From assembly GCF_900450765.1 (NCBI RefSeq), contig NZ_UGGU01000003.1, positions 248,001 to 312,000 of the forward strand: 64,000 bases of DNA. Direction: 5' to 3'. Below are positions 1-64,000 of this stretch, in pieces. Source of the stretch: Fusobacterium necrogenes (GTDB lineage: Bacteria; Fusobacteriota; Fusobacteriia; Fusobacteriales; Fusobacteriaceae). The position numbers were made by a program, and so were the translations under genes. The notes beneath the pieces were generated by a model that was given only the letters and a program-made list of their open reading frames with translations, was not told the origin of the DNA and searched no databases. Position 1 is the first letter of the stretch. Each line of letters opens with the position of its first letter.

Positions 1-1
1 C

Positions 2-529
2 ATTACTATGAATCCAGATATGAGTAGTTTAAGAAAAGGAAATAAAATGGCAAGGGAGAGAATGTCGATATTATTTGATCACTCAGCAGCAGAGTCTGCA
101 CTTGTATTGGGAACTTCTAATAAAACTGAGTTATTACTAGGTTATGGGACACAGTTTGGAGATGCAGCATCAGCTATCAATGCTATAGGAGACTTATATA
201 AAACTCATGTGTGGGCCTTATCAAGACATATGGGTGTACCTAATGAGATTATAGATAAAAAACCAAGTGCTGATCTTTGGGAAGGCCAAACTGATGAACA
301 AGAATTAGGGTATTCTTATAAAATGGCAGATGAGATATTATATAAATATGTAGAAGAAAGAAAAAATATTGATGAAATAGTTAAAGATGGATATTCTCAG
401 GAAGTGGTAAAAAAGATAATCAAAAGAACTAAGATTATGCAATATAAAAGAGTTATGCCTATAATTGCAAAGGTTTTTTCAAGAGGAATAGGAACAGGAT
501 TTAAATATCCAAGAGATTGGGAAGTATAG
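2..529 (+). CDS. nadE: NAD+ synthetase, C-terminal part (truncated by window edge)
   Basis: This is the end of an ammonia-dependent NAD+ synthetase, which amidates deamido-NAD+ in the last step of NAD biosynthesis in the cytoplasm. The frame is already open at base 2, so the start lies outside the window; the ATG at 8 is internal. Visible family features are the [15 protein letters not shown] segment (ATP/deamido-NAD contact region), FGD, and the [17 protein letters not shown] stretch. The C-terminal tail ending in KYPRDWEV matches the short bacterial NadE type. The N-terminal ATP-pyrophosphatase loop SGGxDS is not in view. Confident family call; partial gene. Confidence 0.93.
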
Positions 530-569
530 AGATAGTTAAGAATATATTGATATAAGGGGTTGAATTTAT

Positions 570-941
570 ATGAGTAGGGATGAGCAATTAAGGCAAGAAT
601 TAGATGAATTTAAAAAAGAAAAAGAAAGAATAAGAAATATTGTGGGTGAAATAGGGGGAAAAAATAATAAACAACATAAGATAGTGAGTTCTATATTTGT
701 TCTACTTATTGCTATTTTGCTAATATTAGGTGTTGTACTAGAAAAAATAACCTTATTTTTGACATTAGAAATTGTTATTATATTAGCTATATTTAAAGTT
801 ATATGGATGTTTTATGAATTTCAAAGAGCTAACCATTTTCAATTTTGGATACTTAATTCTTTAGAATTTAGATTAAACGAGATAGATAAAAGAGTAAGAA
901 AAATTGAAAAAATGGTCAGAGATAAGAATATGAAAATTTAA
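570..941 (+). CDS. small two-helix membrane protein, function unknown
   Basis: A 123-residue protein that I do not recognise. It has a charged N-terminal helix rich in Glu/Lys (residues 1-35, possibly coiled coil). Two closely spaced hydrophobic segments follow at about residues 38-58 and 62-82, then a basic, amphipathic tail (LNEIDKRVRKIEKM) that may also form a coiled coil. An AAGGGG ribosome site precedes the ATG. It lies 40 bp after nadE on the same strand and is followed by a strong hairpin terminator, so it could be the last gene of the nadE transcript. The topology suggests a membrane-anchored scaffold, but nothing assigns a function. Confidence 0.75.
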   Translation: MSRDEQLRQELDEFKKEKERIRNIVGEIGGKNNKQHKIVSSIFVLLIAILLILGVVLEKITLFLTLEIVIILAIFKVIWMFYEFQRANHFQFWILNSLEFRLNEIDKRVRKIEKMVRDKNMKI

Positions 942-957
942 AAAGTAATTAAGATGA

Positions 958-1010
958 CTCGAGAATGATTTTTATTGTTTAATAAAATTTATCATTCTTG
1001 AGTTTTTATA
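958..1010 (+). terminator. Rho-independent terminator after the small membrane protein gene
   Basis: The arm CTCGAGAATGAT (958-969) pairs with ATCATTCTTGAG (991-1002), with one G-T pair. The stem continues inward through TTTTATT/AATAAAA and is followed by TTTTTATA. Confidence 0.85.
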
Positions 1011-1057
1011 TATTTGTCTAAAATATAGGGAGATACTATGATCTAGTAGGAGAGATT

Positions 1058-1885
1058 ATGAAGATTAAGTATAGAATTTCTGAAGTGGCAAAAATATTTA
1101 ATATTTCAAGGCAAACTTTGATATTTTATCATAAAAAAATATTCTAGTTCCTTTTGAAGTGGATAATGAAAATGGATATAGATATTACTCAAAAGATCAA
1201 ATATGGGAGTTAATGTTTATACTTATATTGAAAAGAGCTGGATTTTCTTTAGAAGAGGTAAAAAGTTTTAGTGAGCTTAGAAGTCCAAAAGAGAATATAA
1301 AATTTCTAGAAAAAAATAAAAAATATAGATACTAGAATAAATGAGTTACAAAGAGTAAAAAGTAGAATAAGTAATAGAATAAAAAATCTACAAGATTATC
1401 TTCTAGAAAATAAAAATGATGCAATATTTGAAATGAGAGAAGAAATATTATGGTATTATATTTCAATGAAAAATCCAAAAGATGAGAAAGAGATGATTGA
1501 AATTTATGAAAAGTTAGATGAGGTAGCGAGGAAAAATAAGATAGAGGATACAAAATATATAAATATAGTGGATCTTAGGAAATTAGAATTAGTGGTTGAT
1601 GAAGAGATGATACCAGTGTTAAAATTAGGAATTCTAATACCTAAGGAGAAAAGATTCAATGGTTGTGAGTATTTAAAAATAGGAGAGTGTTTTAGGGTTA
1701 ATCATCAAGATTCTTATATATCTTTGAACACTACTTATAAAAATATAGATAGATATATAAAGAAAACAAAATATAGGAAATTGGGATATTCTATAGAGTT
1801 TATGAAAGAATTAGCTATACCAACAGAAAATGGAATAGGTGGTATTATTGAAATAGTGATACCAGTAACTAAAATAAATAACTAA
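1058..1885 (+). pseudogene. MerR-family regulator with GyrI-like ligand domain, two compensating frameshifts
   Basis: Frame by frame this reads as one MerR activator of about 275 residues. The start MKIKYRISEVAKIFNISRQT is the winged-helix DNA-binding domain. A dimerisation coiled coil follows (INELQRVKSRISNRIKNLQDY). The C-terminal half resembles the GyrI-like effector-binding domain seen in BmrR/TipA-type regulators. The first frame stops at 1145 just after an A7 run (1133-1139); adding one A restores HKKNILVPFEVDNENGYRYY. The second frame stops at about 1335 after A7/A6 runs (1310-1323); removing one A restores the original frame. The 3' part is open from 1433 to 1885. The lesions could be real inactivation, homopolymer sequencing error or slippage-controlled expression. 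Neighbouring genes give no hint of the ligand. Confidence 0.8.
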
Positions 1886-1897
1886 CTTCCCTTTAAA

Positions 1898-1926
1898 TTG
1901 ATTTTTTTAGATAAATATGCTATAAT
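1898..1926 (+). promoter_or_regulatory. sigma-70 promoter for the prfA operon
   Basis: TTGATT at 1898-1903 and TATAAT at 1921-1926 are separated by 17 bp. They lie about 38 bp before the prfA start, after an AAAAGGAGATGAG ribosome site. Confidence 0.75.
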
Positions 1927-1963
1927 TGTTAAGTTATAGTGTAGAAAAGGAGATGAGAAGATA

Positions 1964-3040
1964 GTGTTCGCTAAGTTAGAAGAAGTTGTAAGAAGATTTA
2001 ATGAGCTTAATGAGATGTTAGGCTCTTCAGAAATTTTATCTGATCCTAAAAAAATGATGGAATGTAATAAAGCATTAGCTGATATAACACCGCTTGTAGA
2101 AAAATATAAAGAGTATAAAACTCTTAGTGAGGATCTACAATTTATAAAAGAAAATATTAGAAACGAAAAAGATCCTGATATGAGAGAGATGATGAATGAA
2201 GAGCAAAAAGAACTTGAAGAGAAGTTACCTGATTATGAAAAAGAGTTAAAAATTCTTTTACTTCCAAAAGATGAAAATGATGATAAAAACGTTATCGTAG
2301 AGATCAGGGGAGGAGCAGGTGGAGATGAGGCTGCTCTATTTGCTGGAGACCTATTCAGAATGTATAATAGATATGCAGAAAGAAGAAAGTGGAAAGTGGA
2401 GATAATCGAAAAACAAGAGATCGGTATTGGAGGAATAAAAGAGGCAGTATTCAGTATCAATGGGCTTGGAGCTTATTCAAGATTAAAATTTGAATCTGGA
2501 GTACATAGAGTACAAAGAGTACCTGAAACAGAATCAGCAGGAAGAGTACATACATCAACAGCTACAGTAGCTGTATTACCAGAGGTAGAGGACGTAAAAG
2601 AGGTAAAAATTGATCCTAAAGACCTTAAGATAGATACATATAGATCTGGAGGAGCTGGAGGACAGCACGTAAATATGACTGACTCAGCTGTTAGAATTAC
2701 TCACTTACCAACAGGAATAGTAGTACAATGTCAAGATGAGAGATCTCAGTTAAAAAATAGAGAGAAAGCTATGAAGCACTTAGTATCAAAGCTATATGAG
2801 ATGGAGTGCGAAAAACAAAGAAGTCAAGTAGAGAGTGAAAGAAAACTTCAAGTAGGAACAGGGGATAGATCTGAAAAGATCAGAACATACAACTTCCCAC
2901 AAGGAAGAATTACAGACCACAGAATTAAATTTACTGTATATCAATTAGATGCATTCTTAGATGGAGACATAGATGAGATGATAGATGCTCTTATCACATT
3001 CAACCAAGCTGAGATGTTAGCTAGTGCATCAGAAGAGTAA
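1964..3040 (+). CDS. prfA: peptide chain release factor 1
   Basis: Release factor that recognises UAA/UAG in the ribosomal A site and triggers peptidyl-tRNA hydrolysis. The 358-residue length is typical. The GGQ catalytic loop is visible ([17 protein letters not shown], near residue 230), and the anticodon-like tripeptide is PET in [14 protein letters not shown]. That PxT form marks RF1 rather than RF2 (SPF). Translation starts at a GTG that fits the AAAAGGAGATGAG ribosome site. It is the first gene of a six-gene operon and is followed directly by prmC, which methylates the Gln of this same GGQ motif, so substrate and enzyme are co-transcribed. Confidence 0.97.
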
Positions 3041-3041
3041 T

Positions 3042-4178
3042 ATGAATTTGTTAGAAATATTAAATTTTTCAAAAGAGTATTTGCAAAAATACTCTTTTTC
3101 AAAACCCCGTCTTGAAAGTGAAAAACTTATAGCAGCAGTTTTAAAATTAGATAGAATAACTCTCTATGCATATTTTGATATGGAGCTTACAACAGAACAA
3201 AAAGATACAATAAAAAAATACCTAAGGGAGATGGCAAGAGGTAGAATAGGTTTTGATGAACTTATAGAAAAAAAGGGAGATTTAGAGTTAGATACTAAAA
3301 ACTATAAAGAGGAAAATTATGATCTACTCAAAAAATCCATTGAATATCTAGAGAAACATCAGGTACCTAATGCAAGACTTGATGCTGAATATATTTTTGC
3401 ACATATCCTAAAGGTAAGTAGAGTAACACTTACTTTGAATCTAAATAAAAAGATAGAAGAGGAAGATAAAAATAGAATAAGAGAGATGTTAGTAGCTAGA
3501 GGAAAAGAGAGAAAACCTTTACAATATCTACTTGGAGAATGGGAATTTTATGGATATCCATTTAAAGTAGATGAGAGAGTTCTTATTCCTAGAGCTGATA
3601 CAGAGATATTGGTAGAACAATGTAAATATCTTGTAAATGAGCTACCTAGTCCTAAGATAATGGATATAGGGACAGGAAGTGGAGCTATTGCTATATCACT
3701 TGGTAAAGAGTTGCCTAATGCCCATGTGTTAGGACTAGATATAAGTGAGAGAGCTTTAGAGGTAGCTATACAAAATAGAGATATGAATGAGGCTACTAAT
3801 GTAAAATTTCTTAAGTCAGATGTTTTTTCTACCTTAAGAGATGAGAAATACAAAAATGTGAAATTTAGTCTGATAGTTTCAAATCCCCCATATATTCCAA
3901 CAGAGGAGTATGTGGGACTCATGCCAGAGGTATTGAAGTATGAGCCTAAAAATGCTTTGACTGACAATGGAGATGGGTACTATTTCTATGAAAAAATATC
4001 CAAAGAGGCTAAGGAGTTTTTGACAGAAGATGGATATTTAGCTTTTGAAGTGGGACATAATCAGGCTGAAAAAGTAGCTGATTTTATGAGAGAAAATGGA
4101 TTTGATGTACTATCAATAGTAAAAGATTATGGTGGAATAGATAGAGTAGTAATTGGAAAGAGAAGAGAGGAAAATTAA
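3042..4178 (+). CDS. prmC: release factor glutamine N5-methyltransferase with duplicated N-terminal domain
   Basis: SAM-dependent methyltransferase that modifies the GGQ glutamine of release factors. The catalytic domain shows the SAM loop (MDIGTGSGAIAISL) and the NPPY signature (IVSNPPYIPTEEY), then the FEVGHNQ region. The protein is 378 residues against a usual 275-290. The extra length is a second copy of the helical PrmC N-terminal domain: residues about 3-68 (EYLQKYSFSKPRLESEKLI) and about 90-165 (EYLEKHQVPNARLDAEYIF) align throughout. Only the second copy leads into QYLLGEWEFYG. The ATG at 3042, two bases after the prfA stop and preceded by AGAAGAG, is preferred; an in-frame start at 3024 would overlap prfA. 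The stop overlaps the queA start (TAATG). Confidence 0.93.
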   Translation: MNLLEILNFSKEYLQKYSFSKPRLESEKLIAAVLKLDRITLYAYFDMELTTEQKDTIKKYLREMARGRIGFDELIEKKGDLELDTKNYKEENYDLLKKSIEYLEKHQVPNARLDAEYIFAHILKVSRVTLTLNLNKKIEEEDKNRIREMLVARGKERKPLQYLLGEWEFYGYPFKVDERVLIPRADTEILVEQCKYLVNELPSPKIMDIGTGSGAIAISLGKELPNAHVLGLDISERALEVAIQNRDMNEATNVKFLKSDVFSTLRDEKYKNVKFSLIVSNPPYIPTEEYVGLMPEVLKYEPKNALTDNGDGYYFYEKISKEAKEFLTEDGYLAFEVGHNQAEKVADFMRENGFDVLSIVKDYGGIDRVVIGKRREEN

Positions 4179-5209
4179 TGTCTACAAAACTACATGATTA
4201 TGATTACCATCTACCAGAGGAGTTAATAGGACAGGAGCCAAGAGAGCCTAGAGACCATGCTAGACTTATGTTGGTAGATAAAACTAATAAAAAGATAGAG
4301 CATAAGCATTTTTATGATATAATAGATTATCTACAAGAGGGAGATATCTTAGTAAGAAACTCTACTAAGGTAATTCCAGCTAGACTTTTTGGACATAAAG
4401 AGACTGGTGGAGTGTTGGAGATTTTACTTATAAAAAGAATAAATCTAGATACTTGGGAGTGTCTACTTAAACCAGCTAAAAAATTAAAACTTGGGCAAAA
4501 ATTATATGTGGGACAAAATAGTGAACTTGTAGCTGAACTAATAGAGATAAAAGATGATGGAAATAGAGTTTTAAAATTTACCTATGAAGGAGCTTTTGAA
4601 GAGGTATTAGATAAACTAGGAAATATGCCATTACCACCATATATAGTGGAAACTTTAAAGGAAAAAGAGAGATATCAAACTGTGTATGCTCAAAGAGGAG
4701 AGTCAGTAGCAGCACCAACAGCTGGTCTACATTTCACTAAAGAACTTTTAGAAAAGATAGAAAAAAAGGGAATAAAGATTGTAGATATATTTCTTGAGGT
4801 AGGACTAGGAACATTTAGACCAGTACAGACTGAAGATGTGCTAGACCATAAGATGCATGAGGAAATATTTGAGATACCTCAAGAGGCAGCAGATATAATT
4901 AACAAAGGAAAGGCTGAAGGAAGAAGAATAATCTCAGTAGGAACTACAAGTACAAGAGCATTGGAATCATCAGTAAATGAGAATGGAAAAGTAATTGCTC
5001 AAAAGGCAAGTACAGATATATTTATTTATCCAGGATATGAGTTTAAAGTTATAGATGCTCTTATTACAAATTTTCACCTACCAAAATCTACTTTACTTAT
5101 GTTGGTATCAGCTTTTTCAAGCAGAAAGTTTATGTTGAGTGTATATGAAACTGCTGTAAAAGAAAAGTATCATTTCTTCAGTTTTGGAGATGCAGTGTTT
5201 ATCTATTAA
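4178..5209 (+). CDS. queA: S-adenosylmethionine:tRNA ribosyltransferase-isomerase
   Basis: Transfers the ribosyl moiety of SAM to preQ1-modified tRNA, giving epoxyqueuosine at wobble position 34 of GUN-anticodon tRNAs. The 343-residue length and signature segments match QueA: the N-terminal DYHLPEELIGQEPREPRDHA, the central APTAGLHFT, and EVGLGTFRPVQ followed by HKMHEE. The C-terminal TNFHLPKSTLLMLVSAF is also typical. The start codon shares a base with the prmC stop, so the two are translationally coupled. No preQ1 riboswitch can be placed here because the gene is internal to the operon. Confidence 0.96.
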   Translation: MSTKLHDYDYHLPEELIGQEPREPRDHARLMLVDKTNKKIEHKHFYDIIDYLQEGDILVRNSTKVIPARLFGHKETGGVLEILLIKRINLDTWECLLKPAKKLKLGQKLYVGQNSELVAELIEIKDDGNRVLKFTYEGAFEEVLDKLGNMPLPPYIVETLKEKERYQTVYAQRGESVAAPTAGLHFTKELLEKIEKKGIKIVDIFLEVGLGTFRPVQTEDVLDHKMHEEIFEIPQEAADIINKGKAEGRRIISVGTTSTRALESSVNENGKVIAQKASTDIFIYPGYEFKVIDALITNFHLPKSTLLMLVSAFSSRKFMLSVYETAVKEKYHFFSFGDAVFIY

Positions 5210-5222
5210 TGGAGTTGATGTG

Positions 5223-5771
5223 ATGAGAATAATTGCAGGAGATGCAAAGAATAAGAAAATAAAGAGTAGAAAGGGAATAGATACAAGACCTACATTAGGA
5301 AGTATGAAGGAGTCATTATTTTCTATAATAGCTCCATATGTTCCAGACTCTGTATTTTTAGATCTATTTAGTGGAAGTGGAAGCATATCTCTAGAGGCTT
5401 TAAGCAGAGGAGCTAAGAGAGCTGTGATGATCGAGAAAGATTCTGAAGCTCTAAAATATATAATAGAAAATGTAAATAACTTAGGTTATGAAGATAGATG
5501 TAGAGCTTATAAAAATGATGCGTTAAGAGCTATTGAAATCTTAGGAAGAAAAGGAGAAAAATTTAATATAATCTTTATGGACCCACCATATAAAGATGAG
5601 GTATGTACAAGGGTTATGAAAGCTATTGAAAAACATAAAATCTTAGCTGAGGATGGACTAATAATATGTGAACACCATGTTTTTGAAGAGATGGCTGATA
5701 TTGTGGGAGAGTATAAAAAAGCTGATGAAAGAAAATATGGAAAAAAATGTATAACTTTCTATACTAGATAG
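5223..5771 (+). CDS. rsmD: 16S rRNA (guanine-966 N2)-methyltransferase
   Basis: Methylates G966 of 16S rRNA. The chosen ATG gives the typical start MRIIAGDAKNKKIKSRKG, preceded by GGAG at about 5211; an upstream in-frame ATG at 5184 would overlap queA and adds a non-conserved tail. The 182-residue length is normal. SAM-binding FLDLFSGSGSISLEALSRGA and the catalytic MDPPYKDEV motif are both present. It sits 13 bp after queA in the same operon. In many bacteria rsmD neighbours coaD, which is not seen here. Confidence 0.94.
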   Translation: MRIIAGDAKNKKIKSRKGIDTRPTLGSMKESLFSIIAPYVPDSVFLDLFSGSGSISLEALSRGAKRAVMIEKDSEALKYIIENVNNLGYEDRCRAYKNDALRAIEILGRKGEKFNIIFMDPPYKDEVCTRVMKAIEKHKILAEDGLIICEHHVFEEMADIVGEYKKADERKYGKKCITFYTR

Positions 5772-5779
5772 GAGGAAAT

Positions 5780-5983
5780 ATGAAATTTGAAGAAAATTTA
5801 GCAGAGATAGATGAAATAATAGAGAAATTAGAAAGCGGAGATTTATCTCTTGCTGACTCTATAAAAGAGTATGAAACAGCTATGAAGTTACTAAAAAAAT
5901 CATCTGACTTATTGAATAAAGCTGAAGGAAAAGTCTTGAAAGTAGTGGAAAAGGATGAAGGGATACTACTTGAGGAGGTATAA
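5780..5983 (+). CDS. xseB: exodeoxyribonuclease VII small subunit
   Basis: A 67-residue helical subunit of ExoVII, which degrades single-stranded DNA in both directions together with the large catalytic subunit XseA. The sequence opens with MKFEENLAEIDEIIEKLESG and contains the characteristic LSLADSIKEYETAMKLLKKS, the conserved heptad-like core of the family. It has an AGGAGG ribosome site and is one base from the following prenyltransferase gene, an order (xseB-ispA) common in bacteria. xseA is not in the window. Confidence 0.93.
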   Translation: MKFEENLAEIDEIIEKLESGDLSLADSIKEYETAMKLLKKSSDLLNKAEGKVLKVVEKDEGILLEEV

Positions 5984-5984
5984 G

Positions 5985-6872
5985 ATGTTATTTAAAGATT
6001 ATCTTGGAATGGGAAAAAAATTAGTAGAAGATGGAATTGATAAGTATCTAGGAGAGTTAACTTATCCAGAGGTTATAGCAGAAGGAATGAAATATGCTGT
6101 ATTAAATGGTGGAAAAAGATTAAGACCTATACTTCTATTTATGACTTTGGATATTTTAGGGTGTGAAAGAGAAAAAGGGTTAGCTACAGCTTCAGCTATT
6201 GAGATGATACACTCTTACTCTTTAGTGCACGATGACTTACCAGCTTTAGATAATGATGATTATAGAAGAGGAAAGCTTACTACTCATAAAAAGTTTGGAG
6301 AGGCAGAGGGGATACTTATAGGAGATGCTCTTTTAACACATGCTTTCTATGTACTTACTGAGAAAAACTCTCATCTTTCAGCTGACAAGATAGTTGAAAT
6401 AGTAAAGCTTACATCTAGTTATGCTGGTATCAATGGAATGATTGGTGGACAGATGGTAGATATTGCTAGTGAAGGTAAAAAAATAGATTTAGAAACTTTG
6501 AGATATATGCATGCACATAAGACAGGAAAGCTTATAAAATTACCTGTGGAAGTAGCTTGTGTAATAGCTGATGCTTCTATTGAGGATAGAGAAGTACTTA
6601 CAAAATATTCTGAATTAATTGGACTTGCTTTCCAAATAAAAGACGATATATTAGATATTGAGGGAGATTTTGAAACTATTGGTAAACCAGTAGGAAGTGA
6701 CTTAGAGCATAACAAATCCACCTATCCATCTATTTTAGGTCTAACAGAGAGTAAAAAACTCTTAGTAGAAACGATAGAGAAAGCTAAGAGTATGGTGATA
6801 ACTAGATTTGGTAAAACAAAGTGTCAAATTTTTCTAGATTTAGCTGATTACATAAGAGATAGAGATAGGTAG
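5985..6872 (+). CDS. ispA: short-chain polyprenyl (farnesyl/geranylgeranyl) diphosphate synthase
   Basis: Condenses isopentenyl diphosphate with allylic diphosphates to make the C15/C20 precursors of undecaprenyl phosphate and quinone chains. Both aspartate-rich motifs are present: DDLPALDND (first, binding Mg and the allylic substrate) and DDILDIEGD (second). GGKRLRP and the GQMVDIASE helix are also family-typical. The ATG at 5985 follows GAGGAGGT; a longer in-frame start at 5955 lies inside xseB and is less likely. The 295-residue length is normal for IspA. It is the last gene of the prfA operon; a dxs gene, often next, is not here. Confidence 0.93.
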   Translation: MLFKDYLGMGKKLVEDGIDKYLGELTYPEVIAEGMKYAVLNGGKRLRPILLFMTLDILGCEREKGLATASAIEMIHSYSLVHDDLPALDNDDYRRGKLTTHKKFGEAEGILIGDALLTHAFYVLTEKNSHLSADKIVEIVKLTSSYAGINGMIGGQMVDIASEGKKIDLETLRYMHAHKTGKLIKLPVEVACVIADASIEDREVLTKYSELIGLAFQIKDDILDIEGDFETIGKPVGSDLEHNKSTYPSILGLTESKKLLVETIEKAKSMVITRFGKTKCQIFLDLADYIRDRDR

Positions 6873-6940
6873 ATAGTTATAAATTATATATTTTCTAGAA
6901 GTTAAGATATTTTAAAACTTGATTAAGTAAATATTATATG

Positions 6941-6969
6941 TTGAAATTGTGTGTAAAATGTGTTATTAT
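6941..6969 (+). promoter_or_regulatory. promoter for the outer-membrane protein gene
   Basis: TTGAAA (6941-6946) and TATTAT (6964-6969) have a 17-bp spacer, about 30 bp before the start codon. Confidence 0.5.
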
Positions 6970-6998
6970 TAAGAAAAATTACTGAAGGAGATATATAT

Positions 6999-7817
6999 AT
7001 GAAAAAGAAAATTATATTTTTATTACTTAGTTTATCTGGATTGGCTTTTGCAGAGGAAGGTTTTTTTGATAAATTTGAAAAACCACAAAGTTATTCTATA
7101 AGAGGGTATTATGATTATTCTTCATTAAAAGGTTTTGTGCAAATACCTAAAGGAGGAGCTAAAGGAAGTACTTCAGAGAAAAGACCAACTTTCGATGAGT
7201 TAGGGATAGATTACATAAATTTCTATGAAGGAGATTTTACTGCTAATTGGGATAAACTATCTGCTTATTTTAGATTAAGATACATGGTTTTTGATGGAGA
7301 GGCTACTCTTAAAGAGGAACTTATAACTCATAATAATAAAATACCAGCAGGTTCGAGAATGAAAACTGAGCATCAATATATAAATTTCCATTTTGGAGCT
7401 GGGTATAATATATCTAAGATAGATAAACTTAAATTTAGTCCAGTAGCAGAATGGGTAGGAAGTAGATTTGAATATAGATATGCAGCTAAGGATCAAAATG
7501 GTAATTCAATATCAAGTAGAAGAAAATTTGGATGGGGGCAAGTAAATGTGGGATTTGATTCAGAATATAGCATAACTGATAATTATAAACTTGAGTTAAG
7601 AGGAAGATATGGAATTCCATATGATAATATAAAAGAGGATTATTCTCTTTCGTTTGTAAATAATGTAAATATATTTGAATGGGAAAAAAGTAAATTAAAT
7701 TTACTTTTTGGAGTAGAGTACAGAAAGTTTATTTTTAGAGATACTCAAAGAAATATGCAAAACTATATGAAACAAGAAAGTATGATTTATAAGGTAGGAT
7801 TAGAATACTCTTTCTAA
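6999..7817 (+). CDS. outer-membrane beta-barrel protein
   Basis: A 272-residue exported protein. The signal peptide is clear (MKKKIIFLLLSLSGLAFA, cleavage after AFA near residue 18). The mature part alternates hydrophobic and polar residues with many aromatics, in repeated strands such as YSIRGYYDYS, LSAYFRLRYMVF, YINFHFGAGYNI and KLELRGRYGI. The last strand ends KVGLEYSF with the C-terminal Phe used by the BAM complex. This supports an outer-membrane barrel of perhaps 10-12 strands, as expected for a diderm such as Fusobacterium. No specific substrate or adhesin domain is seen. The ATG at 6999 follows GAAGGAG; an upstream in-frame start would spoil the signal peptide. Confidence 0.85.
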   Translation: MKKKIIFLLLSLSGLAFAEEGFFDKFEKPQSYSIRGYYDYSSLKGFVQIPKGGAKGSTSEKRPTFDELGIDYINFYEGDFTANWDKLSAYFRLRYMVFDGEATLKEELITHNNKIPAGSRMKTEHQYINFHFGAGYNISKIDKLKFSPVAEWVGSRFEYRYAAKDQNGNSISSRRKFGWGQVNVGFDSEYSITDNYKLELRGRYGIPYDNIKEDYSLSFVNNVNIFEWEKSKLNLLFGVEYRKFIFRDTQRNMQNYMKQESMIYKVGLEYSF

Positions 7818-7858
7818 AATAAATTCTCAATAAAATAGTAGTAATTATTTAAATTCTA

Positions 7859-7867
7859 TGGTACAAT
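7859..7867 (+). promoter_or_regulatory. extended -10 promoter for the DUF1846 gene
   Basis: TGgTACAAT fits an extended -10 element about 40 bp before the ATG. No good -35 is visible. Confidence 0.45.
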
Positions 7868-7907
7868 ATAAAGTCGAATGAATTTTAATTATAAGGAGAA
7901 GCAAATA

Positions 7908-9410
7908 ATGAAGATAGGATTTGATCACGATAAGTACCTTGAAGAACAATCTAAATATATTTTAGAAAGAGTAAATAATTACGATAAGCTTTATCTTGAA
8001 TTTGGTGGAAAACTTATGTTTGATTTACATGCTAAGAGGGTTTTACCAGGATTTGATGAAAATGCTAAGATAAAAGTATTACATAAATTAAAAGATAAAC
8101 TTGAAGTAATAATTTGTGTTTATGCGGGTGATATTGAAAGAAATAAAATTAGAGGAGATTTTGGAATCACCTATGATATGGAAGTTTTTAGACTGATAGA
8201 TGACTTAAGAGAGCATGAACTTCAAGTGAATAGTGTTGTGATTACAAGATATAATGATCAGCCTGCAACAACTTTATTTATTAATAAGTTAGAACGTAGA
8301 GGTATAAAAGTATATAAACATAGAGCTACAAAAGGCTATCCTACAGATGTAGATGTAATAGTTAGTGATGAAGGATATGGACAAAATCCATACGTGGAAA
8401 CAACTAAGCCAATAGTTGTAGTAACAGCACCTGGACCAGGAAGTGGGAAATTAGCTACTTGTTTGAGTCAATTATATCATGAATATAAAAGAGGAAATGC
8501 AGCTGGATATTCTAAGTTTGAAACTTTTCCAGTATGGAATGTACCTTTAAAACATCCTTTAAATATAGCTTATGAGGCAGCAACTGTAGATTTGCAAGAT
8601 GTTAATATGATAGATCCATTCCATTTAGAAAAATATGGAGAAACAGCTGTAAATTATAATCGTGATGTAGAGGCTTTCCCGTTATTAAAAAGAATAATAG
8701 AAAAGATAACTGGTAAGGAGTCAATCTATCAATCTCCAACAGATATGGGAGTTAATAGAGTAGGATTTGGAATAGTAGATGATGAAATAATAAAAGAGGC
8801 TTCTAAACAAGAAATAATTAGAAGATATTTCAAAACTGGTTGTGAATATAAAAAAGGTTATGTAGATTACGAAACTTTTAAAAGAACTCGCATAATAATG
8901 GATGCATTGGATTTAAAAGAAGAGGATAGAAAAGTTGTAGGGGTAGCTAGAAAAAAATTAGAGGATATAAAATCTAAACAAACTGAGCCAGCTTCTGCAA
9001 TAGCGTTTGAATTACTAGATGGAACTATGATAACTGGTAAGGCATCTCCACTTATGGATGCAGCTTCAGCAGCTATTTTAAATGCTGTAAAATACTTTGC
9101 TGGAATTAATGATGAGATACTATTAATCTCTCCAGTTGTATTAGAACCAATCTTAAATTTGAAAGATAAAACTCTTCAAAGTAAAAATATAGCTCTAAAC
9201 TGTGAAGAGATACTTATGGCATTAAGTATCTGTGCAGCAACTAACCCAATGGCACAAGTGGCCGTACAAAAATTATCAATGCTAAAAGGAACTCAAGCTC
9301 ACTGTACAAATATACTTGGAAAAACTAATGAACAAACTTTAAGAAAGTTAGGAATTGATTTAACTTGTGATCAAGTGTTCCCAACGGAAAATTTATATTA
9401 CAATGATTAA
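7908..9410 (+). CDS. DUF1846 family protein
   Basis: A 500-residue cytoplasmic protein recognised as DUF1846 (a conserved Firmicutes/Fusobacteria family with structural similarity to P-loop or phosphotransferase folds but no firm role). Its start [18 protein letters not shown] is typical. Conserved blocks include KVLPGFDE-like [35 protein letters not shown] (a possible nucleotide-binding loop) and [15 protein letters not shown]. The ATG at 7908 has an AAGGAGAAG ribosome site; 7878 is an alternative in-frame start without one. It is transcribed alone, between its own promoter and a terminator. The family name is secure; function is unknown. Confidence 0.88.
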
Positions 9411-9416
9411 TAAATT

Positions 9417-9459
9417 AGGAAATATAAGAGAGCAAAACTTTCTTGTATTTCCTTTTTTT
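9417..9459 (+). terminator. terminator after the DUF1846 gene
   Basis: AGGAAATA (9417-9424) pairs with TATTTCCT (9446-9453), extended inside by AAGA/TCTT, then a run of seven T. Confidence 0.85.
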
Positions 9460-9480
9460 CTAGGGAAATTTAGAAAAAAG

Positions 9481-9489
9481 TGGTATAAT
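9481..9489 (+). promoter_or_regulatory. extended -10 promoter for the small ORF and GT9 gene
   Basis: TGgTATAAT is an extended -10 hexamer 28 bp before the small ORF. A -35 is not obvious. Confidence 0.55.
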
Positions 9490-9516
9490 TTAGGAGAAAA
9501 TAAGTGAAGGTGAAAG

Positions 9517-9645
9517 ATGAGATTTCAATTAAAAAATGTTGAAGTTATCTCTGAAACAGATATATTATTAGATAATATAATAGGTTATGTAATGAAAAAT
9601 GAAAAAGATATAGAAAATTTTTTCAAAGAAAATTATAGAGAATAA
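9517..9645 (+). CDS. 42-residue small protein ahead of the glycosyltransferase
   Basis: A short reading frame, MRFQLKNVEVISETDILL and so on, ending in FKENYRE. It starts 28 bp after an extended -10 and follows GTGAAGGTG, a weak ribosome site. Its stop is 13 bp before the GT9 start, with AAAAGGAGAG between. The acidic, mostly soluble sequence resembles no family I know. It may be a real small protein or a leader peptide; the tight spacing and good promoter position favour translation. Confidence 0.5.
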   Translation: MRFQLKNVEVISETDILLDNIIGYVMKNEKDIENFFKENYRE

Positions 9646-9658
9646 AAAGGAGAGAAGA

Positions 9659-10690
9659 ATGAAAATATTAGTAGTTAGATTTAGACAGATAGGGGATTCT
9701 ATTTTAGCAGCTCCAATATGTACTACACTTAAGCAGACCTTTCCGGATGCACAGGTAGACTATGTAGTGTATGAGCATGTGGCCCCTATTTTTGAAAAAC
9801 ATCAAGGGATAGATAATGTAATAAAAATAACTAAGGAGGAGCAAAAGAATCCTTTTAAATATATTAAAAAAGCTTGGCAAGTTACTAGAACTCATTATGA
9901 TATAGTGATAGATATAATGTCTACTCCTAAAAGTGAAGTGTTTACATTATTTTCTAGGGGAGCTAAATATAGAATAGGAAGAGCTAAAAAAAAGAGAGGA
10001 TATACATATACTCATAAAATAGAAGAGCCAAAAGGAACAAAAAATAAAGTAGATAAATTTTTAAAAATGTTAAAGCCTTTAGAGCAAGAGTATGATGTAA
10101 AATATATAGAGGATTTTTCTATACATATATCAGAAGAAGAAAAAATATATATGAGAGATAAAATGGTAAAAGCAGGTGTAGACTTTTCTAAACCAGTATT
10201 TGCTTTTGCTATTAATTCTAGGGTTCCAGCAAAGGTATTTAATATAGATAAGATGTTAGAGATAACTAAAAGAATAATAGCTGAGATTGATCCTCAAATA
10301 ATTTTTTATTATTCTCAAGAAGAGAAGGAATTTGCTTTAAAAGCTCATGAAAGATTAGATTATGATCCACATATATTTACTAATGTAGAAACTAAAGATA
10401 TAAGGGAATTAGCAATGTTACTCAAAAATTGTGATATGTTTTTTGGGAATGAAGGAGGACCTAGACACTTGGCTCAAGCTGTAGGAACACCTAGTTTTAT
10501 AGTGCAAAGACCTAATTTAGATATAAAAGAGTGGATAGTAGAGGATGAAAGACACCAAGGAGTAGGACCATTAGATGTAGATCCTGATGCATATAGTAAA
10601 TACTCAGCTAAAGAGCAAGAAGATTTAGTAACACCAGATTTAGTAGTGGAAAAATTTAAGAGTTTTTATAATAGTTATGTTAAAAAATAA
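9659..10690 (+). CDS. glycosyltransferase family 9 (heptosyltransferase-like)
   Basis: A 343-residue cytoplasmic GT-B enzyme of family GT9, which adds heptose or related sugars to the lipopolysaccharide core. The N-terminal MKILVVRFRQIGDSILAAPI is the family hallmark (RxxxxGDxxxxxP). The C-terminal acceptor/donor loop reads DMFFGNEGGPRHLAQAVGTPSFIV, matching the usual GxxxGxxHLAAA-type motif. The middle part (YDIVIDIMSTPKSE) also fits. A strong AAAAGGAGAG ribosome site precedes the ATG. With no other LPS genes beside it, its exact sugar and acceptor cannot be inferred. A hairpin follows it. Confidence 0.9.
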   Translation: MKILVVRFRQIGDSILAAPICTTLKQTFPDAQVDYVVYEHVAPIFEKHQGIDNVIKITKEEQKNPFKYIKKAWQVTRTHYDIVIDIMSTPKSEVFTLFSRGAKYRIGRAKKKRGYTYTHKIEEPKGTKNKVDKFLKMLKPLEQEYDVKYIEDFSIHISEEEKIYMRDKMVKAGVDFSKPVFAFAINSRVPAKVFNIDKMLEITKRIIAEIDPQIIFYYSQEEKEFALKAHERLDYDPHIFTNVETKDIRELAMLLKNCDMFFGNEGGPRHLAQAVGTPSFIVQRPNLDIKEWIVEDERHQGVGPLDVDPDAYSKYSAKEQEDLVTPDLVVEKFKSFYNSYVKK

Positions 10691-10715
10691 TTTTTGTAAT
10701 TTTGATTAAAAAGGA

Positions 10716-10768
10716 AGAGCAAGTATAACTTAATTTATAGAAAGTATAAAGCTTGCTCTGTTTATTTT
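10716..10768 (+). terminator. hairpin with T-rich tail after GT9, related to the 37-kb repeat
   Basis: AGAGCAAG (10716-10723) pairs with CTTGCTCT (10752-10759) and is followed by GTTTATTTT. The arms and the flanking TTTATT resemble the inner hairpin of the inverted repeat at 36970-37151. Confidence 0.6.
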
Positions 10769-10821
10769 CAACCTTTATTTTTTATTTACTATATATTTTA
10801 TAAAGTTATATTTAAAATAAT

Positions 10822-12168
10822 TCATTTAAAAATGAATTTTATTTTTTTCTCTAAACTTTTAGGAATAATAAAATCTTTATGAGTAACTGTTTTCAATGCA
10901 TAAAAAGGTTTATTTTTATAATTTTTTCTTTCTCTTTTTTCTTGATAAATTTCTTCCTCAATATCATTTTCGAATGCTATACAACTTCCGATTTCTTTTT
11001 TTACACTATTTTCTATAGTTTTATTTTTTTGAGTTGAGTTTTCAATCTCTTCTGGAGTTCTCCAAAAATGATTATCCTTATCATAGACAGCAACATATGG
11101 AATTTTAAAAATATTTAATAGTTTTATAAATTGTGGAATGAGGCTTTTACTACCACATTCTAAAATAGAATAATCATACTTGTATATATCTAATTTTTTA
11201 GAGAGATATCCTAAAACTATTTTATCGGTTTGGCCTTCTACTAATATGACTTTTTTAGCAAAGAATAATTCACTTCTATCTGGATTTATCCAATAGTTCA
11301 TATTGAAGTTTTTTATTTCATCTCCTGAAAATAGGTGACCTTTAAATTGAAAGACTTTAGTCCCAAAATTTTTATTTTTTCTAACTATACATATTGACTT
11401 ATACATATGTAAATTAATAAAATTATTAGAGTGAGTAGAGACGTATATTTGAGTTCCAAGCTTTGTGAGTATACATATGTTGTAAAAAAGTTCTTTTTGT
11501 TTTTGAGGATGTAGATAAAATTCCGGTTCTTCAAAAAGAATGAGAGTGTTTCCTAAAAGAGATTCTCCTAATTTTTTTGAATATTGAGTTAAGGTAGAAA
11601 ATATTTCAAATATAAGATTTCTATATAGGCCTCTACTAGTATATTCATTTTGCAATTTACTAAAAGTAGATACAATTTTATTTAAGGTTTTTGGTTGATC
11701 TATCTCTTTATTTTCGAGTATTTTTAATAGTGAGATAATAAAAAACTTTGTTTGCTCTTTTTCTGAAAAAGATGGAATAAAAAGAAGTGGAACATTGTTT
11801 GTTAAAGTTTGATACTCACTTTCAGCGATTTTTATCCATATATTATCATGTAAAATAAAATACTCGGTATCATTTTTAGATGTTTTTATGATTTTTAAAT
11901 AGATATCATTAGAAGTAATAACAATTTCATTTAATTTAAAATTTAATTTTGTATGAGTATAAAAATGCCCCTCAAGAGATAAATAGTCAGATCCATTTCT
12001 AATATCTTTAGGTCTAAAGTTTCTATATTTTAAGAGAAACATAATTGCTGAGATAATGCTAGATTTTCCACTATTGCTTTGACCAATAAAAAGTATAAGA
12101 TTTTCAAAATTTATTTTTGTTTCTTTTATACATTGCCAGTTAGTAATTTTTAGTTCTTTTAGGTACAT
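10822..12168 (-). CDS. OLD-family ATP-dependent nuclease (AAA ATPase plus TOPRIM)
   Basis: A 448-residue protein with an N-terminal SMC/ABC-like ATPase: Walker A GQSNSGKS at residues 29-36, and Walker B ILFEEPEFYLHPQKQ near 210. A C-terminal TOPRIM nuclease domain follows (VILVEGQTDKIVLGYL, then VAVYDKDN supplying acidic metal ligands). This is the class 1 OLD architecture used in phage interference and DNA metabolism. The start has an AAAGGAGG ribosome site. It stands alone: there is no partner UvrD helicase (as in Gabija) and no reverse transcriptase (as in some retrons). A solitary defence or repair nuclease is the best reading; the defence role is inferred. Confidence 0.85.
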   Translation of the reverse strand: MYLKELKITNWQCIKETKINFENLILFIGQSNSGKSSIISAIMFLLKYRNFRPKDIRNGSDYLSLEGHFYTHTKLNFKLNEIVITSNDIYLKIIKTSKNDTEYFILHDNIWIKIAESEYQTLTNNVPLLFIPSFSEKEQTKFFIISLLKILENKEIDQPKTLNKIVSTFSKLQNEYTSRGLYRNLIFEIFSTLTQYSKKLGESLLGNTLILFEEPEFYLHPQKQKELFYNICILTKLGTQIYVSTHSNNFINLHMYKSICIVRKNKNFGTKVFQFKGHLFSGDEIKNFNMNYWINPDRSELFFAKKVILVEGQTDKIVLGYLSKKLDIYKYDYSILECGSKSLIPQFIKLLNIFKIPYVAVYDKDNHFWRTPEEIENSTQKNKTIENSVKKEIGSCIAFENDIEEEIYQEKRERKNYKNKPFYALKTVTHKDFIIPKSLEKKIKFIFK

Positions 12169-12244
12169 GGATTTGCCTCCTTTATTTGTCTTAATTTAAT
12201 TATATCATATGAAATAGAAAAGTATATGCTAAGTTGCATTTTTA

Positions 12245-12273
12245 TTGACTTTTTGTATAAAACTAAATATAAT
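12245..12273 (+). promoter_or_regulatory. sigma-70 promoter for the L,D-transpeptidase-like gene
   Basis: TTGACT (12245-12250), a 17-bp spacer and TATAAT (12268-12273), about 40 bp before the ATG. Confidence 0.75.
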
Positions 12274-12313
12274 TAATAATAAGTATATATTTATCTAAAG
12301 GGGATGCATAAAA

Positions 12314-12967
12314 ATGTTAAAAAAAATTTTTTTAGTATTTATATTGTGCAGTAGTATCTTGTTTGGGATAGATTTAAGAAGTGAAAAAAGTATAAAATGT
12401 ATTTATAAAAGTTTAGCTATAGATGAAAAATTAGACTATTCTACTTTTCTTAAAGCTATTCAAGGTTATAATAAAATCAAAGATAAAAAACCTGAATATA
12501 TTACTATAATAGATTTTTCAAAACCATCTAGTGAAGAGAGATTTTTTGTAATTGATTTAAAAAATAAAAAAGTTGATTATTCAACATATGTAAGTCATGG
12601 AAAGAATACTGGATTAGATAGAGCAGTGAAATTTTCAAATAATATAAACTCTTATCAGAGCTCTTTAGGTTTTTATATAACAAAAAATACATATGATGGA
12701 AGTAATGGATATTCTCTAAGATTAGTAGGTTTAGAACCTGGAATAAATTCTAATGCTATGTTGAGACATATAGTGATACATGGAGCTGATTATGCTACCA
12801 AAGAATTTATGGAAAAATACGGGTTTTTAGGAAGAAGTCTGGGATGCCCTGCTATTCCAGAAAATATTTCAAAGGAGATAATTGATCACATAAAAGGAGG
12901 AACAGTTTTATATATCAATGGAAATGATGAAAAGTATTTAGTTAAAAGCAAGTATATCCAATTGTAA
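12314..12967 (+). CDS. murein L,D-transpeptidase catalytic domain family protein (exported)
   Basis: A 217-residue exported protein. It starts with a signal peptide (MLKKIFLVFILCSSILFG, residues 1-18; no lipobox is evident because the Cys is followed by SSILF). The catalytic region shows IVIHGADYA and GRSLGCPAIP, the HG and SxGCP motifs of the YkuD-like family, with Cys178 as the presumed nucleophile. The family acts on peptidoglycan stem peptides in the periplasm. The spacing and the FYITKNTYDG segment match the 'L,D-transpeptidase catalytic domain family' subgroup rather than classical YkuD. It is monocistronic, with its own promoter and a bidirectional terminator. Confidence 0.88.
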   Translation: MLKKIFLVFILCSSILFGIDLRSEKSIKCIYKSLAIDEKLDYSTFLKAIQGYNKIKDKKPEYITIIDFSKPSSEERFFVIDLKNKKVDYSTYVSHGKNTGLDRAVKFSNNINSYQSSLGFYITKNTYDGSNGYSLRLVGLEPGINSNAMLRHIVIHGADYATKEFMEKYGFLGRSLGCPAIPENISKEIIDHIKGGTVLYINGNDEKYLVKSKYIQL

Positions 12968-13034
12968 AAAGGTATAACTATTTAAATATAAATTAAAGAG
13001 AACTTAATAAGAATTGATATTAAAAGATACAATT

Positions 13035-13071
13035 AAAAGGACTGATTCTTAAATAAAAGATCAGTCCTTTT
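13035..13071. terminator. bidirectional terminator
   Basis: AAAAGGACTGAT (13035-13046) pairs perfectly with ATCAGTCCTTTT (13060-13071). T runs on both strands serve the genes converging from each side. Confidence 0.85.
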
Positions 13072-13094
13072 AAATTAGTGATATAATATTTTTA

Positions 13095-13583
13095 TCACTT
13101 AAATTTTATATTTCTCTTTCTAAGTTTTAATTTTTGTTTAATATTCCTATAACGTTTGAATTTATAATAAATTTGTGAGAAAGTAGATACTACAACTATA
13201 CCAGAGGTAATAGCAAAAGTTAACATGAAAGTATTTATACCACTTTGGAGAGCTTCTGAATTTTTTCCTTCTATAAAATATGACATTGTAAAATATATAC
13301 CACTTCCAGGAACTAAAGGAATTAAACTAGCAATAAGTGTTGATGTTACAGGAGTTTTTAAAAGTCTAGCTATAATTTCTGAATATATTGTTATTCCTAT
13401 TGCTGAGCAAAAAAAAGAAAAAGCAGTGGAGTGATTGGAAGATTTAAAAAGGATATATATAGTCCATCCTAAAGCTCCTCCAATAGAAGCAAAAATTAAT
13501 TTTTTACCTTTAAGATTAAAAATAATTCCAAAAGCTAGAGTGCTTCCAGCTGCAGAAGTAATTTCAATTAGTACTTGTTTCAT
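13095..13583 (-). CDS. threonine/serine exporter family, small subunit (ThrE C-terminal type)
   Basis: A 162-residue integral membrane protein with about five hydrophobic segments. It corresponds to the second half of ThrE-type transporters (DUF3815/ThrE_2). The segment PLVPGSGIYFTMSYFIEG carries the PxxPG signature that recurs in both halves of the family. Its start overlaps the end of the larger subunit gene by four bases (ATGA), so the two are translationally coupled and probably assemble together. The family exports threonine and serine in Corynebacterium; the substrate here is not shown by the sequence. Confidence 0.88.
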   Translation of the reverse strand: MKQVLIEITSAAGSTLAFGIIFNLKGKKLIFASIGGALGWTIYILFKSSNHSTAFSFFCSAIGITIYSEIIARLLKTPVTSTLIASLIPLVPGSGIYFTMSYFIEGKNSEALQSGINTFMLTFAITSGIVVVSTFSQIYYKFKRYRNIKQKLKLRKRNIKFK

Positions 13584-14341
13584 TTAAATTCACCTAATTT
13601 TAAAATTAAAAATAGAGCAAAACCAGTTCCAGCTGCAAGAGCGACTCCAATTAATAATGCTTCAACAGCTCGGGATATTCCTGAAAGTAAATCTCCAGCC
13701 ACTAAATCCCTAATAGCATTAGTAAAAGAAATACCTGGAACTAAGAGCATAATGGTACCTATAGTGGAGTAAGATACAGTATTAGTAAAACCTATTTGTA
13801 CACTTAAATATGAAAGAAGTGTGCAAAAAAAACCTCCTAAAGTATTTAAAAAAAAGGTATTTGTTTCTAATTTATTTGCTAAATCAGAAATTAAAAATAT
13901 AACTCCCCCACCAATAAAGGCACTAATTCCATCTTTTATTCCACCTTTAAAGAGTAGAGCAAAAGAAAAAGCACCAAAGGAATAAGCTAAAAAATAGATA
14001 AATTTACCATATAGAATTTCTTTGTTTAAAAAAATAATCTTATTATAAAATTCATTGAAGCTATATTTATTTAAATCTCTAATAACTTGATTTATTTCAT
14101 GAATTTTATTTAAATTTGTACTTCTAGTTGCTATTCTTTCTACAGAGCAGAACAGTTCTCCTTTATAATTACGTACAGATGTTATTATACATGTAATAGA
14201 TACAAAGCATTGAGCATTAAGTCCATAATGTTTACAAATCCTTGTGATTATATCTTCTACTCTGTAGGTCTCAGCACCACTTTGTAAGGCTATCTTTCCA
14301 GCTAAGTTAGCAATTGTTAAGATTTCATTTTCATTTATCAT
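13580..14341 (-). CDS. threonine/serine exporter family, large subunit (ThrE N-terminal type)
   Basis: A 253-residue membrane protein of the DUF1212/ThrE family. The N-terminal cytoplasmic domain has the hallmark IALQSGAETYRVEDIITRI and a second block CFVSITCIITSV. About five transmembrane segments follow from residue 115, with LLVPGISFTNAIRDLVAGD as the PG-containing motif. With the adjoining small subunit it makes a split ThrE exporter, as in many Firmicutes. It is the first of the coupled pair; TrmN6-like methyltransferase lies upstream on the same strand with a 24-bp gap, so the three may form one transcript. Confidence 0.9.
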   Translation of the reverse strand: MINENEILTIANLAGKIALQSGAETYRVEDIITRICKHYGLNAQCFVSITCIITSVRNYKGELFCSVERIATRSTNLNKIHEINQVIRDLNKYSFNEFYNKIIFLNKEILYGKFIYFLAYSFGAFSFALLFKGGIKDGISAFIGGGVIFLISDLANKLETNTFFLNTLGGFFCTLLSYLSVQIGFTNTVSYSTIGTIMLLVPGISFTNAIRDLVAGDLLSGISRAVEALLIGVALAAGTGFALFLILKLGEFK

Positions 14342-14365
14342 ATTTCCCCCAAAATTTTAAATTTT

Positions 14366-15103
14366 CTATTTAAACATTTCTAGAATAACTTTTGAGTAAT
14401 TACCATTTTCATCGTGAATAATTAATGGAGGTAGAACTCTAAGATTGGGACTTCCATTTTTTATTCCTTCTATTAAAAGAATTTTTCCTTCTTTTTCAAT
14501 TTTTGTATAACAAAATTGTATTTTTTTAGGTTCAATAGAGTATTTCTTCATTGTTTCAATAATATCAGTCAGCCTGTCCACTCTATGTACCATTACAAAA
14601 TAACCTTTATGCTTTAAAAGATTAGAAGCAGTTTCAAGTAATGAATCTAAATTTATACTAATTTCATGTCTTGCTAGAGAAAGTTGAGTTAAGTCATTTA
14701 ATTGTTTTTCTTCGCCACAAAATCGAAAAAATGGTGGATTAGTGATGACTAAATCAAAACTTTCTTTATTGAAGTATTTTTTCCAGTTTTTCATATCGTC
14801 ATTAATTATAGTAATTTGTTCTTGTAAGTTATTTAGGGTTATGTTTCTTTTAGCAAGGTTACTTGAAATGCTTTGGATTTCAATTCCAGTAATATGTGCT
14901 TTTGTCTTTTGTGATAAAAAAAGTGGAATTACTCCATTTCCTGTACCTAAGTCAATTATATTTTTATTATTTCTGGTAATGGTTGCAAACTCAGCTACTA
15001 GAAGAGAATCTATAGAAAAAGCGAAGTGATCAGTTCTTTGAATAATTTTCATTTTTTTTTGTAGAAGATCAATAATAGTTTCAAACTGGTTTTCATTTAT
15101 CAT
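14366..15103 (-). CDS. tRNA1(Val) (adenine-37 N6)-methyltransferase family protein
   Basis: A 245-residue SAM-dependent methyltransferase of the TrmN6/YfiC family. The SAM loop is IDLGTGNGVIPLFLS, with acidic ITGIEIQ after it. The catalytic N6-adenine motif is NPPFFRF (VITNPPFFRF). The start MINENQFETIIDLLQKKMKI, containing the Q..D.FxF-like TDHFAFSIDSLLVAEFA, is typical. The ATG follows a TAGGAGGT-like ribosome site on the minus strand. Family members methylate A37 of tRNA-Val; the exact substrate here is inferred. Confidence 0.9.
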   Translation of the reverse strand: MINENQFETIIDLLQKKMKIIQRTDHFAFSIDSLLVAEFATITRNNKNIIDLGTGNGVIPLFLSQKTKAHITGIEIQSISSNLAKRNITLNNLQEQITIINDDMKNWKKYFNKESFDLVITNPPFFRFCGEEKQLNDLTQLSLARHEISINLDSLLETASNLLKHKGYFVMVHRVDRLTDIIETMKKYSIEPKKIQFCYTKIEKEGKILLIEGIKNGSPNLRVLPPLIIHDENGNYSKVILEMFK

Positions 15104-15154
15104 AAAAGTAATACCTCCTAAGATATTATAACAAATTTAACAGGAGAATAAAAG

Positions 15155-15199
15155 AAAAGGATTAATTTCTAAATTAAAATATTAGAAATTAATCCTTTT
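15155..15199. terminator. bidirectional terminator between gntP and the methyltransferase gene
   Basis: A perfect 18-bp stem: AAAAGGATTAATTTCTAA (15155-15172) with TTAGAAATTAATCCTTTT (15182-15199). It lies downstream of gntP on the minus strand and upstream of the methyltransferase gene. Confidence 0.75.
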
Positions 15200-15226
15200 A
15201 TATCATTATAAATTATATTATTGTTA

Positions 15227-16621
15227 TTATACAATACCAAAAGTTGCAAGTATAATACATATAGCAACTGCAATTGCAGGAATAATAACTGTACACATAC
15301 CAATATCAGCATAAGATTCCTTATGAGTCATTCCAGTAACAGCAAGCAAAGTGATAACGGCTCCATTATGAGGAAGAGTATCTAAACCTCCACAGGCCAT
15401 AGCAGCTATTCTATGTAAGACTTGAGGGTCAATATTAAGTGCTGTAGCTTCTCTAAGATAAGTTTCACCTAAAGCAGATAGAGCAATACTTAAACCTCCA
15501 GAAGCAGAACCAGTAATACCAGCAAGTGCAGATACAGAAACAGCTTCAGATATAAGTGGATTTGAAGAAAGTCCTAATAAAGCTCCTTTAACAACAGCAA
15601 ATGCAGCAAGCCCAGCTATAACATTTCCATAACCAACTTCAGAAGCAGTATTCATTATAGCTAAAAAAGAACCTTGTACACCATCACTTAGAGTTTTTAA
15701 AACATTATTCATTCTTCTTAAGTTCAATAAAATAGATACAGCAACAGAAACCAAGAGTGATATGATCAAACTCCAGTTTCCAATAACTTTTCCAGCAGTA
15801 GTATTATAACTAGATAAATAATCTAAATTCATAGCTGGGAATATAAACTTAGAAAAGATAAAACTTACAACAAGAACTAATATTATAGGAGAAATAGCTA
15901 CAATAAAGCTAGGTAATTTACTATGGTCTACAATTTCATTAGCTTGTTTATTATCATCGTGATTACCATATCCTTCTCCTTTAGCCATGGCAGCATTAGC
16001 ACGTCTTTGTAACCAAAGAAGTCCAAGACCACACATAACTAGAGAACCAACAATACCTAAAATAGGTGCAGCATATACATCAGTACCAAAGTATGCCATA
16101 GGAATAGCATTTTGTATTTGTGGAGTACCAGGAAGAGCAGTCATAGTAAATGTAAATGCTCCTAATGCAATTGTTCCAGGGACAAATCTTTTTGGAATTC
16201 CAGCTTCTTTAAACAATTCAGCTGCAACAGGATAAACTGCAAAAGCCACGACGAATAAAGAAACACCACCATAAGTTAGAATACCACAAGCTAATACAAT
16301 TGCTAAGATTGCTTTTTCTTTCCCCAATTTCTCACAGATGAAATAAGAGATTGATTTGGCAGAACCTGTATCATCCATAACTTTACCGAAAATTGCTCCT
16401 AATAAGAAGATAGGGAAGAAATTTCTAACATATGTAGCTAGGTTAGACATGAAAGTTTCAGTATAAGTAGCTAGTATGTGAATATTTCCAGTATCTAATC
16501 CTCCCATAACAGCAGCAAAACAAGCAAGAACAGGAGCTAAAATTAAAACGGAAACTCCTCTATAGGCTAAATACATCAATAAAATAAGTGATACAATAAT
16601 ACCAATAGTACCAAAAATCAT
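15227..16621 (-). CDS. GntP-family permease
   Basis: A 464-residue proton symporter of the GntP family, with about 12-14 membrane segments. GntP proteins carry gluconate and also other hydroxyacids such as D-3-hydroxybutyrate. Recognisable segments are FGAIFGKVMDDTGSAKSI-like LGAIFGKVMDDTGSAKSI, ALPGTPQIQNAIP, and GSASGGLSIAL followed by GGLDTLPHNGAVITLL near the C terminus. The preferred start MIFGTIGIIVSLI follows AAAGGGGTG; a longer in-frame start at 16699 would add a poor N-terminal extension. The LysR gene is upstream on the same strand. Its position opposite a CoA-transferase/MaoC/Bcd set suggests a hydroxy short-chain acid as substrate (inference). Confidence 0.88.
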   Translation of the reverse strand: MIFGTIGIIVSLILLMYLAYRGVSVLILAPVLACFAAVMGGLDTGNIHILATYTETFMSNLATYVRNFFPIFLLGAIFGKVMDDTGSAKSISYFICEKLGKEKAILAIVLACGILTYGGVSLFVVAFAVYPVAAELFKEAGIPKRFVPGTIALGAFTFTMTALPGTPQIQNAIPMAYFGTDVYAAPILGIVGSLVMCGLGLLWLQRRANAAMAKGEGYGNHDDNKQANEIVDHSKLPSFIVAISPIILVLVVSFIFSKFIFPAMNLDYLSSYNTTAGKVIGNWSLIISLLVSVAVSILLNLRRMNNVLKTLSDGVQGSFLAIMNTASEVGYGNVIAGLAAFAVVKGALLGLSSNPLISEAVSVSALAGITGSASGGLSIALSALGETYLREATALNIDPQVLHRIAAMACGGLDTLPHNGAVITLLAVTGMTHKESYADIGMCTVIIPAIAVAICIILATFGIV

Positions 16622-16676
16622 AAAAAACACCCCTTTTTCATTTTTAAAACATATTGAATGAATGAAAGATAATATC

Positions 16677-16705
16677 ATTATATAACGTACAACAATCAAA
16701 AGTAA
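16677..16705 (-). promoter_or_regulatory. promoter for gntP
   Basis: On the minus strand, TTACTT (16705-16700) and TATAAT (16682-16677) are 17 bp apart. The -35 is poor, which fits an activator-dependent promoter. Confidence 0.45.
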
Positions 16706-16711
16706 AATTTC

Positions 16712-16738
16712 TTTTTTTCATATATATATGAAAAAAAA
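16712..16738. promoter_or_regulatory. palindrome upstream of gntP, candidate LysR operator
   Basis: Seven T, CATATATATATG, then A run: a perfect 26-base dyad centred near 16724. It lies about 55 bp upstream of the predicted gntP transcription start, where LysR-type activators usually bind. A variant with the same TTTTTTCAT/ATGAAAAAA arms occurs at 17723-17754. Confidence 0.4.
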
Positions 16739-16743
16739 TCATA

Positions 16744-17631
16744 TTACTTTTTAGGACGAGCTAACTCTTTTGTAAATTCAATAAAAATTTTACTGGCTTT
16801 AGATATGTATTTATTTTTGGTGGTAATTAAGGCTACATTCCAGGGGAATCCCTCTTTAATATTGAGAATTTTGATATTTTTTGAATGGAATTTACTCAAA
16901 ATTGGTCTAGGAAGAATACTAACTCCTTGATTCAATGAAACCATTTCAGCAATAAAATCCCATTGGGAACTTGTACAGATAATATTGGGAGTAAAATTAA
17001 AGGCTTTACACTTTTCTAAAATTTTATCATAGAGCATATATGTTTCATTAAGAGATATGAAATTTTGATCTTTTAAATCTATAAAAGAGATCTCTGAAAA
17101 CTTTGCAAAAGGGTGACTTTTATGCACAATAACAACATTATCTGATAAAAAAATAGGAATGACGTTAAAATGCTCGGAGTCAAATGGTAAAATAATAACT
17201 CCTATATCAATTTCTCCATTTTCGACTTTTTCCTTTATAGTATTGGCACCAGCTTCTACTGTAATCAATTTAATAGAAGGATATAGTTCTCTGAATTTTT
17301 GAATTACTGTGGTAAAATAGATAGTACTAATTACTGGAGGAATACCTATTTTTATTTTCCCTTTCTCAAGGCTGACACTATCTAGTAATCTATCTAGTTG
17401 TTCCTTTATAATTTTGAGAGCTAAATTACCATTTTCATAAAAAATTTGTCCTTCTGGTGTAAGTTTAAAATTTTTAGAAGAACGATCAATAAGAACGACT
17501 CCTAATTCGGTTTCAAAATTTTTTATAGATTTACTAAGAGCAGATTGACAGAGAAATAATTTTTTAGAAGCGGCAGTAAATCCACCTTCATCGACAACTT
17601 TTATGAAATAATTTAAGGCTTTTATATTCAT
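16744..17631 (-). CDS. LysR-family transcriptional regulator
   Basis: A 295-residue regulator. The N-terminal winged helix is typical (LNYFIKVVDEGGFTAASKKL, then QSALSKSIKNFETELGVVL). The C-terminal periplasmic-binding-like domain begins near residue 90 (GKIKIGIPPVISTIYF). It lies between gntP (same strand, downstream) and the divergent CoA-transferase operon, so it most likely controls one or both in response to a carboxylic acid substrate. Palindromes with matching arms lie upstream of both gntP and this gene, suggesting activation and autoregulation. An AAGGAGAG ribosome site precedes the start. The ligand is unknown. Confidence 0.92.
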   Translation of the reverse strand: MNIKALNYFIKVVDEGGFTAASKKLFLCQSALSKSIKNFETELGVVLIDRSSKNFKLTPEGQIFYENGNLALKIIKEQLDRLLDSVSLEKGKIKIGIPPVISTIYFTTVIQKFRELYPSIKLITVEAGANTIKEKVENGEIDIGVIILPFDSEHFNVIPIFLSDNVVIVHKSHPFAKFSEISFIDLKDQNFISLNETYMLYDKILEKCKAFNFTPNIICTSSQWDFIAEMVSLNQGVSILPRPILSKFHSKNIKILNIKEGFPWNVALITTKNKYISKASKIFIEFTKELARPKK

Positions 17632-17722
17632 AAGAACTCTCCTTATTTTGGAATATATTTTGACAATAATAAATTTTTAATAATATTATACTCCAAAAAT
17701 GGAAAAAAATTAAGAGGAAATA

Positions 17723-17754
17723 GAATTTTTTCATCAATAAAATGAAAAAAATTC
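17723..17754. promoter_or_regulatory. dyad upstream of lysR, candidate autoregulatory operator
   Basis: GAATTTTTTCAT (17723-17734) is inversely repeated as ATGAAAAAAATTC (17742-17754), apart from one extra A. The centre is about 60 bp upstream of the predicted lysR transcription start, mirroring the gntP site. Confidence 0.4.
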
Positions 17755-17862
17755 ATAATAATTTTTTCTAGAAGTCTTTAAAATCAAAGGATGGTAATTT
17801 TTAAAATTATAATAAGTGAAGTAAAAAGAGCAAAAAAAGGGAAAAATTACAAAATAGCATAT

Positions 17863-17891
17863 TTGACAAAGTTAAAAAAGCTAGGTATACT
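17863..17891 (+). promoter_or_regulatory. strong sigma-70 promoter for the CoA-transferase gene
   Basis: TTGACA (17863-17868), a 17-bp spacer and TATACT (17886-17891). Confidence 0.8.
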
Positions 17892-18027
17892 TTAAATAGA
17901 GAGTTTGTTTATCAATATAGTTGTATGGTAAAACAACAAAATAAACCAAAACATTATTGATGAAAATGAAAGAAAGATTGAGAGAATTAATGATTAAAAG
18001 CATTGTATTAAAAGGAGTGAGAGTTAC

Positions 18028-19587
18028 ATGAGCGGTAAATTTATTAGTGCAAAAGAAGCTGTTAAACTTATTAAAGATGACTCAATGATATTAGCAGAAG
18101 GATTTGTTTCTATATGTACTGCCGATGAGGTGTTATATGAGTTAGAAAAATCATATTTAGAAACTGGAAAGCCTAAAAATCTAGGGATTATGTTTGCTGC
18201 TGGATTTGGAAATGCTAAGGCAGGAACTGGATTGAATAGATTTGCTCATAAAGGAATGGTAAAAAGAGTTATAGGAGGGCATTGGGGATTAGCACCAGAA
18301 TTAGCTAGTCTTGCTAATTCAAATGAATTAGAAGGATACAATTTTCCTCAAGGAGTTATATCACAAATGTTTAGAGATATGGCAGCTAATAAGCCGGGGA
18401 CAATATCTCATGTAGGATTAGGAACATTTGTTGATCCGGATTTAGATGGAGGAAAATTAAATAGTATAACTAAAGAAGATTTAGTTGAGAAACTTCATTT
18501 AAATGGTAGAGATGTTTTATTCTATAAAGGACAAAAAGGTGATGTAGCTCTTTTAAAAGGAACAACTGCAGATTGTGAAGGAAATATTTCATTAGAAGAA
18601 GAACCATTAACATTAGAGGTTTTATCTATAGCTACTGCTGTAAAAAATAATGGAGGTATAGTGATAGTTCAAGTAAAAAATAAACTTGAAGATGGATATC
18701 TTCAGCCAAAAGATGTTAAAATACCAGGGGTAATGGTAGACTATGTTGTAGTTGCAGAAAAACCAGAATTTAGAATGCAGACATTGACAGAAGAATTTAA
18801 TGAAACATTTGTTACAAGAAGAAAAGTTGAACCACCAGTGATGCCACCAGTAGCATTAGATGAAAGAAAAATAATAGCTAGAAGATGTGCAATGCTTTTA
18901 ACAAGAGATAAGAAAATTTTGAACTATGGAATAGGAATGCCAGAGATGATTGCAAATGTATTAAACGAGGAAGGACAGGAGGAATATTTTGTTCCAACTG
19001 TAGAGCCAGGAGCAATAGGAGGGACACCAGCAGGAGGGGCAAATTTTGGAGCGTCAGTATATCCAAGAGTTATAATAGATCAAGCTTATCAATTTGATTT
19101 TTATGATGGTGGAGGAATTGATGCAGCATTTTTAGGATTGGCGCAATGTGATAGAGATGGAAATATTAATGTTTCAAAATTTGGACCAAAAATAGCTGGT
19201 TGTGGAGGATTTATTAACATAACTCAAAATGCAAAAGAAGTTATTTTTTGTGGGACATTTACTGCAGGAGGACTTAAGTTAGATGTAAATGAAGGTAAGT
19301 TGATTATAAAAAATGAAGGGAAAATTAAAAAGTTTATTAACAATGTAGAACAGATAACATTTAGTGGAAATCTTGCAAAGGAAAATCAGAAAAAAGTAAC
19401 TTATGTAACAGAAAGAGCTGTATTCGAATTAAGAAAAGAAGGGGTTACATTAGTAGAGATAGCTCCTGGAGTAGATTTAGAAAAAGATATTTTAGCTCAA
19501 ATGGATTTTGTACCAGTAATAGCAGAAGACTTAAAATTGATGGATTCAAGAATATTCAAGAATGAAAAAATGGGATTAAAATTATAA
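18028..19587 (+). CDS. acyl-CoA:acetate/3-ketoacid CoA-transferase (single-chain, YdiF type)
   Basis: A 519-residue fused alpha/beta family I CoA-transferase, which moves CoA between a short-chain acyl-CoA and a free acid through a glutamyl-CoA intermediate. The catalytic Glu is residue 326 in TVEPGAIGGTPAGG. Residues 1-270 form the alpha-like half (MSGKFISAKEAVKLI, then GHWGLAPELASLA). The beta-like half starts near 280 (ERKIIARRCAMLL, NYGIGMPEMIANVL). Length and order match E. coli YdiF and propionate CoA-transferases. It leads the presumed hydroxyacid operon, where it would activate the imported acid. The AAAGGAGTGAGAG ribosome site is strong. Substrate is inferred from context only. Confidence 0.92.
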   Translation: MSGKFISAKEAVKLIKDDSMILAEGFVSICTADEVLYELEKSYLETGKPKNLGIMFAAGFGNAKAGTGLNRFAHKGMVKRVIGGHWGLAPELASLANSNELEGYNFPQGVISQMFRDMAANKPGTISHVGLGTFVDPDLDGGKLNSITKEDLVEKLHLNGRDVLFYKGQKGDVALLKGTTADCEGNISLEEEPLTLEVLSIATAVKNNGGIVIVQVKNKLEDGYLQPKDVKIPGVMVDYVVVAEKPEFRMQTLTEEFNETFVTRRKVEPPVMPPVALDERKIIARRCAMLLTRDKKILNYGIGMPEMIANVLNEEGQEEYFVPTVEPGAIGGTPAGGANFGASVYPRVIIDQAYQFDFYDGGGIDAAFLGLAQCDRDGNINVSKFGPKIAGCGGFINITQNAKEVIFCGTFTAGGLKLDVNEGKLIIKNEGKIKKFINNVEQITFSGNLAKENQKKVTYVTERAVFELRKEGVTLVEIAPGVDLEKDILAQMDFVPVIAEDLKLMDSRIFKNEKMGLKL

Positions 19588-19925
19588 TTAAACCCATAAA
19601 AATAAAATAAATATAAAAAGGAGGCCGCTATTATTACTTTGAATAAAATGGTTAGTTTTTTAATAGACATAGATTAAAATTTGAGAATATAAAAATAAAT
19701 AGTAATATATTCTTGACATTAATTGAAAATATTGATATAACTAAATAGTAAAGTCCAATGGCTATACTAGTTGTTTGTAAAAAGTTCAATAGATACTGTT
19801 TTATTTAAAAATTTTATTATATATAGATATAAAATATAGATTTTTAAATAGTAATTACTTTAGAAACTTAAAAAACAACTGCAGAAAATTTTGTTCTAAA
19901 TTATAATAGTAGTGGGTAAAAAAAT
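19588..19925 (+). other. 338-bp intergenic region with internal promoter and long leader
   Basis: No gene is seen apart from a 12-codon TTG-started frame after AAGGAGG at 19619, which is probably spurious. A good promoter, TTGACA-17-TATAAC (19713-19741), would start the MaoC transcript with a leader of about 180 nt. In that leader AGTTGTTT (19768) can pair with AAACAACT (19872), but no known riboswitch is recognised. Confidence 0.4.
19713..19741 (+). promoter_or_regulatory. promoter for maoC-bcd-etfBA
   Basis: TTGACA (19713-19718), a 17-bp spacer, TATAAC (19736-19741). Confidence 0.65.
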
Positions 19926-20330
19926 ATGAGATTTGAAGATTTAAAAGTAGGAATGAAAGCAGAGGTCTCAAAAACAATAACAGAAACAGATGTAATACTT
20001 TATGCTGGTATTACTTTGGATGTTAATCCAGCTCACTTGAATGAAGAACACGCTAAAAATACTATGTTTAAACATAGAATAGCACATGGAATGCTAACTG
20101 CTGGACTTGTGTCTGCAGTGCTAGGGACAAAACTTCCAGGAGAAGGAAGTATTTACATGGGGCAAGACTTAACTTTTACAGCTCCAGTATATTTTGGTGA
20201 TACTATTACAGCAACAGCTGAAATAATTGAATTAATACCAGAAAAAAATAGGGTAATATTATCAACAATTTGTACAAATCAAGATGGAAAAGTAGTATTA
20301 AAAGGTCAAGCAAAAATAATGAAAAAGTAA
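19926..20330 (+). CDS. MaoC-family (R)-specific enoyl-CoA hydratase
   Basis: A 134-residue single hot-dog-fold hydratase, close in size to PhaJ. The hydratase-2 motif is clear: AGITLDVNPAHLNEEHA, with the Asp and His that activate water. Next come RIAHGMLTAGLVSAVLG and the strand GQDLTFTAPVYFGDTI. Family members interconvert (R)-3-hydroxyacyl-CoA and trans-2-enoyl-CoA. It sits between the CoA-transferase and butyryl-CoA dehydrogenase, so it would dehydrate the activated (R)-3-hydroxyacyl-CoA (perhaps 3-hydroxybutyryl-CoA) to the enoyl-CoA. Chain length and stereochemistry are inferred from family and context. The ribosome site is weak (GTGGG). Confidence 0.9.
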   Translation: MRFEDLKVGMKAEVSKTITETDVILYAGITLDVNPAHLNEEHAKNTMFKHRIAHGMLTAGLVSAVLGTKLPGEGSIYMGQDLTFTAPVYFGDTITATAEIIELIPEKNRVILSTICTNQDGKVVLKGQAKIMKK

Positions 20331-20354
20331 ACTTTATGTAGGAGGATTAAAAGA

Positions 20355-21500
20355 ATGGAATTTAATATGCCTAAGACACATGAACTTTTCAGACAAATGA
20401 TAAGAGAGTTTGCTGAAAAAGAGGTAAAACCTCTAGCTGCTGAAGTAGATGAAGAAGAGAGATTTCCAATTGAAACAGTTAAAAAAATGGCTGAAATTGG
20501 ATTGATGGGTATCCCTATTCCAAAAGAATATGGAGGAGCAGGAGGAGATAATATAATGTATGCAATGGCTGTAGAAGAACTTTCTAGAGTCTGTGCAACA
20601 ACAGGAGTTATCGTTTCAGCACATACATCGCTTGGAACTTGGCCAATTTTGAAATTTGGTACTGAAGAGCAAAAACAAAAATATGTTCCTAAATTAGCTA
20701 GTGGAGAATGGCTAGGAGCTTTTGGATTAACAGAGCCAAATGCAGGAACAGATGCTGCAGGACAACAAACTACTGCCGTTTTAGATGAAACTACAAATGA
20801 ATGGATAATTAATGGATCAAAAATATTTATAACAAATGCAGGATATGCAGATGTATATGTAATATTTGCAATGACAGATAAATCATTAGGATTAAAAGGA
20901 ATATCTGCGTTTATAATTGAAGCAGGAACACCAGGATTTACAGTTGGTAAAAAAGAGAAAAAATTAGGAATAAAAGGATCTTCAACATGTGAATTAGTAT
21001 TTGAAGATGCTAGAATACCAAAAGAAAACTTATTAGGACAAATAGGAAAAGGGTTTAAAATTGCTATGATGACTCTAGATGGAGGAAGAATAGGAATTGC
21101 TTCTCAAGCTTTAGGAATTGCTCAAGGAGCTTTAGATGAAACTGTAAATTATGTAAAAGAAAGAAAACAGTTCAAAAGATCAATAGCTCAATTCCAAAAT
21201 ACTCAATTCCAATTAGCAGATTTAGAAGTAAAAATAGAAGCTGCAAGACTTCTTGTTTACAAAGCTGCATGGAGAGAAAGTAATCACTTACCATATACAG
21301 TAGATGCTGCAAGAGCAAAGCTATTTGCTGCTGAAACTGCTATGGAAGTAACTACAAAAGCAGTTCAATTACATGGTGGATATGGATATACAAGAGAGTA
21401 TCCAGTAGAAAGAATGATGAGAGATGCTAAGATAACTGAAATTTATGAAGGAACTTCAGAAGTTCAAAGAATGGTAATCTCTGGAAATCTTTTAAAATAA
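20355..21500 (+). CDS. bcd: butyryl-CoA dehydrogenase (short-chain acyl-CoA dehydrogenase)
   Basis: A 381-residue flavoprotein that reduces crotonyl-CoA to butyryl-CoA with electrons passed through Etf. It strongly resembles clostridial Bcd: GLTEPNAGTDAAGQQTT (FAD/substrate loop), INGSKIFITNAGYADVY, GGYGYTREYPVERMMRDAK, and the catalytic base Glu365 in ITEIYEGTSEVQR. The ATG follows TAGGAGGA. It lies 24 bp after the MaoC gene and 46 bp before etfB. Together these three genes could form a (possibly bifurcating) Bcd/EtfAB complex that also reduces ferredoxin, as in clostridia; that property cannot be read from the sequence. Confidence 0.94.
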   Translation: MEFNMPKTHELFRQMIREFAEKEVKPLAAEVDEEERFPIETVKKMAEIGLMGIPIPKEYGGAGGDNIMYAMAVEELSRVCATTGVIVSAHTSLGTWPILKFGTEEQKQKYVPKLASGEWLGAFGLTEPNAGTDAAGQQTTAVLDETTNEWIINGSKIFITNAGYADVYVIFAMTDKSLGLKGISAFIIEAGTPGFTVGKKEKKLGIKGSSTCELVFEDARIPKENLLGQIGKGFKIAMMTLDGGRIGIASQALGIAQGALDETVNYVKERKQFKRSIAQFQNTQFQLADLEVKIEAARLLVYKAAWRESNHLPYTVDAARAKLFAAETAMEVTTKAVQLHGGYGYTREYPVERMMRDAKITEIYEGTSEVQRMVISGNLLK

Positions 21501-21546
21501 TTGAATCAAAAATTGAGATATAAGGAATATAAATGGAGGATGCAAG

Positions 21547-22332
21547 ATGAAAATAGTAGTTTGTATAAAGCAAGTTCCAGATACAACTGAGATAAAATTA
21601 GATCCAGTAACAGGAACATTAATAAGAGATGGAGTTCCTAGTATCATGAACCCAGATGACAAGGCTGGATTAGAAGAAGCATTAAAATTAAAAGATAAAT
21701 ACAATGCACATATAACTGTAATTACAATGGGACCACCTCAAGCAGAAGCTATTTTGAGAGAAGCTTATGCTATGGGTGTAGATAGAGCAATATTATTAAC
21801 AGATAGAAGATTTGGAGGAGCTGATACATTAGCGACTTCAAATACAATAGCTGCAGCTCTAAGAAAATTAGATGCAGATTTAATTATAGCAGGAAGACAA
21901 GCAATAGATGGTGACACTGCACAAGTAGGACCACAGATTGCTGAACATCTTGGGTTACCACAAGTATCTTATGTAAAAGAAATGCAATATGATGAAAAAG
22001 ATAACAGTTTAACAATAAAAAGAGTAGTAGAAGAAGGATATTATTTATTAAATGTTCAACTTCCAGCTTTAGTAACAGTATTAACTGAAGCTAATGCTCC
22101 AAGATATATGAGAGTAAAAGGAATAGTTGAAGCGTTTGATAAAAAAGTAGAAATTTGGACATTTGATGATATTGAAATTAATCCAGAAATAATAGGATTA
22201 AAAGGTTCACCTACAAAAGTTAAAAAGTCATTTACAAAAGGAGCAAAACAAGCTGGAAAAGTATTTGAATTAGATACTAAAGAAGCTGTTGAGTTAATTG
22301 TTGAAAAATTAAAAGAAAAATTTGTTATCTAA
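21547..22332 (+). CDS. etfB: electron transfer flavoprotein beta subunit
   Basis: A 261-residue subunit that binds AMP, or a second FAD in bifurcating Etfs. Characteristic are MKIVVCIKQVPDTTEIKLDP at the N terminus, the signature IIAGRQAIDGDTAQVGPQIAE, and PALVTVLTEANAPRYMRVKGI. It is encoded between bcd and etfA in the usual order, with an ATGGAGGATG-type ribosome site. Length is normal. It pairs with EtfA and passes electrons to Bcd. Confidence 0.95.
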   Translation: MKIVVCIKQVPDTTEIKLDPVTGTLIRDGVPSIMNPDDKAGLEEALKLKDKYNAHITVITMGPPQAEAILREAYAMGVDRAILLTDRRFGGADTLATSNTIAAALRKLDADLIIAGRQAIDGDTAQVGPQIAEHLGLPQVSYVKEMQYDEKDNSLTIKRVVEEGYYLLNVQLPALVTVLTEANAPRYMRVKGIVEAFDKKVEIWTFDDIEINPEIIGLKGSPTKVKKSFTKGAKQAGKVFELDTKEAVELIVEKLKEKFVI

Positions 22333-22377
22333 TTTAAATGATAACCTTGATAACCTTAGGATAAAGGAGATAAGAGA

Positions 22378-23388
22378 ATGAATTTAAATGATTATAAAGG
22401 AATATTAGTATTTGCAGAACAAAGAGATGGGGTACTTCAAAATGTTGGACTTGAACTAATAGGAAAAGCTAAAGAATTAGCAAAAACATTGGATGTTCCA
22501 GTAACAGCAGCTTTAGTAGGATATAATGTAGCGAAATTAGCTGATACTTTAGGAGAATATGGAGCTGATAAGGTTATAGTTGTAGATCAACCAAAATTAG
22601 AATTATATGACACAGAAGCTTATGCGCAAGTATTCAAAGCAATAATAGATGCTAAAAAACCTGACATAGTGTTATTTGGAGCTACTACTTTAGGAAGAGA
22701 TTTAGCACCAAGAGTATCATCTAGAATGAATACAGGACTTACAGCAGATTGTACAAAGTTAGAGATTAATCCTGAAACAAAAGGTCTTGAGATGACAAGA
22801 CCTGCATTTGGTGGGAACCTTATGGCAACAATTGTTTGCCCTGATCATAGACCACAAATGTCAACAGTAAGACCAGGAGTTATGCAAAAAGTACCTAAAG
22901 AAGAGGGAAGAAGAGCAGTAGTAGAAAATTTCCAAGTAACTTTGGATACTTCAAAAATGAAAGTTAAAGTTTTACAAGTAGTTAAAGAAACTAAGAATAA
23001 AGTTGATATTTCTGAGGCTAAAATACTTGTTTCTGGAGGAAGAGGAATTGGTTCAGCTGAAAATTTTGCTGCTTTAGAATCAGTAGCTAAAGAATTAGGA
23101 GCTACTGTATCTGCATCAAGAGCAGCTGTAGATGCTGGATTTATTTCTCACGATAGACAAGTAGGACAAACTGGTAAAACAGTTAGACCTGATATTTACT
23201 TTGCATGTGGAATTTCTGGAGCAATTCAACACGTTGCAGGTATGGAAGAGTCAGAATATATTGTAGCTATCAACAAAGATAAAGAAGCTCCAATATTTAG
23301 TATAGCTGATTTAGGAATAGTTGGAGATGCTAATAAAATAGCAATTCAGTTATTAGAAGCTTTAAAAAAGGCAAAAGAATCTAGATAA
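22378..23388 (+). CDS. etfA: electron transfer flavoprotein alpha subunit
   Basis: A 336-residue FAD-binding subunit. The C-terminal FAD domain reads LVSGGRGIGSAENFAALES, then SRAAVDAGFISHDRQVGQTG and YFACGISGAIQHVAGMEES, the last being the family signature. The N-terminal domain starts DYKGILVFAEQRDGVLQNVG. It is the last gene of the operon, followed at once by a strong terminator. Together with EtfB it shuttles electrons for the dehydrogenase encoded upstream. Confidence 0.95.
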   Translation: MNLNDYKGILVFAEQRDGVLQNVGLELIGKAKELAKTLDVPVTAALVGYNVAKLADTLGEYGADKVIVVDQPKLELYDTEAYAQVFKAIIDAKKPDIVLFGATTLGRDLAPRVSSRMNTGLTADCTKLEINPETKGLEMTRPAFGGNLMATIVCPDHRPQMSTVRPGVMQKVPKEEGRRAVVENFQVTLDTSKMKVKVLQVVKETKNKVDISEAKILVSGGRGIGSAENFAALESVAKELGATVSASRAAVDAGFISHDRQVGQTGKTVRPDIYFACGISGAIQHVAGMEESEYIVAINKDKEAPIFSIADLGIVGDANKIAIQLLEALKKAKESR

Positions 23389-23400
23389 TTAATCTTAAGA

Positions 23401-23436
23401 GCTGGTCAAAATAATTCTTGACCAGCCTTTTTTTAT
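23401..23436 (+). terminator. terminator of the bcd-etf operon
   Basis: GCTGGTCAA (23401-23409) pairs with TTGACCAGC (23418-23426), then C and seven T. Its 3' arm contains the TTGACC -35 of the next promoter. Confidence 0.9.
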
Positions 23437-23446
23437 CAGTTATAAT
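23418..23446 (+). promoter_or_regulatory. glmS promoter overlapping the upstream terminator
   Basis: TTGACC (23418-23423), a 17-bp spacer and TATAAT (23441-23446). Transcription would start about 20 nt before the ribozyme cleavage site. Confidence 0.75.
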
Positions 23447-23473
23447 AGAACACAGCAGGAGATTAAATTAAAG

Positions 23474-23625
23474 AGCGCCAGAGCTTAATAAAAGCTGACG
23501 AGGACTGGAGTTTATCGAAAATTCGGCGGATACTCCAGAGGTGGTTACAGCCATTACCGAAACAAAACTTCGGGATAACTTGAAGGACAAAGGGGTAATA
23601 AGTAACAATCTCCTATGAACATTGA
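23474..23625 (+). ncRNA. glmS ribozyme (glucosamine-6-phosphate-activated self-cleaving riboswitch)
   Basis: The leader carries the conserved glmS ribozyme core. AGCGCCAGAGCTT, with cleavage expected between A23474 and G23475, is followed by AAGCTGACGAGGACTGGAG, TTTATCGAAAATTCGGCGGA and CTCCAG pairing back to CTGGAG, then the P3/P4 region with GGTGGTTACAGCCATTACC and the downstream ACTTCGGGATAACTTGAAGG. The order matches the Bacillus-type consensus. It sits directly upstream of glmS and would destabilise the mRNA when glucosamine-6-phosphate is plentiful. The 3' boundary is approximate. Confidence 0.95.
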
Positions 23626-23650
23626 AAATTAAATATATAGGAGGATTAAT

Positions 23651-25477
23651 ATGTGCGGAATAATTGGTTATGTAGGAGATGAACAAAAAGCTATGGAGGT
23701 AATTTTAGATGGACTTAGCAAGCTTGAATATAGAGGTTATGATTCAGCAGGTCTAGCTATAATTGAAGATGGAAAAATTTTCATAGAAAAGAAGAGTGGA
23801 AAACTTGAAAATCTAAAAGAGGCTTTAAAAGCAAGAGAAGAAAAATCCTTTGTAGGAATAGGTCATACTAGATGGGCAACACATGGAAACCCAACAGATG
23901 AGAACTCACATCCTCATTTTAGTACTGATAAAAAGATAGCTGTAGTACATAATGGTATTATAGAAAATTATCTAGATTTAAAGCAGGAATTGATAGAAGA
24001 GGGGTATATTTTTACATCACAAACTGATAGCGAGGTTGTAGCTCATCTATTTTATAAGTATTATAATGGAAATATGTTAGAAACTCTTATGAAAGTAAGA
24101 GAAAAAATAAGAGGAAGTTATGCATTAGGAATAATAGATAGTGGGAATCCTGATAGATTAGTATGTACTAGAAAAGAGAGTCCTCTCATAATTGGTTTAG
24201 GGAAAGGAAAGAACTTTATAGCTTCTGATGTTCCAGCTATTTTGAAATATACTAGAGATGTAATATTTTTAGAAAATAATGAAATGGCTATAATTGAGAA
24301 AAATAGAGTGAGTGTTTATAATTCTTATGGAAAAGAGATAAAAAAAGCTATAACTAAAATAGAGTGGGATATGGAGCAAGCAAGTAAGGGAGGATATCCT
24401 CACTTTATGTTAAAAGAAATTGATGAGCAACCAAGTGTTATTGAAAAAACTTTAGATGTTTATACAAATAATAATAATAGAGTTGATTTTAGTCAATCTT
24501 TAAAAAATTTAGATCTTTCGAAAATTAAAGAAATTTATATAGTTGCATGTGGAACAGCTTATCATGCAGGTCTTCAAGGAGCATATTTCTTCAAAAAAAT
24601 TTCTGGAATAAAAACAGAAGTAGATATAGCTTCTGAGTTTAGATATAGTGATCCTTTTATTGATAATAATACCTTAGTTATTTTTATTAGCCAATCTGGA
24701 GAAACTTTAGATACACTTATGGCTATGAAAATGGCAAAAAGTAAAGGAGCAACAACTTTAGCTATAACTAATGTATTGGGATCTACTATCTCTAGAGAAG
24801 CTGATATGGTAATTTATACTTTAGCTGGTCCAGAAATATCTGTGGCCTCAACTAAAGCATATACAGCCCAAGTTACATTATTTTATATGTTGGCTCTATA
24901 TTTTGGAGAGAAAAAAGTTAAAGTATCTCAAGATAAATATGAAGATTATTTAGATGTTTTACATCAACTTTCTAATAAAGTTGAAAATGTGCTTTCTAGT
25001 AAAGAAATTATAAGAGAGATTGCTAAAAAAATTAAAGATAAAAGAAATGGATTTTATATTGGTAGAGGGATAGACGATAAGTGTGGGAGAGAGGGTGCTC
25101 TAAAAATGAAAGAGATCACATATATCCATACTGAGGCCTTTTCTGCTGGAGAATTAAAACATGGAACTATAGCTTTGATTGAAGAGGGAACTATGGTTAT
25201 TTCTATAGCAACTCAAGAGGATATGATTGAAAAAATGATATCAAATATAAAAGAGGTTAAGGCTAGAGGTGCATATGTAATAACTGTTACAAAAGAAAAA
25301 TATAAAAATATGGCAGATATTTCAGATGAAATTATTATTGTTGAAGATATAGATGATATATTAGCTCCTACGGTAGCTAATATATCGCTACAATTATTGG
25401 CTTATTACACAGCTGTAGAAAAAGGATTAGATGTAGATAAACCAAGAAATTTAGCAAAATCTGTAACAGTGGAATAA
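23651..25477 (+). CDS. glmS: glutamine--fructose-6-phosphate aminotransferase (isomerizing)
   Basis: Makes glucosamine-6-phosphate, the first step toward UDP-GlcNAc for peptidoglycan and LPS. The 608-residue length is standard. The N-terminal nucleophile is Cys2 (MCGIIGYVGDEQKAMEV), part of the class II glutamine amidotransferase domain with GHTRWATHGNPTDENSHPH. Two SIS isomerase domains follow (CGTAYHAG, then ISQSGETLDTLMAMKMAKSK; TEAFSAGELKHGTIALIE). The C-terminal DKPRNLAKSVTVE is invariant in the family. TAGGAGGATTA provides the ribosome site. It is controlled by the ribozyme in its leader. Confidence 0.97.
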   Translation: MCGIIGYVGDEQKAMEVILDGLSKLEYRGYDSAGLAIIEDGKIFIEKKSGKLENLKEALKAREEKSFVGIGHTRWATHGNPTDENSHPHFSTDKKIAVVHNGIIENYLDLKQELIEEGYIFTSQTDSEVVAHLFYKYYNGNMLETLMKVREKIRGSYALGIIDSGNPDRLVCTRKESPLIIGLGKGKNFIASDVPAILKYTRDVIFLENNEMAIIEKNRVSVYNSYGKEIKKAITKIEWDMEQASKGGYPHFMLKEIDEQPSVIEKTLDVYTNNNNRVDFSQSLKNLDLSKIKEIYIVACGTAYHAGLQGAYFFKKISGIKTEVDIASEFRYSDPFIDNNTLVIFISQSGETLDTLMAMKMAKSKGATTLAITNVLGSTISREADMVIYTLAGPEISVASTKAYTAQVTLFYMLALYFGEKKVKVSQDKYEDYLDVLHQLSNKVENVLSSKEIIREIAKKIKDKRNGFYIGRGIDDKCGREGALKMKEITYIHTEAFSAGELKHGTIALIEEGTMVISIATQEDMIEKMISNIKEVKARGAYVITVTKEKYKNMADISDEIIIVEDIDDILAPTVANISLQLLAYYTAVEKGLDVDKPRNLAKSVTVE

Positions 25478-25490
25478 AAGAGGTGAAAGA

Positions 25491-27272
25491 GTGAATATAG
25501 AGGAGAGGTTATTGAAATTAAAGGCTTTGATGAAAGAAAGGGAAATAGATTTTTATATCATTCCTTCTAATGACTATCATCAAAGTGAATATGTAGAGGA
25601 TTATTTTAAATGTAGAGAATGGCTATCAGGTTTCACAGGTTCAGCTGGAGTGATTGTTGTTTCTCAAGAAGAAGTTGGACTTTGGACAGATGGAAGATAT
25701 TTTACTCAAGCAGAAAACCAGCTAAAAGGTAGTGGGATAAAACTTTTTAAAATGGGAGAAGAGGGAGTTGTAACATATAGTCAATATATAATTAAAAATA
25801 TAAAAGTAGGGGATACTCTAGGGTTTGATAGTAAAGTTTTAGCTACTAGTATTGTATTAGGGTTTGAAAAAGATTTAATTGAGAAAAAAATAAAATTAAA
25901 TGGAGACTATGATTTAGTAGGTGAGCTCTGGGAGAATAGACCTGCTTTATCACAAAGTGAAGTATTTATATTGGAAGAGAAATATTCAGGTGAAAGTACT
26001 GAAAGTAAATTAGGAAGAATAAGAAATATTATTGAAAAAGAAAATTGTGATATAAATATTTTAACATCTTTAGATGATATAGCTTGGATATTTAATTTAA
26101 GAGGAAGTGATGTAAAAAATAATCCTGTTAATTTAGCTTATGCGGTTATAACTATTGATAGAGCAGTACTATATATAAATGAAAGAAAATTGAATAGTAA
26201 AGTAGAAAGATATCTTTATGAAAATAATATAGAAGTAAGAGATTACTTTGAAATATATGAAGATATGGAAAGAATATCGAATTCTAATATTATAATGATG
26301 GATTTAAATAAAGTTAATTATGATATATATAGAAAATTAAATCCTGGTATAAAAATAGTCAATAAAGAAAATCCAAGTACTTTAATGAAAGCTTGTAAAA
26401 ATGCTACAGAACTTCAAAATTTAAGAAATTCTCATATCAAAGATGGAGTAGCAGTTACTAAGTTTATGTATTGGTTAAAAAATAATATTGGAAAAGAAAA
26501 TATAACAGAGCTGTCTGCAACTAAGAAATTGGAAAGTTTAAGAAAAGAACAAGAACTATATATTGGACCTAGTTTTGATACTATAGCTGCATATGAAGTT
26601 AATGCTGCTATGATGCACTATAAAGCTAGTGAAATTTCTGATAAAAGATTGGAAGCCAAAAATATGTTTTTAGTTGATTCTGGAGGACAGTACTATGATG
26701 GAACTACGGATGTAACTAGAACTTTTATTCTGGGTGAGTGTTCTGAGGAGATGAAAGAGCATTTTACTTTGGTTCTTAAAGGAATGATAAATCTTTCTAA
26801 AGTTAAATTTTTATATGGAGTTACAGGAACTAATTTAGATATTTTAGCTAGACAAGCTTTATGGAATATAGGAATAGATTATAAGTGTGGAACAGGGCAT
26901 GGAATTGGGTTTTTATTAAATGTTCATGAAGGACCTCATGGAATCAGAGTTCAATATAATTCACAAAAATTAGAAGAGGGAATGATTGTAACGAATGAAC
27001 CAGGAGTATATATAGCTGGCTCTCATGGAATCAGATTAGAAAATGAGTTGTTGGTTTTAAAAAATGAAAAAACAGATTTTGGTCAATTTATGAAGTTTGA
27101 AACAATTACTTATGTACCATTGGATTTAGATGGAATAAAAAAAGAGTTACTTTCTTTAGAGGAAATAGAGTTTTTAAACGATTACCATAAAATGCTGTAT
27201 GAGAAGATAGCTCCATATCTAAATGATGATGAAAAAGAGTGGTTAAAGAGATATACAAGAGAGTTACAATAA
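25491..27272 (+). CDS. Xaa-Pro aminopeptidase (M24B, aminopeptidase P type)
   Basis: A 593-residue cytosolic dinuclear metallopeptidase that removes N-terminal residues preceding proline. The start has the double creatinase-like N-terminal domains (WLSGFTGSAGVIVVSQEEVG; DDIAWIFNLRGSDVKNNPV). The pita-bread catalytic domain shows metal ligands in LVDSGGQYYDGTTDVTRTF (Asp, Asp), GTGHGIGFLLNVHEGPHGIR (His) and VTNEPGVYIAGSHGIRLENE (Glu, Glu). The size and the C-terminal extension match the long aminopeptidase P (XPNPEP1-like) subgroup. It starts 13 bp after glmS and probably shares its transcript, ending at the hairpin at 27277. Confidence 0.94.
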   Translation: MNIEERLLKLKALMKEREIDFYIIPSNDYHQSEYVEDYFKCREWLSGFTGSAGVIVVSQEEVGLWTDGRYFTQAENQLKGSGIKLFKMGEEGVVTYSQYIIKNIKVGDTLGFDSKVLATSIVLGFEKDLIEKKIKLNGDYDLVGELWENRPALSQSEVFILEEKYSGESTESKLGRIRNIIEKENCDINILTSLDDIAWIFNLRGSDVKNNPVNLAYAVITIDRAVLYINERKLNSKVERYLYENNIEVRDYFEIYEDMERISNSNIIMMDLNKVNYDIYRKLNPGIKIVNKENPSTLMKACKNATELQNLRNSHIKDGVAVTKFMYWLKNNIGKENITELSATKKLESLRKEQELYIGPSFDTIAAYEVNAAMMHYKASEISDKRLEAKNMFLVDSGGQYYDGTTDVTRTFILGECSEEMKEHFTLVLKGMINLSKVKFLYGVTGTNLDILARQALWNIGIDYKCGTGHGIGFLLNVHEGPHGIRVQYNSQKLEEGMIVTNEPGVYIAGSHGIRLENELLVLKNEKTDFGQFMKFETITYVPLDLDGIKKELLSLEEIEFLNDYHKMLYEKIAPYLNDDEKEWLKRYTRELQ

Positions 27273-27276
27273 ATTT

Positions 27277-27328
27277 AAAATGGTATTTTTTAAGATTAGC
27301 TATAGTCTTGAAAAATACCATTTTTATA
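27277..27328 (+). terminator. terminator after the aminopeptidase gene
   Basis: AAAATGGTATTTTT (27277-27290) pairs with AAAAATACCATTTTT (27311-27325), followed by ATAT. Confidence 0.85.
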
Positions 27329-27668
27329 TCTATATCTAAAAATATAAATTATTTATATGATACATATTAAAAAAAAGAAAGATAAAAAATAGAAAAATAA
27401 AAAAATAAAAAATAAATCTCTGAAATAAAAACAGAAATATTTACTATTAAAGACAGAAAAATTACTAAAAAAATAAGGAATTTCTTTTATGATATATAAT
27501 GTATATTTTATTCTGCTTTAAAATAAAATATATAAATTAAAACGAAATAAAAAAACAACTATTTAATAAAAAAATGTGTTTTAAATTTGACTAAATTATA
27601 ATATAGATGTATAATTATATCGAAATAAGAAGTGTGAGGTAACAAAAATTCTCTGAGGAGGAACAATT
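27329..27668 (+). other. A-tract-rich intergenic region with the threonine-operon promoter
   Basis: 340 bp without a gene. From about 27365 to 27580 it is almost entirely A with scattered T and G, in repeated A4-A8 tracts that should bend DNA. The promoter at its end is listed separately. GAGGAGGAAC forms the ribosome site of the following gene. Confidence 0.55.
27587..27615 (+). promoter_or_regulatory. promoter for the threonine ammonia-lyase gene
   Basis: TTGACT (27587-27592), a 17-bp spacer, TATAAT (27610-27615). Confidence 0.75.
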
Positions 27669-28871
27669 ATGGAAGTAACAATTGAAAGCATTAAAAAGGC
27701 TAAAGAAACAATTAAAAACTCTATTAAGAGGACACCGATAATTGAGTGCCCAACATTGGAGAAAGAATTAGGGGGAAAGGTCTATTTTAAGTTAGAAAAC
27801 CTTCAAAAAACTGGATCATTTAAGGTAAGAGGAGCTTTAAATAGAATAGCAAATCTTACAGAAGATGAGAAAAAGAGAGGAGTTATTGCTTCATCTGCCG
27901 GAAACCATGCTCAAGGGATAGCATTAGGAGCGACTGCTCAAGGAATTAAATCAACGATAGTAATGCCTGAAACAGCTCCAATAGCAAAAGTTGAAGCAAC
28001 GAAAGGGTATGGAGCAGAAGTAGTATTACACGGAGCAGTATATGATGATGCATTTGCTAAAGCATGTGAAATTCAAAAAGCAACCGGAGCAGTGTTTTTA
28101 CATCCATTCGATGATGAATATGTAATTTCAGGGCAAGGGACAATAGGTATAGAAATATTAGAGGATATGGCTGATATAGATACAGTATTAGTACCAATAG
28201 GAGGAGGTGGGATTTTAGCAGGAATAGCTACTGCAATAAAAGGAATAAATCCTCATGTAAAAGTTATAGGAGTAGAAGCTGAAAATGCAGCATCAATGAC
28301 AGCTGCTTTAGAAAAAGGAGAATGTTGTGAAGTTGCAGCAACTCCAACGATAGCAGATGGTATAGCTGTAAAGAAAGTAGGGTGTAAAACATTAGAGCTT
28401 GTAAAAAAATATGTAGATGAAGTTGTTACAGTTTCTGAAGCAGAAATAGCAGATGCTATATTATTTTTAATGGAAAGAGGAAAAGTAGTAGCAGAAGGAG
28501 CAGGTGCAACTCCAGTAGCGGCTATTTTATCAAAAAAAGTAGATTGTAAAGGGAAAAAGACATGTGCAGTTGTTTCTGGAGGAAATATAGATATCAACCT
28601 AGTAGAAAGAGTTTTAAATAGAGCTTTAATTAATAAAGGAAGAAGACACCAATTTAAAGTAAAAATCCAGGATAAATTTGGAGAAGTTGAAAAATTATTA
28701 GGATTATTAACTTCTTCTAGAGCTAATATTCTTCATATTACTCAAAGTATGTACAATGGGGATTTAGGAATTACAATGCAAGAGGTGACATTGGTAATTG
28801 AATGCAGTGATATGGAGCATAGAGATAAAGTTATAGCTAAAGTAAAGGCAGCAGGATATCAAATAAAGTAG
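27669..28871 (+). CDS. ilvA: threonine ammonia-lyase with C-terminal ACT domain
   Basis: A 400-residue PLP enzyme that deaminates L-threonine to 2-oxobutyrate and ammonia. The PLP lysine lies in KTGSFKVRGALNRI, the phosphate-binding loop is PIGGGGILAGIATAIKG, and SSAGNHAQGIALGA is the substrate loop. Residues 325-400 form a single ACT-like domain (HQFKVKIQDKFGEVEKLLGL). This layout matches the shorter catabolic/biosynthetic hybrids (TdcB-like core plus ACT) rather than the 514-residue E. coli IlvA. Neighbouring symporter and 2-oxoacid:ferredoxin oxidoreductase genes favour a fermentative role, threonine to propionyl-CoA; the biosynthetic option, isoleucine formation, is less likely without ilv genes beside it. 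Confidence 0.93.
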   Translation: MEVTIESIKKAKETIKNSIKRTPIIECPTLEKELGGKVYFKLENLQKTGSFKVRGALNRIANLTEDEKKRGVIASSAGNHAQGIALGATAQGIKSTIVMPETAPIAKVEATKGYGAEVVLHGAVYDDAFAKACEIQKATGAVFLHPFDDEYVISGQGTIGIEILEDMADIDTVLVPIGGGGILAGIATAIKGINPHVKVIGVEAENAASMTAALEKGECCEVAATPTIADGIAVKKVGCKTLELVKKYVDEVVTVSEAEIADAILFLMERGKVVAEGAGATPVAAILSKKVDCKGKKTCAVVSGGNIDINLVERVLNRALINKGRRHQFKVKIQDKFGEVEKLLGLLTSSRANILHITQSMYNGDLGITMQEVTLVIECSDMEHRDKVIAKVKAAGYQIK

Positions 28872-28923
28872 GGATTTTATTTTAACTGAATATAAAATAC
28901 TAAATAAAAGGGAAGTGGAAGAT

Positions 28924-30099
28924 ATGAAAAAATTAGGATTATTACCAAGACTCATATTAGGATTAATAGTAGGTATTATTTTAGGAAAAGTAGGGTTTGT
29001 TCCGTTATTAAGATTGATGATGACATTTAATGGAATCTTTGGAAACTTTTTACAATTTGTAATTCCATTAATAATTATTGGATTCGTAGCACCAGGTATT
29101 GGAGATTTAGGAAAGAAAGCTGGAAAACTTTTGGCGATTACTACAATATTAGCCTATGGATCAACAATTGTTTCAGGAAGTATAGCATATCTCACAAACT
29201 CAGCATTACTTAAAAAAATACTTCCAACAGCAGCTCATACAATAGCTGAAAATAGTCCAGAAGCTGGATTATTGACAGGATACATAACTGTTGCAATGCC
29301 GCCATTGATGGATGTAATGACAGCTTTATTGATGGCATTTATTCTTGGAATTGCAATAGCTGTGGTAGAGGGAACTGCTATTAAAAATTTAATGAATGAA
29401 GTTCAAACTATTGTTGAAAAGATTATAACAAATATAGTTATTCCATTTTTACCATTATATGTAGCAGGTGTATTCGCAAATATGACTTATGCTGGAGAAA
29501 TTGTAAAAATAATGTCAGTATTTGCTAAAGTATTTGCAATAATTATAGTATTACATTTATTTATCTTATTGTTACAATATACAGTTGCAGGAACAATGAG
29601 TGGAGCAAATCCAATAGCATTATTAAGAAAAATGGCACCAGCATATTTCACAGCTATAGGAACTCAATCATCAGCAGCAACTATTCCAGTAACTTTAAGA
29701 CAAACTAAAGAGAATGGAGTAAATGAAGGTATAGCAGATTTTACAATTCCACTATGTGCGGCTATTCACTTATCAGGAAGTACTATTACATTAGTAAGTT
29801 GTTCTATGGCAGTTATGATGTTAAATGGAATGCCTATTACATTCTCAGGAATGTTTGGATTTATTTTGATGTTAGGAATAACAATGGTAGCAGCGCCTGG
29901 AGTGCCTGGTGGAGCAGTTATGGCAGCACTTGGATTGTTAGAAACTATGTTAGGATTTGGACCAGAATTACAATCATTGATGATAGCCCTATATTTAACT
30001 CAAGATAGTTTTGGAACTGCATGTAATGTAACTGGAGATGGAGCAATTTCTATTATGGTTAATAAAATAGCAGGATTTAAGTTAGAAAAAAAAGCTTAG
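28924..30099 (+). CDS. dicarboxylate/amino acid:cation symporter (SstT/GltP superfamily)
   Basis: A 391-residue DAACS-family secondary transporter with about eight membrane segments and two re-entrant loops. The N terminus is LGLLPRLILGLIVGIILGKV. The serine-rich re-entrant motif is AIGTQSSAATIPVTLRQTKE, close to the family SSxxTLP, and the C-terminal substrate/ion-binding stretch is ALYLTQDSFGTACNVTGDGA. It follows threonine ammonia-lyase by 52 bp, so serine/threonine uptake with sodium is the likely function (inferred). The ATG at 28924 follows GGGAAGTGGA. A terminator-like hairpin lies downstream. Confidence 0.9.
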   Translation: MKKLGLLPRLILGLIVGIILGKVGFVPLLRLMMTFNGIFGNFLQFVIPLIIIGFVAPGIGDLGKKAGKLLAITTILAYGSTIVSGSIAYLTNSALLKKILPTAAHTIAENSPEAGLLTGYITVAMPPLMDVMTALLMAFILGIAIAVVEGTAIKNLMNEVQTIVEKIITNIVIPFLPLYVAGVFANMTYAGEIVKIMSVFAKVFAIIIVLHLFILLLQYTVAGTMSGANPIALLRKMAPAYFTAIGTQSSAATIPVTLRQTKENGVNEGIADFTIPLCAAIHLSGSTITLVSCSMAVMMLNGMPITFSGMFGFILMLGITMVAAPGVPGGAVMAALGLLETMLGFGPELQSLMIALYLTQDSFGTACNVTGDGAISIMVNKIAGFKLEKKA

Positions 30100-30149
30100 T
30101 TTTAAATAAAATTAGTCAACAATGTAATATCAGTAAATAAAATATAATT

Positions 30150-30186
30150 AAATAACTGCTGAGATGTTTTATTTCAGCAGTTATTT
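30150..30186 (+). terminator. hairpin between the symporter and the oxidoreductase genes
   Basis: AAATAACTGCTGA (30150-30162) pairs with TCAGCAGTTATTT (30174-30186). The T tail is short, so it may act as a partial terminator. Confidence 0.65.
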
Positions 30187-30208
30187 AACGAAGGAAGGAA
30201 GGTAGATT

Positions 30209-30784
30209 ATGAAAGAAATATTTGAAATCAGATGGCATGGAAGGGGAGGACAAGGAGCTAAAACTGCATCTTTACTTCTTGCTGATGCTGCTTTTAGTGG
30301 AGGTATGTATGTGCAAGGTTTTCCTGAATATGGACCAGAAAGAATGGGAGCACCTATCACTGCTTATAACCGTATCTCTAAAAATCCAGTGAGAGTACAC
30401 TCTAACATATACGAGCCAGATTTTGTTGTTGTTGTCGATGAAACTTTGATAGAAAGTGTAGATGTTACAAAGGGACTAAAAGAGGATGGTGCTATAATTA
30501 TTAATAGTTCTAAGCTTGCTTCCGAATTTATTCCTTTTTTAAAGGGATATAAAGGAAGAGTATTCACTTGTGATGCTAGAACAATTTCCGAAGAAACTTT
30601 AGGTAAAAATTTTCCAAATACTCCTATGCTTGGTGCTGTTGTAAAAGTAAGTGAAGTTATGGAAGAAAAGGCATTTTTAAAAGCTATGGAAGACTCTTTT
30701 AAACATAAATTTGCAAGTAAACCAGAGGTATTAAAAGGAAATATGGATGCGTTAGTACGTTCTATGAATGAGGTGAAAGAATAA
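30209..30784 (+). CDS. porG: 2-oxoacid:ferredoxin oxidoreductase, gamma subunit
   Basis: The 191-residue gamma subunit of a four-subunit pyruvate/2-oxoacid:ferredoxin oxidoreductase. The N terminus EIRWHGRGGQGAKTASLLLADA carries the family GRGGQG motif, and the region EYGPERMGAPI is also standard. The complex oxidatively decarboxylates 2-oxoacids to acyl-CoA with reduction of ferredoxin. Its position downstream of threonine ammonia-lyase points to 2-oxobutyrate as one substrate, giving propionyl-CoA. It overlaps the delta gene by one base. The ribosome site is AAGGAAGGAAGG. Whether the enzyme prefers pyruvate, 2-oxobutyrate or branched-chain acids cannot be told from the sequence. Confidence 0.92.
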   Translation: MKEIFEIRWHGRGGQGAKTASLLLADAAFSGGMYVQGFPEYGPERMGAPITAYNRISKNPVRVHSNIYEPDFVVVVDETLIESVDVTKGLKEDGAIIINSSKLASEFIPFLKGYKGRVFTCDARTISEETLGKNFPNTPMLGAVVKVSEVMEEKAFLKAMEDSFKHKFASKPEVLKGNMDALVRSMNEVKE

Positions 30785-31086
30785 TGAAAAATAAAGCAGG
30801 ATTACCAATAGTTGAAGATATAAAGTGGCAAGACATAACTCCTGGAGGTATTGTATATGAAGCTGGAAGTGCTTCACAATTTAGAACAGGAGATTGGAGA
30901 TCTAATAAGCCAGTATTTATAGTAGAAAATTGTAAGCAATGTTTATTGTGTGTTCCTTGCTGTCCAGATTCAGCTATTCCAGTAAAAGATGGAAAAAGAT
31001 TAGAGTTTGATATGGATCATTGTAAAGGTTGTGGGGTTTGTGCAAAAGCATGTCCATTTGATGCAATAGAAATGGTAAAAGAGTAA
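30784..31086 (+). CDS. porD: 2-oxoacid:ferredoxin oxidoreductase, delta (ferredoxin-like) subunit
   Basis: A 100-residue subunit with two [4Fe-4S] clusters. The cysteine motifs are CKQCLLCVPCCPDSA and CKGCGVCAKACPFDA (CxxCxxCxxxCP each, the first with an extra Cys). It moves electrons from the thiamine diphosphate site to external ferredoxin. It sits between the gamma and alpha genes, the order usual for split PORs (G-D-A-B). The N-terminal 50 residues (VEDIKWQDITPGGIVYEAGS) match the delta-subunit leader. Confidence 0.95.
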   Translation: MKNKAGLPIVEDIKWQDITPGGIVYEAGSASQFRTGDWRSNKPVFIVENCKQCLLCVPCCPDSAIPVKDGKRLEFDMDHCKGCGVCAKACPFDAIEMVKE

Positions 31087-31104
31087 TTCGGAGGTAGAAA
31101 TTAA

Positions 31105-32283
31105 ATGAGTATAAGAGAAAGAATGTCAGGAAATGAAGCTATTGCAATAGCTATGAAGCAAATAAATCCAGATGTAGTACCAGCATTTCCAATAACTCCA
31201 TCTACAGAGATACCACAATATTTCTCTAAATTTGTAGCAGATGGAAGTGTTGATACAGAATTTATTCCAGTGGAATCGGAGCATAGTGCTATGTCAGCAG
31301 CTATGGGATCTCAAGCTGCAGGAGCAAGAACAATGACTGCTACTTCATCTTGTGGATTAGCACTTATGTGGGAGATGCTATATGTAGTATCATCAGCGAG
31401 ATTACCAGTTACATTAGCTTGTGTAAATAGAGCTTTAACTGGTCCTATTAATATCAATGCTGACCATAGTGACTCTATGGGAGCAAGAGATGCTGGTTGG
31501 ATTCAATTATATAGTGAAACAAACCAAGAGGCTTATGATAATATGCTACAAGCTAATAGAATTGGAGAACATCCAGATGTACAACTTCCAGTAATGGTGT
31601 GTCAAGATGGATTTATCACAAGTCATGCTGTTGAAAATATAGAGTTAGTAGAAGATGACAAAGCTAGAGCATTTGTTGGAGAATATAAACCAGAAGACTA
31701 TTTACTAAATGCAAAAAGACCAATAGCAGTAGGGCCGTATGATATAGTATCTTACTATATGGAACACAAAGTACAACAAGCTAATGCTATGAAAAATGCT
31801 AAGAAAGTAATCTTAGAAGTAGCAGCAGAATTTGAAAAAATGACAGGAAGAAAATATGGATTATTTGAAGAGTATAAATTAGATGATGCTGAAGTAGCAA
31901 TAGTAGTAATTAACTCTACAGCAGGAACAGCAAAGACTGCAATAGATGAAATGAGAAAAGAAGGGAAAAAAGTAGGATTATTAAAAATAAGAGTATTTAG
32001 ACCATTCCCAATGGAAGAGATAGCAGAAGCTCTAAGACATGTAAAAATGGTGGCAGTAATGGATAAATCTGAAGGATTTTCAGCAGCTGGAGGACCAGTA
32101 TTTGCAGAAGTAAGATCAGCACTATATGACTGCAACCCAAGACCTAAAATGATAAACTATGTATATGGACTTGGTGGAAGAGATGTAACAGTAGCTCATA
32201 TCAAAGAGATATTTGAAACTCTATTAAAAGAAAAAGATAGAGAAGTAAAAGATACATATAGACATTTTGGTGTAAGAGGGTAG
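31105..32283 (+). CDS. porA: 2-oxoacid:ferredoxin oxidoreductase, alpha subunit
   Basis: The 392-residue alpha subunit, whose pyrimidine-binding domain begins MSIRERMSGNEAIAIAMKQ. Substrate and cofactor positions include PAFPITPSTEIPQYF, PVESEHSAMSAAMGSQAAGA, and TATSSCGLALMWEMLYV. The C-terminal transketolase-like domain ends with KMINYVYGLGGRDVTVAHI. The size suits the separate-subunit enzyme, not the fused 1200-residue PFOR, which fusobacteria often also have. Expressed with the gamma, delta and beta genes from closely spaced starts. Confidence 0.94.
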   Translation: MSIRERMSGNEAIAIAMKQINPDVVPAFPITPSTEIPQYFSKFVADGSVDTEFIPVESEHSAMSAAMGSQAAGARTMTATSSCGLALMWEMLYVVSSARLPVTLACVNRALTGPININADHSDSMGARDAGWIQLYSETNQEAYDNMLQANRIGEHPDVQLPVMVCQDGFITSHAVENIELVEDDKARAFVGEYKPEDYLLNAKRPIAVGPYDIVSYYMEHKVQQANAMKNAKKVILEVAAEFEKMTGRKYGLFEEYKLDDAEVAIVVINSTAGTAKTAIDEMRKEGKKVGLLKIRVFRPFPMEEIAEALRHVKMVAVMDKSEGFSAAGGPVFAEVRSALYDCNPRPKMINYVYGLGGRDVTVAHIKEIFETLLKEKDREVKDTYRHFGVRG

Positions 32284-32295
32284 GAGGCAATAAAT

Positions 32296-33240
32296 ATGGC
32301 ATATAATTTTAAAAAAGAGATGGAAAAACCAGAAAGATTAACTGGTGGACATAGAATGTGTGCTGGATGTGGAGCTCCAGTGGCAGTAAGAGGAGTATTA
32401 AGAGCATTAAAACCAGAGGATCATGCTGTAATATGTAGTGCGACAAGCTGTTTAGAAGTATCAACTTTTCTATATCCATATACAGCATGGAAGGACTCAT
32501 TTATTCACTCAGCATTTGAAAATGCTGCTGCAACAATAAGTGGAGCACAAACGGCTTATAGAGTGTTAAAGAAAAAAGGGAAAATAGATGAGACATATAA
32601 ATTTATAGCTTTTGGAGGAGATGGAGGAACTTATGATATAGGATTCCAATCATTATCAGGAGCTATGGAGAGAGGACATGATATGGTTTATGTATGTTAT
32701 GATAATGAGGCATACATGAATACAGGTATTCAAAGATCATCAGCAACACCAATAGGAGCGGATACAACAACAACACCAATAGGAAAAGAGAGTGCTGGAA
32801 AATCACAAGGAAGAAAAGATTTAACAGATGTAATAGCAGCTCATAATGTACCATATGTTGCTCAAACAACATTTATAGGAAACTTTAAAGATTTACATGA
32901 AAAAGCAGAAAAAGCTATTTATACAGAAGGAGCAGCATTTTTAAATATACTAGCACCATGTCCGAGAGGATGGAGATATGAAAGTGAAGATTTAATGGAG
33001 ATATGTAAGTTAGCAGTTGAAACTTGTTATTGGCCACTATTTGAAGTGATAAATGGAGAGTGGAAGTTAAGTTATAGACCAAAGAAAAAATTACCAATTG
33101 AAGAATTTTTGAAAAAACAAGGAAGATTTAAACATTTATTTAAGCCAGAAAACAGATATATTATTGATAGAATTCAAGCAAATGTAGATTTGAAATGGGA
33201 AAGACTATTGAAAAGATGTGGCGAGGAATTAGATAAATAA
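32296..33240 (+). CDS. porB: 2-oxoacid:ferredoxin oxidoreductase, beta (TPP-binding) subunit
   Basis: The 314-residue catalytic subunit that binds thiamine diphosphate and a [4Fe-4S] cluster. HRMCAGCGAPVAVRGVL holds the first two cluster cysteines, and the TPP/Mg motif runs FGGDGGTYDIGFQSLSGAME with a later YDNEAYMNTG. A conserved SATPIGADTTTTPIGK and LAPCPRGW follow, the last Cys probably being a cluster ligand. It ends the operon and is followed by a terminator. In combination with the upstream lyase it completes conversion of threonine to propionyl-CoA. Confidence 0.94.
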   Translation: MAYNFKKEMEKPERLTGGHRMCAGCGAPVAVRGVLRALKPEDHAVICSATSCLEVSTFLYPYTAWKDSFIHSAFENAAATISGAQTAYRVLKKKGKIDETYKFIAFGGDGGTYDIGFQSLSGAMERGHDMVYVCYDNEAYMNTGIQRSSATPIGADTTTTPIGKESAGKSQGRKDLTDVIAAHNVPYVAQTTFIGNFKDLHEKAEKAIYTEGAAFLNILAPCPRGWRYESEDLMEICKLAVETCYWPLFEVINGEWKLSYRPKKKLPIEEFLKKQGRFKHLFKPENRYIIDRIQANVDLKWERLLKRCGEELDK

Positions 33241-33261
33241 TTAAAATAGGAGATTGATATT

Positions 33262-33305
33262 ACACCCAAAATCTTAGATAACTTAAGATAGAGGGTGTTT
33301 TTTTT
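33262..33305 (+). terminator. terminator of the por operon
   Basis: ACACCC (33262-33267) pairs with GGGTGT (33293-33298), with inner ATCTTA/TAAGAT, then a run of T. Confidence 0.9.
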
Positions 33306-33429
33306 ATGAAAAATTAAAAAAGAAAAGAGTTTTATAATTTTAAAAATTCTTAAGATAGAAAAGAGATAATTTTAGTATAAAGAGGAGGAATAAAAAATAT
33401 TTAATTCTCTTTTTAAAAGGGAATCTTTA

Positions 33430-33438
33430 TGATATAAT
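33430..33438 (+). promoter_or_regulatory. extended -10 promoter for the acyltransferase-metG-galU group
   Basis: TGaTATAAT, 33 bp before the first gene. No convincing -35. Confidence 0.45.
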
Positions 33439-33471
33439 TATTGAAGATACTCTATAAATGGGGGAAGTAGG

Positions 33472-34113
33472 ATGAAAGAAAAGCAAGAGACAAAAAAATA
33501 TAGAAGATATGGAATAGTACTTTACTATCTTTTACAAATAATAAGAAAAACTTTGAAAATAAAGGTAATAAAAGATAAGAAAATAAATGAGAAGGAGCAA
33601 AGTTACATATTTGCATTTTGGCATAATAAGCTAGTAGCGTCAACACTATGCCTAGATTATATAGAAAAAAGAGCTGTATTAGCAAGTCCTTCTAAAGATG
33701 GAGAGTTGATTTCAGTTCCATTAGAGAAGTTGGGATATCAAATGATAAGAGGCTCATCAGATAAAAATTCAACTTCAAGTTTAATCTCTTTAATTAAATA
33801 TATGAAAAAAGGATATTGTATAGGAACACCAGTAGATGGTCCAAAGGGACCTATTTACGAAGTAAAACCAGGAATGATATATCTTGCACAAAAGGGAAAA
33901 AAGTATATAATTCCAACTGGTGCAGCCTATAAGAGTAAATGGGAATTTAAAAAAGCTTGGGACAAATTTCAATTCCCAAAGCCTTTTACAACTATGGTTT
34001 ACATAATGGGGGAACCTATTGAAGTACCAACAGATGCAGATATAGATAAATATTGTGAAAAAATAAAAAATGAGTTAAATAGACTTGATAAAGAAGCAGA
34101 AAAATATATTTAA
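33472..34113 (+). CDS. DUF374 lysophospholipid acyltransferase-family protein
   Basis: A 213-residue membrane-associated protein of the DUF374 family, distantly related to lipid A and lysophospholipid acyltransferases. The active-site motif appears as FAFWHNKLVASTL (His, with the Asp of the usual HX4D replaced by a later residue, as in DUF374). Typical downstream blocks are SPSKDGELISVPLEKLGYQ, RGSSDKNST and TPVDGPKGPIYEVKPG. Family members are implicated in lipid A secondary acylation in some diderms. Its stop overlaps the region just upstream of metG; no other envelope genes adjoin it. Confidence 0.85.
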   Translation: MKEKQETKKYRRYGIVLYYLLQIIRKTLKIKVIKDKKINEKEQSYIFAFWHNKLVASTLCLDYIEKRAVLASPSKDGELISVPLEKLGYQMIRGSSDKNSTSSLISLIKYMKKGYCIGTPVDGPKGPIYEVKPGMIYLAQKGKKYIIPTGAAYKSKWEFKKAWDKFQFPKPFTTMVYIMGEPIEVPTDADIDKYCEKIKNELNRLDKEAEKYI

Positions 34114-34136
34114 TGGATATAGAGAGGAGAGATATC

Positions 34137-36062
34137 GTGAGTAAAAATTTTTATGTAACAACACCAATATACTATGTAAATGGGGACCCACATGTAGGAA
34201 GTGCTTACACTACAATAGCTGCAGATGTAATGGCTAGATATAAAAGAACAATGGGATATGATGCTTATTTTTTAACAGGAACAGATGAACATGGACAAAA
34301 GGTAGAGGAGACAGCAAAACAAAAGGGATATACTCCACAACAATGGACAGATATAATGGCTCCAAGATTTAAAGAGATGTGGGCTAAATTAGGAATAGAG
34401 TATTCAGATTTTATAAGAACAACTGAACCAAGACATAAAGAAGCAGTTAAAAAAATACTTAAGAAAGTTTATGAAAAAGGAGATATTTACAAGGGAGAGT
34501 ATTCAGGAAAGTACTGTGTTTCATGTGAGACATTTGTACCTGAGAATCAAATAGTAAATGGAAATCATTGTCCAGACTGTGGAAAAGAGTTAAGAGTTGT
34601 AAAAGAGGAATCTTACTTTTTTAAAATGTCAAAATATCAAGATGCCCTATTAGAGTATATAGATAAACACCCAGACTTTATCTTACCTCGTTCTAGAAGA
34701 AATGAAGTAGTTTCATTTATAAAGCAAGGATTACAAGATTTATCAATTTCAAGAAATACTTTTGAATGGGGAATACCTATAGAGTTTGCACCTGGACATA
34801 TAACTTATGTATGGTTTGATGCTCTTACTAACTATTTAACAGCAGTAGGATATGAGAATAACCCAGAAATGTTTGATAAGTATTGGAATAATGCTGAGGT
34901 AATGCATTTATTAGGAAAAGATATAGTTAGATTCCATGCTATAATTTGGCCTTGTATGTTACTATCAGCAGGAGAAAAACTTCCAGATAAAGTAGTAGCT
35001 CATGGTTGGTGGACATCTGAGGGAGAAAAGATGTCAAAATCTAAAGGAAATGTTGTAGACCCTATATCTGAGATAGAAAAATATGGAGTAGATGCTTTTA
35101 GATATTGTCTAATGAGAGAGGTTCAATTTGGAAATGATGGAGACTACTCTACAAAATCAGTAGTTACAAGAATCAACTCTGATCTTGCTAATGATTTAGG
35201 AAATCTATTAAATAGAACATTAGGAATGTATAAAAAATACTTTGGTGGAGTAGTTGTAAATGGAGCTACTAGGGATAAGTATGATGATGAGATAGAAACT
35301 TTATGGACAGAGGTAGTAAAAGAAGTAGAGGAGCAAATGAATATAGTTCAGTACTCTAAAGCTCTTGAAGCTATTTGGAAATTTATCTCAAGATTAAATA
35401 AATATATAGATGAAACAGCTCCATGGACATTAGCTAAAGATGAAGCTAATAGAGATAGACTTGCTGTAGTAATGAATCACTTAGTAGATGGACTATATAA
35501 AGCAGCTGTTATGGTTTATCCATATATGCCAACATCAGCTCAAAAAATTTGGAATCAATTGGGAGAAACTAGAGATATCCATACAGCAAAAGTCGAAGAG
35601 ATAATGGGATGGAACCTATTAAGAGAGGGACATATATTAGGAAATGCTGAGCCAATATTTCCAAGATTAGATTTAGAAGCATTAGAAGTTCCTAAAAAAG
35701 ATCCTATGCAAATAAATGAGGATTTGGAAGTAGAAAATCCTATTGATATAACAGATTTTGATAAGGTAAATATTCAAGTTGTAGAGATTTTAGAAGCTGG
35801 AAAAGTAAAGGGAGCAGATAAGCTTTTAAAATTTAAAGTAAGTGTTGGAGACCATGTAAGACAAATTCTTTCTGGAATTGCTAAATACTACCCAGAGCCA
35901 GAAAAATTAGTAGGTAAAAAAGTTTTAGCTATCACTAACTTAAAACCTAGAAAGATGAGAGGAGAAATCTCTCAAGGAATGCTTTTAAGTACTGAAGATA
36001 AAAATGGACTAAGACTTGTAGAGATAAAAACAGAAGTGGAAAATGGATCAAAAGCAAAATAA
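34137..36062 (+). CDS. metG: methionyl-tRNA synthetase
   Basis: Charges tRNA-Met with methionine. The 641-residue protein has the HIGH-equivalent HVGS (in YYVNGDPHVGSAYTT) and KMSKS (GEKMSKSKGNVVDP). A zinc knuckle follows the pattern CVSC...CPDC near residues 125-148. The C-terminal tRNA-binding (EMAP-like) domain spans residues 535-641 (FDKVNIQVVEILEAGKVKGA; ISQGMLLSTEDKNGL), typical of the dimeric form. The GTG at 34137 fits the AGAGGAGAGA ribosome site and gives the usual N terminus MSKNFYVTTPIYYV; an in-frame ATG at 34113 overlaps the previous stop. Confidence 0.96.
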   Translation: MSKNFYVTTPIYYVNGDPHVGSAYTTIAADVMARYKRTMGYDAYFLTGTDEHGQKVEETAKQKGYTPQQWTDIMAPRFKEMWAKLGIEYSDFIRTTEPRHKEAVKKILKKVYEKGDIYKGEYSGKYCVSCETFVPENQIVNGNHCPDCGKELRVVKEESYFFKMSKYQDALLEYIDKHPDFILPRSRRNEVVSFIKQGLQDLSISRNTFEWGIPIEFAPGHITYVWFDALTNYLTAVGYENNPEMFDKYWNNAEVMHLLGKDIVRFHAIIWPCMLLSAGEKLPDKVVAHGWWTSEGEKMSKSKGNVVDPISEIEKYGVDAFRYCLMREVQFGNDGDYSTKSVVTRINSDLANDLGNLLNRTLGMYKKYFGGVVVNGATRDKYDDEIETLWTEVVKEVEEQMNIVQYSKALEAIWKFISRLNKYIDETAPWTLAKDEANRDRLAVVMNHLVDGLYKAAVMVYPYMPTSAQKIWNQLGETRDIHTAKVEEIMGWNLLREGHILGNAEPIFPRLDLEALEVPKKDPMQINEDLEVENPIDITDFDKVNIQVVEILEAGKVKGADKLLKFKVSVGDHVRQILSGIAKYYPEPEKLVGKKVLAITNLKPRKMRGEISQGMLLSTEDKNGLRLVEIKTEVENGSKAK

Positions 36063-36080
36063 TTTTTGAGGGGAGATAGT

Positions 36081-36962
36081 ATGAGAAAAGTAACAAAGGC
36101 AGTAATACCTGCAGCGGGACTTGGTACAAGAGTTCTACCAGCAACAAAAGCACAACCTAAAGAGATGCTTGTTATTGTTGATAAACCATCTCTTCAATAT
36201 ATAGTAGAGGAGTTAGTAGAATCTGGAATAAAAGATATTATAATAGTTACTGGAAGAAATAAAAACTCTATCGAAGACCATTTTGATTACTCTTATGAGT
36301 TAGAGAATACTTTAACAAAAGATGGAAAAAAAGAGTTATTAGAAAAAGTTGAAAAAATATCTTCAATGGCAAATATTTGCTATGTAAGACAAAATCATCC
36401 AAAAGGATTAGGACATGCTATACTTAAAGCTAAACCATTTGTAGGAGATGAGCCATTTGTAATAGCTTTAGGAGATGATATAGTATATAATCCTGAGGCA
36501 CCAGTAGCTAAACAACTTATAGAGAAATATGAAAAATATGGAAGTAGTATAGTAGGTTGTCAAGAGGTAAAAGCTGAAGATGTATCTAAGTATGGTATAG
36601 TAAAACCAACTAAAAATCTTGATGACAAAACTGTAGAGATGGATGACTTTATAGAAAAACCAGCTATGGAAGAAGCACCATCAAGACTTGCTTGTCTTGG
36701 AAGATATCTGCTTACTCCAAAAATCTTTGAATATCTTGAAAAGGAAAAGCCAGGAAAAGGTGGAGAGATTCAACTTACTGATGCTATATTAGATATGTTA
36801 AAAGATGGAGAAAAAGTAATAGCTTACGAATTTGATGGTAAGAGATATGATATTGGAAATAAGATTGGACTTTTAAAAGCTAATATAGAGTTTGGACTTA
36901 GAAATGAAGAGACAAAAGATGAGTTATTAAATTATTTAAAGAATGACTTAAACTTAGACTAA
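36081..36962 (+). CDS. galU: UTP--glucose-1-phosphate uridylyltransferase
   Basis: Makes UDP-glucose for LPS, glycolipid and galactose metabolism. A 293-residue nucleotidyltransferase starting MRKVTKAVIPAAGLGTRVLP, with the GxGTRxLPxTK-type nucleotide loop. VRQNHPKGLGHAILKAKPF contacts the sugar phosphate, and ALGDDIVYNP has the metal-binding acid. GGEIQLTDAILDM and KRYDIGNKIGLLKANIE complete the family pattern. The ATG at 36081 follows GAGGGGAG; a TTG at 36066 is the alternative. It is 18 bp after metG, probably cotranscribed. Confidence 0.96.
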   Translation: MRKVTKAVIPAAGLGTRVLPATKAQPKEMLVIVDKPSLQYIVEELVESGIKDIIIVTGRNKNSIEDHFDYSYELENTLTKDGKKELLEKVEKISSMANICYVRQNHPKGLGHAILKAKPFVGDEPFVIALGDDIVYNPEAPVAKQLIEKYEKYGSSIVGCQEVKAEDVSKYGIVKPTKNLDDKTVEMDDFIEKPAMEEAPSRLACLGRYLLTPKIFEYLEKEKPGKGGEIQLTDAILDMLKDGEKVIAYEFDGKRYDIGNKIGLLKANIEFGLRNEETKDELLNYLKNDLNLD

Positions 36963-36969
36963 ATAAAAA

Positions 36970-37151
36970 TCAAGAATAAAGAAGATTGAATTTAAAATAA
37001 TTCAAGAATAACTTTCGTTCAAAGAATAAAGAGCAAGTATGGCTTAGCTTACTAAAAACATAAAACTCGTTTCACTCAAACAGTTATGTTTTTTAGCGTT
37101 TGCTTTCGCTGACTTGCTCTATTTATTCTTCTCAATCTTCGTTATTCTTGA
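36970..37151. repeat. large nested inverted repeat between galU and the EamA gene
   Basis: An outer pair, 36970-36989 (TCAAGAATAAAGAAGATTGA) with 37132-37151, matches at 19 of 20 positions. An inner pair is AAAGAATAAAGAGCAAGT (37021-37038) with the complement near 37110-37130. A further pair, CTAAAAACATAAAACT, matches 37082-37096, and the tip is GTTTcactcAAAC. The whole could fold into one stem-loop of about 180 nt. The GAGCAAGTAT/TTGCTCT arms recur at 10716-10759. Origin could be a mobile miniature element or a complex terminator. Confidence 0.7.
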
Positions 37152-37177
37152 GATTTTAAAACATCAGGGGGGATTTT

Positions 37178-38035
37178 ATGAATGCTAAATTGAGAAATAT
37201 TACAGCAATGTTAATTTTTGGAACAATAGGATTATTTGTAAAAAATATAGAGTTGTCTTCAAGTGAAATTGCTTTAACAAGAGGATTTATAGGTGGAGTT
37301 ACACTGATTTTAGCTACAATTTTTTTTAAGAAAAAGATATCTTTTGAGGCAATAAAAAATAATATGTATCTACTAATTTTTTCAGGATTAGCTGTGGGAC
37401 TTAACTGGATATTTTTATTCCAAGGATATAAATACACATCTATTTCAAATGCTACTTTGAGCTATTACTTTGCACCAGTATTTGTAACTATATTAGCCCC
37501 ATTTGTTCTAAAAGAAAAATTAACACTATCAAAATTTTTATGTGTTTTAATGGCTTTGGTAGGAATGTTTTGTATAGTAGGAGTAGATAGAATAAATGGT
37601 GGAAGTGATTTAATAGGAATATTTTATGGATTATTAGCAGCAGGATTTTATGCCAGTGTAATCTTAATGAATAAATTTTTAAAAGGGATAGATAGTATAG
37701 AGATAACAGTAGTTCAACTTATTTCTGCTACAATTACATTATTACCATATGTTTTATATGTAGAAGGTCTTGGAATCTTAAGTGTTTCTTCAGCTTCTAT
37801 ACCATATATTTTAATTTTAGGAATTGTTCATACTGGAATAGCATACTTACTTTATTTTTCATCTCTTCAAGGATTGAAAGGACAAACAATAGCAGTACTT
37901 AGTTACATAGATCCTGTATTTGCTATTATTATATCAGCAGTTATTTTAAAGGAGCAGTTGGGATTTTTACAGATAATTGGTGGAGTTTTGATACTAGGTT
38001 CAAGCTTTATAAGTGAGTTTTTAAATAGAAAATAA
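37178..38035 (+). CDS. EamA/DMT-family transporter
   Basis: A 285-residue membrane protein with ten predicted membrane segments and the internal two-fold repeat of the drug/metabolite transporter superfamily. First repeat signs are LIFGTIGLFVKNIELSSSE and YKYTSISNATLSYYFAPVF; the second are GIFYGLLAAGFYASVILMN and LSYIDPVFAIIISAVILKE. Members move amino acids, sugars or metabolites; the substrate here is unknown. AGGGGGGAT gives a strong ribosome site. The small SGNH gene follows after 10 bp and is likely cotranscribed. Confidence 0.9.
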   Translation: MNAKLRNITAMLIFGTIGLFVKNIELSSSEIALTRGFIGGVTLILATIFFKKKISFEAIKNNMYLLIFSGLAVGLNWIFLFQGYKYTSISNATLSYYFAPVFVTILAPFVLKEKLTLSKFLCVLMALVGMFCIVGVDRINGGSDLIGIFYGLLAAGFYASVILMNKFLKGIDSIEITVVQLISATITLLPYVLYVEGLGILSVSSASIPYILILGIVHTGIAYLLYFSSLQGLKGQTIAVLSYIDPVFAIIISAVILKEQLGFLQIIGGVLILGSSFISEFLNRK

Positions 38036-38045
38036 AGGAGAGAGT

Positions 38046-38636
38046 ATGAGAGTATTGTTTATAGGAAATAGTCACACTTATTTTAATGATATGCCACATA
38101 TTTTCAAGCAGGTATGTCAAGAAAATTGTATTGATGTTGAGGTTACTATGTTAGCTAGAGGATACAAGGGGCTTGATTATCATTGTAAAGAGCCACAGAC
38201 GAGATTTAATATTTTGTATGGAAATTATGATATTGTAGTGTTACAACATTTACAAAGTGGTTTTGATAAAGAGGTATTATATAATTCTACTAAAAAGTTA
38301 AAAGAGTGGATAAATATTTCTGGAGCTAAGCCAATACTCTATATGACATGGACTTTAAAAGATGAGAGAGATAAACAATTGGAATTAACAGAAGGATATA
38401 AAGAGGTGGGGGAGAAATTAGGAATAGAAGTAGCTCCTGTAGGAGAGGTATGGTGGAGATATTTTGATAAATATCCTGAGGATATACTTTATTTTAAAGA
38501 TGATAAACATGCTTCTCCTCTTGGTTCAACTTTGGCAGCTTACACTATTTTTAATACTATATTTAAGAAAAAAATAATAAATGGATCTAAAAGTTTAGAG
38601 AAAATAAGTGAATTATTATATAGTATAAAATTATAA
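38046..38636 (+). CDS. SGNH-type hydrolase-like protein
   Basis: A 196-residue protein resembling SGNH/GDSL hydrolases. The block I nucleophile is in the first strand (VLFIGNSHTYFNDMP, Ser9), and the C-terminal catalytic dyad is Asp/His in YFKDDKHASPLGSTLAA (DxxH). A middle conserved segment VVLQHLQSG may supply the Gly/Asn-type oxyanion residue, with Gln-His in place of the usual Asn. There is no signal peptide, so the activity is cytoplasmic; the substrate (an ester or acetyl group) is unknown. It sits 10 bp after a DMT transporter. Confidence 0.78.
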   Translation: MRVLFIGNSHTYFNDMPHIFKQVCQENCIDVEVTMLARGYKGLDYHCKEPQTRFNILYGNYDIVVLQHLQSGFDKEVLYNSTKKLKEWINISGAKPILYMTWTLKDERDKQLELTEGYKEVGEKLGIEVAPVGEVWWRYFDKYPEDILYFKDDKHASPLGSTLAAYTIFNTIFKKKIINGSKSLEKISELLYSIKL

Positions 38637-38690
38637 TTTAAGAGGCAAAATGATAGAGAGAAATATGTAAAAAGCTATTTAATTTTTAAA

Positions 38691-38727
38691 AATTAGGGCT
38701 ATTTCAAATTTAGAATAGCCCTAAATT
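38691..38727. terminator. bidirectional hairpin terminator
   Basis: AATTAGGGCTATT (38691-38703) pairs with AATAGCCCTAAATT (38714-38727) between convergent genes. Confidence 0.75.
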
Positions 38728-38789
38728 AATAATTTAATAGAAAATATTATATTCTTCTTAATAAGAATTATAGAATAATTTTTTATCTT

Positions 38790-40151
38790 TTAGACAGTTA
38801 CATCTTTTATCCAGTGGAGAGTTTTATATCTCAATAGGGAAAGAATAAATTTTATAACTTCTGAAGATTCAGCAAGACCTATAAGAAGAAATATAGGAAT
38901 TTGGAAATAGGCTCCTATAAAAGCTAATGGAACACCATATAACCAAAGTGGAAGTATATCTAGATAAAAAGCTACTTTTGTATCTCCACCTGCTCTAAAT
39001 AAGCCAATTAATATAGCCCAATTTATCATCTTAAAGAAAACAAAAATTCCATATACTCTTAGAGTTTTTTCAGCTAACTCACTGACTTCAGGATTTAATT
39101 TATATAAATCAATGATATTTGTTGTAAGAATTTGTACAAGTATAAAACTAAAGGTAGCCATCCCAAAAGCAACTAAAATAATTTGTTTAGAATAGGCGAC
39201 AACTTTGTTTTTATCTCCACTACCAATAGTATGTCCAATAATAATAGAAGCAGCATTAGATATTCCCATAAATAATATAGCAGAAATGGCAGAAACAATA
39301 TCAGCTATTTGTACACAAGCAGCTTGTACAGTACCAAGTTTTGCATATGCAACTGATAAAGATATAATTCCTAATATCCAAAGCATCTCAGTAAATATAA
39401 CTGGAGAAGATACTTTAATAATCTCTTTTATAAGATTTTTAGGGATGTGTAAATAAGATTCTAATCTTCCTTTAAGATTAAAATCTTTTTTATAGATAAT
39501 TGTTAATATGATACACATCTCTATAAATCTAGCTATAACAGTTGCAATAGCAGCTCCTTTTTCTTCAAGTCTTGGAAAACCTAAGTTTCCATATATTAAA
39601 CAGTAATTAAAGAAAGTATTAGCTACTACTCCAATAGAGGCTGAAATCATAGGAAATTTAGTAAGTCCCATTGCACGTAAAGAAAATCCCATGCTTGATG
39701 ATATAGAATAGAATATATAGCAAGGAACTACCATTTTAAGATACGATACTCCTATTTTTAGAACTTCTGCATCTTTAGAAAAAATACCAATAATAAAATC
39801 AGATTTAAAAAATGCTATAAATGCAAAAAGAAAAGCTACAAATATAGCACATCTTACCATGAGGCCTAAAATTTTTCTAATTAGTTCAAAGTTTCTTTTT
39901 CCATAGTATTGAGCTATAAATACTCCCATTCCACTACAAATTCCAAAGATAATTAAATCTAAAATACGGTAGACACTATTAGCAAAGCCAACAGAGGCTA
40001 TATAATCAGTGCCAAGTCTTCCTATCATAAGATTATCAATAAAATTTAGTGATGAAGATACAAGTTGCTGTATCATTAGTGGAATACCAATAATTAAGAA
40101 TTTTTTATAAAACTCCTTTAAATCAATTTTTTCGTTGACTAAACCATTCAT
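38790..40151 (-). CDS. MATE-family efflux transporter
   Basis: A 453-residue cation-coupled multidrug/metabolite exporter with twelve membrane segments in two six-helix halves. Family features are IGIPLMIQQLVSSSLNFIDN with the NLMIGRLGTDYIASVGFAN region, YYGKRNFE after helix 2, and a second-half counterpart GTVQAACVQIADIVSAI. It belongs to the DinF/NorM-like bacterial MATEs; the drug or metabolite is unknown. The ATG at 40151 follows AGGGGAGGTC; a GTG at 40172 is a possible longer start. It is divergent from the groES operon. Confidence 0.92.
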   Translation of the reverse strand: MNGLVNEKIDLKEFYKKFLIIGIPLMIQQLVSSSLNFIDNLMIGRLGTDYIASVGFANSVYRILDLIIFGICSGMGVFIAQYYGKRNFELIRKILGLMVRCAIFVAFLFAFIAFFKSDFIIGIFSKDAEVLKIGVSYLKMVVPCYIFYSISSSMGFSLRAMGLTKFPMISASIGVVANTFFNYCLIYGNLGFPRLEEKGAAIATVIARFIEMCIILTIIYKKDFNLKGRLESYLHIPKNLIKEIIKVSSPVIFTEMLWILGIISLSVAYAKLGTVQAACVQIADIVSAISAILFMGISNAASIIIGHTIGSGDKNKVVAYSKQIILVAFGMATFSFILVQILTTNIIDLYKLNPEVSELAEKTLRVYGIFVFFKMINWAILIGLFRAGGDTKVAFYLDILPLWLYGVPLAFIGAYFQIPIFLLIGLAESSEVIKFILSLLRYKTLHWIKDVTV

Positions 40152-40230
40152 AATAATGACCTCCCCTAGCACTATTTATATTCTATCAATGAAGTGTAAA
40201 AAATACAATAAAAAAATTATTAAAAAACTA

Positions 40231-40259
40231 TTGACAGTTAGAAAGAAATGTTTTAAGAT
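40231..40259 (+). promoter_or_regulatory. groES-groEL promoter
   Basis: TTGACA (40231-40236), a 17-bp spacer and TAAGAT (40254-40259). The CIRCE operator lies just downstream of the start. Confidence 0.75.
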
Positions 40260-40274
40260 ATTAATGTAATAGAA

Positions 40275-40301
40275 GTAGCACTCGTTATATATGAGTGCTA
40301 A
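40275..40301 (+). promoter_or_regulatory. CIRCE operator (HrcA binding site)
   Basis: TAGCACTC (40276-40283), nine bases, GAGTGCTA (40293-40300): the CIRCE inverted repeat between the promoter and groES. HrcA would repress here until heat shock; hrcA is not in the window. Confidence 0.95.
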
Positions 40302-40319
40302 TAAAATGGAGGGATATAG

Positions 40320-40589
40320 ATGAAAATAAGACCTATTGGAGAGAGAGTTTTAGTAAAACCAGTTAAAGTAGAAGAGAAAACAGCAAGTGGAATTATTCTT
40401 CCAGGAGCAGGAGAAAAAGAAAGACCTAATGTAGCTGAAGTAATAGCTATTGGAAAGGGAGAGAAATTAGAGGGTATAAAAGTTGGAGAAAAAGTAGTAT
40501 ATCCTAAATTCTCTGGAACTGAAATAAAAGATGGAGAAGAAAAATATTTAGTATTAAATGTAGAAGATGTTTTAGCAGTTATTGAATAA
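40320..40589 (+). CDS. groES: co-chaperonin GroES
   Basis: The 89-residue heptameric lid of the chaperonin. MKIRPIGERVLVKPVKVEEK is the classical N terminus, with mobile loop TASGIILPGAGEKERPN contacting GroEL, and GEKVVYPKFSGTEIK downstream. It is preceded by a CIRCE element and a sigma-70 promoter, and followed 19 bp later by groEL. The ribosome site is GGAGGGATA. Length is slightly short (usually 94-97) but complete. Confidence 0.97.
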   Translation: MKIRPIGERVLVKPVKVEEKTASGIILPGAGEKERPNVAEVIAIGKGEKLEGIKVGEKVVYPKFSGTEIKDGEEKYLVLNVEDVLAVIE

Positions 40590-40602
40590 TTATTGGAGGT
40601 AG

Positions 40603-42225
<1,623 letters not shown>

Positions 42226-42262
42226 TATAAATACAGAAATGGAATTAAAATAGTAAAACTAT

Positions 42263-42292
42263 TTGACAAAACCATAAAGAAAATAGTATAGT
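42263..42292 (+). promoter_or_regulatory. promoter for a small RNA or the GDPD leader
   Basis: TTGACA (42263-42268), an 18-bp spacer and TATAGT (42287-42292), between groEL and the hairpin at 42306. Confidence 0.6.
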
Positions 42293-42298
42293 ATATTT

Positions 42299-42381
42299 AA
42301 AAAATGAGCTAGGAGATATGGAGAGGCTTAATTATCTGTAGAGATAATCTTGTCTTTGTAATATATTCTAGCTCTTTTTAT
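42299..42381 (+). ncRNA. candidate small structured RNA or attenuator ahead of GDPD
   Basis: From the predicted start near 42299 the transcript folds: GAGCTAG (42306-42312) pairs with CTAGCTC (42368-42374), extended by ATAT/ATAT. ATTATCTgtagAGATAAT forms an inner hairpin (42331-42348), and a TTTTTAT tail follows. It resembles an 80-nt RNA with its own terminator, or a leader attenuator; it may equally serve as the groEL terminator. Confidence 0.4.
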
Positions 42382-42400
42382 AGACTAGAGGAGAGAAAGT

Positions 42401-43132
42401 ATGAGTAAAATTTTTGCACATAGAGGATATAGTGGAATTTATCCAGAAAATACAATGCTGGCATTTAAAAAAGCTGTAGAGTGTGGAGTGGATGGAATTG
42501 AGTTAGATGTTCAACTTACAAAAGATGGAGAGGTTGTGATTATTCATGATGAAACTATAGATAGGACTACTAATGGAAAGGGACTAGTTGTAGACTATAC
42601 ATATGAAGAACTAAAAAAGTTTGATGCTTCTTTTAAATTTAGAGACTATGGGTTTAATAAAATTCCAACTCTTAGAGAGTATTTTGAATTAGTGAAAGCT
42701 TTAAAGTTAGTGACAAATATTGAATTGAAAACAGGAATAAATGAGTACTTAGGAATAGAAAAAAAAGTTTTAGATTTGATAAAAGAATATAAAATAGAGG
42801 ATAGAGTTATTATATCCAGTTTTAATCACTATTCAGTTATGAGGATGAAAAAAATAGCACCTCAATTAAAATATGGATTTTTATCAGAAGATTGGATAAT
42901 AAATGCGGGAAAATATACTCATTCTCATGGAGTTCAATGTTATCATCCAAGATATAATAGTTTGATACCTGAGGTTATTAATGAACTGAAAAAATATAAT
43001 CTTGAGATTAATACTTGGACAGTAAATGAAAAGGAAGCTATGAGGTATTTATGTTCAAAAGGAGTAGATATAATTATTACAAATTATCCTGAATTAGCAA
43101 AAGAGATAAATAAATATGAAGAGGAGAGATGA
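42401..43132 (+). CDS. glycerophosphodiester phosphodiesterase
   Basis: A 243-residue TIM-barrel enzyme that hydrolyses glycerophosphodiesters to glycerol-3-phosphate and an alcohol. The N-terminal motif AHRGYSGIYPENTMLAF carries the catalytic His and Glu; GIELDVQLTKDGEVVIIHDETIDRTTNG contains the metal ligands (Glu, Asp) and the second catalytic His. Later NIELKTG and EINTWTVNEKEAM fit the UgpQ-type family. There is no signal peptide, so it acts in the cytoplasm, perhaps on lipid turnover products. The stop lies two bases before the next ATG. Confidence 0.94.
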   Translation: MSKIFAHRGYSGIYPENTMLAFKKAVECGVDGIELDVQLTKDGEVVIIHDETIDRTTNGKGLVVDYTYEELKKFDASFKFRDYGFNKIPTLREYFELVKALKLVTNIELKTGINEYLGIEKKVLDLIKEYKIEDRVIISSFNHYSVMRMKKIAPQLKYGFLSEDWIINAGKYTHSHGVQCYHPRYNSLIPEVINELKKYNLEINTWTVNEKEAMRYLCSKGVDIIITNYPELAKEINKYEEER

Positions 43133-43133
43133 T

Positions 43134-43844
43134 ATGAGTAGTTTTACAAGTGAGCTCACAATATATGAAATCATTCTTAGAATTTTTATGTCGATAATTA
43201 TTGGAGGTATGATTGGATATGAAAGAGGGCATCATAATAGGCCAGCAGGTTTTAGAACCCATATATTAGTTTGTCTTGGGGCAACAATAGTGTCTATGAT
43301 TCAAGATCAGTTGAGAATAAATTTACATAATTATGCGTTAGCTTTTCCAGAAGCTTCTCAAGTGTTAAAAACTGATTTAGGACGTATAGGAGCTCAAGTA
43401 GTTAGTGGTATAGGTTTTTTAGGTGCTGGGACAATAATGAGAGATAAAGGAATCATAGGAGGATTAACAACAGCAGCCTCAATTTGGGCAACTGGATGTT
43501 TGGGATTGAGTATAGGATGGGGATTTTATTATTTAGCTATTCCATCTGGTGTGGCTATAATAATAGTTTTAGTGACGTTAAAGAAATTGGAGCGTTATTG
43601 GATAGAAAATAAGCATATAGGAAAATTAGTTGTTTCTTTTAGCAAAGAGATAGATTTTTCACAAGCGTTAGTAGAAACTTATAATTTTTTTAAAGAAAAT
43701 AATATAAGAATAAAGCATATTGAAAAAGATATGGTAGAAGGTAAAGTAGAGTACACTTTAATAATGGCAAAACAGATAGATATTTTAGATGTGATGTCAG
43801 AGCTTTCAAGATGTAGTCATATTTCTCAAGTTAAAATTTTATAA
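43134..43844 (+). CDS. MgtC/SapB-family membrane protein
   Basis: A 236-residue protein with an N-terminal membrane domain of about five helices and a C-terminal cytoplasmic domain. Motif features are GMIGYERGHHNRPAGFRTH, LGAGTIMRDKGIIGGLTTAA and AASIWATGCLGLSIGWG, matching the MgtC/SapB (DUF4956-like) fold. The cytoplasmic ACT-like tail covers residues 160-236. Family proteins affect magnesium homeostasis and membrane energetics. The ATG at 43134 with GAGGAGAG upstream is preferred over 43116. Tightly coupled to the GDPD gene. Confidence 0.92.
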   Translation: MSSFTSELTIYEIILRIFMSIIIGGMIGYERGHHNRPAGFRTHILVCLGATIVSMIQDQLRINLHNYALAFPEASQVLKTDLGRIGAQVVSGIGFLGAGTIMRDKGIIGGLTTAASIWATGCLGLSIGWGFYYLAIPSGVAIIIVLVTLKKLERYWIENKHIGKLVVSFSKEIDFSQALVETYNFFKENNIRIKHIEKDMVEGKVEYTLIMAKQIDILDVMSELSRCSHISQVKIL

Positions 43845-43913
43845 TGTTGAAAAATAAAAATTAAAAGATAAGGTGAAAAATTGTTTTAAAAGATGATAAA
43901 ATTATATAAATTT

Positions 43914-43958
43914 ATGAGGAGTTTAGTTGCTTATACTTGGTAAACTCCTCATTTTTAT
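43914..43958 (+). terminator. terminator after the MgtC-family gene
   Basis: ATGAGGAGTTTA (43914-43925) pairs perfectly with TAAACTCCTCAT (43941-43952), then a T tract. Confidence 0.9.
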
Positions 43959-44064
43959 TTTAAAGAGTTTTAACAAGAATATAATTAAATGAAGAAGAGA
44001 AGTCTTTAAAAATACTTTTATAATTTAAAAACGTAATTTTTTATAACGATTTCCATAAATTTTA

Positions 44065-44093
44065 TTGTAAAAAGAATAAAGAAGTGGTAGAAT
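44065..44093 (+). promoter_or_regulatory. promoter for the AAA/TOPRIM pair
   Basis: TTGTAA (44065-44070), a 17-bp spacer and TAGAAT (44088-44093), with the TG of an extended -10 at 44085. Confidence 0.6.
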
Positions 44094-44127
44094 TTTATTA
44101 TATTATATATAGAGAGGGATATAAAAT

Positions 44128-45474
44128 ATGAAGAATTTTATTAAATTAATCAAAGCAGAGATAAAAAATATAAAAAATGTTAAACATGGGATAATTGATT
44201 TTAAAACTAATATTACAGGAATATATGGACAAAATGGTTCTGGAAAAACTGCTTTAGTAGATTCTACTAATATATTAAAAGCTTATTTATTAGGAAGAAA
44301 ATTAGACTCTTTTTATGATTTAATTAATGTAGAAGCTAAAACTTGTAATCTAGATTTTACATTCGAAGTTGAGATAAGTGAGAAAAAATATAAAATATTT
44401 TTAGAAGTTACTCTAAAAAAAATAAAGAAATTTGTTGAAAATGAAGAAGTTAATGGGGTTGTTGTAGATAAGGAGATTATAAAATACTCTGAAATTATTG
44501 GGGAAAAAGCAACAAGTAAAAAAGTTTTAATTGGAAGTTCTAAAAAAGAAGTTCTAAAGAATAGTGAAAGTTTTAAAAAATTACTTTTAGATGAAGAAGA
44601 GAAAATTAATTTGATGGTTATAAAAAAAGTAGCTGAAAATGAGTCAACTTCATTTTTATTTATAGAAGAATTAATGAAAGTTCTAATTAAATATAAGGAA
44701 AATTATCAAGAAATAATCAATATAATTTTAGCTTTAAAAAAATTTGGAGTAAGTGATTTAATTGTAATTACAAATGAAAATCTAGGTATTATTAATATGA
44801 ATAATGTCTTTCCTTTAAATGTAAGGACTAATAAAAGTTTTGGAAGTTTTTTAATTACTGAGCAAAATATAGTAATTGATGAAAAAATGTGTGATGAGCT
44901 TCATAGAGTTATAGAACAGATAAATATTGTTTTACATTCAATAATTCCAAATATGAGTTTAGATTTATTCGAAAAAAATAAAGAACTTGTAGAAAAAAAT
45001 AGGGTAAATGTAGTCTTCCAATTAATTTCTATAAGAAATGGTAAGAAAATACCTTTTAAAAATGAATCAGAGGGAATTAAAAAAATTGTATCTATCCTAA
45101 GTGCTGTAATAGCCACTTATCATAATAAGGGAATATGCTTAGTAGTTGATGAACTAGACTCTGGAATATTTGAGTATTTACTTGGGGAGCTATTATCTAT
45201 ATTAGATGAAGGTATTAAAGGACAATTGATTTTTACTTCTCATAATTTAAGAGTATTGGAAAAGTTAGATAAGGACTCTCTTGTATTTACAACAGTTAAT
45301 GAAGAAAATAGATATCTTAGACTAAAAAATATTAAACCAAGTAATAATCTAAGAGATGTGTATATTAGAGAGATGACTATGCAGGAACAAAATGAGATTT
45401 TATACGAAGAAACAAATAATGGAGATATAGAATTTGCTCTATATGAGGCAGGTGTATTAGATGCCAAAAAGTAA
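44128..45474 (+). CDS. AAA-family ATPase of an AbiL/RloAB/PARIS-like pair
   Basis: A 448-residue SMC/ABC-type ATPase. Walker A is GQNGSGKTA at about residues 35-43. The C-terminal signature and Walker B are ESEGIKKIVSILSAVI and LVVDELDSGIFEYLL, then TSHNLRVLE with the switch His. The middle is Lys/Glu-rich helix. The next gene, overlapping by 14 bp, encodes a TOPRIM protein, so the pair has the architecture of toxin/nuclease sensors such as AbiLi/AbiLii, RloA/RloB and AriA/AriB. Which family it belongs to is not certain from sequence alone. It opens the defence island. Confidence 0.8.
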   Translation: MKNFIKLIKAEIKNIKNVKHGIIDFKTNITGIYGQNGSGKTALVDSTNILKAYLLGRKLDSFYDLINVEAKTCNLDFTFEVEISEKKYKIFLEVTLKKIKKFVENEEVNGVVVDKEIIKYSEIIGEKATSKKVLIGSSKKEVLKNSESFKKLLLDEEEKINLMVIKKVAENESTSFLFIEELMKVLIKYKENYQEIINIILALKKFGVSDLIVITNENLGIINMNNVFPLNVRTNKSFGSFLITEQNIVIDEKMCDELHRVIEQINIVLHSIIPNMSLDLFEKNKELVEKNRVNVVFQLISIRNGKKIPFKNESEGIKKIVSILSAVIATYHNKGICLVVDELDSGIFEYLLGELLSILDEGIKGQLIFTSHNLRVLEKLDKDSLVFTTVNEENRYLRLKNIKPSNNLRDVYIREMTMQEQNEILYEETNNGDIEFALYEAGVLDAKK

Positions 45475-46126
45475 TGAAGAGGAAATCAAAAAAAGAAAAG
45501 TAGTTTTAATTTTAGTTGAAGGAGCAAGTGATAAAACTGCTCTAGGGTTAATAGAAAAATTTTATAGAAGTAGAAACTTAAAGGTTTATATAACAAATGG
45601 AGATATAACTTCAAATGGAACTACAACATTTACTAACTGTACAGATAGTTTAAAAGAGATTGTTAGAGAATTTAGAGAGGATAAAAAATTAGAAAAAGAG
45701 GATATATCAGAAATAATTCATATTATTGATACTGATGGAGCTTTTATTCCTGATGATTGTATTGTAGTTGATAAAACTCTTTCTGATTTTTATTATACTT
45801 TAGATTGTATAAAAGCTAATAGTAAGAGAAAAGTAAAGATTAGAAATGATAGGAAAATAGAAATTATTCAAAAATTATTGAATACTAAAAAAATAGATAA
45901 AGCAATTAATTATAGAATGTTTTATATGTCTTGTAATTTAGACCATGTTCTTCACAATGAAATGAATTTAGATAATACTTTGAAAGTAGAAAAAGCTTTT
46001 GAATTTAGAAGAAAATTTAATAATAATAAAAGTGGATTTATAGAATTTTTTAACTCTTCCGAATGTAAAGCTAATGGAAATTATAAAGCTACTTGGGATT
46101 TTATTCAACAAGGGAAAAACTCCTAA
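45461..46126 (+). CDS. TOPRIM-domain partner protein with an early stop
   Basis: A 221-residue protein with a TOPRIM/RloB-like core: VLILVEGASDKTALGLIEKF supplies the catalytic Glu, and IIHIIDTDGAFIPDD the DxD. The N terminus MPKSNEEEIKKRKV overlaps the ATPase gene by 14 bp. The frame ends GKNS at a TAA (46124-46126). Reading on in the same frame gives 19 more codons, LNELEAEENK at the end, before a second TAA at 46184-46186, so a TTA-to-TAA change may have removed about 20 C-terminal residues. The nuclease site is intact, so function may remain. Confidence 0.75.
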   Translation: MPKSNEEEIKKRKVVLILVEGASDKTALGLIEKFYRSRNLKVYITNGDITSNGTTTFTNCTDSLKEIVREFREDKKLEKEDISEIIHIIDTDGAFIPDDCIVVDKTLSDFYYTLDCIKANSKRKVKIRNDRKIEIIQKLLNTKKIDKAINYRMFYMSCNLDHVLHNEMNLDNTLKVEKAFEFRRKFNNNKSGFIEFFNSSECKANGNYKATWDFIQQGKNS

Positions 46127-46186
46127 AAAAGATATAATAATTGGTGGATATTTCTTAATGAGTTAGAAGCTGAAGAAAATAAATAA
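46127..46186 (+). pseudogene. in-frame continuation of the TOPRIM gene beyond its stop
   Basis: Directly after the TAA at 46124 the same frame stays open for 19 codons, coding KRYNNWWIFLNELEAEENK, then a second TAA. The composition (Trp-Trp, hydrophobic then acidic) suits a natural C terminus. Confidence 0.55.
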
Positions 46187-46444
46187 TAGGAGAACGAGTT
46201 ATCATAAATTGTAAAAAAATAAACAAAGAATTATAAATAACTTATTTAATAATAAATTTAACTTAAATAATTTGTTACTAATAGAGCAGAATCAAGAGTA
46301 GTATGCTCCTCTCAAATAGTCAGAGTTATATGAAAAAATTAAAAATATACAGTAATATTTTAATTATAATACAAAACTAAAAATATAATCAATTGTAAAG
46401 GAGGAGTGTGGTATAAGTTTTATATTTATATCATACAAGTTAAA
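46187..46444 (+). other. intergenic region before the restriction-modification gene
   Basis: No gene is visible. It is AT-rich, with TATAAT at 46365-46370 as a weak -10 candidate. AAGGAGGAG at 46398-46406 abuts a GTG, leaving the start of the next gene ambiguous. Confidence 0.4.
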
Positions 46445-49400
46445 ATGAGCTTGGGAAATATTTTAAAAAAAATGGAAAGAGATTCCTTTTCTTTAAGAGA
46501 TAAGGGGACAAGATTTGAAGAATTAATAAAAAATTGGTTTTTATCAGCTCCACTATATTGTGATGATATTAAAGAAATATGGTTATGGAATGAATTTCCA
46601 TACAGAAATCAGTTTGGTGGAAGTGATAGTGGAATAGATTTAGTTATTTTGACAGATAAGAATGAATATCAAGCTGTACAATGTAAATTTTATAGTTCTG
46701 ATAAACATATAGATAAAGCAGATGTAGATACATTTATCTCTACTTCAGCTAAACTTTTTGAAGTTGATGGGATAAAAGTAAAGTTTTCAAGTAGATTATT
46801 TGTTTCTACAACTAACCATTGGTCTAAAAAAGCTAGTGATTTAATAGAAAACCAAGAGATACCTGTTACAAGAATTTCATTAAATACTCTTGAAGATTCA
46901 GGGGTAGATTGGGATAAATTATATTTAGGAAATACTGGAGATAAAGCTAGAAAAGAGAAGAAAAAAATTAGAGAACATCAAGAATCAGCTTTAAAAAATG
47001 TTCATTCACATTTTAAAAGTGCTAATAGAGGAAAGTTAATCATGGCTTGTGGAACAGGAAAGACTTTTACTTCACTAAAGATAGCTGAAAATGAAACTAA
47101 TGGAAATGGATTAATTTTATTTTTAGTACCTTCAATAGCACTATTGGGGCAAACATTAAGAGAGTGGTCTAGTGATATAGAAGGGAAATTATATCCTATC
47201 TGTATATGTTCAGACTCAAAAATTACTAAAAAAACTAATAATGATAGTACAGGAATGAGTGTTGTTGATTTAGCTTTGCCAGCTACTACTGATGTAAATA
47301 AAATTGTAAGTCAATTAGAAACTTTAAAGGATAAAGAAGGTTTAAAAGTTGTTTTTTCAACTTATCAATCAATAGATGTAATTTCTAGGGCTCAACAGGA
47401 AATACTAGCTAAAGATTCTACTTTTGGAGTTTTTGATTTAATAGTTTGTGATGAAGCTCATAGAACAACAGGGGTAGCTCTTGCTAATGAAGAGGAAAGT
47501 AATTTTATAAAAGTTCATGATAATGAGTTTATAAAAGCTAAGAAAAGACTATATATGACAGCTACACCAAGACTTTATGATGATAACTCAAAATCTAAAG
47601 CTAAAGAAAATAATGCTTATCTATGTTCTATGGACGATAGAGGAATCTATGGAGATGAAATATACAGAATTGGATTTGGAGAAGCTGTTCAAAGAGAATT
47701 ATTAACAGATTATAAAGTTTTAATTTTAACATTAAATCATAGTCAAGTTCCTAGAGAGATACAAGCTTTAATTTCAAATGGAGATATTGAATTTAAGATA
47801 GATGACGCTTCAAAACTAATGGGGTGTATCAATGGATTATCTAAACAAATTCTTGATAAAGAAGGAATAGTAAAAGCTTCTGACCCTAACCCAATGAAGA
47901 GAGCAGTTGCTTTTTGTAGAGATATAAAGACATCTAAGAAGATTACAAGTGATTTAAATGAGTTCTCAAATACTTATATATCTTCATTAAAAGAAGAAGT
48001 ACAAGAAAAGATGGTTGAAGTTTCTTCTAAGCATATTGATGGAGGAATGAATGCTCTTGAAAGAGAAAATCTATTATCTTGGCTAAAACAGGATAGTAAA
48101 AATGAAAGAGAGTGTAAAATTCTTACCAATGCCAGATGTCTTAGTGAAGGAGTAGACGTTCCTACACTTGATGCAGTACTATTTTTATCAGCTAAAAACT
48201 CACAAGTAGATGTAGTTCAATCTGTTGGTAGAGTTATGAGAAGGGCAGAAGGGAAAAAATATGGATATATAATAATACCTGTTGTTGTTCCAGCAGATAA
48301 GAAACCTGAAGAAGCTCTAAATGATAATGAAACATATAAAGTAGTTTGGAGTGTATTAAATGCTCTAAGAGCTCATGATGAAAGATTTAATGCTGAAATT
48401 AATAAAATAGACTTAAATAAAAGAAAACCCCAAAATATCCTAATAGGAACAGTAGATAATACAGGAAAAGAAAGAAAATATAAAGAAAATAAATATGAAG
48501 TAAATGAAAGACAAATGAGTCTTAATATGGATATAGACAGATTACAAAATGCTATATATGCTAAGATGGTTGAGAAAGTTGGAGATAGAAAATACTTTGA
48601 ACGTTGGGCTAAAGATGTTGCTAGAATAGCACAAATTCAAATTGATAGAATAAGAGATTTGATTGCTAGAGATAAGCAATGTAAGAAAGCTTTTAATAAA
48701 TTTATAGAGGGATTACAGAAAAATATTAGTCCTGATATTGATGAAGAGCAAGGAATAGAGATGTTATCTCAACATATAATAACCAGACCTATATTTGAAG
48801 CTTTATTTGAGGGATATTCGTTTGTTAAGAATAATCCTATATCTCATTCTATGCAAGATATTTTAGATTTTTTATTACAAGGACAAATAGAAAAGGAAAC
48901 TGAAGAGTTAAATAAGTTTTATGAAGATATTAAATTTAAAATAGAAAAGATTGATAATGCTGAAGGAAAACAAAGAATTATAGTTGAGCTATATGATAAA
49001 TTCTTTAAAACTGCTTTTGATAAATTAGTAGATAAATTAGGAATAGTATATACTCCTGTTGAAGTAGTTGATTTTATTATCAATTCAGTAGAAGAGCTTT
49101 TAAATAAAGAGTTTGGAAGAAGTTTAAGCGATGAAAACGTTAATATCTTAGACCCATTTACAGGAACAGGAACTTTTATTTCAAGACTTTTACAAAGTAG
49201 AATAATCAAAAATAAAGATTTAGAAAGAAAGTATAAGTATGAAATCTATGCTAATGAGTTAGTTCTGTTGGCTTATTATATAGCAACTGTAAATATAGAG
49301 AATGTGTATCATGACTTAGAAAAGGAAAATTCTATTGAAGAGGTTGATTATAAAGAATTTGAAGGAATTTGTTTAACGGATACTTTTCAATTAAGTGAAG

Positions 49401-51247
49401 ATGATAATGAGATTCAAATGTTTGACTTAGCTTTTAAAGAAAATTCTGAAAGAGTAAATAGACAAAAGAAAGCACCACTACAAGTTATAATAGGGAATCC
49501 TCCATATACAATAGGACAAAGTTCTGCTAATGATAATGCCCAAAATAAAAAATATCCTAAATTAGATAATAAAATATTAGAAACATATTCAAAGGAATCT
49601 TCTGCAGGATTAAATAAAGCATTATATGATGCGTATATTAAAGCATTTAGATGGGCAACTGATAGATTAGATAAAACAGGTGGTATAATAGGTTTTGTAA
49701 CAAATGGAGCTTGGATTGATGGTGGTTCTACTTCAGGATTTAGAAAAGTTATTGAAAAAGAATTTACTTCAATTTATGTATTTAATTTAAGAGGAAATCA
49801 AAGAACTTCAGGAGAACTTTCAAGAAAAGAAGGTGGAAAAATATTTGGTAGTGGCTCAAGAACTCCAATCGCAATAACATTCTTAATAAAAAATCCTAAT
49901 ATTAAGAAAGAAAAAGCTTCTATTTACTATCATGATATAGGTGATTATTTAACAAGAGAAGAAAAACTAAAAATAATCTCTAATTTTAAATCAGTAAAAA
50001 ATATAGATTGGATAATATTAACTCCTAATCAAGAGGGGGATTGGATTAATCAAAGAAATGAAAAGTTTGATACTTTTATTCCTTTAATTGATAAAGATAA
50101 TAAAAATAATAAAAATACTTTCTTCAATATTTCATCTAACGGAGTAGTAACTAATAGGGATACATGGGTGTATTCTTATTCAAAAGGACAATTAGAAAAA
50201 CAGATGAGAGATACTATAAAATTCTATAATACTCAGATTGATAAGATAGAAAAAGTTAGAAAAACAGATGAAAATAGTGATATAGAAGATATTATAGATA
50301 CTAATCCTAATAATATTAGTTGGTCAGCTGATTTAAAGAAAAGAGCTAATAGATTAGAGAAAGATATTTTTGATATAAACGAAATAAAAGTTTCATTATA
50401 TAGACCTTTTTCAAAACAACATTTATATTACTCTAAAAAATGGATAGAAAGATTTTCTCAACAAAGTAAATTTAAAGGAGTTGCCATTGGAATGTTGGGA
50501 ATAGGAGGAAAACATAATTTTTCTTCTCTTATTTTAAAAGAAATTGGAGATATTCAAACTTTTCAAAATGCGAATTTTTATCCTTTATATTATAGTGAAG
50601 AAAGTTCAAATAGTACTTTATTTACTTCTAAAGAAAATAAGAAAGATGGAATAACAGATTTTATCTATAATTTAGCTAGAGAAAAATATGGAGTGCCAAG
50701 AATAACTAAAGAGGATATTTTCTATTATGTCTATGGATTCTTACATAATGAAGATTATAGAAAAGAATTTGAAGCAGATTTAAAGAAAACTATACCGAAA
50801 TTACCTTTAGTTGACGAATACCAAGATTTTAAAAAGTATTCTGATATAGGAAGAGAATTAGCAGAACTTCATCTAAACTATGAAACTCTTGAAAGACCTG
50901 AAGGAATTATAGTTGAAGGAGAAGAATTAGGAAATTATAGAGTTGAAAAAATGAGCTTCATAAAAAAAGGAGTAAAAGATACTATAAATTATAATAGTAG
51001 TATAACTATAAAAAATATTCCTTTAGAAGCTTATGATTACCAAGTTAATGGAAAGAGTGCTATTGAATGGATAATGGAAAGATATGCTGTAATAACAAAT
51101 AAAGATAGTGGTATTACAAATGACCCTAACCTTTGGTGTGATGAGCATAATGACCCTAAATATATTTTAAATCTTTTATTAAGTATAATAACTCTTTCAT
51201 TGAAAACTAATGAGCTAGTAAAAGAGTTACCTAAAGTTGAGTTTTAA
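46445..51247 (+). CDS. single-chain type ISP restriction-modification enzyme (nuclease-helicase-methyltransferase)
   Basis: A 1600-residue protein with all activities of a type ISP (LlaGI-like) restriction system. N-terminal Mrr-like nuclease: GSDSGIDLVI and QAVQCKFY (D-QxK, residues 60-88). SF2 helicase: Walker A MACGTGKTFTS near 200, DEAH in VCDEAHRTTG near 335, and motif VI QSVGRVMRRAEG. N6-adenine methyltransferase: DPFTGTGTF (motif I, near 902) and NPPYTIGQ (motif IV, near 1017). The last 450 residues would be the target-recognition domain. Such enzymes cut between two converging complexes. MSLGNILKKMERDSFSLRDK is the preferred start by family; GTG at 46406 next to AAGGAGG is an alternative. 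CBASS genes follow. Confidence 0.93.
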   Translation: MSLGNILKKMERDSFSLRDKGTRFEELIKNWFLSAPLYCDDIKEIWLWNEFPYRNQFGGSDSGIDLVILTDKNEYQAVQCKFYSSDKHIDKADVDTFISTSAKLFEVDGIKVKFSSRLFVSTTNHWSKKASDLIENQEIPVTRISLNTLEDSGVDWDKLYLGNTGDKARKEKKKIREHQESALKNVHSHFKSANRGKLIMACGTGKTFTSLKIAENETNGNGLILFLVPSIALLGQTLREWSSDIEGKLYPICICSDSKITKKTNNDSTGMSVVDLALPATTDVNKIVSQLETLKDKEGLKVVFSTYQSIDVISRAQQEILAKDSTFGVFDLIVCDEAHRTTGVALANEEESNFIKVHDNEFIKAKKRLYMTATPRLYDDNSKSKAKENNAYLCSMDDRGIYGDEIYRIGFGEAVQRELLTDYKVLILTLNHSQVPREIQALISNGDIEFKIDDASKLMGCINGLSKQILDKEGIVKASDPNPMKRAVAFCRDIKTSKKITSDLNEFSNTYISSLKEEVQEKMVEVSSKHIDGGMNALERENLLSWLKQDSKNERECKILTNARCLSEGVDVPTLDAVLFLSAKNSQVDVVQSVGRVMRRAEGKKYGYIIIPVVVPADKKPEEALNDNETYKVVWSVLNALRAHDERFNAEINKIDLNKRKPQNILIGTVDNTGKERKYKENKYEVNERQMSLNMDIDRLQNAIYAKMVEKVGDRKYFERWAKDVARIAQIQIDRIRDLIARDKQCKKAFNKFIEGLQKNISPDIDEEQGIEMLSQHIITRPIFEALFEGYSFVKNNPISHSMQDILDFLLQGQIEKETEELNKFYEDIKFKIEKIDNAEGKQRIIVELYDKFFKTAFDKLVDKLGIVYTPVEVVDFIINSVEELLNKEFGRSLSDENVNILDPFTGTGTFISRLLQSRIIKNKDLERKYKYEIYANELVLLAYYIATVNIENVYHDLEKENSIEEVDYKEFEGICLTDTFQLSEDDNEIQMFDLAFKENSERVNRQKKAPLQVIIGNPPYTIGQSSANDNAQNKKYPKLDNKILETYSKESSAGLNKALYDAYIKAFRWATDRLDKTGGIIGFVTNGAWIDGGSTSGFRKVIEKEFTSIYVFNLRGNQRTSGELSRKEGGKIFGSGSRTPIAITFLIKNPNIKKEKASIYYHDIGDYLTREEKLKIISNFKSVKNIDWIILTPNQEGDWINQRNEKFDTFIPLIDKDNKNNKNTFFNISSNGVVTNRDTWVYSYSKGQLEKQMRDTIKFYNTQIDKIEKVRKTDENSDIEDIIDTNPNNISWSADLKKRANRLEKDIFDINEIKVSLYRPFSKQHLYYSKKWIERFSQQSKFKGVAIGMLGIGGKHNFSSLILKEIGDIQTFQNANFYPLYYSEESSNSTLFTSKENKKDGITDFIYNLAREKYGVPRITKEDIFYYVYGFLHNEDYRKEFEADLKKTIPKLPLVDEYQDFKKYSDIGRELAELHLNYETLERPEGIIVEGEELGNYRVEKMSFIKKGVKDTINYNSSITIKNIPLEAYDYQVNGKSAIEWIMERYAVITNKDSGITNDPNLWCDEHNDPKYILNLLLSIITLSLKTNELVKELPKVEF

Positions 51248-51258
51248 ATAATATTTTT

Positions 51259-51283
51259 ATAGAGAGCAAAATTTGCTCTCTAT
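51259..51283 (+). terminator. hairpin between the type ISP gene and CBASS
   Basis: TAGAGAGCAAA (51260-51270) pairs with TTTGCTCTCTA (51272-51282). The tail is only weakly T-rich. Confidence 0.55.
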
Positions 51284-51307
51284 ATGTTTCTTAAGGAGGT
51301 ATTAAAA

Positions 51308-52429
51308 ATGACAAATAGATTAAATAAAAATGAAACATTAGAAAGAATAGTAAAAAATATGGATATAACACCAACAATGTATAGAAATGCTGAAGATAAG
51401 TATAAAGCTTTAGCAAAATATTTAGGAGATAATGGTTTAGAATGTGATATTTATCCACAGGGGTCATTTTCATTAGGGACTGTTATAAAACCATTAAAAG
51501 AAGGAAAAAGAAAAGAATATGATTTAGATTTTATATGTGTTATTAACAATAAGGGAGATTTAGAAGCAAAAAAGTTTAGAGAAAAAATATGGGAAATACT
51601 TAATCAAAATGAAAATTATTCAAAAAGAATAAAAGAATATGACAAATGCTTTACATTGGAATATAGTGAAATCAATGGAACAGGATTTAATATAGATGTT
51701 CTTCCAGCAAAATCTTATATCAATAATTTTATTTTATTAATAAATAAGATTGATAAGGAAAATGTAGAGTGGTTTAAAGGGAATCCTAAGGGTTATAGTG
51801 AATGGTTTAAATCAGTTAATGATAGATATCCACAAGCACAGAAAATTAATGAGTTTAATAATAGTTTAATAGCAAAAGAAAGTGTAGAAGAGTTACCTGA
51901 TTATTTTGATAGAACTTCTCTACAAAGAGTTATTCAAATTTTAAAATACCATAGAGATTATTTTTACCATATGAGAAGAAAAGAAAATAAAAAAGTAATA
52001 TCAGCAATAATTACAACATTATGTACTAAAATTGCTGAAACTACTAATTTTACTCAGTTAAATACAATAGATTTATTAACTTATATTACTTCTGAGTTAT
52101 GTATTTATGCTCAATTACTTTCTAGAGATAATTTAGACCAAAGATATACAAATAGAACTGTTATTAAAAAAATAAATTGTAAATGGGAAATAATCAATCC
52201 TGTAAATTCAGAAGATAATTTAGCTGACAGTTGGAATGAAGATATTGAAAAACCAAAATTATTTTTTGAATGGATAGAAGAAATCAGAAAAGAGTTTGCA
52301 ATAACAAATGAAAAAGAATACTTGAGTAATTTTTCTAATATATTTGGTAAAGAAAATTTAAGTGATGAGATGAAATCAATTTTAGGAGCTTCTCAAATTG
52401 TTGAACCTATGAAACCATGGAGGAAATGA
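51308..52429 (+). CDS. CD-NTase of a CBASS system (cyclic oligonucleotide synthase)
   Basis: A 373-residue cGAS/DncV-like nucleotidyltransferase. The catalytic signature is complete: PQGSFSLGTVIKP (GS at residues 52-53), DLD with Asp72 and Asp74, and the third acid Asp130 in GFNIDVLPA. The C-terminal helical domain follows to residue 373. It makes a cyclic di- or oligonucleotide upon phage infection and activates the effector. An AAGGAGGT ribosome site precedes the ATG. The stop overlaps the E2 gene start by one base (TGATG). The family clade (A-H) cannot be assigned without alignment. Confidence 0.9.
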   Translation: MTNRLNKNETLERIVKNMDITPTMYRNAEDKYKALAKYLGDNGLECDIYPQGSFSLGTVIKPLKEGKRKEYDLDFICVINNKGDLEAKKFREKIWEILNQNENYSKRIKEYDKCFTLEYSEINGTGFNIDVLPAKSYINNFILLINKIDKENVEWFKGNPKGYSEWFKSVNDRYPQAQKINEFNNSLIAKESVEELPDYFDRTSLQRVIQILKYHRDYFYHMRRKENKKVISAIITTLCTKIAETTNFTQLNTIDLLTYITSELCIYAQLLSRDNLDQRYTNRTVIKKINCKWEIINPVNSEDNLADSWNEDIEKPKLFFEWIEEIRKEFAITNEKEYLSNFSNIFGKENLSDEMKSILGASQIVEPMKPWRK

Positions 52430-53115
52430 TGGAATATGTATATGAATTTTTAAAAAATTTTCCTTTTTTTAAAATAATAGAGAACACGTCTAAAGAATTT
52501 GTTATGCAAGGTTACTTAGAATTTAATTTAGAATATAAGGGGATAATTTTATATAAAAAACTTCTTTTAAAAATAGTAGTTAATAAAAATTATCCTATTT
52601 CATTACCTAAAGTTTATGATGTTGAAAACATTCTTTTAAAGACTTTTCATAAAAACGCTGATGGTAGTTTATGTTTAGGAACAGAATTAGAATTAAGAAA
52701 GGCTCTTTTTAATGATTACTCTTTAAAAAATTGGATAAATCAATGCTTAAATCCTTTTATTTATTCCTCATTATATTTTGAAAAATATAAAGAACCAATT
52801 TTTGGAGAAAGAGAGCATGGAACAAAAGGAGAATTAAATTCTATTAAAGATTATTTAGAACTTTCTACCTTTAGAGAAACATATTTATTTCTTAATATTA
52901 TTTTATTTAGAAAATATAAAAGAAAGATTTTTAAAAGAAATAATAAGATAAAAAAAATCCTATGTCCCTTGTGTGATAATAGATTTTTTAAATGTAAACA
53001 TTATTTGAAATTAAGAGAATTAGATTTGTATTTTAATAATAATTTATTAAAATATTTAAAAGATTTAATACAAAATTATGAAATGGAGGTAGAATATGAT
53101 AAATATAAAAAATAA
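52429..53115 (+). CDS. E2-like ubiquitin-conjugation-fold protein of short type II CBASS
   Basis: A 228-residue protein with an E2 (UBC-fold) domain. The motif NADGSLCLGTELELRKAL places Cys82 where E2 proteins carry the catalytic cysteine; LPKVYDVEN and NYPISLPK correspond to the E2 beta-strands before it. It lies between a CD-NTase and an S-4TM effector without E1 or JAB genes, the arrangement called short type II CBASS, where the E2 protein primes the synthase by attaching its C terminus to a target. The C-terminal CPLCDNRFFKCKHY may bind zinc. GGAGG favours the ATG at 52429 over 52417. Function is inferred from neighbours and motif. Confidence 0.85.
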   Translation: MEYVYEFLKNFPFFKIIENTSKEFVMQGYLEFNLEYKGIILYKKLLLKIVVNKNYPISLPKVYDVENILLKTFHKNADGSLCLGTELELRKALFNDYSLKNWINQCLNPFIYSSLYFEKYKEPIFGEREHGTKGELNSIKDYLELSTFRETYLFLNIILFRKYKRKIFKRNNKIKKILCPLCDNRFFKCKHYLKLRELDLYFNNNLLKYLKDLIQNYEMEVEYDKYKK

Positions 53116-53971
53116 ACAAAATTCTCAAGAAATTTTAGATTTATTATTTTTACAAAGAATTTATTGTGAAAAAATAGAAAACATGACTATTAAAATATAT
53201 TTATTTACAGTTTTTATAGCTATTATAGGAATTTTTGCTCAAAATTATTATTATTTAATAGTTTTAAATTTAATTTTAATTATTTATACAAATTATTTAA
53301 TTAATAAAAGAAAAGAAAAAATTACAATAATGGCAACAATAAAAGAAATTATTGACAGGACTTTATTTAATTTAAAAAATCTAAGATTAGAATGTTCTAG
53401 AGAAAAAATAGAAGAATATTTAATAATTGAAAAAGAAAAAAAAGCTAAAAGATATAACAAAGAAATTAGTAATAGTGGGACAGATAAGTATAGAGGAGTA
53501 AGAGATTGGTATTCATATGAAGAAGAATTAAATGATGAGCAAATTATTTTAAGTTGCCAAAAACAAAATTGTTATTTTACAGAAAGTCTATTAGGTTCTT
53601 TTAGTAAGTCAATATTAATTCTAGTATTTTTAATTTTTATAGTTCTACTGTGTTATGGTAGACAAGTAACAATAGAAAAACTAATTATTTACTATCTATA
53701 TCCTTTTGCTACATTTTTAACATTAATTATGAATGATTTTCAAAATTATAAAAGTTTTAAAGAAATTCTAAAGGAATTAAAAATAGAATTCGATAATATA
53801 AAAAGTAAGAAAAAGATTCAAGAAAAAGACTTAGAAAAAATTCAAAACTTAATATATTTATATAGAAAAACTGAATATCGTCCACCTCTAGAAATTATAC
53901 ATTGGAAATTTTCTAAAACATTACATAAGAAGTGGGAAACAATAAAAAAACACTTTATAATCACCTTTTGA
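53096..53971 (+). CDS. S-4TM family putative pore-forming CBASS effector
   Basis: A 291-residue membrane protein with two pairs of helices, residues about 30-67 (YLFTVFIAIIGIF; LIVLNLILIIYTNYL) and about 168-215 (SILILVFLIFIVLLC; YLYPFATFLTLIM), with a soluble loop between. Its N terminus QNSQEILDLLFLQRIYCEKI is typical of the S-4TM family (a CBASS effector class). On binding the cyclic nucleotide it would permeabilise the inner membrane and kill the infected cell. It overlaps the E2 gene by 20 bp, with GGAGGT as ribosome site, so all three genes are coupled. The activating nucleotide is unknown. Confidence 0.85.
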   Translation: MINIKNKQNSQEILDLLFLQRIYCEKIENMTIKIYLFTVFIAIIGIFAQNYYYLIVLNLILIIYTNYLINKRKEKITIMATIKEIIDRTLFNLKNLRLECSREKIEEYLIIEKEKKAKRYNKEISNSGTDKYRGVRDWYSYEEELNDEQIILSCQKQNCYFTESLLGSFSKSILILVFLIFIVLLCYGRQVTIEKLIIYYLYPFATFLTLIMNDFQNYKSFKEILKELKIEFDNIKSKKKIQEKDLEKIQNLIYLYRKTEYRPPLEIIHWKFSKTLHKKWETIKKHFIITF

Positions 53972-53985
53972 AATAATAAAAAAAT

Positions 53986-54129
53986 ATCAAATTAGAGTCT
54001 ACTTGTAGAGATTTACATGTTTATATAGCTCAAAGTAATATTTCTATTTATGGTGATTGTAAAATATTACAACCAAGTAAGAAAGGTTTAATTAATGATA
54101 AAGACAAGTATATTAGGGGGCCTGAGTGA
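53986..54129 (+). pseudogene. possible gene remnant after CBASS
   Basis: An open stretch of 47 codons with no start ends at a TGA (54127). It encodes SNISIYGDCKILQPSKK and ends DKYIRGPE, with normal-looking codon use. I do not recognise the family. It may be the C-terminal scar of a lost defence gene. Confidence 0.3.
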
Positions 54130-54236
54130 TAATTCATTAATTGGAGAAATTGACATAGAAAATTATTTAAACTGAAAATTACTTTCACAAACGTTAAAGG
54201 TATCAGAGTAATTAATAAAAGGAGAGTGATTTTAAT

Positions 54237-55292
54237 ATGAAGGAGAAAAAAGTGAACTACTATATATTTAGAATTGATTATTCAAAAAGAGATTATTTTA
54301 AGAAAAATCTAGAAAAAGGTGTTTTAAGACAAGGTTGGGGAGTAGAAAACTTATCCTTGCTTGATGAAAATGGAGAAGTTAGAAACCAAGAGGAATGGGT
54401 TAATGCTTGTCCAGAAAGTTGGAGAAATACTGATGAAGCTAGAAGATATCTTAGAAATAAAAATAGTAACCTAAGAAAAATGTTAGAGATGAAAGAGGGA
54501 GATATAATTCTTATTCCTAAATTCCCAGAGTGGAATATGTTTTCTTTATACAGAGTTACAGGAAAATACTATTTTAACTTAGAAGAAACAGCAGTAGATT
54601 ATGGACATTGTATTCCTGTAAAAATTGCTACTACATATCCATATGAAATAGACAAATGCTTTACTTACAATGGAAATGATGCCACTAAAATAATTCATAG
54701 TAAGTTAAGAGGGTATCAAACCTCTATAAATAGTGTTTATAACAAAGAGATAATTAAAGCTATTGAAAGTCTATTACAGATAAAAAGTATAAAAGAAGTA
54801 TCTCTAATAACAGAGATTTTAAGAAATATCTTTGAAAAAAATATAAAGAATATGGAAAATCTGAATAAAGAAATTTTTTCTGTTAGACCTAATGATGTAG
54901 AAGAAATTGTAGAAGATATTTTTAAAAAACAAGGGTATTTAGTTGAAAGTAAAAATTCCTATGATAAAAAAGGTGGAGATTCTGATAGAACTTTTATAAA
55001 ACCTCTTCCAATATTGAGTGAAGTAAATGATGAGATAGGTAGTTGTAGAGTCTATGTACAGATTAAGAAAAAAGATGGCGAATATGATGAAGATGAAGGA
55101 ATTAAGCAACTTGAGAAGATAGTTGCCACTAAAGAAAATATTGAAGGGAAAGATAATAAATTTAATAATTTTTATAAGGTTTTAGTATGTACAGGGGAGT
55201 TTAGCTCTAGAATAAAAGAGTTAGCTCAAGAAAAAAATATTATTCTAATAGATGGAATCCAACTTATAAGAATGTGCCTTAAAAATATTTAA
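54237..55292 (+). CDS. Mrr-type restriction endonuclease with N-terminal EVE/PUA-like domain
   Basis: A 351-residue protein. Residues 1-120 (YYIFRIDYSKRDYFKKNLEK, then GVLRQGWG and KEGDIILIPKFPEWNMFSLY) resemble EVE/PUA-like domains that read modified bases. The C-terminal 130 residues are Mrr-like: VEEIVEDIFKKQGYLVESK, then GGDSDRTF, the active-site strand VYVQIKKKDGE (Q-x-K), and VLVCTGEF followed by NIILIDGIQLIRM. This domain order is that of a modification-dependent type IV endonuclease. It has no methyltransferase partner except the unrelated type ISP enzyme. The ribosome site AAAGGAGAG and the ATG are clear. Confidence 0.78.
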   Translation: MKEKKVNYYIFRIDYSKRDYFKKNLEKGVLRQGWGVENLSLLDENGEVRNQEEWVNACPESWRNTDEARRYLRNKNSNLRKMLEMKEGDIILIPKFPEWNMFSLYRVTGKYYFNLEETAVDYGHCIPVKIATTYPYEIDKCFTYNGNDATKIIHSKLRGYQTSINSVYNKEIIKAIESLLQIKSIKEVSLITEILRNIFEKNIKNMENLNKEIFSVRPNDVEEIVEDIFKKQGYLVESKNSYDKKGGDSDRTFIKPLPILSEVNDEIGSCRVYVQIKKKDGEYDEDEGIKQLEKIVATKENIEGKDNKFNNFYKVLVCTGEFSSRIKELAQEKNIILIDGIQLIRMCLKNI

Positions 55293-55305
55293 GTGGAAAA
55301 ATAAG

Positions 55306-55349
55306 AGTTTTAATTCAACTCCTCAGACGTTGTCTGAGGAATTGAAACT
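55306..55349 (+). terminator. hairpin with CAGACgttGTCTG core
   Basis: CCTCAGAC-gtt-GTCTGAGG (55321-55339), with outer AGTTT/AAACT arms (55306-55349). Confidence 0.7.
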
Positions 55350-55368
55350 TTCATAACTTTATTTATTA

Positions 55369-55404
55369 AATTGGTCAGACACTGTCTGACTAATTTTTAT
55401 TTTG
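55369..55404 (+). terminator. second related hairpin, T-rich tail
   Basis: AATTGGTCAGAC and GTCTGACTAATT pair (55369-55395), then TTTTATTTT. The CAGAC/GTCTG core repeats that of the previous hairpin. Confidence 0.75.
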
Positions 55405-55470
55405 CAGGAACTCATGTGATAAAAAAAGAGATACATTTGTATCTCCTAATTATCAGATTATGTTTACCAA

Positions 55471-55557
55471 TGGTGCCTAAGGGGGGACTCGAACCCCCAA
55501 GGCTTTACAGCCAACAGATTTTGAGTCTGTCGTGTTTACCAATTTCACCACTCAGGC
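55471..55557 (-). tRNA. tRNA-Leu (anticodon CAA)
   Basis: On the minus strand the cloverleaf is complete. The acceptor arms GCCTGAG and CTTAGGC pair (one G-T), the anticodon stem is ACAGA/TCTGT with loop CTCAAAA (anticodon CAA), and the T-arm is GGGGGTTCGAGTCCCCC. A long variable arm (TTGGCTGTAAAGCCTT) marks a class II tRNA, and CCA is encoded. Length is 87 nt. It decodes UUG leucine codons. Its 3' end faces the defence island. Confidence 0.95.
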
Positions 55558-55611
55558 ATTGAAGTTTACTCAATTATAATATACTATTTTATGGACTTTG
55601 TCAATATTTTT

Positions 55612-56727
55612 TTACATATTTATATTAGCTAGTCCTATATAAGAATTGTTTAGAAAAAGATATATTATTTTGGGATTGATTGGAGAAAACTTTATAAAAA
55701 TATCTTGTCCATTTAATCCTTTTAAAGCAGATGAGATATATTGAAAATTCTTTACTCTTACTTTTGAATCAGTTATTTTTCTTGTTGTATTTTGTAATAA
55801 AATATCTAATTGACGTATATACTTAATGTCATTTATAGTATTATAATTAATAGAAAAAGCGTACTCTTTCTTTTGAATGTATATATAATTACTTAAAAAT
55901 TCCGTTAATTCTAAAAGAGTCAATTCATAGTTTTTCTTTTTATAGAAATCTTCAATATCTTCTTTTATAAACATTATAAATTTATTAACTTCACTATTTT
56001 CTGTATAGTGTTCACTAATTTTTACTCCTAATTCATTATAAATTTCTTTTAAGACTTTTTTATTACTTATATTTTTAGAAGCAACTAAAATTTCCTTAGG
56101 TAGTATAAATTTTTCATTTTTTAGGGATGCTTTTAATATCCCTTCACGAATAAACCCTAATAGGGAATAAAAATTTGAAAAATAGTAATCAATTGCAAAG
56201 TTAATTGGCTCTAATGAAGCTGAATCTAGCATGATAAGTAGTCTAGGGACCACTTTTTTATTTGAAAAAAAATCATCAACTAAAACATATAAAGGAACAT
56301 CAAAAACTAAGTAACATTGATTTTCTTTTTTGATCTTTTCCATATATCTAACTGTGGTTTTATTAAAAAATTCATCTATATTGTTGACTATTCTATAGAA
56401 TGTAGCATAACTTATTGAAAAACTCTCAGGTAATTTTGTTTTGCACTTTTCGTAAAGTTTTGCTATACTAGTTTCTTTTGAATCTTTACAAATATTTTTT
56501 ATAAGTTCTAAATTTTCCTCATCAAGGTTTCTAAATGAATTTTTATCTTCTCTAGATTTTTTTTCTAATCCTAGAATTCCACTTTTTTTATAGGCATTGA
56601 CCCATCTTTTAAGTGTGGCGTAAGAGATGTTTTTTTCTTCTTCTATCTCTTTTAATTTTTTTTTCTTTTTCAAAAAAGGCTCAATTATTTTGAAACGTAT
56701 TAACTCTAAATTTTCTTTTTCTTTCAA
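55612..56727 (-). CDS. Mu/IS-type transposase-derived protein without intact DDE site
   Basis: A 371-residue protein with the layout of Mu-like or IS481-type transposases: helix-turn-helix KLKEIEEEKNISYATLKRWV with YKKSGILGLEKKSRED, a second HTH (SISYATFYRIV), and an integrase-like core (LVFDVPLYVLVDDF, later LIMLDSAS). The usual second acidic block (D-x-G) is replaced by ILVASKNIS; a possible Glu remains in FIKEDIEDFY. The catalytic triad therefore looks incomplete. No flanking inverted repeats or target duplications are visible. It lies divergent to a PTS gene. It could be a decayed element or a DNA-binding protein exapted for regulation. Confidence 0.7.
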   Translation of the reverse strand: MKEKENLELIRFKIIEPFLKKKKKLKEIEEEKNISYATLKRWVNAYKKSGILGLEKKSREDKNSFRNLDEENLELIKNICKDSKETSIAKLYEKCKTKLPESFSISYATFYRIVNNIDEFFNKTTVRYMEKIKKENQCYLVFDVPLYVLVDDFFSNKKVVPRLLIMLDSASLEPINFAIDYYFSNFYSLLGFIREGILKASLKNEKFILPKEILVASKNISNKKVLKEIYNELGVKISEHYTENSEVNKFIMFIKEDIEDFYKKKNYELTLLELTEFLSNYIYIQKKEYAFSINYNTINDIKYIRQLDILLQNTTRKITDSKVRVKNFQYISSALKGLNGQDIFIKFSPINPKIIYLFLNNSYIGLANINM

Positions 56728-56832
56728 CTTGAACCCCCCTTAATTCCTGTATTTATTATAGTAAAATGATACAATATTTTTAAAAAAAAATCAATATAAA
56801 ATAAAAAAAGCTCAAAAAAATTGAAAAAAATA

Positions 56833-56861
56833 TTGACTTTTTTAAGGAATTAAGATATATT
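56833..56861 (+). promoter_or_regulatory. sigma-70 promoter for the PTS gene
   Basis: TTGACT (56833-56838), a 17-bp spacer and TATATT (56856-56861), 37 bp before the ATG. Confidence 0.75.
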
Positions 56862-56898
56862 AAACCTAACAGGTAAAATATATTTATGGAGGCGAAAT

Positions 56899-58383
56899 AT
56901 GAAAATATTTGCAGAGGTTCAAAAAATTGGAAAAGCTCTGATGACACCAGTTGCAATTCTTCCAGCAGCAGGGTTATTCTTAGCATTTGGAAACAAGTTA
57001 CAATTTACACTTATGGAACAAGCTGGGCAGATAATTTTTAGCAATTTACCTTTATTATTTGCGATAGGAACAGCTATTGGACTTGTAGGTGGAGATGGAA
57101 TCGCAGCTTTAGCAGCAGTAGTTGCCATACTAATAATGAATACTACTATGGGAATAATGTCAAATGCAGCTGTAGGAGTAGCTAGTGGAGATTTATCTTA
57201 TGCTACTGTATTAGGAATACCTACTCTTCAAACTGGGGTATTTGGAGGGTTAATAGCCGGGATAATAGCAGCTATTTGTTATAAAAAATTCTATAAAACT
57301 GAATTACCAGCTTTTTTAGGATTCTTTGCAGGGAAAAGATTAGTTCCAATAATGACAGCTGTTTTAGCGTTTATAGTAGGATTGGCTATGCCAACTATTT
57401 GGCAACCGGTACAAATAGGGTTAGCAAAATTATCATTTTTAGCTAATGAGGTCAATACTAATATTTCAACATTTATATTTGGAGTTATAGAAAGAGCATT
57501 GATTCCTTTTGGTTTACACCATATATTTTATGCACCTTTCTGGTATCAATTTGGGGAATATACAAATAGTCTTGGACAAGTTGTTCAAGGGGACCAAACT
57601 ATTTGGTTTGCAATGTTAAGAGATGGAGTTCAATCATTTAGTTCAGCAACATATGAAGGAGCAGGGAAATTTTTAACAGGAAAATTTGTATTTATGATGT
57701 TTGGTTTGCCAGCAGCAGCTTTAGCTATGTATCAAGAAGCTAGACCAGAAAATAAAAAGTTAGTTGGAGGTATTTTATTCTCAGCTGCCTTAACAAGTTT
57801 TTTAACTGGAATTACTGAACCATTAGAGTTTTCTTTCCTATTTGTTGCGCCAGTATTGTATGGAATACATTGTCTATTTGCAGGACTTTCATTCATGTTA
57901 ATGAACTTATTACAAGTTAGAATAGGGATGACTTTTTCTGGAGGATTAATAGATTATATTGTATTTGGTGTTCTACCTGGTACAAGTGGATTCCAAACAA
58001 GATGGTATATGGTAATAGTAGTAGGAATTTGTTTCTCAATTATCTACTATTTTGGATTTAGATTTGCAATTAGAAAGTTTAATTTAAAAACTCCTGGAAG
58101 AGATGAGGGAAGTTCTGAAGATGATGCTCAAATTGCAGATGGAGATGCATTGGCAGTAGGAGTATTAGAAGCTTTAGGTGGAAAAGAAAATTTAATTTCT
58201 CTAGATTCTTGTATAACAAGATTAAGAGTAGAGGTAAAGGATGCTAGTTTAGTAAAAGATTCTGACCTTAAAAAATTAGGAGCTTCTGGGGTATTAAAAG
58301 TTGGAGCTCATGGTGTACAAGCTATATTTGGTTCAAAGGCACAATTTATATGTAATGATTTGAAAAAGATGACTGGGGTTTAA
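56899..58383 (+). CDS. PTS glucose-family transporter subunit EIICB
   Basis: A 494-residue sugar permease with fused EIIC and EIIB. EIIC occupies residues 1-390: [16 protein letters not shown] near the start, [17 protein letters not shown], and the sugar-binding [23 protein letters not shown] covers residues 410-494, with phospho-accepting Cys in [14 protein letters not shown]. It resembles PtsG/MalX/NagE-type proteins; no EIIA is fused, so a separate one must serve it. Sugar specificity is not clear: glucose, maltose or N-acetylglucosamine. A GGAGGCG ribosome site and a terminator define it as monocistronic. Confidence 0.92.
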
Positions 58384-58445
58384 AATAATATAGAAGTCAT
58401 GTGGGTAAATTAAAAGATGAGGGTCTTTTAAGTGAATCTATGGGT

Positions 58446-58485
58446 AAAAAGAGCTACTATAGAAATATAGTAGCTCTTTTATATA
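58446..58485. terminator. bidirectional terminator
   Basis: AAAAAGAGCTACTAT (58446-58460) pairs with ATAGTAGCTCTTTT (58467-58480), then ATATAT. Confidence 0.85.
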
Positions 58486-58549
58486 TAAAATAAAAAGTTT
58501 AATAAAACAAAAATAAATAAATTTTGTAAAGAACTTAGGTAGAACAAAT

Positions 58550-59239
58550 TTATTGAAAATGATAATGTTCATCAGTGAGATGGAGTACGTGTCTGTATCT
58601 ATGTCTGAGTGAGAAATAAACACAAGCAATTCCTATATACCCAACTCCAGCAATTAAAAATACTCTATCCTTAAAAAAATAATAAAATTCTATTCCAAAA
58701 AAACTTCCAGTTAAAAAGATAAGAACACTGAAAAGACAGAAATATATTTTCCATCTGTCTTGTTTTTTTCCTTTTAGGTAATGACCTAAATATACTCCAG
58801 CATCTGTAATATTTCCACTGATATGACTAGTTCTTACAACAACGCCTTTATAGGAGATAAAGAGTCCATTTTGCACACCGATCATGAAAGGAAGATAATA
58901 GAAAAATAACCAGGTATCTTTTACAGTAGCATATAAAAAAAGAAGTCCAATTCCAAGGAAAAGCATAGAGTAACCATATCTTCTTTTTAGATTAAATTCT
59001 CTGCCATCGACTAAAAATCCAGATATAGTAGAACCAGCTACAAAGGCTAGAACAATAGAAAAAATTTTGATAACTTCTAAAAAATTACCACTACCAACAT
59101 TAATAGCTACTTTAGAAATATGACCAGTAAAATGTGAAACAGTATAGGAGTATTTAGCAATACTTATTGTATTGATAAATCCGCCAAAAAAACAGAGCAT
59201 ATAGATCCAATGTAACAAAAGCCTATGTAAAACTTTCAT
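58550..59239 (-). CDS. DUF1275 (YoaK-like) membrane protein
   Basis: A 229-residue inner-membrane protein with about six hydrophobic segments. Family features are CFFGGFINTISIAKYSYTVS, SHFTGHISKVAINVGSG, and VVRTSHISGNITDAGVYLGHY. The DUF1275 family is widespread and without a known function. It is transcribed alone, diverging from the helicase operon. Its C terminus ends in a His/Tyr-rich tail (HLTDEHYHFQ). Confidence 0.87.
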   Translation of the reverse strand: MKVLHRLLLHWIYMLCFFGGFINTISIAKYSYTVSHFTGHISKVAINVGSGNFLEVIKIFSIVLAFVAGSTISGFLVDGREFNLKRRYGYSMLFLGIGLLFLYATVKDTWLFFYYLPFMIGVQNGLFISYKGVVVRTSHISGNITDAGVYLGHYLKGKKQDRWKIYFCLFSVLIFLTGSFFGIEFYYFFKDRVFLIAGVGYIGIACVYFSLRHRYRHVLHLTDEHYHFQ

Positions 59240-59364
59240 TTATTCACCCCAAATAAATTTTCTTATTCAATCTGATAATACCCCCTTTTTAGTAAAAATT
59301 CAAGAGGGATTTTTTTAATATTGAAAATATTTTAAAAATTTAGATCAGGAAAAATAAAGAGGTA

Positions 59365-59373
59365 TGATATAAT
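59365..59373 (+). promoter_or_regulatory. extended -10 promoter for the helicase-sbcDC operon
   Basis: TGaTATAAT at 59365-59373, 36 bp before the ATG. No clear -35. Confidence 0.5.
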
Positions 59374-59409
59374 TGAGTTGAATAATTGAGAGTAGTTAGG
59401 AGGGAAAGA

Positions 59410-62214
59410 ATGGAACTAAATGAAAAGCAATATGAAGCAATAAAAACAATAGATGGACCATTACTTTTGATTTCTGGACCAGGTTCTGGAAAGACTAGAA
59501 CATTGGTAGAAAGAGCTACATATTTATTGGTAGATAAAAAAGTAAAACCAGAAAATATTTTTCTTTCAACTTTTACAGAGAAATCAGCTAGGGAATTATT
59601 GCTAAGAATATCTGATAGAATAAAAGAGAGCAATGAGAAAATAAATATAAATGAGATGTACATTGGAACTCTTCACTCTATATTTTTAAGAATGATAGAT
59701 GAGAATATTGAATACTCTTTTTTTAGAGATGGATATAGAGTATTAGATGATATTGACCAACAATTTTTTATATATAGTAGAATAAAAAGATTTAGTGAGA
59801 TAGAAGGATATAGAGATTTTTTTAAAGATATTCCAGGGATAAATAGTTGGGAGAGAAGTAAAAAAATTCTATGGTGGCTTAATAAGATAAATGAAGAGGG
59901 AAAAAGATTAGATAATATAAGAACTGAAAATAGAAAAATCCTATTTTTAAAAGAGGCTCATAGGGTATATCATGAGATGCTAGTAGAGAAAAACCTGATG
60001 GATTTTACTACTATTCAAAGAGAGTTATATAGAATACTTCATAGAGAAGAGGTATTAGAGAAATTACAAAATAGGATAGAGTATATAATGATAGATGAGT
60101 ATCAGGATACTAATACTATTCAAGAAAAGATAATTTTTATGTTGGGAGGAAAAAAAGAGAATATCTGTGTAGTAGGAGATGATGACCAAGGTATATACAG
60201 ATTTAGAGGGGCAACAGTTAGAAATATCTTAAGATTTCCAGAGAGATTTGAAAAGGGAAGATGTAAAAAGATAAACTTAGATATAAACTATCGTTCCCAT
60301 GATGATATTATAAGATTTTGTAACAGATGGATAAAGCTTATCAACTGGAGGGAGTTTAGGTATGAAAAGGAGATAGTAGCTCCAGAAGGTAAAGAGTTTT
60401 CAAAAACTAGTGGAGTTATAAGAATAGGTGGAGATTCTGAGAAGCATTGGAAGGATAATATATATAAATTTATAAAAAAACTCTATACAACTAAAAAAAT
60501 ATTTGATTATAGCCAAGTGGCTTTTCTTTTTAGAAGTGTGCAAAATCCCAATGTAAAAGAGTTAAAAAACTATTTGGAGGAGTGTGGAATCCCAATATAC
60601 TCTCCACGTTCTAAAGATTTTTTTGATAGAATTGAGATAAAGCTTACAATAGGAGCTCTTCTTGTATACTTTCCTCAATGTAAATATCTAGTATTAGATG
60701 AGGTACAAAATAGAGGGCAGTCAGTATTTTATTACTATAAAGATTGTTTAACTCAATTAAAAAAAGTGATACAAGATGATGAAGAACTATATAAGTGGCT
60801 AGTTGAAAGAAGAAAAGCCAATGCCAGTGAAGAGGTAGTAACTATTCCAAGTTTAAGAAAGGTTTTCTACTCTCTATTACAGTTTGAGACATTTAAAAAG
60901 TTTATAAAACTAGAGAGTGAAGGGGTAAACGAGGGAAGAGAAACATACAATCTAGGAGTTTTTACTGAGATATTGGAAAAATTTGAGAGATTATCTAAGG
61001 TAGAGGATATAGCTAAAGAGGAGATAGAAAAAGTTGTAAGATATTTCTTTATGGTGTATATGAAAAATCTATATCAAAAAAGAGTAGATGAATATGAAAA
61101 TAAAGAGGAATTTCCACTAGGAGCTATCCCATTTCTTACTTTTCATCAAGCTAAAGGATTGGAGTTTCCAATTGTAGTAGTAGGTTCATTGGATTCTTCT
61201 CCTGTGGAGAGAGGAAAGACAGAGGAGGATATCCTTGAAGAGTTATTAAGGCTTGGAGATGATTATGAGCCAAGGGATAGGAAAAATATTTTTGATTTTT
61301 GGAGAATCTACTACACAGCTTTTTCTCGTGCTCAAAATCTTTTAGTACTTACAAGTATAGAAAATCGTTCAGGAAGAAATGAATTACCATCTAGACCTTT
61401 TAGACCAGTGTATGAATCTATTCCATATGTAGATGATGAGAGATTTCAGCTAAAAAATTTAGAGGTAGAGCCATTAAAAGTTACAGAAAATAAGGAGTTA
61501 TTATCATATACAGGGCATATACTTCTATATGAATTTTGTCCTTTAAAATACAGATTTATTAAGGGTTTTAAATTTAAAGCTCTAAGTAATCCTAAAACTT
61601 ACTATGGAATTTTTGTGCATAAGGTAATAGAGAGAATACATAAGGAGTTTTTATCTGGAATTTTTCAAAGGGAGAGTTTAAAAGAGTTAATAGAAAATAT
61701 AGGTAGCTCTTTAGAGAAAAATTTGAGAACTGATTTCAGTGAGGAGATAAGAGAGAAAGTAAAATTAGAGGTAGAGAGATACCTAGAAAGAAATAATTTA
61801 GAGAGTATAATATCTACTGAAGTAAAAAACTACAGTGTAGAAAAAGATTATATAATAGAGGGAACTCTAGATTTATTAAGAAAAACTTCTAATGGAGTAG
61901 AGCTTATAGATTTTAAAACAGGGGCTTATGATGAAAATAGAGTAGAAAGTTATAAAAGACAGTTAGAGATATATACATATCTTCTAAAGGATAGATACAC
62001 CTTTGATGAGATAAAAGCATATCTTTATTATATTGAGGAGGAAAACTCTCTAGTAGAGATAGAATTAGATGAAAAAAGTATAGATAGAACTATAAAAAGG
62101 TTTGATTATGTAGCTGAAAGACTTATCAGCGGAGATTTTAATCCAAGAGAGTATGGGGAAAAGTGTGGAGAGTGTGAATTTAAATGGTACTGTATGCCAA
62201 AGGAGGAGAATTAG
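59410..62214 (+). CDS. UvrD-like helicase fused to PD-(D/E)XK nuclease with Fe-S cysteines (AddA/AdnAB-like)
   Basis: A 934-residue SF1A helicase-nuclease. Helicase motifs: Q-motif LNEKQYEAI, Walker A SGPGSGKTRTL, Walker B IDEYQDTN, motif III VGDDDQGIYRFRGA, motif V/VI FHQAKGLEF and YTAFSRAQNLL. The C-terminal 200 residues are a RecB-type nuclease (IIEGTLDLLRKT, then LIDFKTG). The cysteines YEFCPLKYRF with CGECEFKWYC could hold a [4Fe-4S] cluster, as in AddB and Cas4. It heads an operon with sbcD and sbcC and probably resects double-strand breaks. The ATG at 59410 follows TAGGAGGGA. Confidence 0.9.
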   Translation: MELNEKQYEAIKTIDGPLLLISGPGSGKTRTLVERATYLLVDKKVKPENIFLSTFTEKSARELLLRISDRIKESNEKININEMYIGTLHSIFLRMIDENIEYSFFRDGYRVLDDIDQQFFIYSRIKRFSEIEGYRDFFKDIPGINSWERSKKILWWLNKINEEGKRLDNIRTENRKILFLKEAHRVYHEMLVEKNLMDFTTIQRELYRILHREEVLEKLQNRIEYIMIDEYQDTNTIQEKIIFMLGGKKENICVVGDDDQGIYRFRGATVRNILRFPERFEKGRCKKINLDINYRSHDDIIRFCNRWIKLINWREFRYEKEIVAPEGKEFSKTSGVIRIGGDSEKHWKDNIYKFIKKLYTTKKIFDYSQVAFLFRSVQNPNVKELKNYLEECGIPIYSPRSKDFFDRIEIKLTIGALLVYFPQCKYLVLDEVQNRGQSVFYYYKDCLTQLKKVIQDDEELYKWLVERRKANASEEVVTIPSLRKVFYSLLQFETFKKFIKLESEGVNEGRETYNLGVFTEILEKFERLSKVEDIAKEEIEKVVRYFFMVYMKNLYQKRVDEYENKEEFPLGAIPFLTFHQAKGLEFPIVVVGSLDSSPVERGKTEEDILEELLRLGDDYEPRDRKNIFDFWRIYYTAFSRAQNLLVLTSIENRSGRNELPSRPFRPVYESIPYVDDERFQLKNLEVEPLKVTENKELLSYTGHILLYEFCPLKYRFIKGFKFKALSNPKTYYGIFVHKVIERIHKEFLSGIFQRESLKELIENIGSSLEKNLRTDFSEEIREKVKLEVERYLERNNLESIISTEVKNYSVEKDYIIEGTLDLLRKTSNGVELIDFKTGAYDENRVESYKRQLEIYTYLLKDRYTFDEIKAYLYYIEEENSLVEIELDEKSIDRTIKRFDYVAERLISGDFNPREYGEKCGECEFKWYCMPKEEN

Positions 62215-63395
62215 TGAAGATACTTCATTGTTCAGATATTCATTTAGGTAAAAGACCTTTTGGAACTAGGGAATTTTCAGAAAAAAGATACCTAGATTTT
62301 TTTAAAGCATTTGATGAAATGGTTGATATAGGTATATCAGAAAATGTGGAACTTCTCATTGTAGCAGGAGATCTATTTGATAAAAAAGAGTTATCACCAG
62401 ATACTTTAGAAAGGACAGAAAAAATTTTTCAAAAATTGAAAAATAAAGAGATTAAAGTTTTTTTGATAGAGGGGAATCATGATAATATAAATGGAAATGA
62501 TGAGATAAATTCCTGGTTAGGGTATCTTGAAAAAAAAGGTTTTGTGCATAGAGGAAAATATAAAATAAATAATAAAGAGTATAATTTTGAAAAATTTAGA
62601 ATAGGGGATGTAAATATCTATGGTCTAGGTTATCCTGGGTTTTTGATAGATGAAGTACTAGAAAAACTTAATTTTGAATTAAATGAAAATGAAAAAAATA
62701 TAGTTGTAGTCCACACTGCATTAGGAGGAAGTGAGTATTTACCTGGGCTTGCTGCAACTGAATCCATAAAAAATTTAAAGGATAAGGTAATATATATAGC
62801 TGGAGGGCATCTTCATTCTTATCAAGTATATCCTAAAGAGAAACCTTATTTTTTTATACCTGGTTCTTTGGAATATTGGAATATCTTAAATGAAAAAAGT
62901 AATAGAAAAGGTGGAATAATATTTGATACAGAGAGTGGAGAGTATAATTTTATAGAAATAACTCCTAGAAAGAGAATAGAAGTGAATTTTGAGTATCAAA
63001 AGGATGTTAAAGAGGAGTTTAAAAAGTTTTGTGATGAGTTAAAGCTTACTGGAGAGGAATTGGTAATAGTTAATATACAGATAAAAGAAAACGGTTTTGT
63101 AAATATTGCAGAGTTAGAAAGTATCTTAGAAAACTCTGGGGCATTGAAGGGATATATAAAGCTAAGATATTTGGATAGCATGGTGGGAGACATAATAAGT
63201 GAAAAAGGATACTATACTATAAAAGAAGCAGAAAAAAGAATAATTTCTGAGTGGGAGGATTTTAAAGATACAGATAAAATTTTAGAGTATCTACAAAAAT
63301 TTAAAGAATATCAAGAGGAAAGTGACAGGAAAGAAGATTTTCTCTCTCTTTTTGATAAAATGTTAGAGGAGGAGATAGGAATTGAGAATAAATAG
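62214..63395 (+). CDS. sbcD: nuclease SbcCD subunit D (Mre11-like)
   Basis: A 393-residue metallophosphoesterase that, with SbcC, cuts DNA hairpins and blocked ends. Metal-binding motifs are complete: CSDIHLGKRPFG, VAGDLFDKKE, IEGNHDNING, VVHTALGGSE and GGHLHSYQ. The start is a GTG (62214) overlapping the helicase stop by one base, so expression is coupled. The C-terminal capping region is rich in Glu/Lys, and the gene overlaps sbcC by 14 bp. Confidence 0.95.
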   Translation: MKILHCSDIHLGKRPFGTREFSEKRYLDFFKAFDEMVDIGISENVELLIVAGDLFDKKELSPDTLERTEKIFQKLKNKEIKVFLIEGNHDNINGNDEINSWLGYLEKKGFVHRGKYKINNKEYNFEKFRIGDVNIYGLGYPGFLIDEVLEKLNFELNENEKNIVVVHTALGGSEYLPGLAATESIKNLKDKVIYIAGGHLHSYQVYPKEKPYFFIPGSLEYWNILNEKSNRKGGIIFDTESGEYNFIEITPRKRIEVNFEYQKDVKEEFKKFCDELKLTGEELVIVNIQIKENGFVNIAELESILENSGALKGYIKLRYLDSMVGDIISEKGYYTIKEAEKRIISEWEDFKDTDKILEYLQKFKEYQEESDRKEDFLSLFDKMLEEEIGIENK

Positions 63396-64000
63396 AGTTT
63401 ATTTAGAGAATTATCGTGTTCATGAAAAATTAGAGATAGAATTTTCTAAAGGAATAAATCTTCTTCTAGGAGAAAATGGTAAGGGAAAATCTTCTATATT
63501 AGAAGCTATTGGTTATGCACTTTTTGATTCAGGACTCAGGACTAATAATCAAAAAGAAGCTATAAAATATGGGAAAAAATCAGCTAAGATAGAGATAGAT
63601 TTTTTAGGAATTGATAACAATGAGTATAAAGTAGTTAGGAGAATTCCAGGGGGGACTCAACTTTTTAGAGGAGATAAGGTATTAGAGGGAAGAGTTGAGA
63701 GGATAAAAGAGCTTTGCGGAATAAAGGGTGATATAAAAGATGTATATGACAATGTCATAGTTGCAAAACAAAATGAATTTATTTTAGCTTTCAAAGAGAG
63801 GGCAGCTGATAGAGAGAAAATATTTAATAGAGTATTCAATACTGATATATATACTAAGATTTATGAGGGATATTCTAGAGAGGTATCTACTGAGTATGAA
63901 AAAGAATTAGCTTTGGCGGAAAATAGTGTTATTAATATTTCAGAAGGTTTATTTGATTCTAAGGAAATAGAAGAAAAAATAGATTTTTTAGAGGAAAATT
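63382..64000 (+). CDS. sbcC: nuclease SbcCD subunit C (Rad50-like ATPase), N-terminal part
   Basis: The first 206 codons of the SMC-like ATPase SbcC; the rest lies beyond the window. The start is a TTG at 63382, behind AGGAGGAGATAGG and within the end of sbcD, giving MRINRVYLENYRVHEKLEIE. Walker A is GENGKGKSSILEAIGYALFD (residues 31-50). The Q-loop region is IVAKQNEFILAF, a Rad50/SbcC hallmark. The coiled coil begins near residue 165. Non-ATG start and the missing C terminus are why it escapes simple ORF calling. Confidence 0.92.
   Translation, partial: MRINRVYLENYRVHEKLEIEFSKGINLLLGENGKGKSSILEAIGYALFDSGLRTNNQKEAIKYGKKSAKIEIDFLGIDNNEYKVVRRIPGGTQLFRGDKVLEGRVERIKELCGIKGDIKDVYDNVIVAKQNEFILAFKERAADREKIFNRVFNTDIYTKIYEGYSREVSTEYEKELALAENSVINISEGLFDSKEIEEKIDFLEEN

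Follow-up and report, generated by a model that had tools for sequence, protein, structure and literature searches.

Genes and predicted sites at the locus

The window, by which we mean the whole 64,000-nucleotide stretch of Fusobacterium necrogenes DNA analysed here, contains at positions 55612-56727 on the minus strand an uninterrupted open reading frame of 371 codons with a TTG start, and AAGGGGGG upstream of this start is a good ribosome site. Based on Pfam domains, an alignment of the catalytic triad and omega values, we assigned the frame to a putative transposase-derived regulator of 371 amino acids. The first HTH domain (residues 11-59; 56551-56697, minus strand) was defined by Pfam HTH_28, which passes its cut-off, and by invariant columns, and it is the most conserved portion of the family (SYATLKRWV). 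The second helical or HTH domain (residues about 70-118; 56374-56520, minus strand) was assigned from AF2 helices and Pfam HTH_32, which covers residues 38-113 with a score just below its cut-off. These are followed by a catalytically dead RNase H-like core (residues about 130-288; 55864-56337, minus strand), recognized by fold match and triad alignment, and by a Mu-transposase C-terminal barrel (residues 308-364; 55636-55806, minus strand; PF09299, E 3.8e-8, over the cut-off). The protein contains the domain set of a Tn552/TnsB/MuA-type transposase, namely the tandem HTH, the RNase H-like core and the Mu-C barrel. A first-pass annotation of this DNA had proposed two HTH domains and an integrase-like fold, and both were recovered here, the latter by fold comparison.

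The AF2 model of the regulator showed a pLDDT of 81.5 and a pTM of 0.65. Its top fold match was TnsB of the type V-K CAST (8aa5; Foldseek E 2.2e-16; VIA Z 16.2 over 212 residues at 3.6 Å), and a TnsB profile matched the protein with E 2.7e-18. The comparison with MuA that the first-pass annotation had recommended gave a match to the MuA core as well (1bco; Z 15.0, 220 residues, 3.5 Å). In these structure matches the N-terminal HTH region of the regulator was covered less well. No Pfam match to a ROK or PRD domain, the domains of the PTS regulators Mlc and GlcT respectively, was found in the regulator up to E 1. The columns of the family alignment contain no invariant His, which makes it unlikely that the PTS controls the protein by phosphorylating a conserved His.

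Divergent from the regulator gene, and 171 bp from it, lies a glucose-type PTS EIICB gene (56899-58383, plus strand), identified by Pfam and by TIGR02002 with 666.5 bits against a cut-off of 591.8, which is the inferred target. The EIICB promoter (56833-56861, plus strand), assigned from promoter comparison and sequence, consists of a -35 box TTGACT at 56833-56838 and a -10 box TATATT at 56856-56861 with a spacing of 17 bp. A predicted operator, O1 (56804-56832, plus strand; GCTCA at 56810), for which the support is motif conservation and not binding data, abuts the -35 box. An operator-like copy in the same orientation, O2 (56672-56695, plus strand; G000:C3:304672-304695), lies about 131 bp from O1 within codons 11-19 of the regulator gene and was identified by model scan and codon conservation. 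A probable regulator promoter (56766-56794, minus strand; -35 TTGATT at 56789-56794, 17 bp, -10 TATCAT at 56766-56771), inferred from sequence, falls between O1 and O2.

Loss of the catalytic triad and selection on the protein

We aligned the window protein with P0001, an intact relative from an Obscuribacterales assembly that has D, D and E at the catalytic positions. The corresponding residues of the window protein are F, A and N. Among 40 homologues the first Asp is present in 0/40, the second Asp in 16/40 and the Glu in 7/40, and not one homologue has all three. The first-pass annotation had noticed that the second acidic block reads ILVASKNIS; this segment does sit at the second catalytic Asp, but the loss is larger than was claimed there, since all three residues are gone. 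Omega values between close relatives were 0.031-0.115 in 14 pairs, a fifteenth pair being dropped for lack of any synonymous change, and in the three comparisons involving the window gene the constraint was distributed across all four domains. The low omega and the constraint over all domains indicate that the dead core is being maintained. As judged by sequence comparison, the regulator descends from a DDE transposase, has lost the triad and is under purifying selection.

Tests of mobility

The regulator gene is present as a single copy in its own 2.0 Mb genome. When two ATPases and one resolvase were used as blastp queries against the 529 flanking ORFs at 40 loci, no match to a partner ATPase or resolvase was found, and the TnpA of the Tn552-type relatives matched only the regulator family among these ORFs. 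No terminal inverted repeats of the 55612-56727 gene were identified. The sole inverted pair closely bracketing the gene, I8 (55600-55621 and 56816-56837), was rejected, since it consists at each end of a -35 region and an A-tract, belonging to the tRNA-Leu and EIICB promoters. The earlier description of the gene as uninterrupted and without inverted repeats therefore holds, and the finding that would have refuted domestication, namely multi-copy elements with repeats and an intact DDE triad, was not encountered: there is one copy in the genome, no triad is intact among the 40 homologues, and transposition partners are missing from the 529 ORFs.

Distribution of the family and its PTS neighbours

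Members of the family occur in 45 of the 98 Fusobacteriota genomes searched. Among the 80 genomes of the relatives search, 36 carry the gene, including all 12 of the genus with the window's own counted, and the copy in Fusobacterium mortiferum is 83% identical to the window gene. The phylum search returned 61 matches, which correspond to 52 gene copies (one of them broken and spread over two matches), two contig-edge pieces (G085:C162 and G037:C50) and, inside other proteins, six short stretches of 156-213 bp (G004 and G046). In G046 the HTH part is matched at five places, over 156 bp and with the same score each time, in frames of 98 codons; these look like a repeated insertion element that is separate from the regulator gene. 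Two or three regulator copies are present in G017, G026, G029, G037 and G082. At the duplicate in G082 (contig C4) both genes have decayed as a pair, the EIICB gene being interrupted by two stops and the regulator gene being broken. At one locus (L050, genome G035) the regulator lacks its first ~40 in-frame codons, although the HTH still seems to be encoded upstream in a different frame, through a frameshift or an assembly error. A contig scan for the family yielded 17 loci, of which 16 were from Fusobacteriota and one (L086) encodes an intact DDE protein from an Obscuribacterales assembly; the scan is pattern-based, and other phyla are thus not excluded. No match to the regulator was found in phage records.

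It had been predicted that orthologues would always be divergent from EIICB. This was so for 49 of the 52 copies, which face a glucose-type EIICB gene, and the other three (L067, L068 and L069) face EI-EIIA or HPr-EI genes. In the 49 copies, regulator and EIICB are separated by 166 to 2,849 bp, and where the gap is large it is occupied by an EIIA gene or by genes for HPr, EI and EIIA. The Haliovirga abyssi copy, whose product is named helix-turn-helix domain-containing protein by NCBI, faces an annotated HPr-ptsP-EIIA-nagE operon. The remaining neighbours are scrambled, with 27 families in 38 loci to the left of the regulator and 27 in 39 to the right of the PTS block. A comparison of the regulator and EIICB trees (r 0.61, reached by 0 of 2000 permutations) is confounded by species descent and was given no weight.

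Predicted operator sequences at the PTS promoters and within the putative regulator gene

The operator core follows the pattern [A/G]GCTCA-N8-GAAA, which is roughly 20 bp long and asymmetric and stops a few bp short of the EIICB -35 box, and the consensus ahead of the PTS promoter is AAAAAAGGCTCATTTTTTTTGAAAAAAAT-TTGAC. The motif GCTCA-N14-22-TTGA was present in 37 of 40 intergenic regions; in 300 dinucleotide shuffles of these regions it occurred on average in 0.13 and at most in 2 of the 40. Some of the 40 loci are nearly identical to one another, for example L032/L033 and L036/L038. The start of GCTCA lies 21-24 bp upstream of the -35 hexamer, a narrow distance that is partly but not wholly imposed by the search range of 19-27, and the -35/-10 spacing is 17 bp in 32 of 37 loci. 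The strict motif fails in L059, which has two GGCTCA at other spacings, in L061, which has GGTTCA, and in L068, where there is none. An earlier pattern with a wrong spacing had missed the window's own site and gave 4 weak matches against 1 in a reversed control; it was discarded.

We then compared 18 further EIICB loci, and the motif was present in 6 of 7 with the regulator gene and in 0 of 11 without it; in the seventh locus with the gene (L132) the site is only degenerate. Genome G032 provides a natural pair, in which the EIICB gene accompanied by the regulator has the site (L051), whereas its other EIICB gene (L120, 78% identical to that of the window) has neither gene nor site. The presence of the operator with the gene and its absence without the gene give independent support to the regulator reading. 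In the own-genome scan with a sequence model, O1 ranked first (E 1.5e-7) and O2 next (E 3.4e-4). Most of the matches after these either fit no more than the A/T-rich half at the promoter or have lower scores, and we claim no regulon beyond EIICB. The organism's own ptsH promoter (L141), which has no such gene beside it, contains no GCTCA core, so that the predicted target in this species is EIICB alone. A model scan across the phylum gave many weak matches, with E between 1e-5 and 1e-3; most of them align to model positions about 13-55, they also occur in genomes without the gene, and none was used.

The match at O2 is seen again elsewhere in the genus and in genomes of another genus, g8. Codons 11-18 show no variation among nine species of the genus even at synonymous places, compared with only 24 of 121 such columns being invariant over the gene as a whole, and this longest codon-invariant run was equalled in 3 of 20,000 permutations. 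The codon for Glu16 is GAG in 26 of 31, against 24.8% across the family. These comparisons show a DNA-level constraint on the putative internal site. With leave-one-out matrices, no other position in the reading frame scored higher than O2 in 20 of 40 loci, and in other loci O2 has been lost, indicating that the internal site is not universal.

Competing explanations

The Pfam matches to Mu-transpos_C and an IS481-like HTH would also suit a Tn552-like transposon gene, live or in decay, that lies beside the PTS gene by chance. A further point in favour of this is that, outside Fusobacteriota, the relatives nearest to the protein are transposases of the Tn552 type, accompanied by an AAA ATPase and in one case also by a resolvase. 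However, a gene of this kind is difficult to reconcile with full-length intact frames at omega 0.03-0.12, with one copy in its own genome and no ATPase or resolvase homologue in the flanking ORFs, or with a neighbour that is unchanged in 49 of 52 copies, and we regard it as scarcely credible. We give next to no weight either to the idea that the protein has kept a DNA-architectural or recombination role without regulating transcription; the retained integrase-like fold and the selection in all domains would be in line with it, but the absence of any complete triad among the 40 homologues and the position of the operator beside a PTS promoter are not.

The GGCTCA element might instead be part of the EIICB promoter itself, as an UP element or the site of another regulator, with the transposase-like gene a mere passenger. 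The element is A/T-rich and abuts a near-consensus promoter at a fixed distance, and since the operator lies in A/T tracts by the promoter, its conservation could partly reflect an UP element. Against this, it is missing from each of the 11 EIICB loci that lack the gene (six of these encode an EIICB 68-80% identical to the window's), it is found before ptsH or EI where the gene adjoins these (L058, L067 and L069), and a copy is conserved within the gene itself. We therefore judge the passenger explanation improbable.

Proposed mode of regulation

We consider it highly probable that the protein is a domesticated, catalytically dead transposase of the Tn552/TnsB/MuA type that binds DNA and regulates the glucose PTS locally. 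The first-pass annotation had offered a domesticated regulator of the PTS gene as a testable idea, and it is supported here by linkage, fold, absent mobility and an operator that tracks the gene, while binding and regulation remain inferences without binding or expression data. In the proposed mechanism, the tandem HTH, which in a transposase reads the transposon ends, would read O1 and O2. Occupancy of O1 would set EIICB transcription, and occupancy of O2 might block or loop the regulator's own transcription, which would amount to negative autoregulation. Given the second operator copy in its first codons, the regulator gene is probably also under the control of its own product, through a road-block or through bridging of the two sites.

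The direction of control is less certain. The fixed distance of 21-24 bp to the -35 box leans to activation and the near-consensus EIICB promoter leans to repression; we incline, by a little, to the view that the regulator activates EIICB. Within the same domesticated-regulator explanation, the protein could act like Mlc, the ROK repressor of E. coli ptsG and ptsHI-crr, and repress both EIICB and its own gene, with relief by EIICB transport activity or glucose-6-phosphate. The target set is that of Mlc, the 17-bp promoter spacing in 32 of 37 loci calls for no activator, and the divergent layout with a site within the own gene would fit a repressor, whereas a site at a fixed position upstream of the -35 box is more typical of activators and the protein has no ROK or PRD domain. 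Such repression is quite possible, if somewhat short of probable. Candidate signals for the regulator are EIICB itself, as for Mlc, or a sugar phosphate. Mlc and the putative regulator share a target class (glucose EIICB and general PTS genes), but no sequence or domain relation between them was found.

Going further, bacterial transcription factors might have arisen from DDE transposases in a form in which the HTH pair reads the operator, the dead core and barrel sense and oligomerise, and the bridging of O1 and O2 is retained, giving a looped glucose-PTS switch. We hold this extension to be speculative and rather doubtful.

Comparison with known systems

The closest transposase relatives, which are of the Tn552 type (Mu transposase C-terminal family), include the TnpA proteins of Paenibacillus crassostreae pPC01 (L138) and Mammaliicoccus lentus pH29-26 (L152). 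They share the order of HTH, RNase H-like and Mu-C domains over most of their length, and these plasmid matches are about 26-30% identical to the longer clade of the family. The two TnpA proteins compared keep D-D-E and have AAA ATPase neighbours, with a resolvase also in L152, whereas the Fusobacteriota family has neither the triad nor such neighbours and adjoins PTS genes. No convincing transposon ends were found in L138 for comparison with the operator. The HTH domains of TnsB and MuA read end repeats of about 20 bp. TnsB (type V-K CAST and Tn7) and MuA are the best fold matches, but the regulator is shorter, without the catalytic triad and without partner genes.

Among bacterial regulators, TldR originates from TnpB. 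It is described as a bacterial mobile-element protein turned regulator (PMC13418256). TldR is RNA-guided, while the window protein is of DDE transposase type and presumably reads DNA by its HTH. FHY3/FAR1 and other eukaryotic transposase-derived transcription factors represent the same kind of reuse, but they are eukaryotic and derive from other transposase superfamilies. The accessible portion of a review on the recruitment of prokaryotic mobile elements describes transcription factors from the Xre and RHH families and contains no occurrence of 'DDE' (PMC8987985).

No published description of the regulator family was found in our literature search, the scope of which left out most of the subscription literature. 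It is apparently an undescribed case of a transposase turned transcription factor, with a predicted operator. Plants and animals offer well-documented examples of transcription factors that derive from transposases, and the bacterial cases met in our literature search were phage repressors, antitoxins and TldR. A DDE transposase fixed in a bacterial family as regulator of the main system for sugar uptake would extend such reuse to a very common transposase fold. With a readable operator, controls that have gene and site or lack both, and intact relatives, the loss of catalysis and the gain of regulation become directly testable. The regulator may also account for glucose control in the genera Fusobacterium and Cetobacterium.

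Other genes near the locus and at other EIICB genes

In the window, a short CBASS-like operon at 51284-53971 encodes an oligonucleotide cyclase, an E2-like protein and a 4TM effector, as identified by PADLOC. A type IIG restriction enzyme-methyltransferase gene (46406-51247; 2160 bits) adjoins the CBASS genes, and a weak match to a type IV restriction enzyme (54237-55292) comes after them, so that these genes together form a small defence island by tRNA-Leu. In three genomes of genus g21 (family f4), a protein with a Rep3_C domain (plasmid replication initiator, WH2) is divergent from EIICB (L119:6834-8003, L121:3850-5076 and L122:6892-8100). More Rep-like copies are present elsewhere in these genomes, and the protein is perhaps a second mobile-element protein reused beside EIICB.
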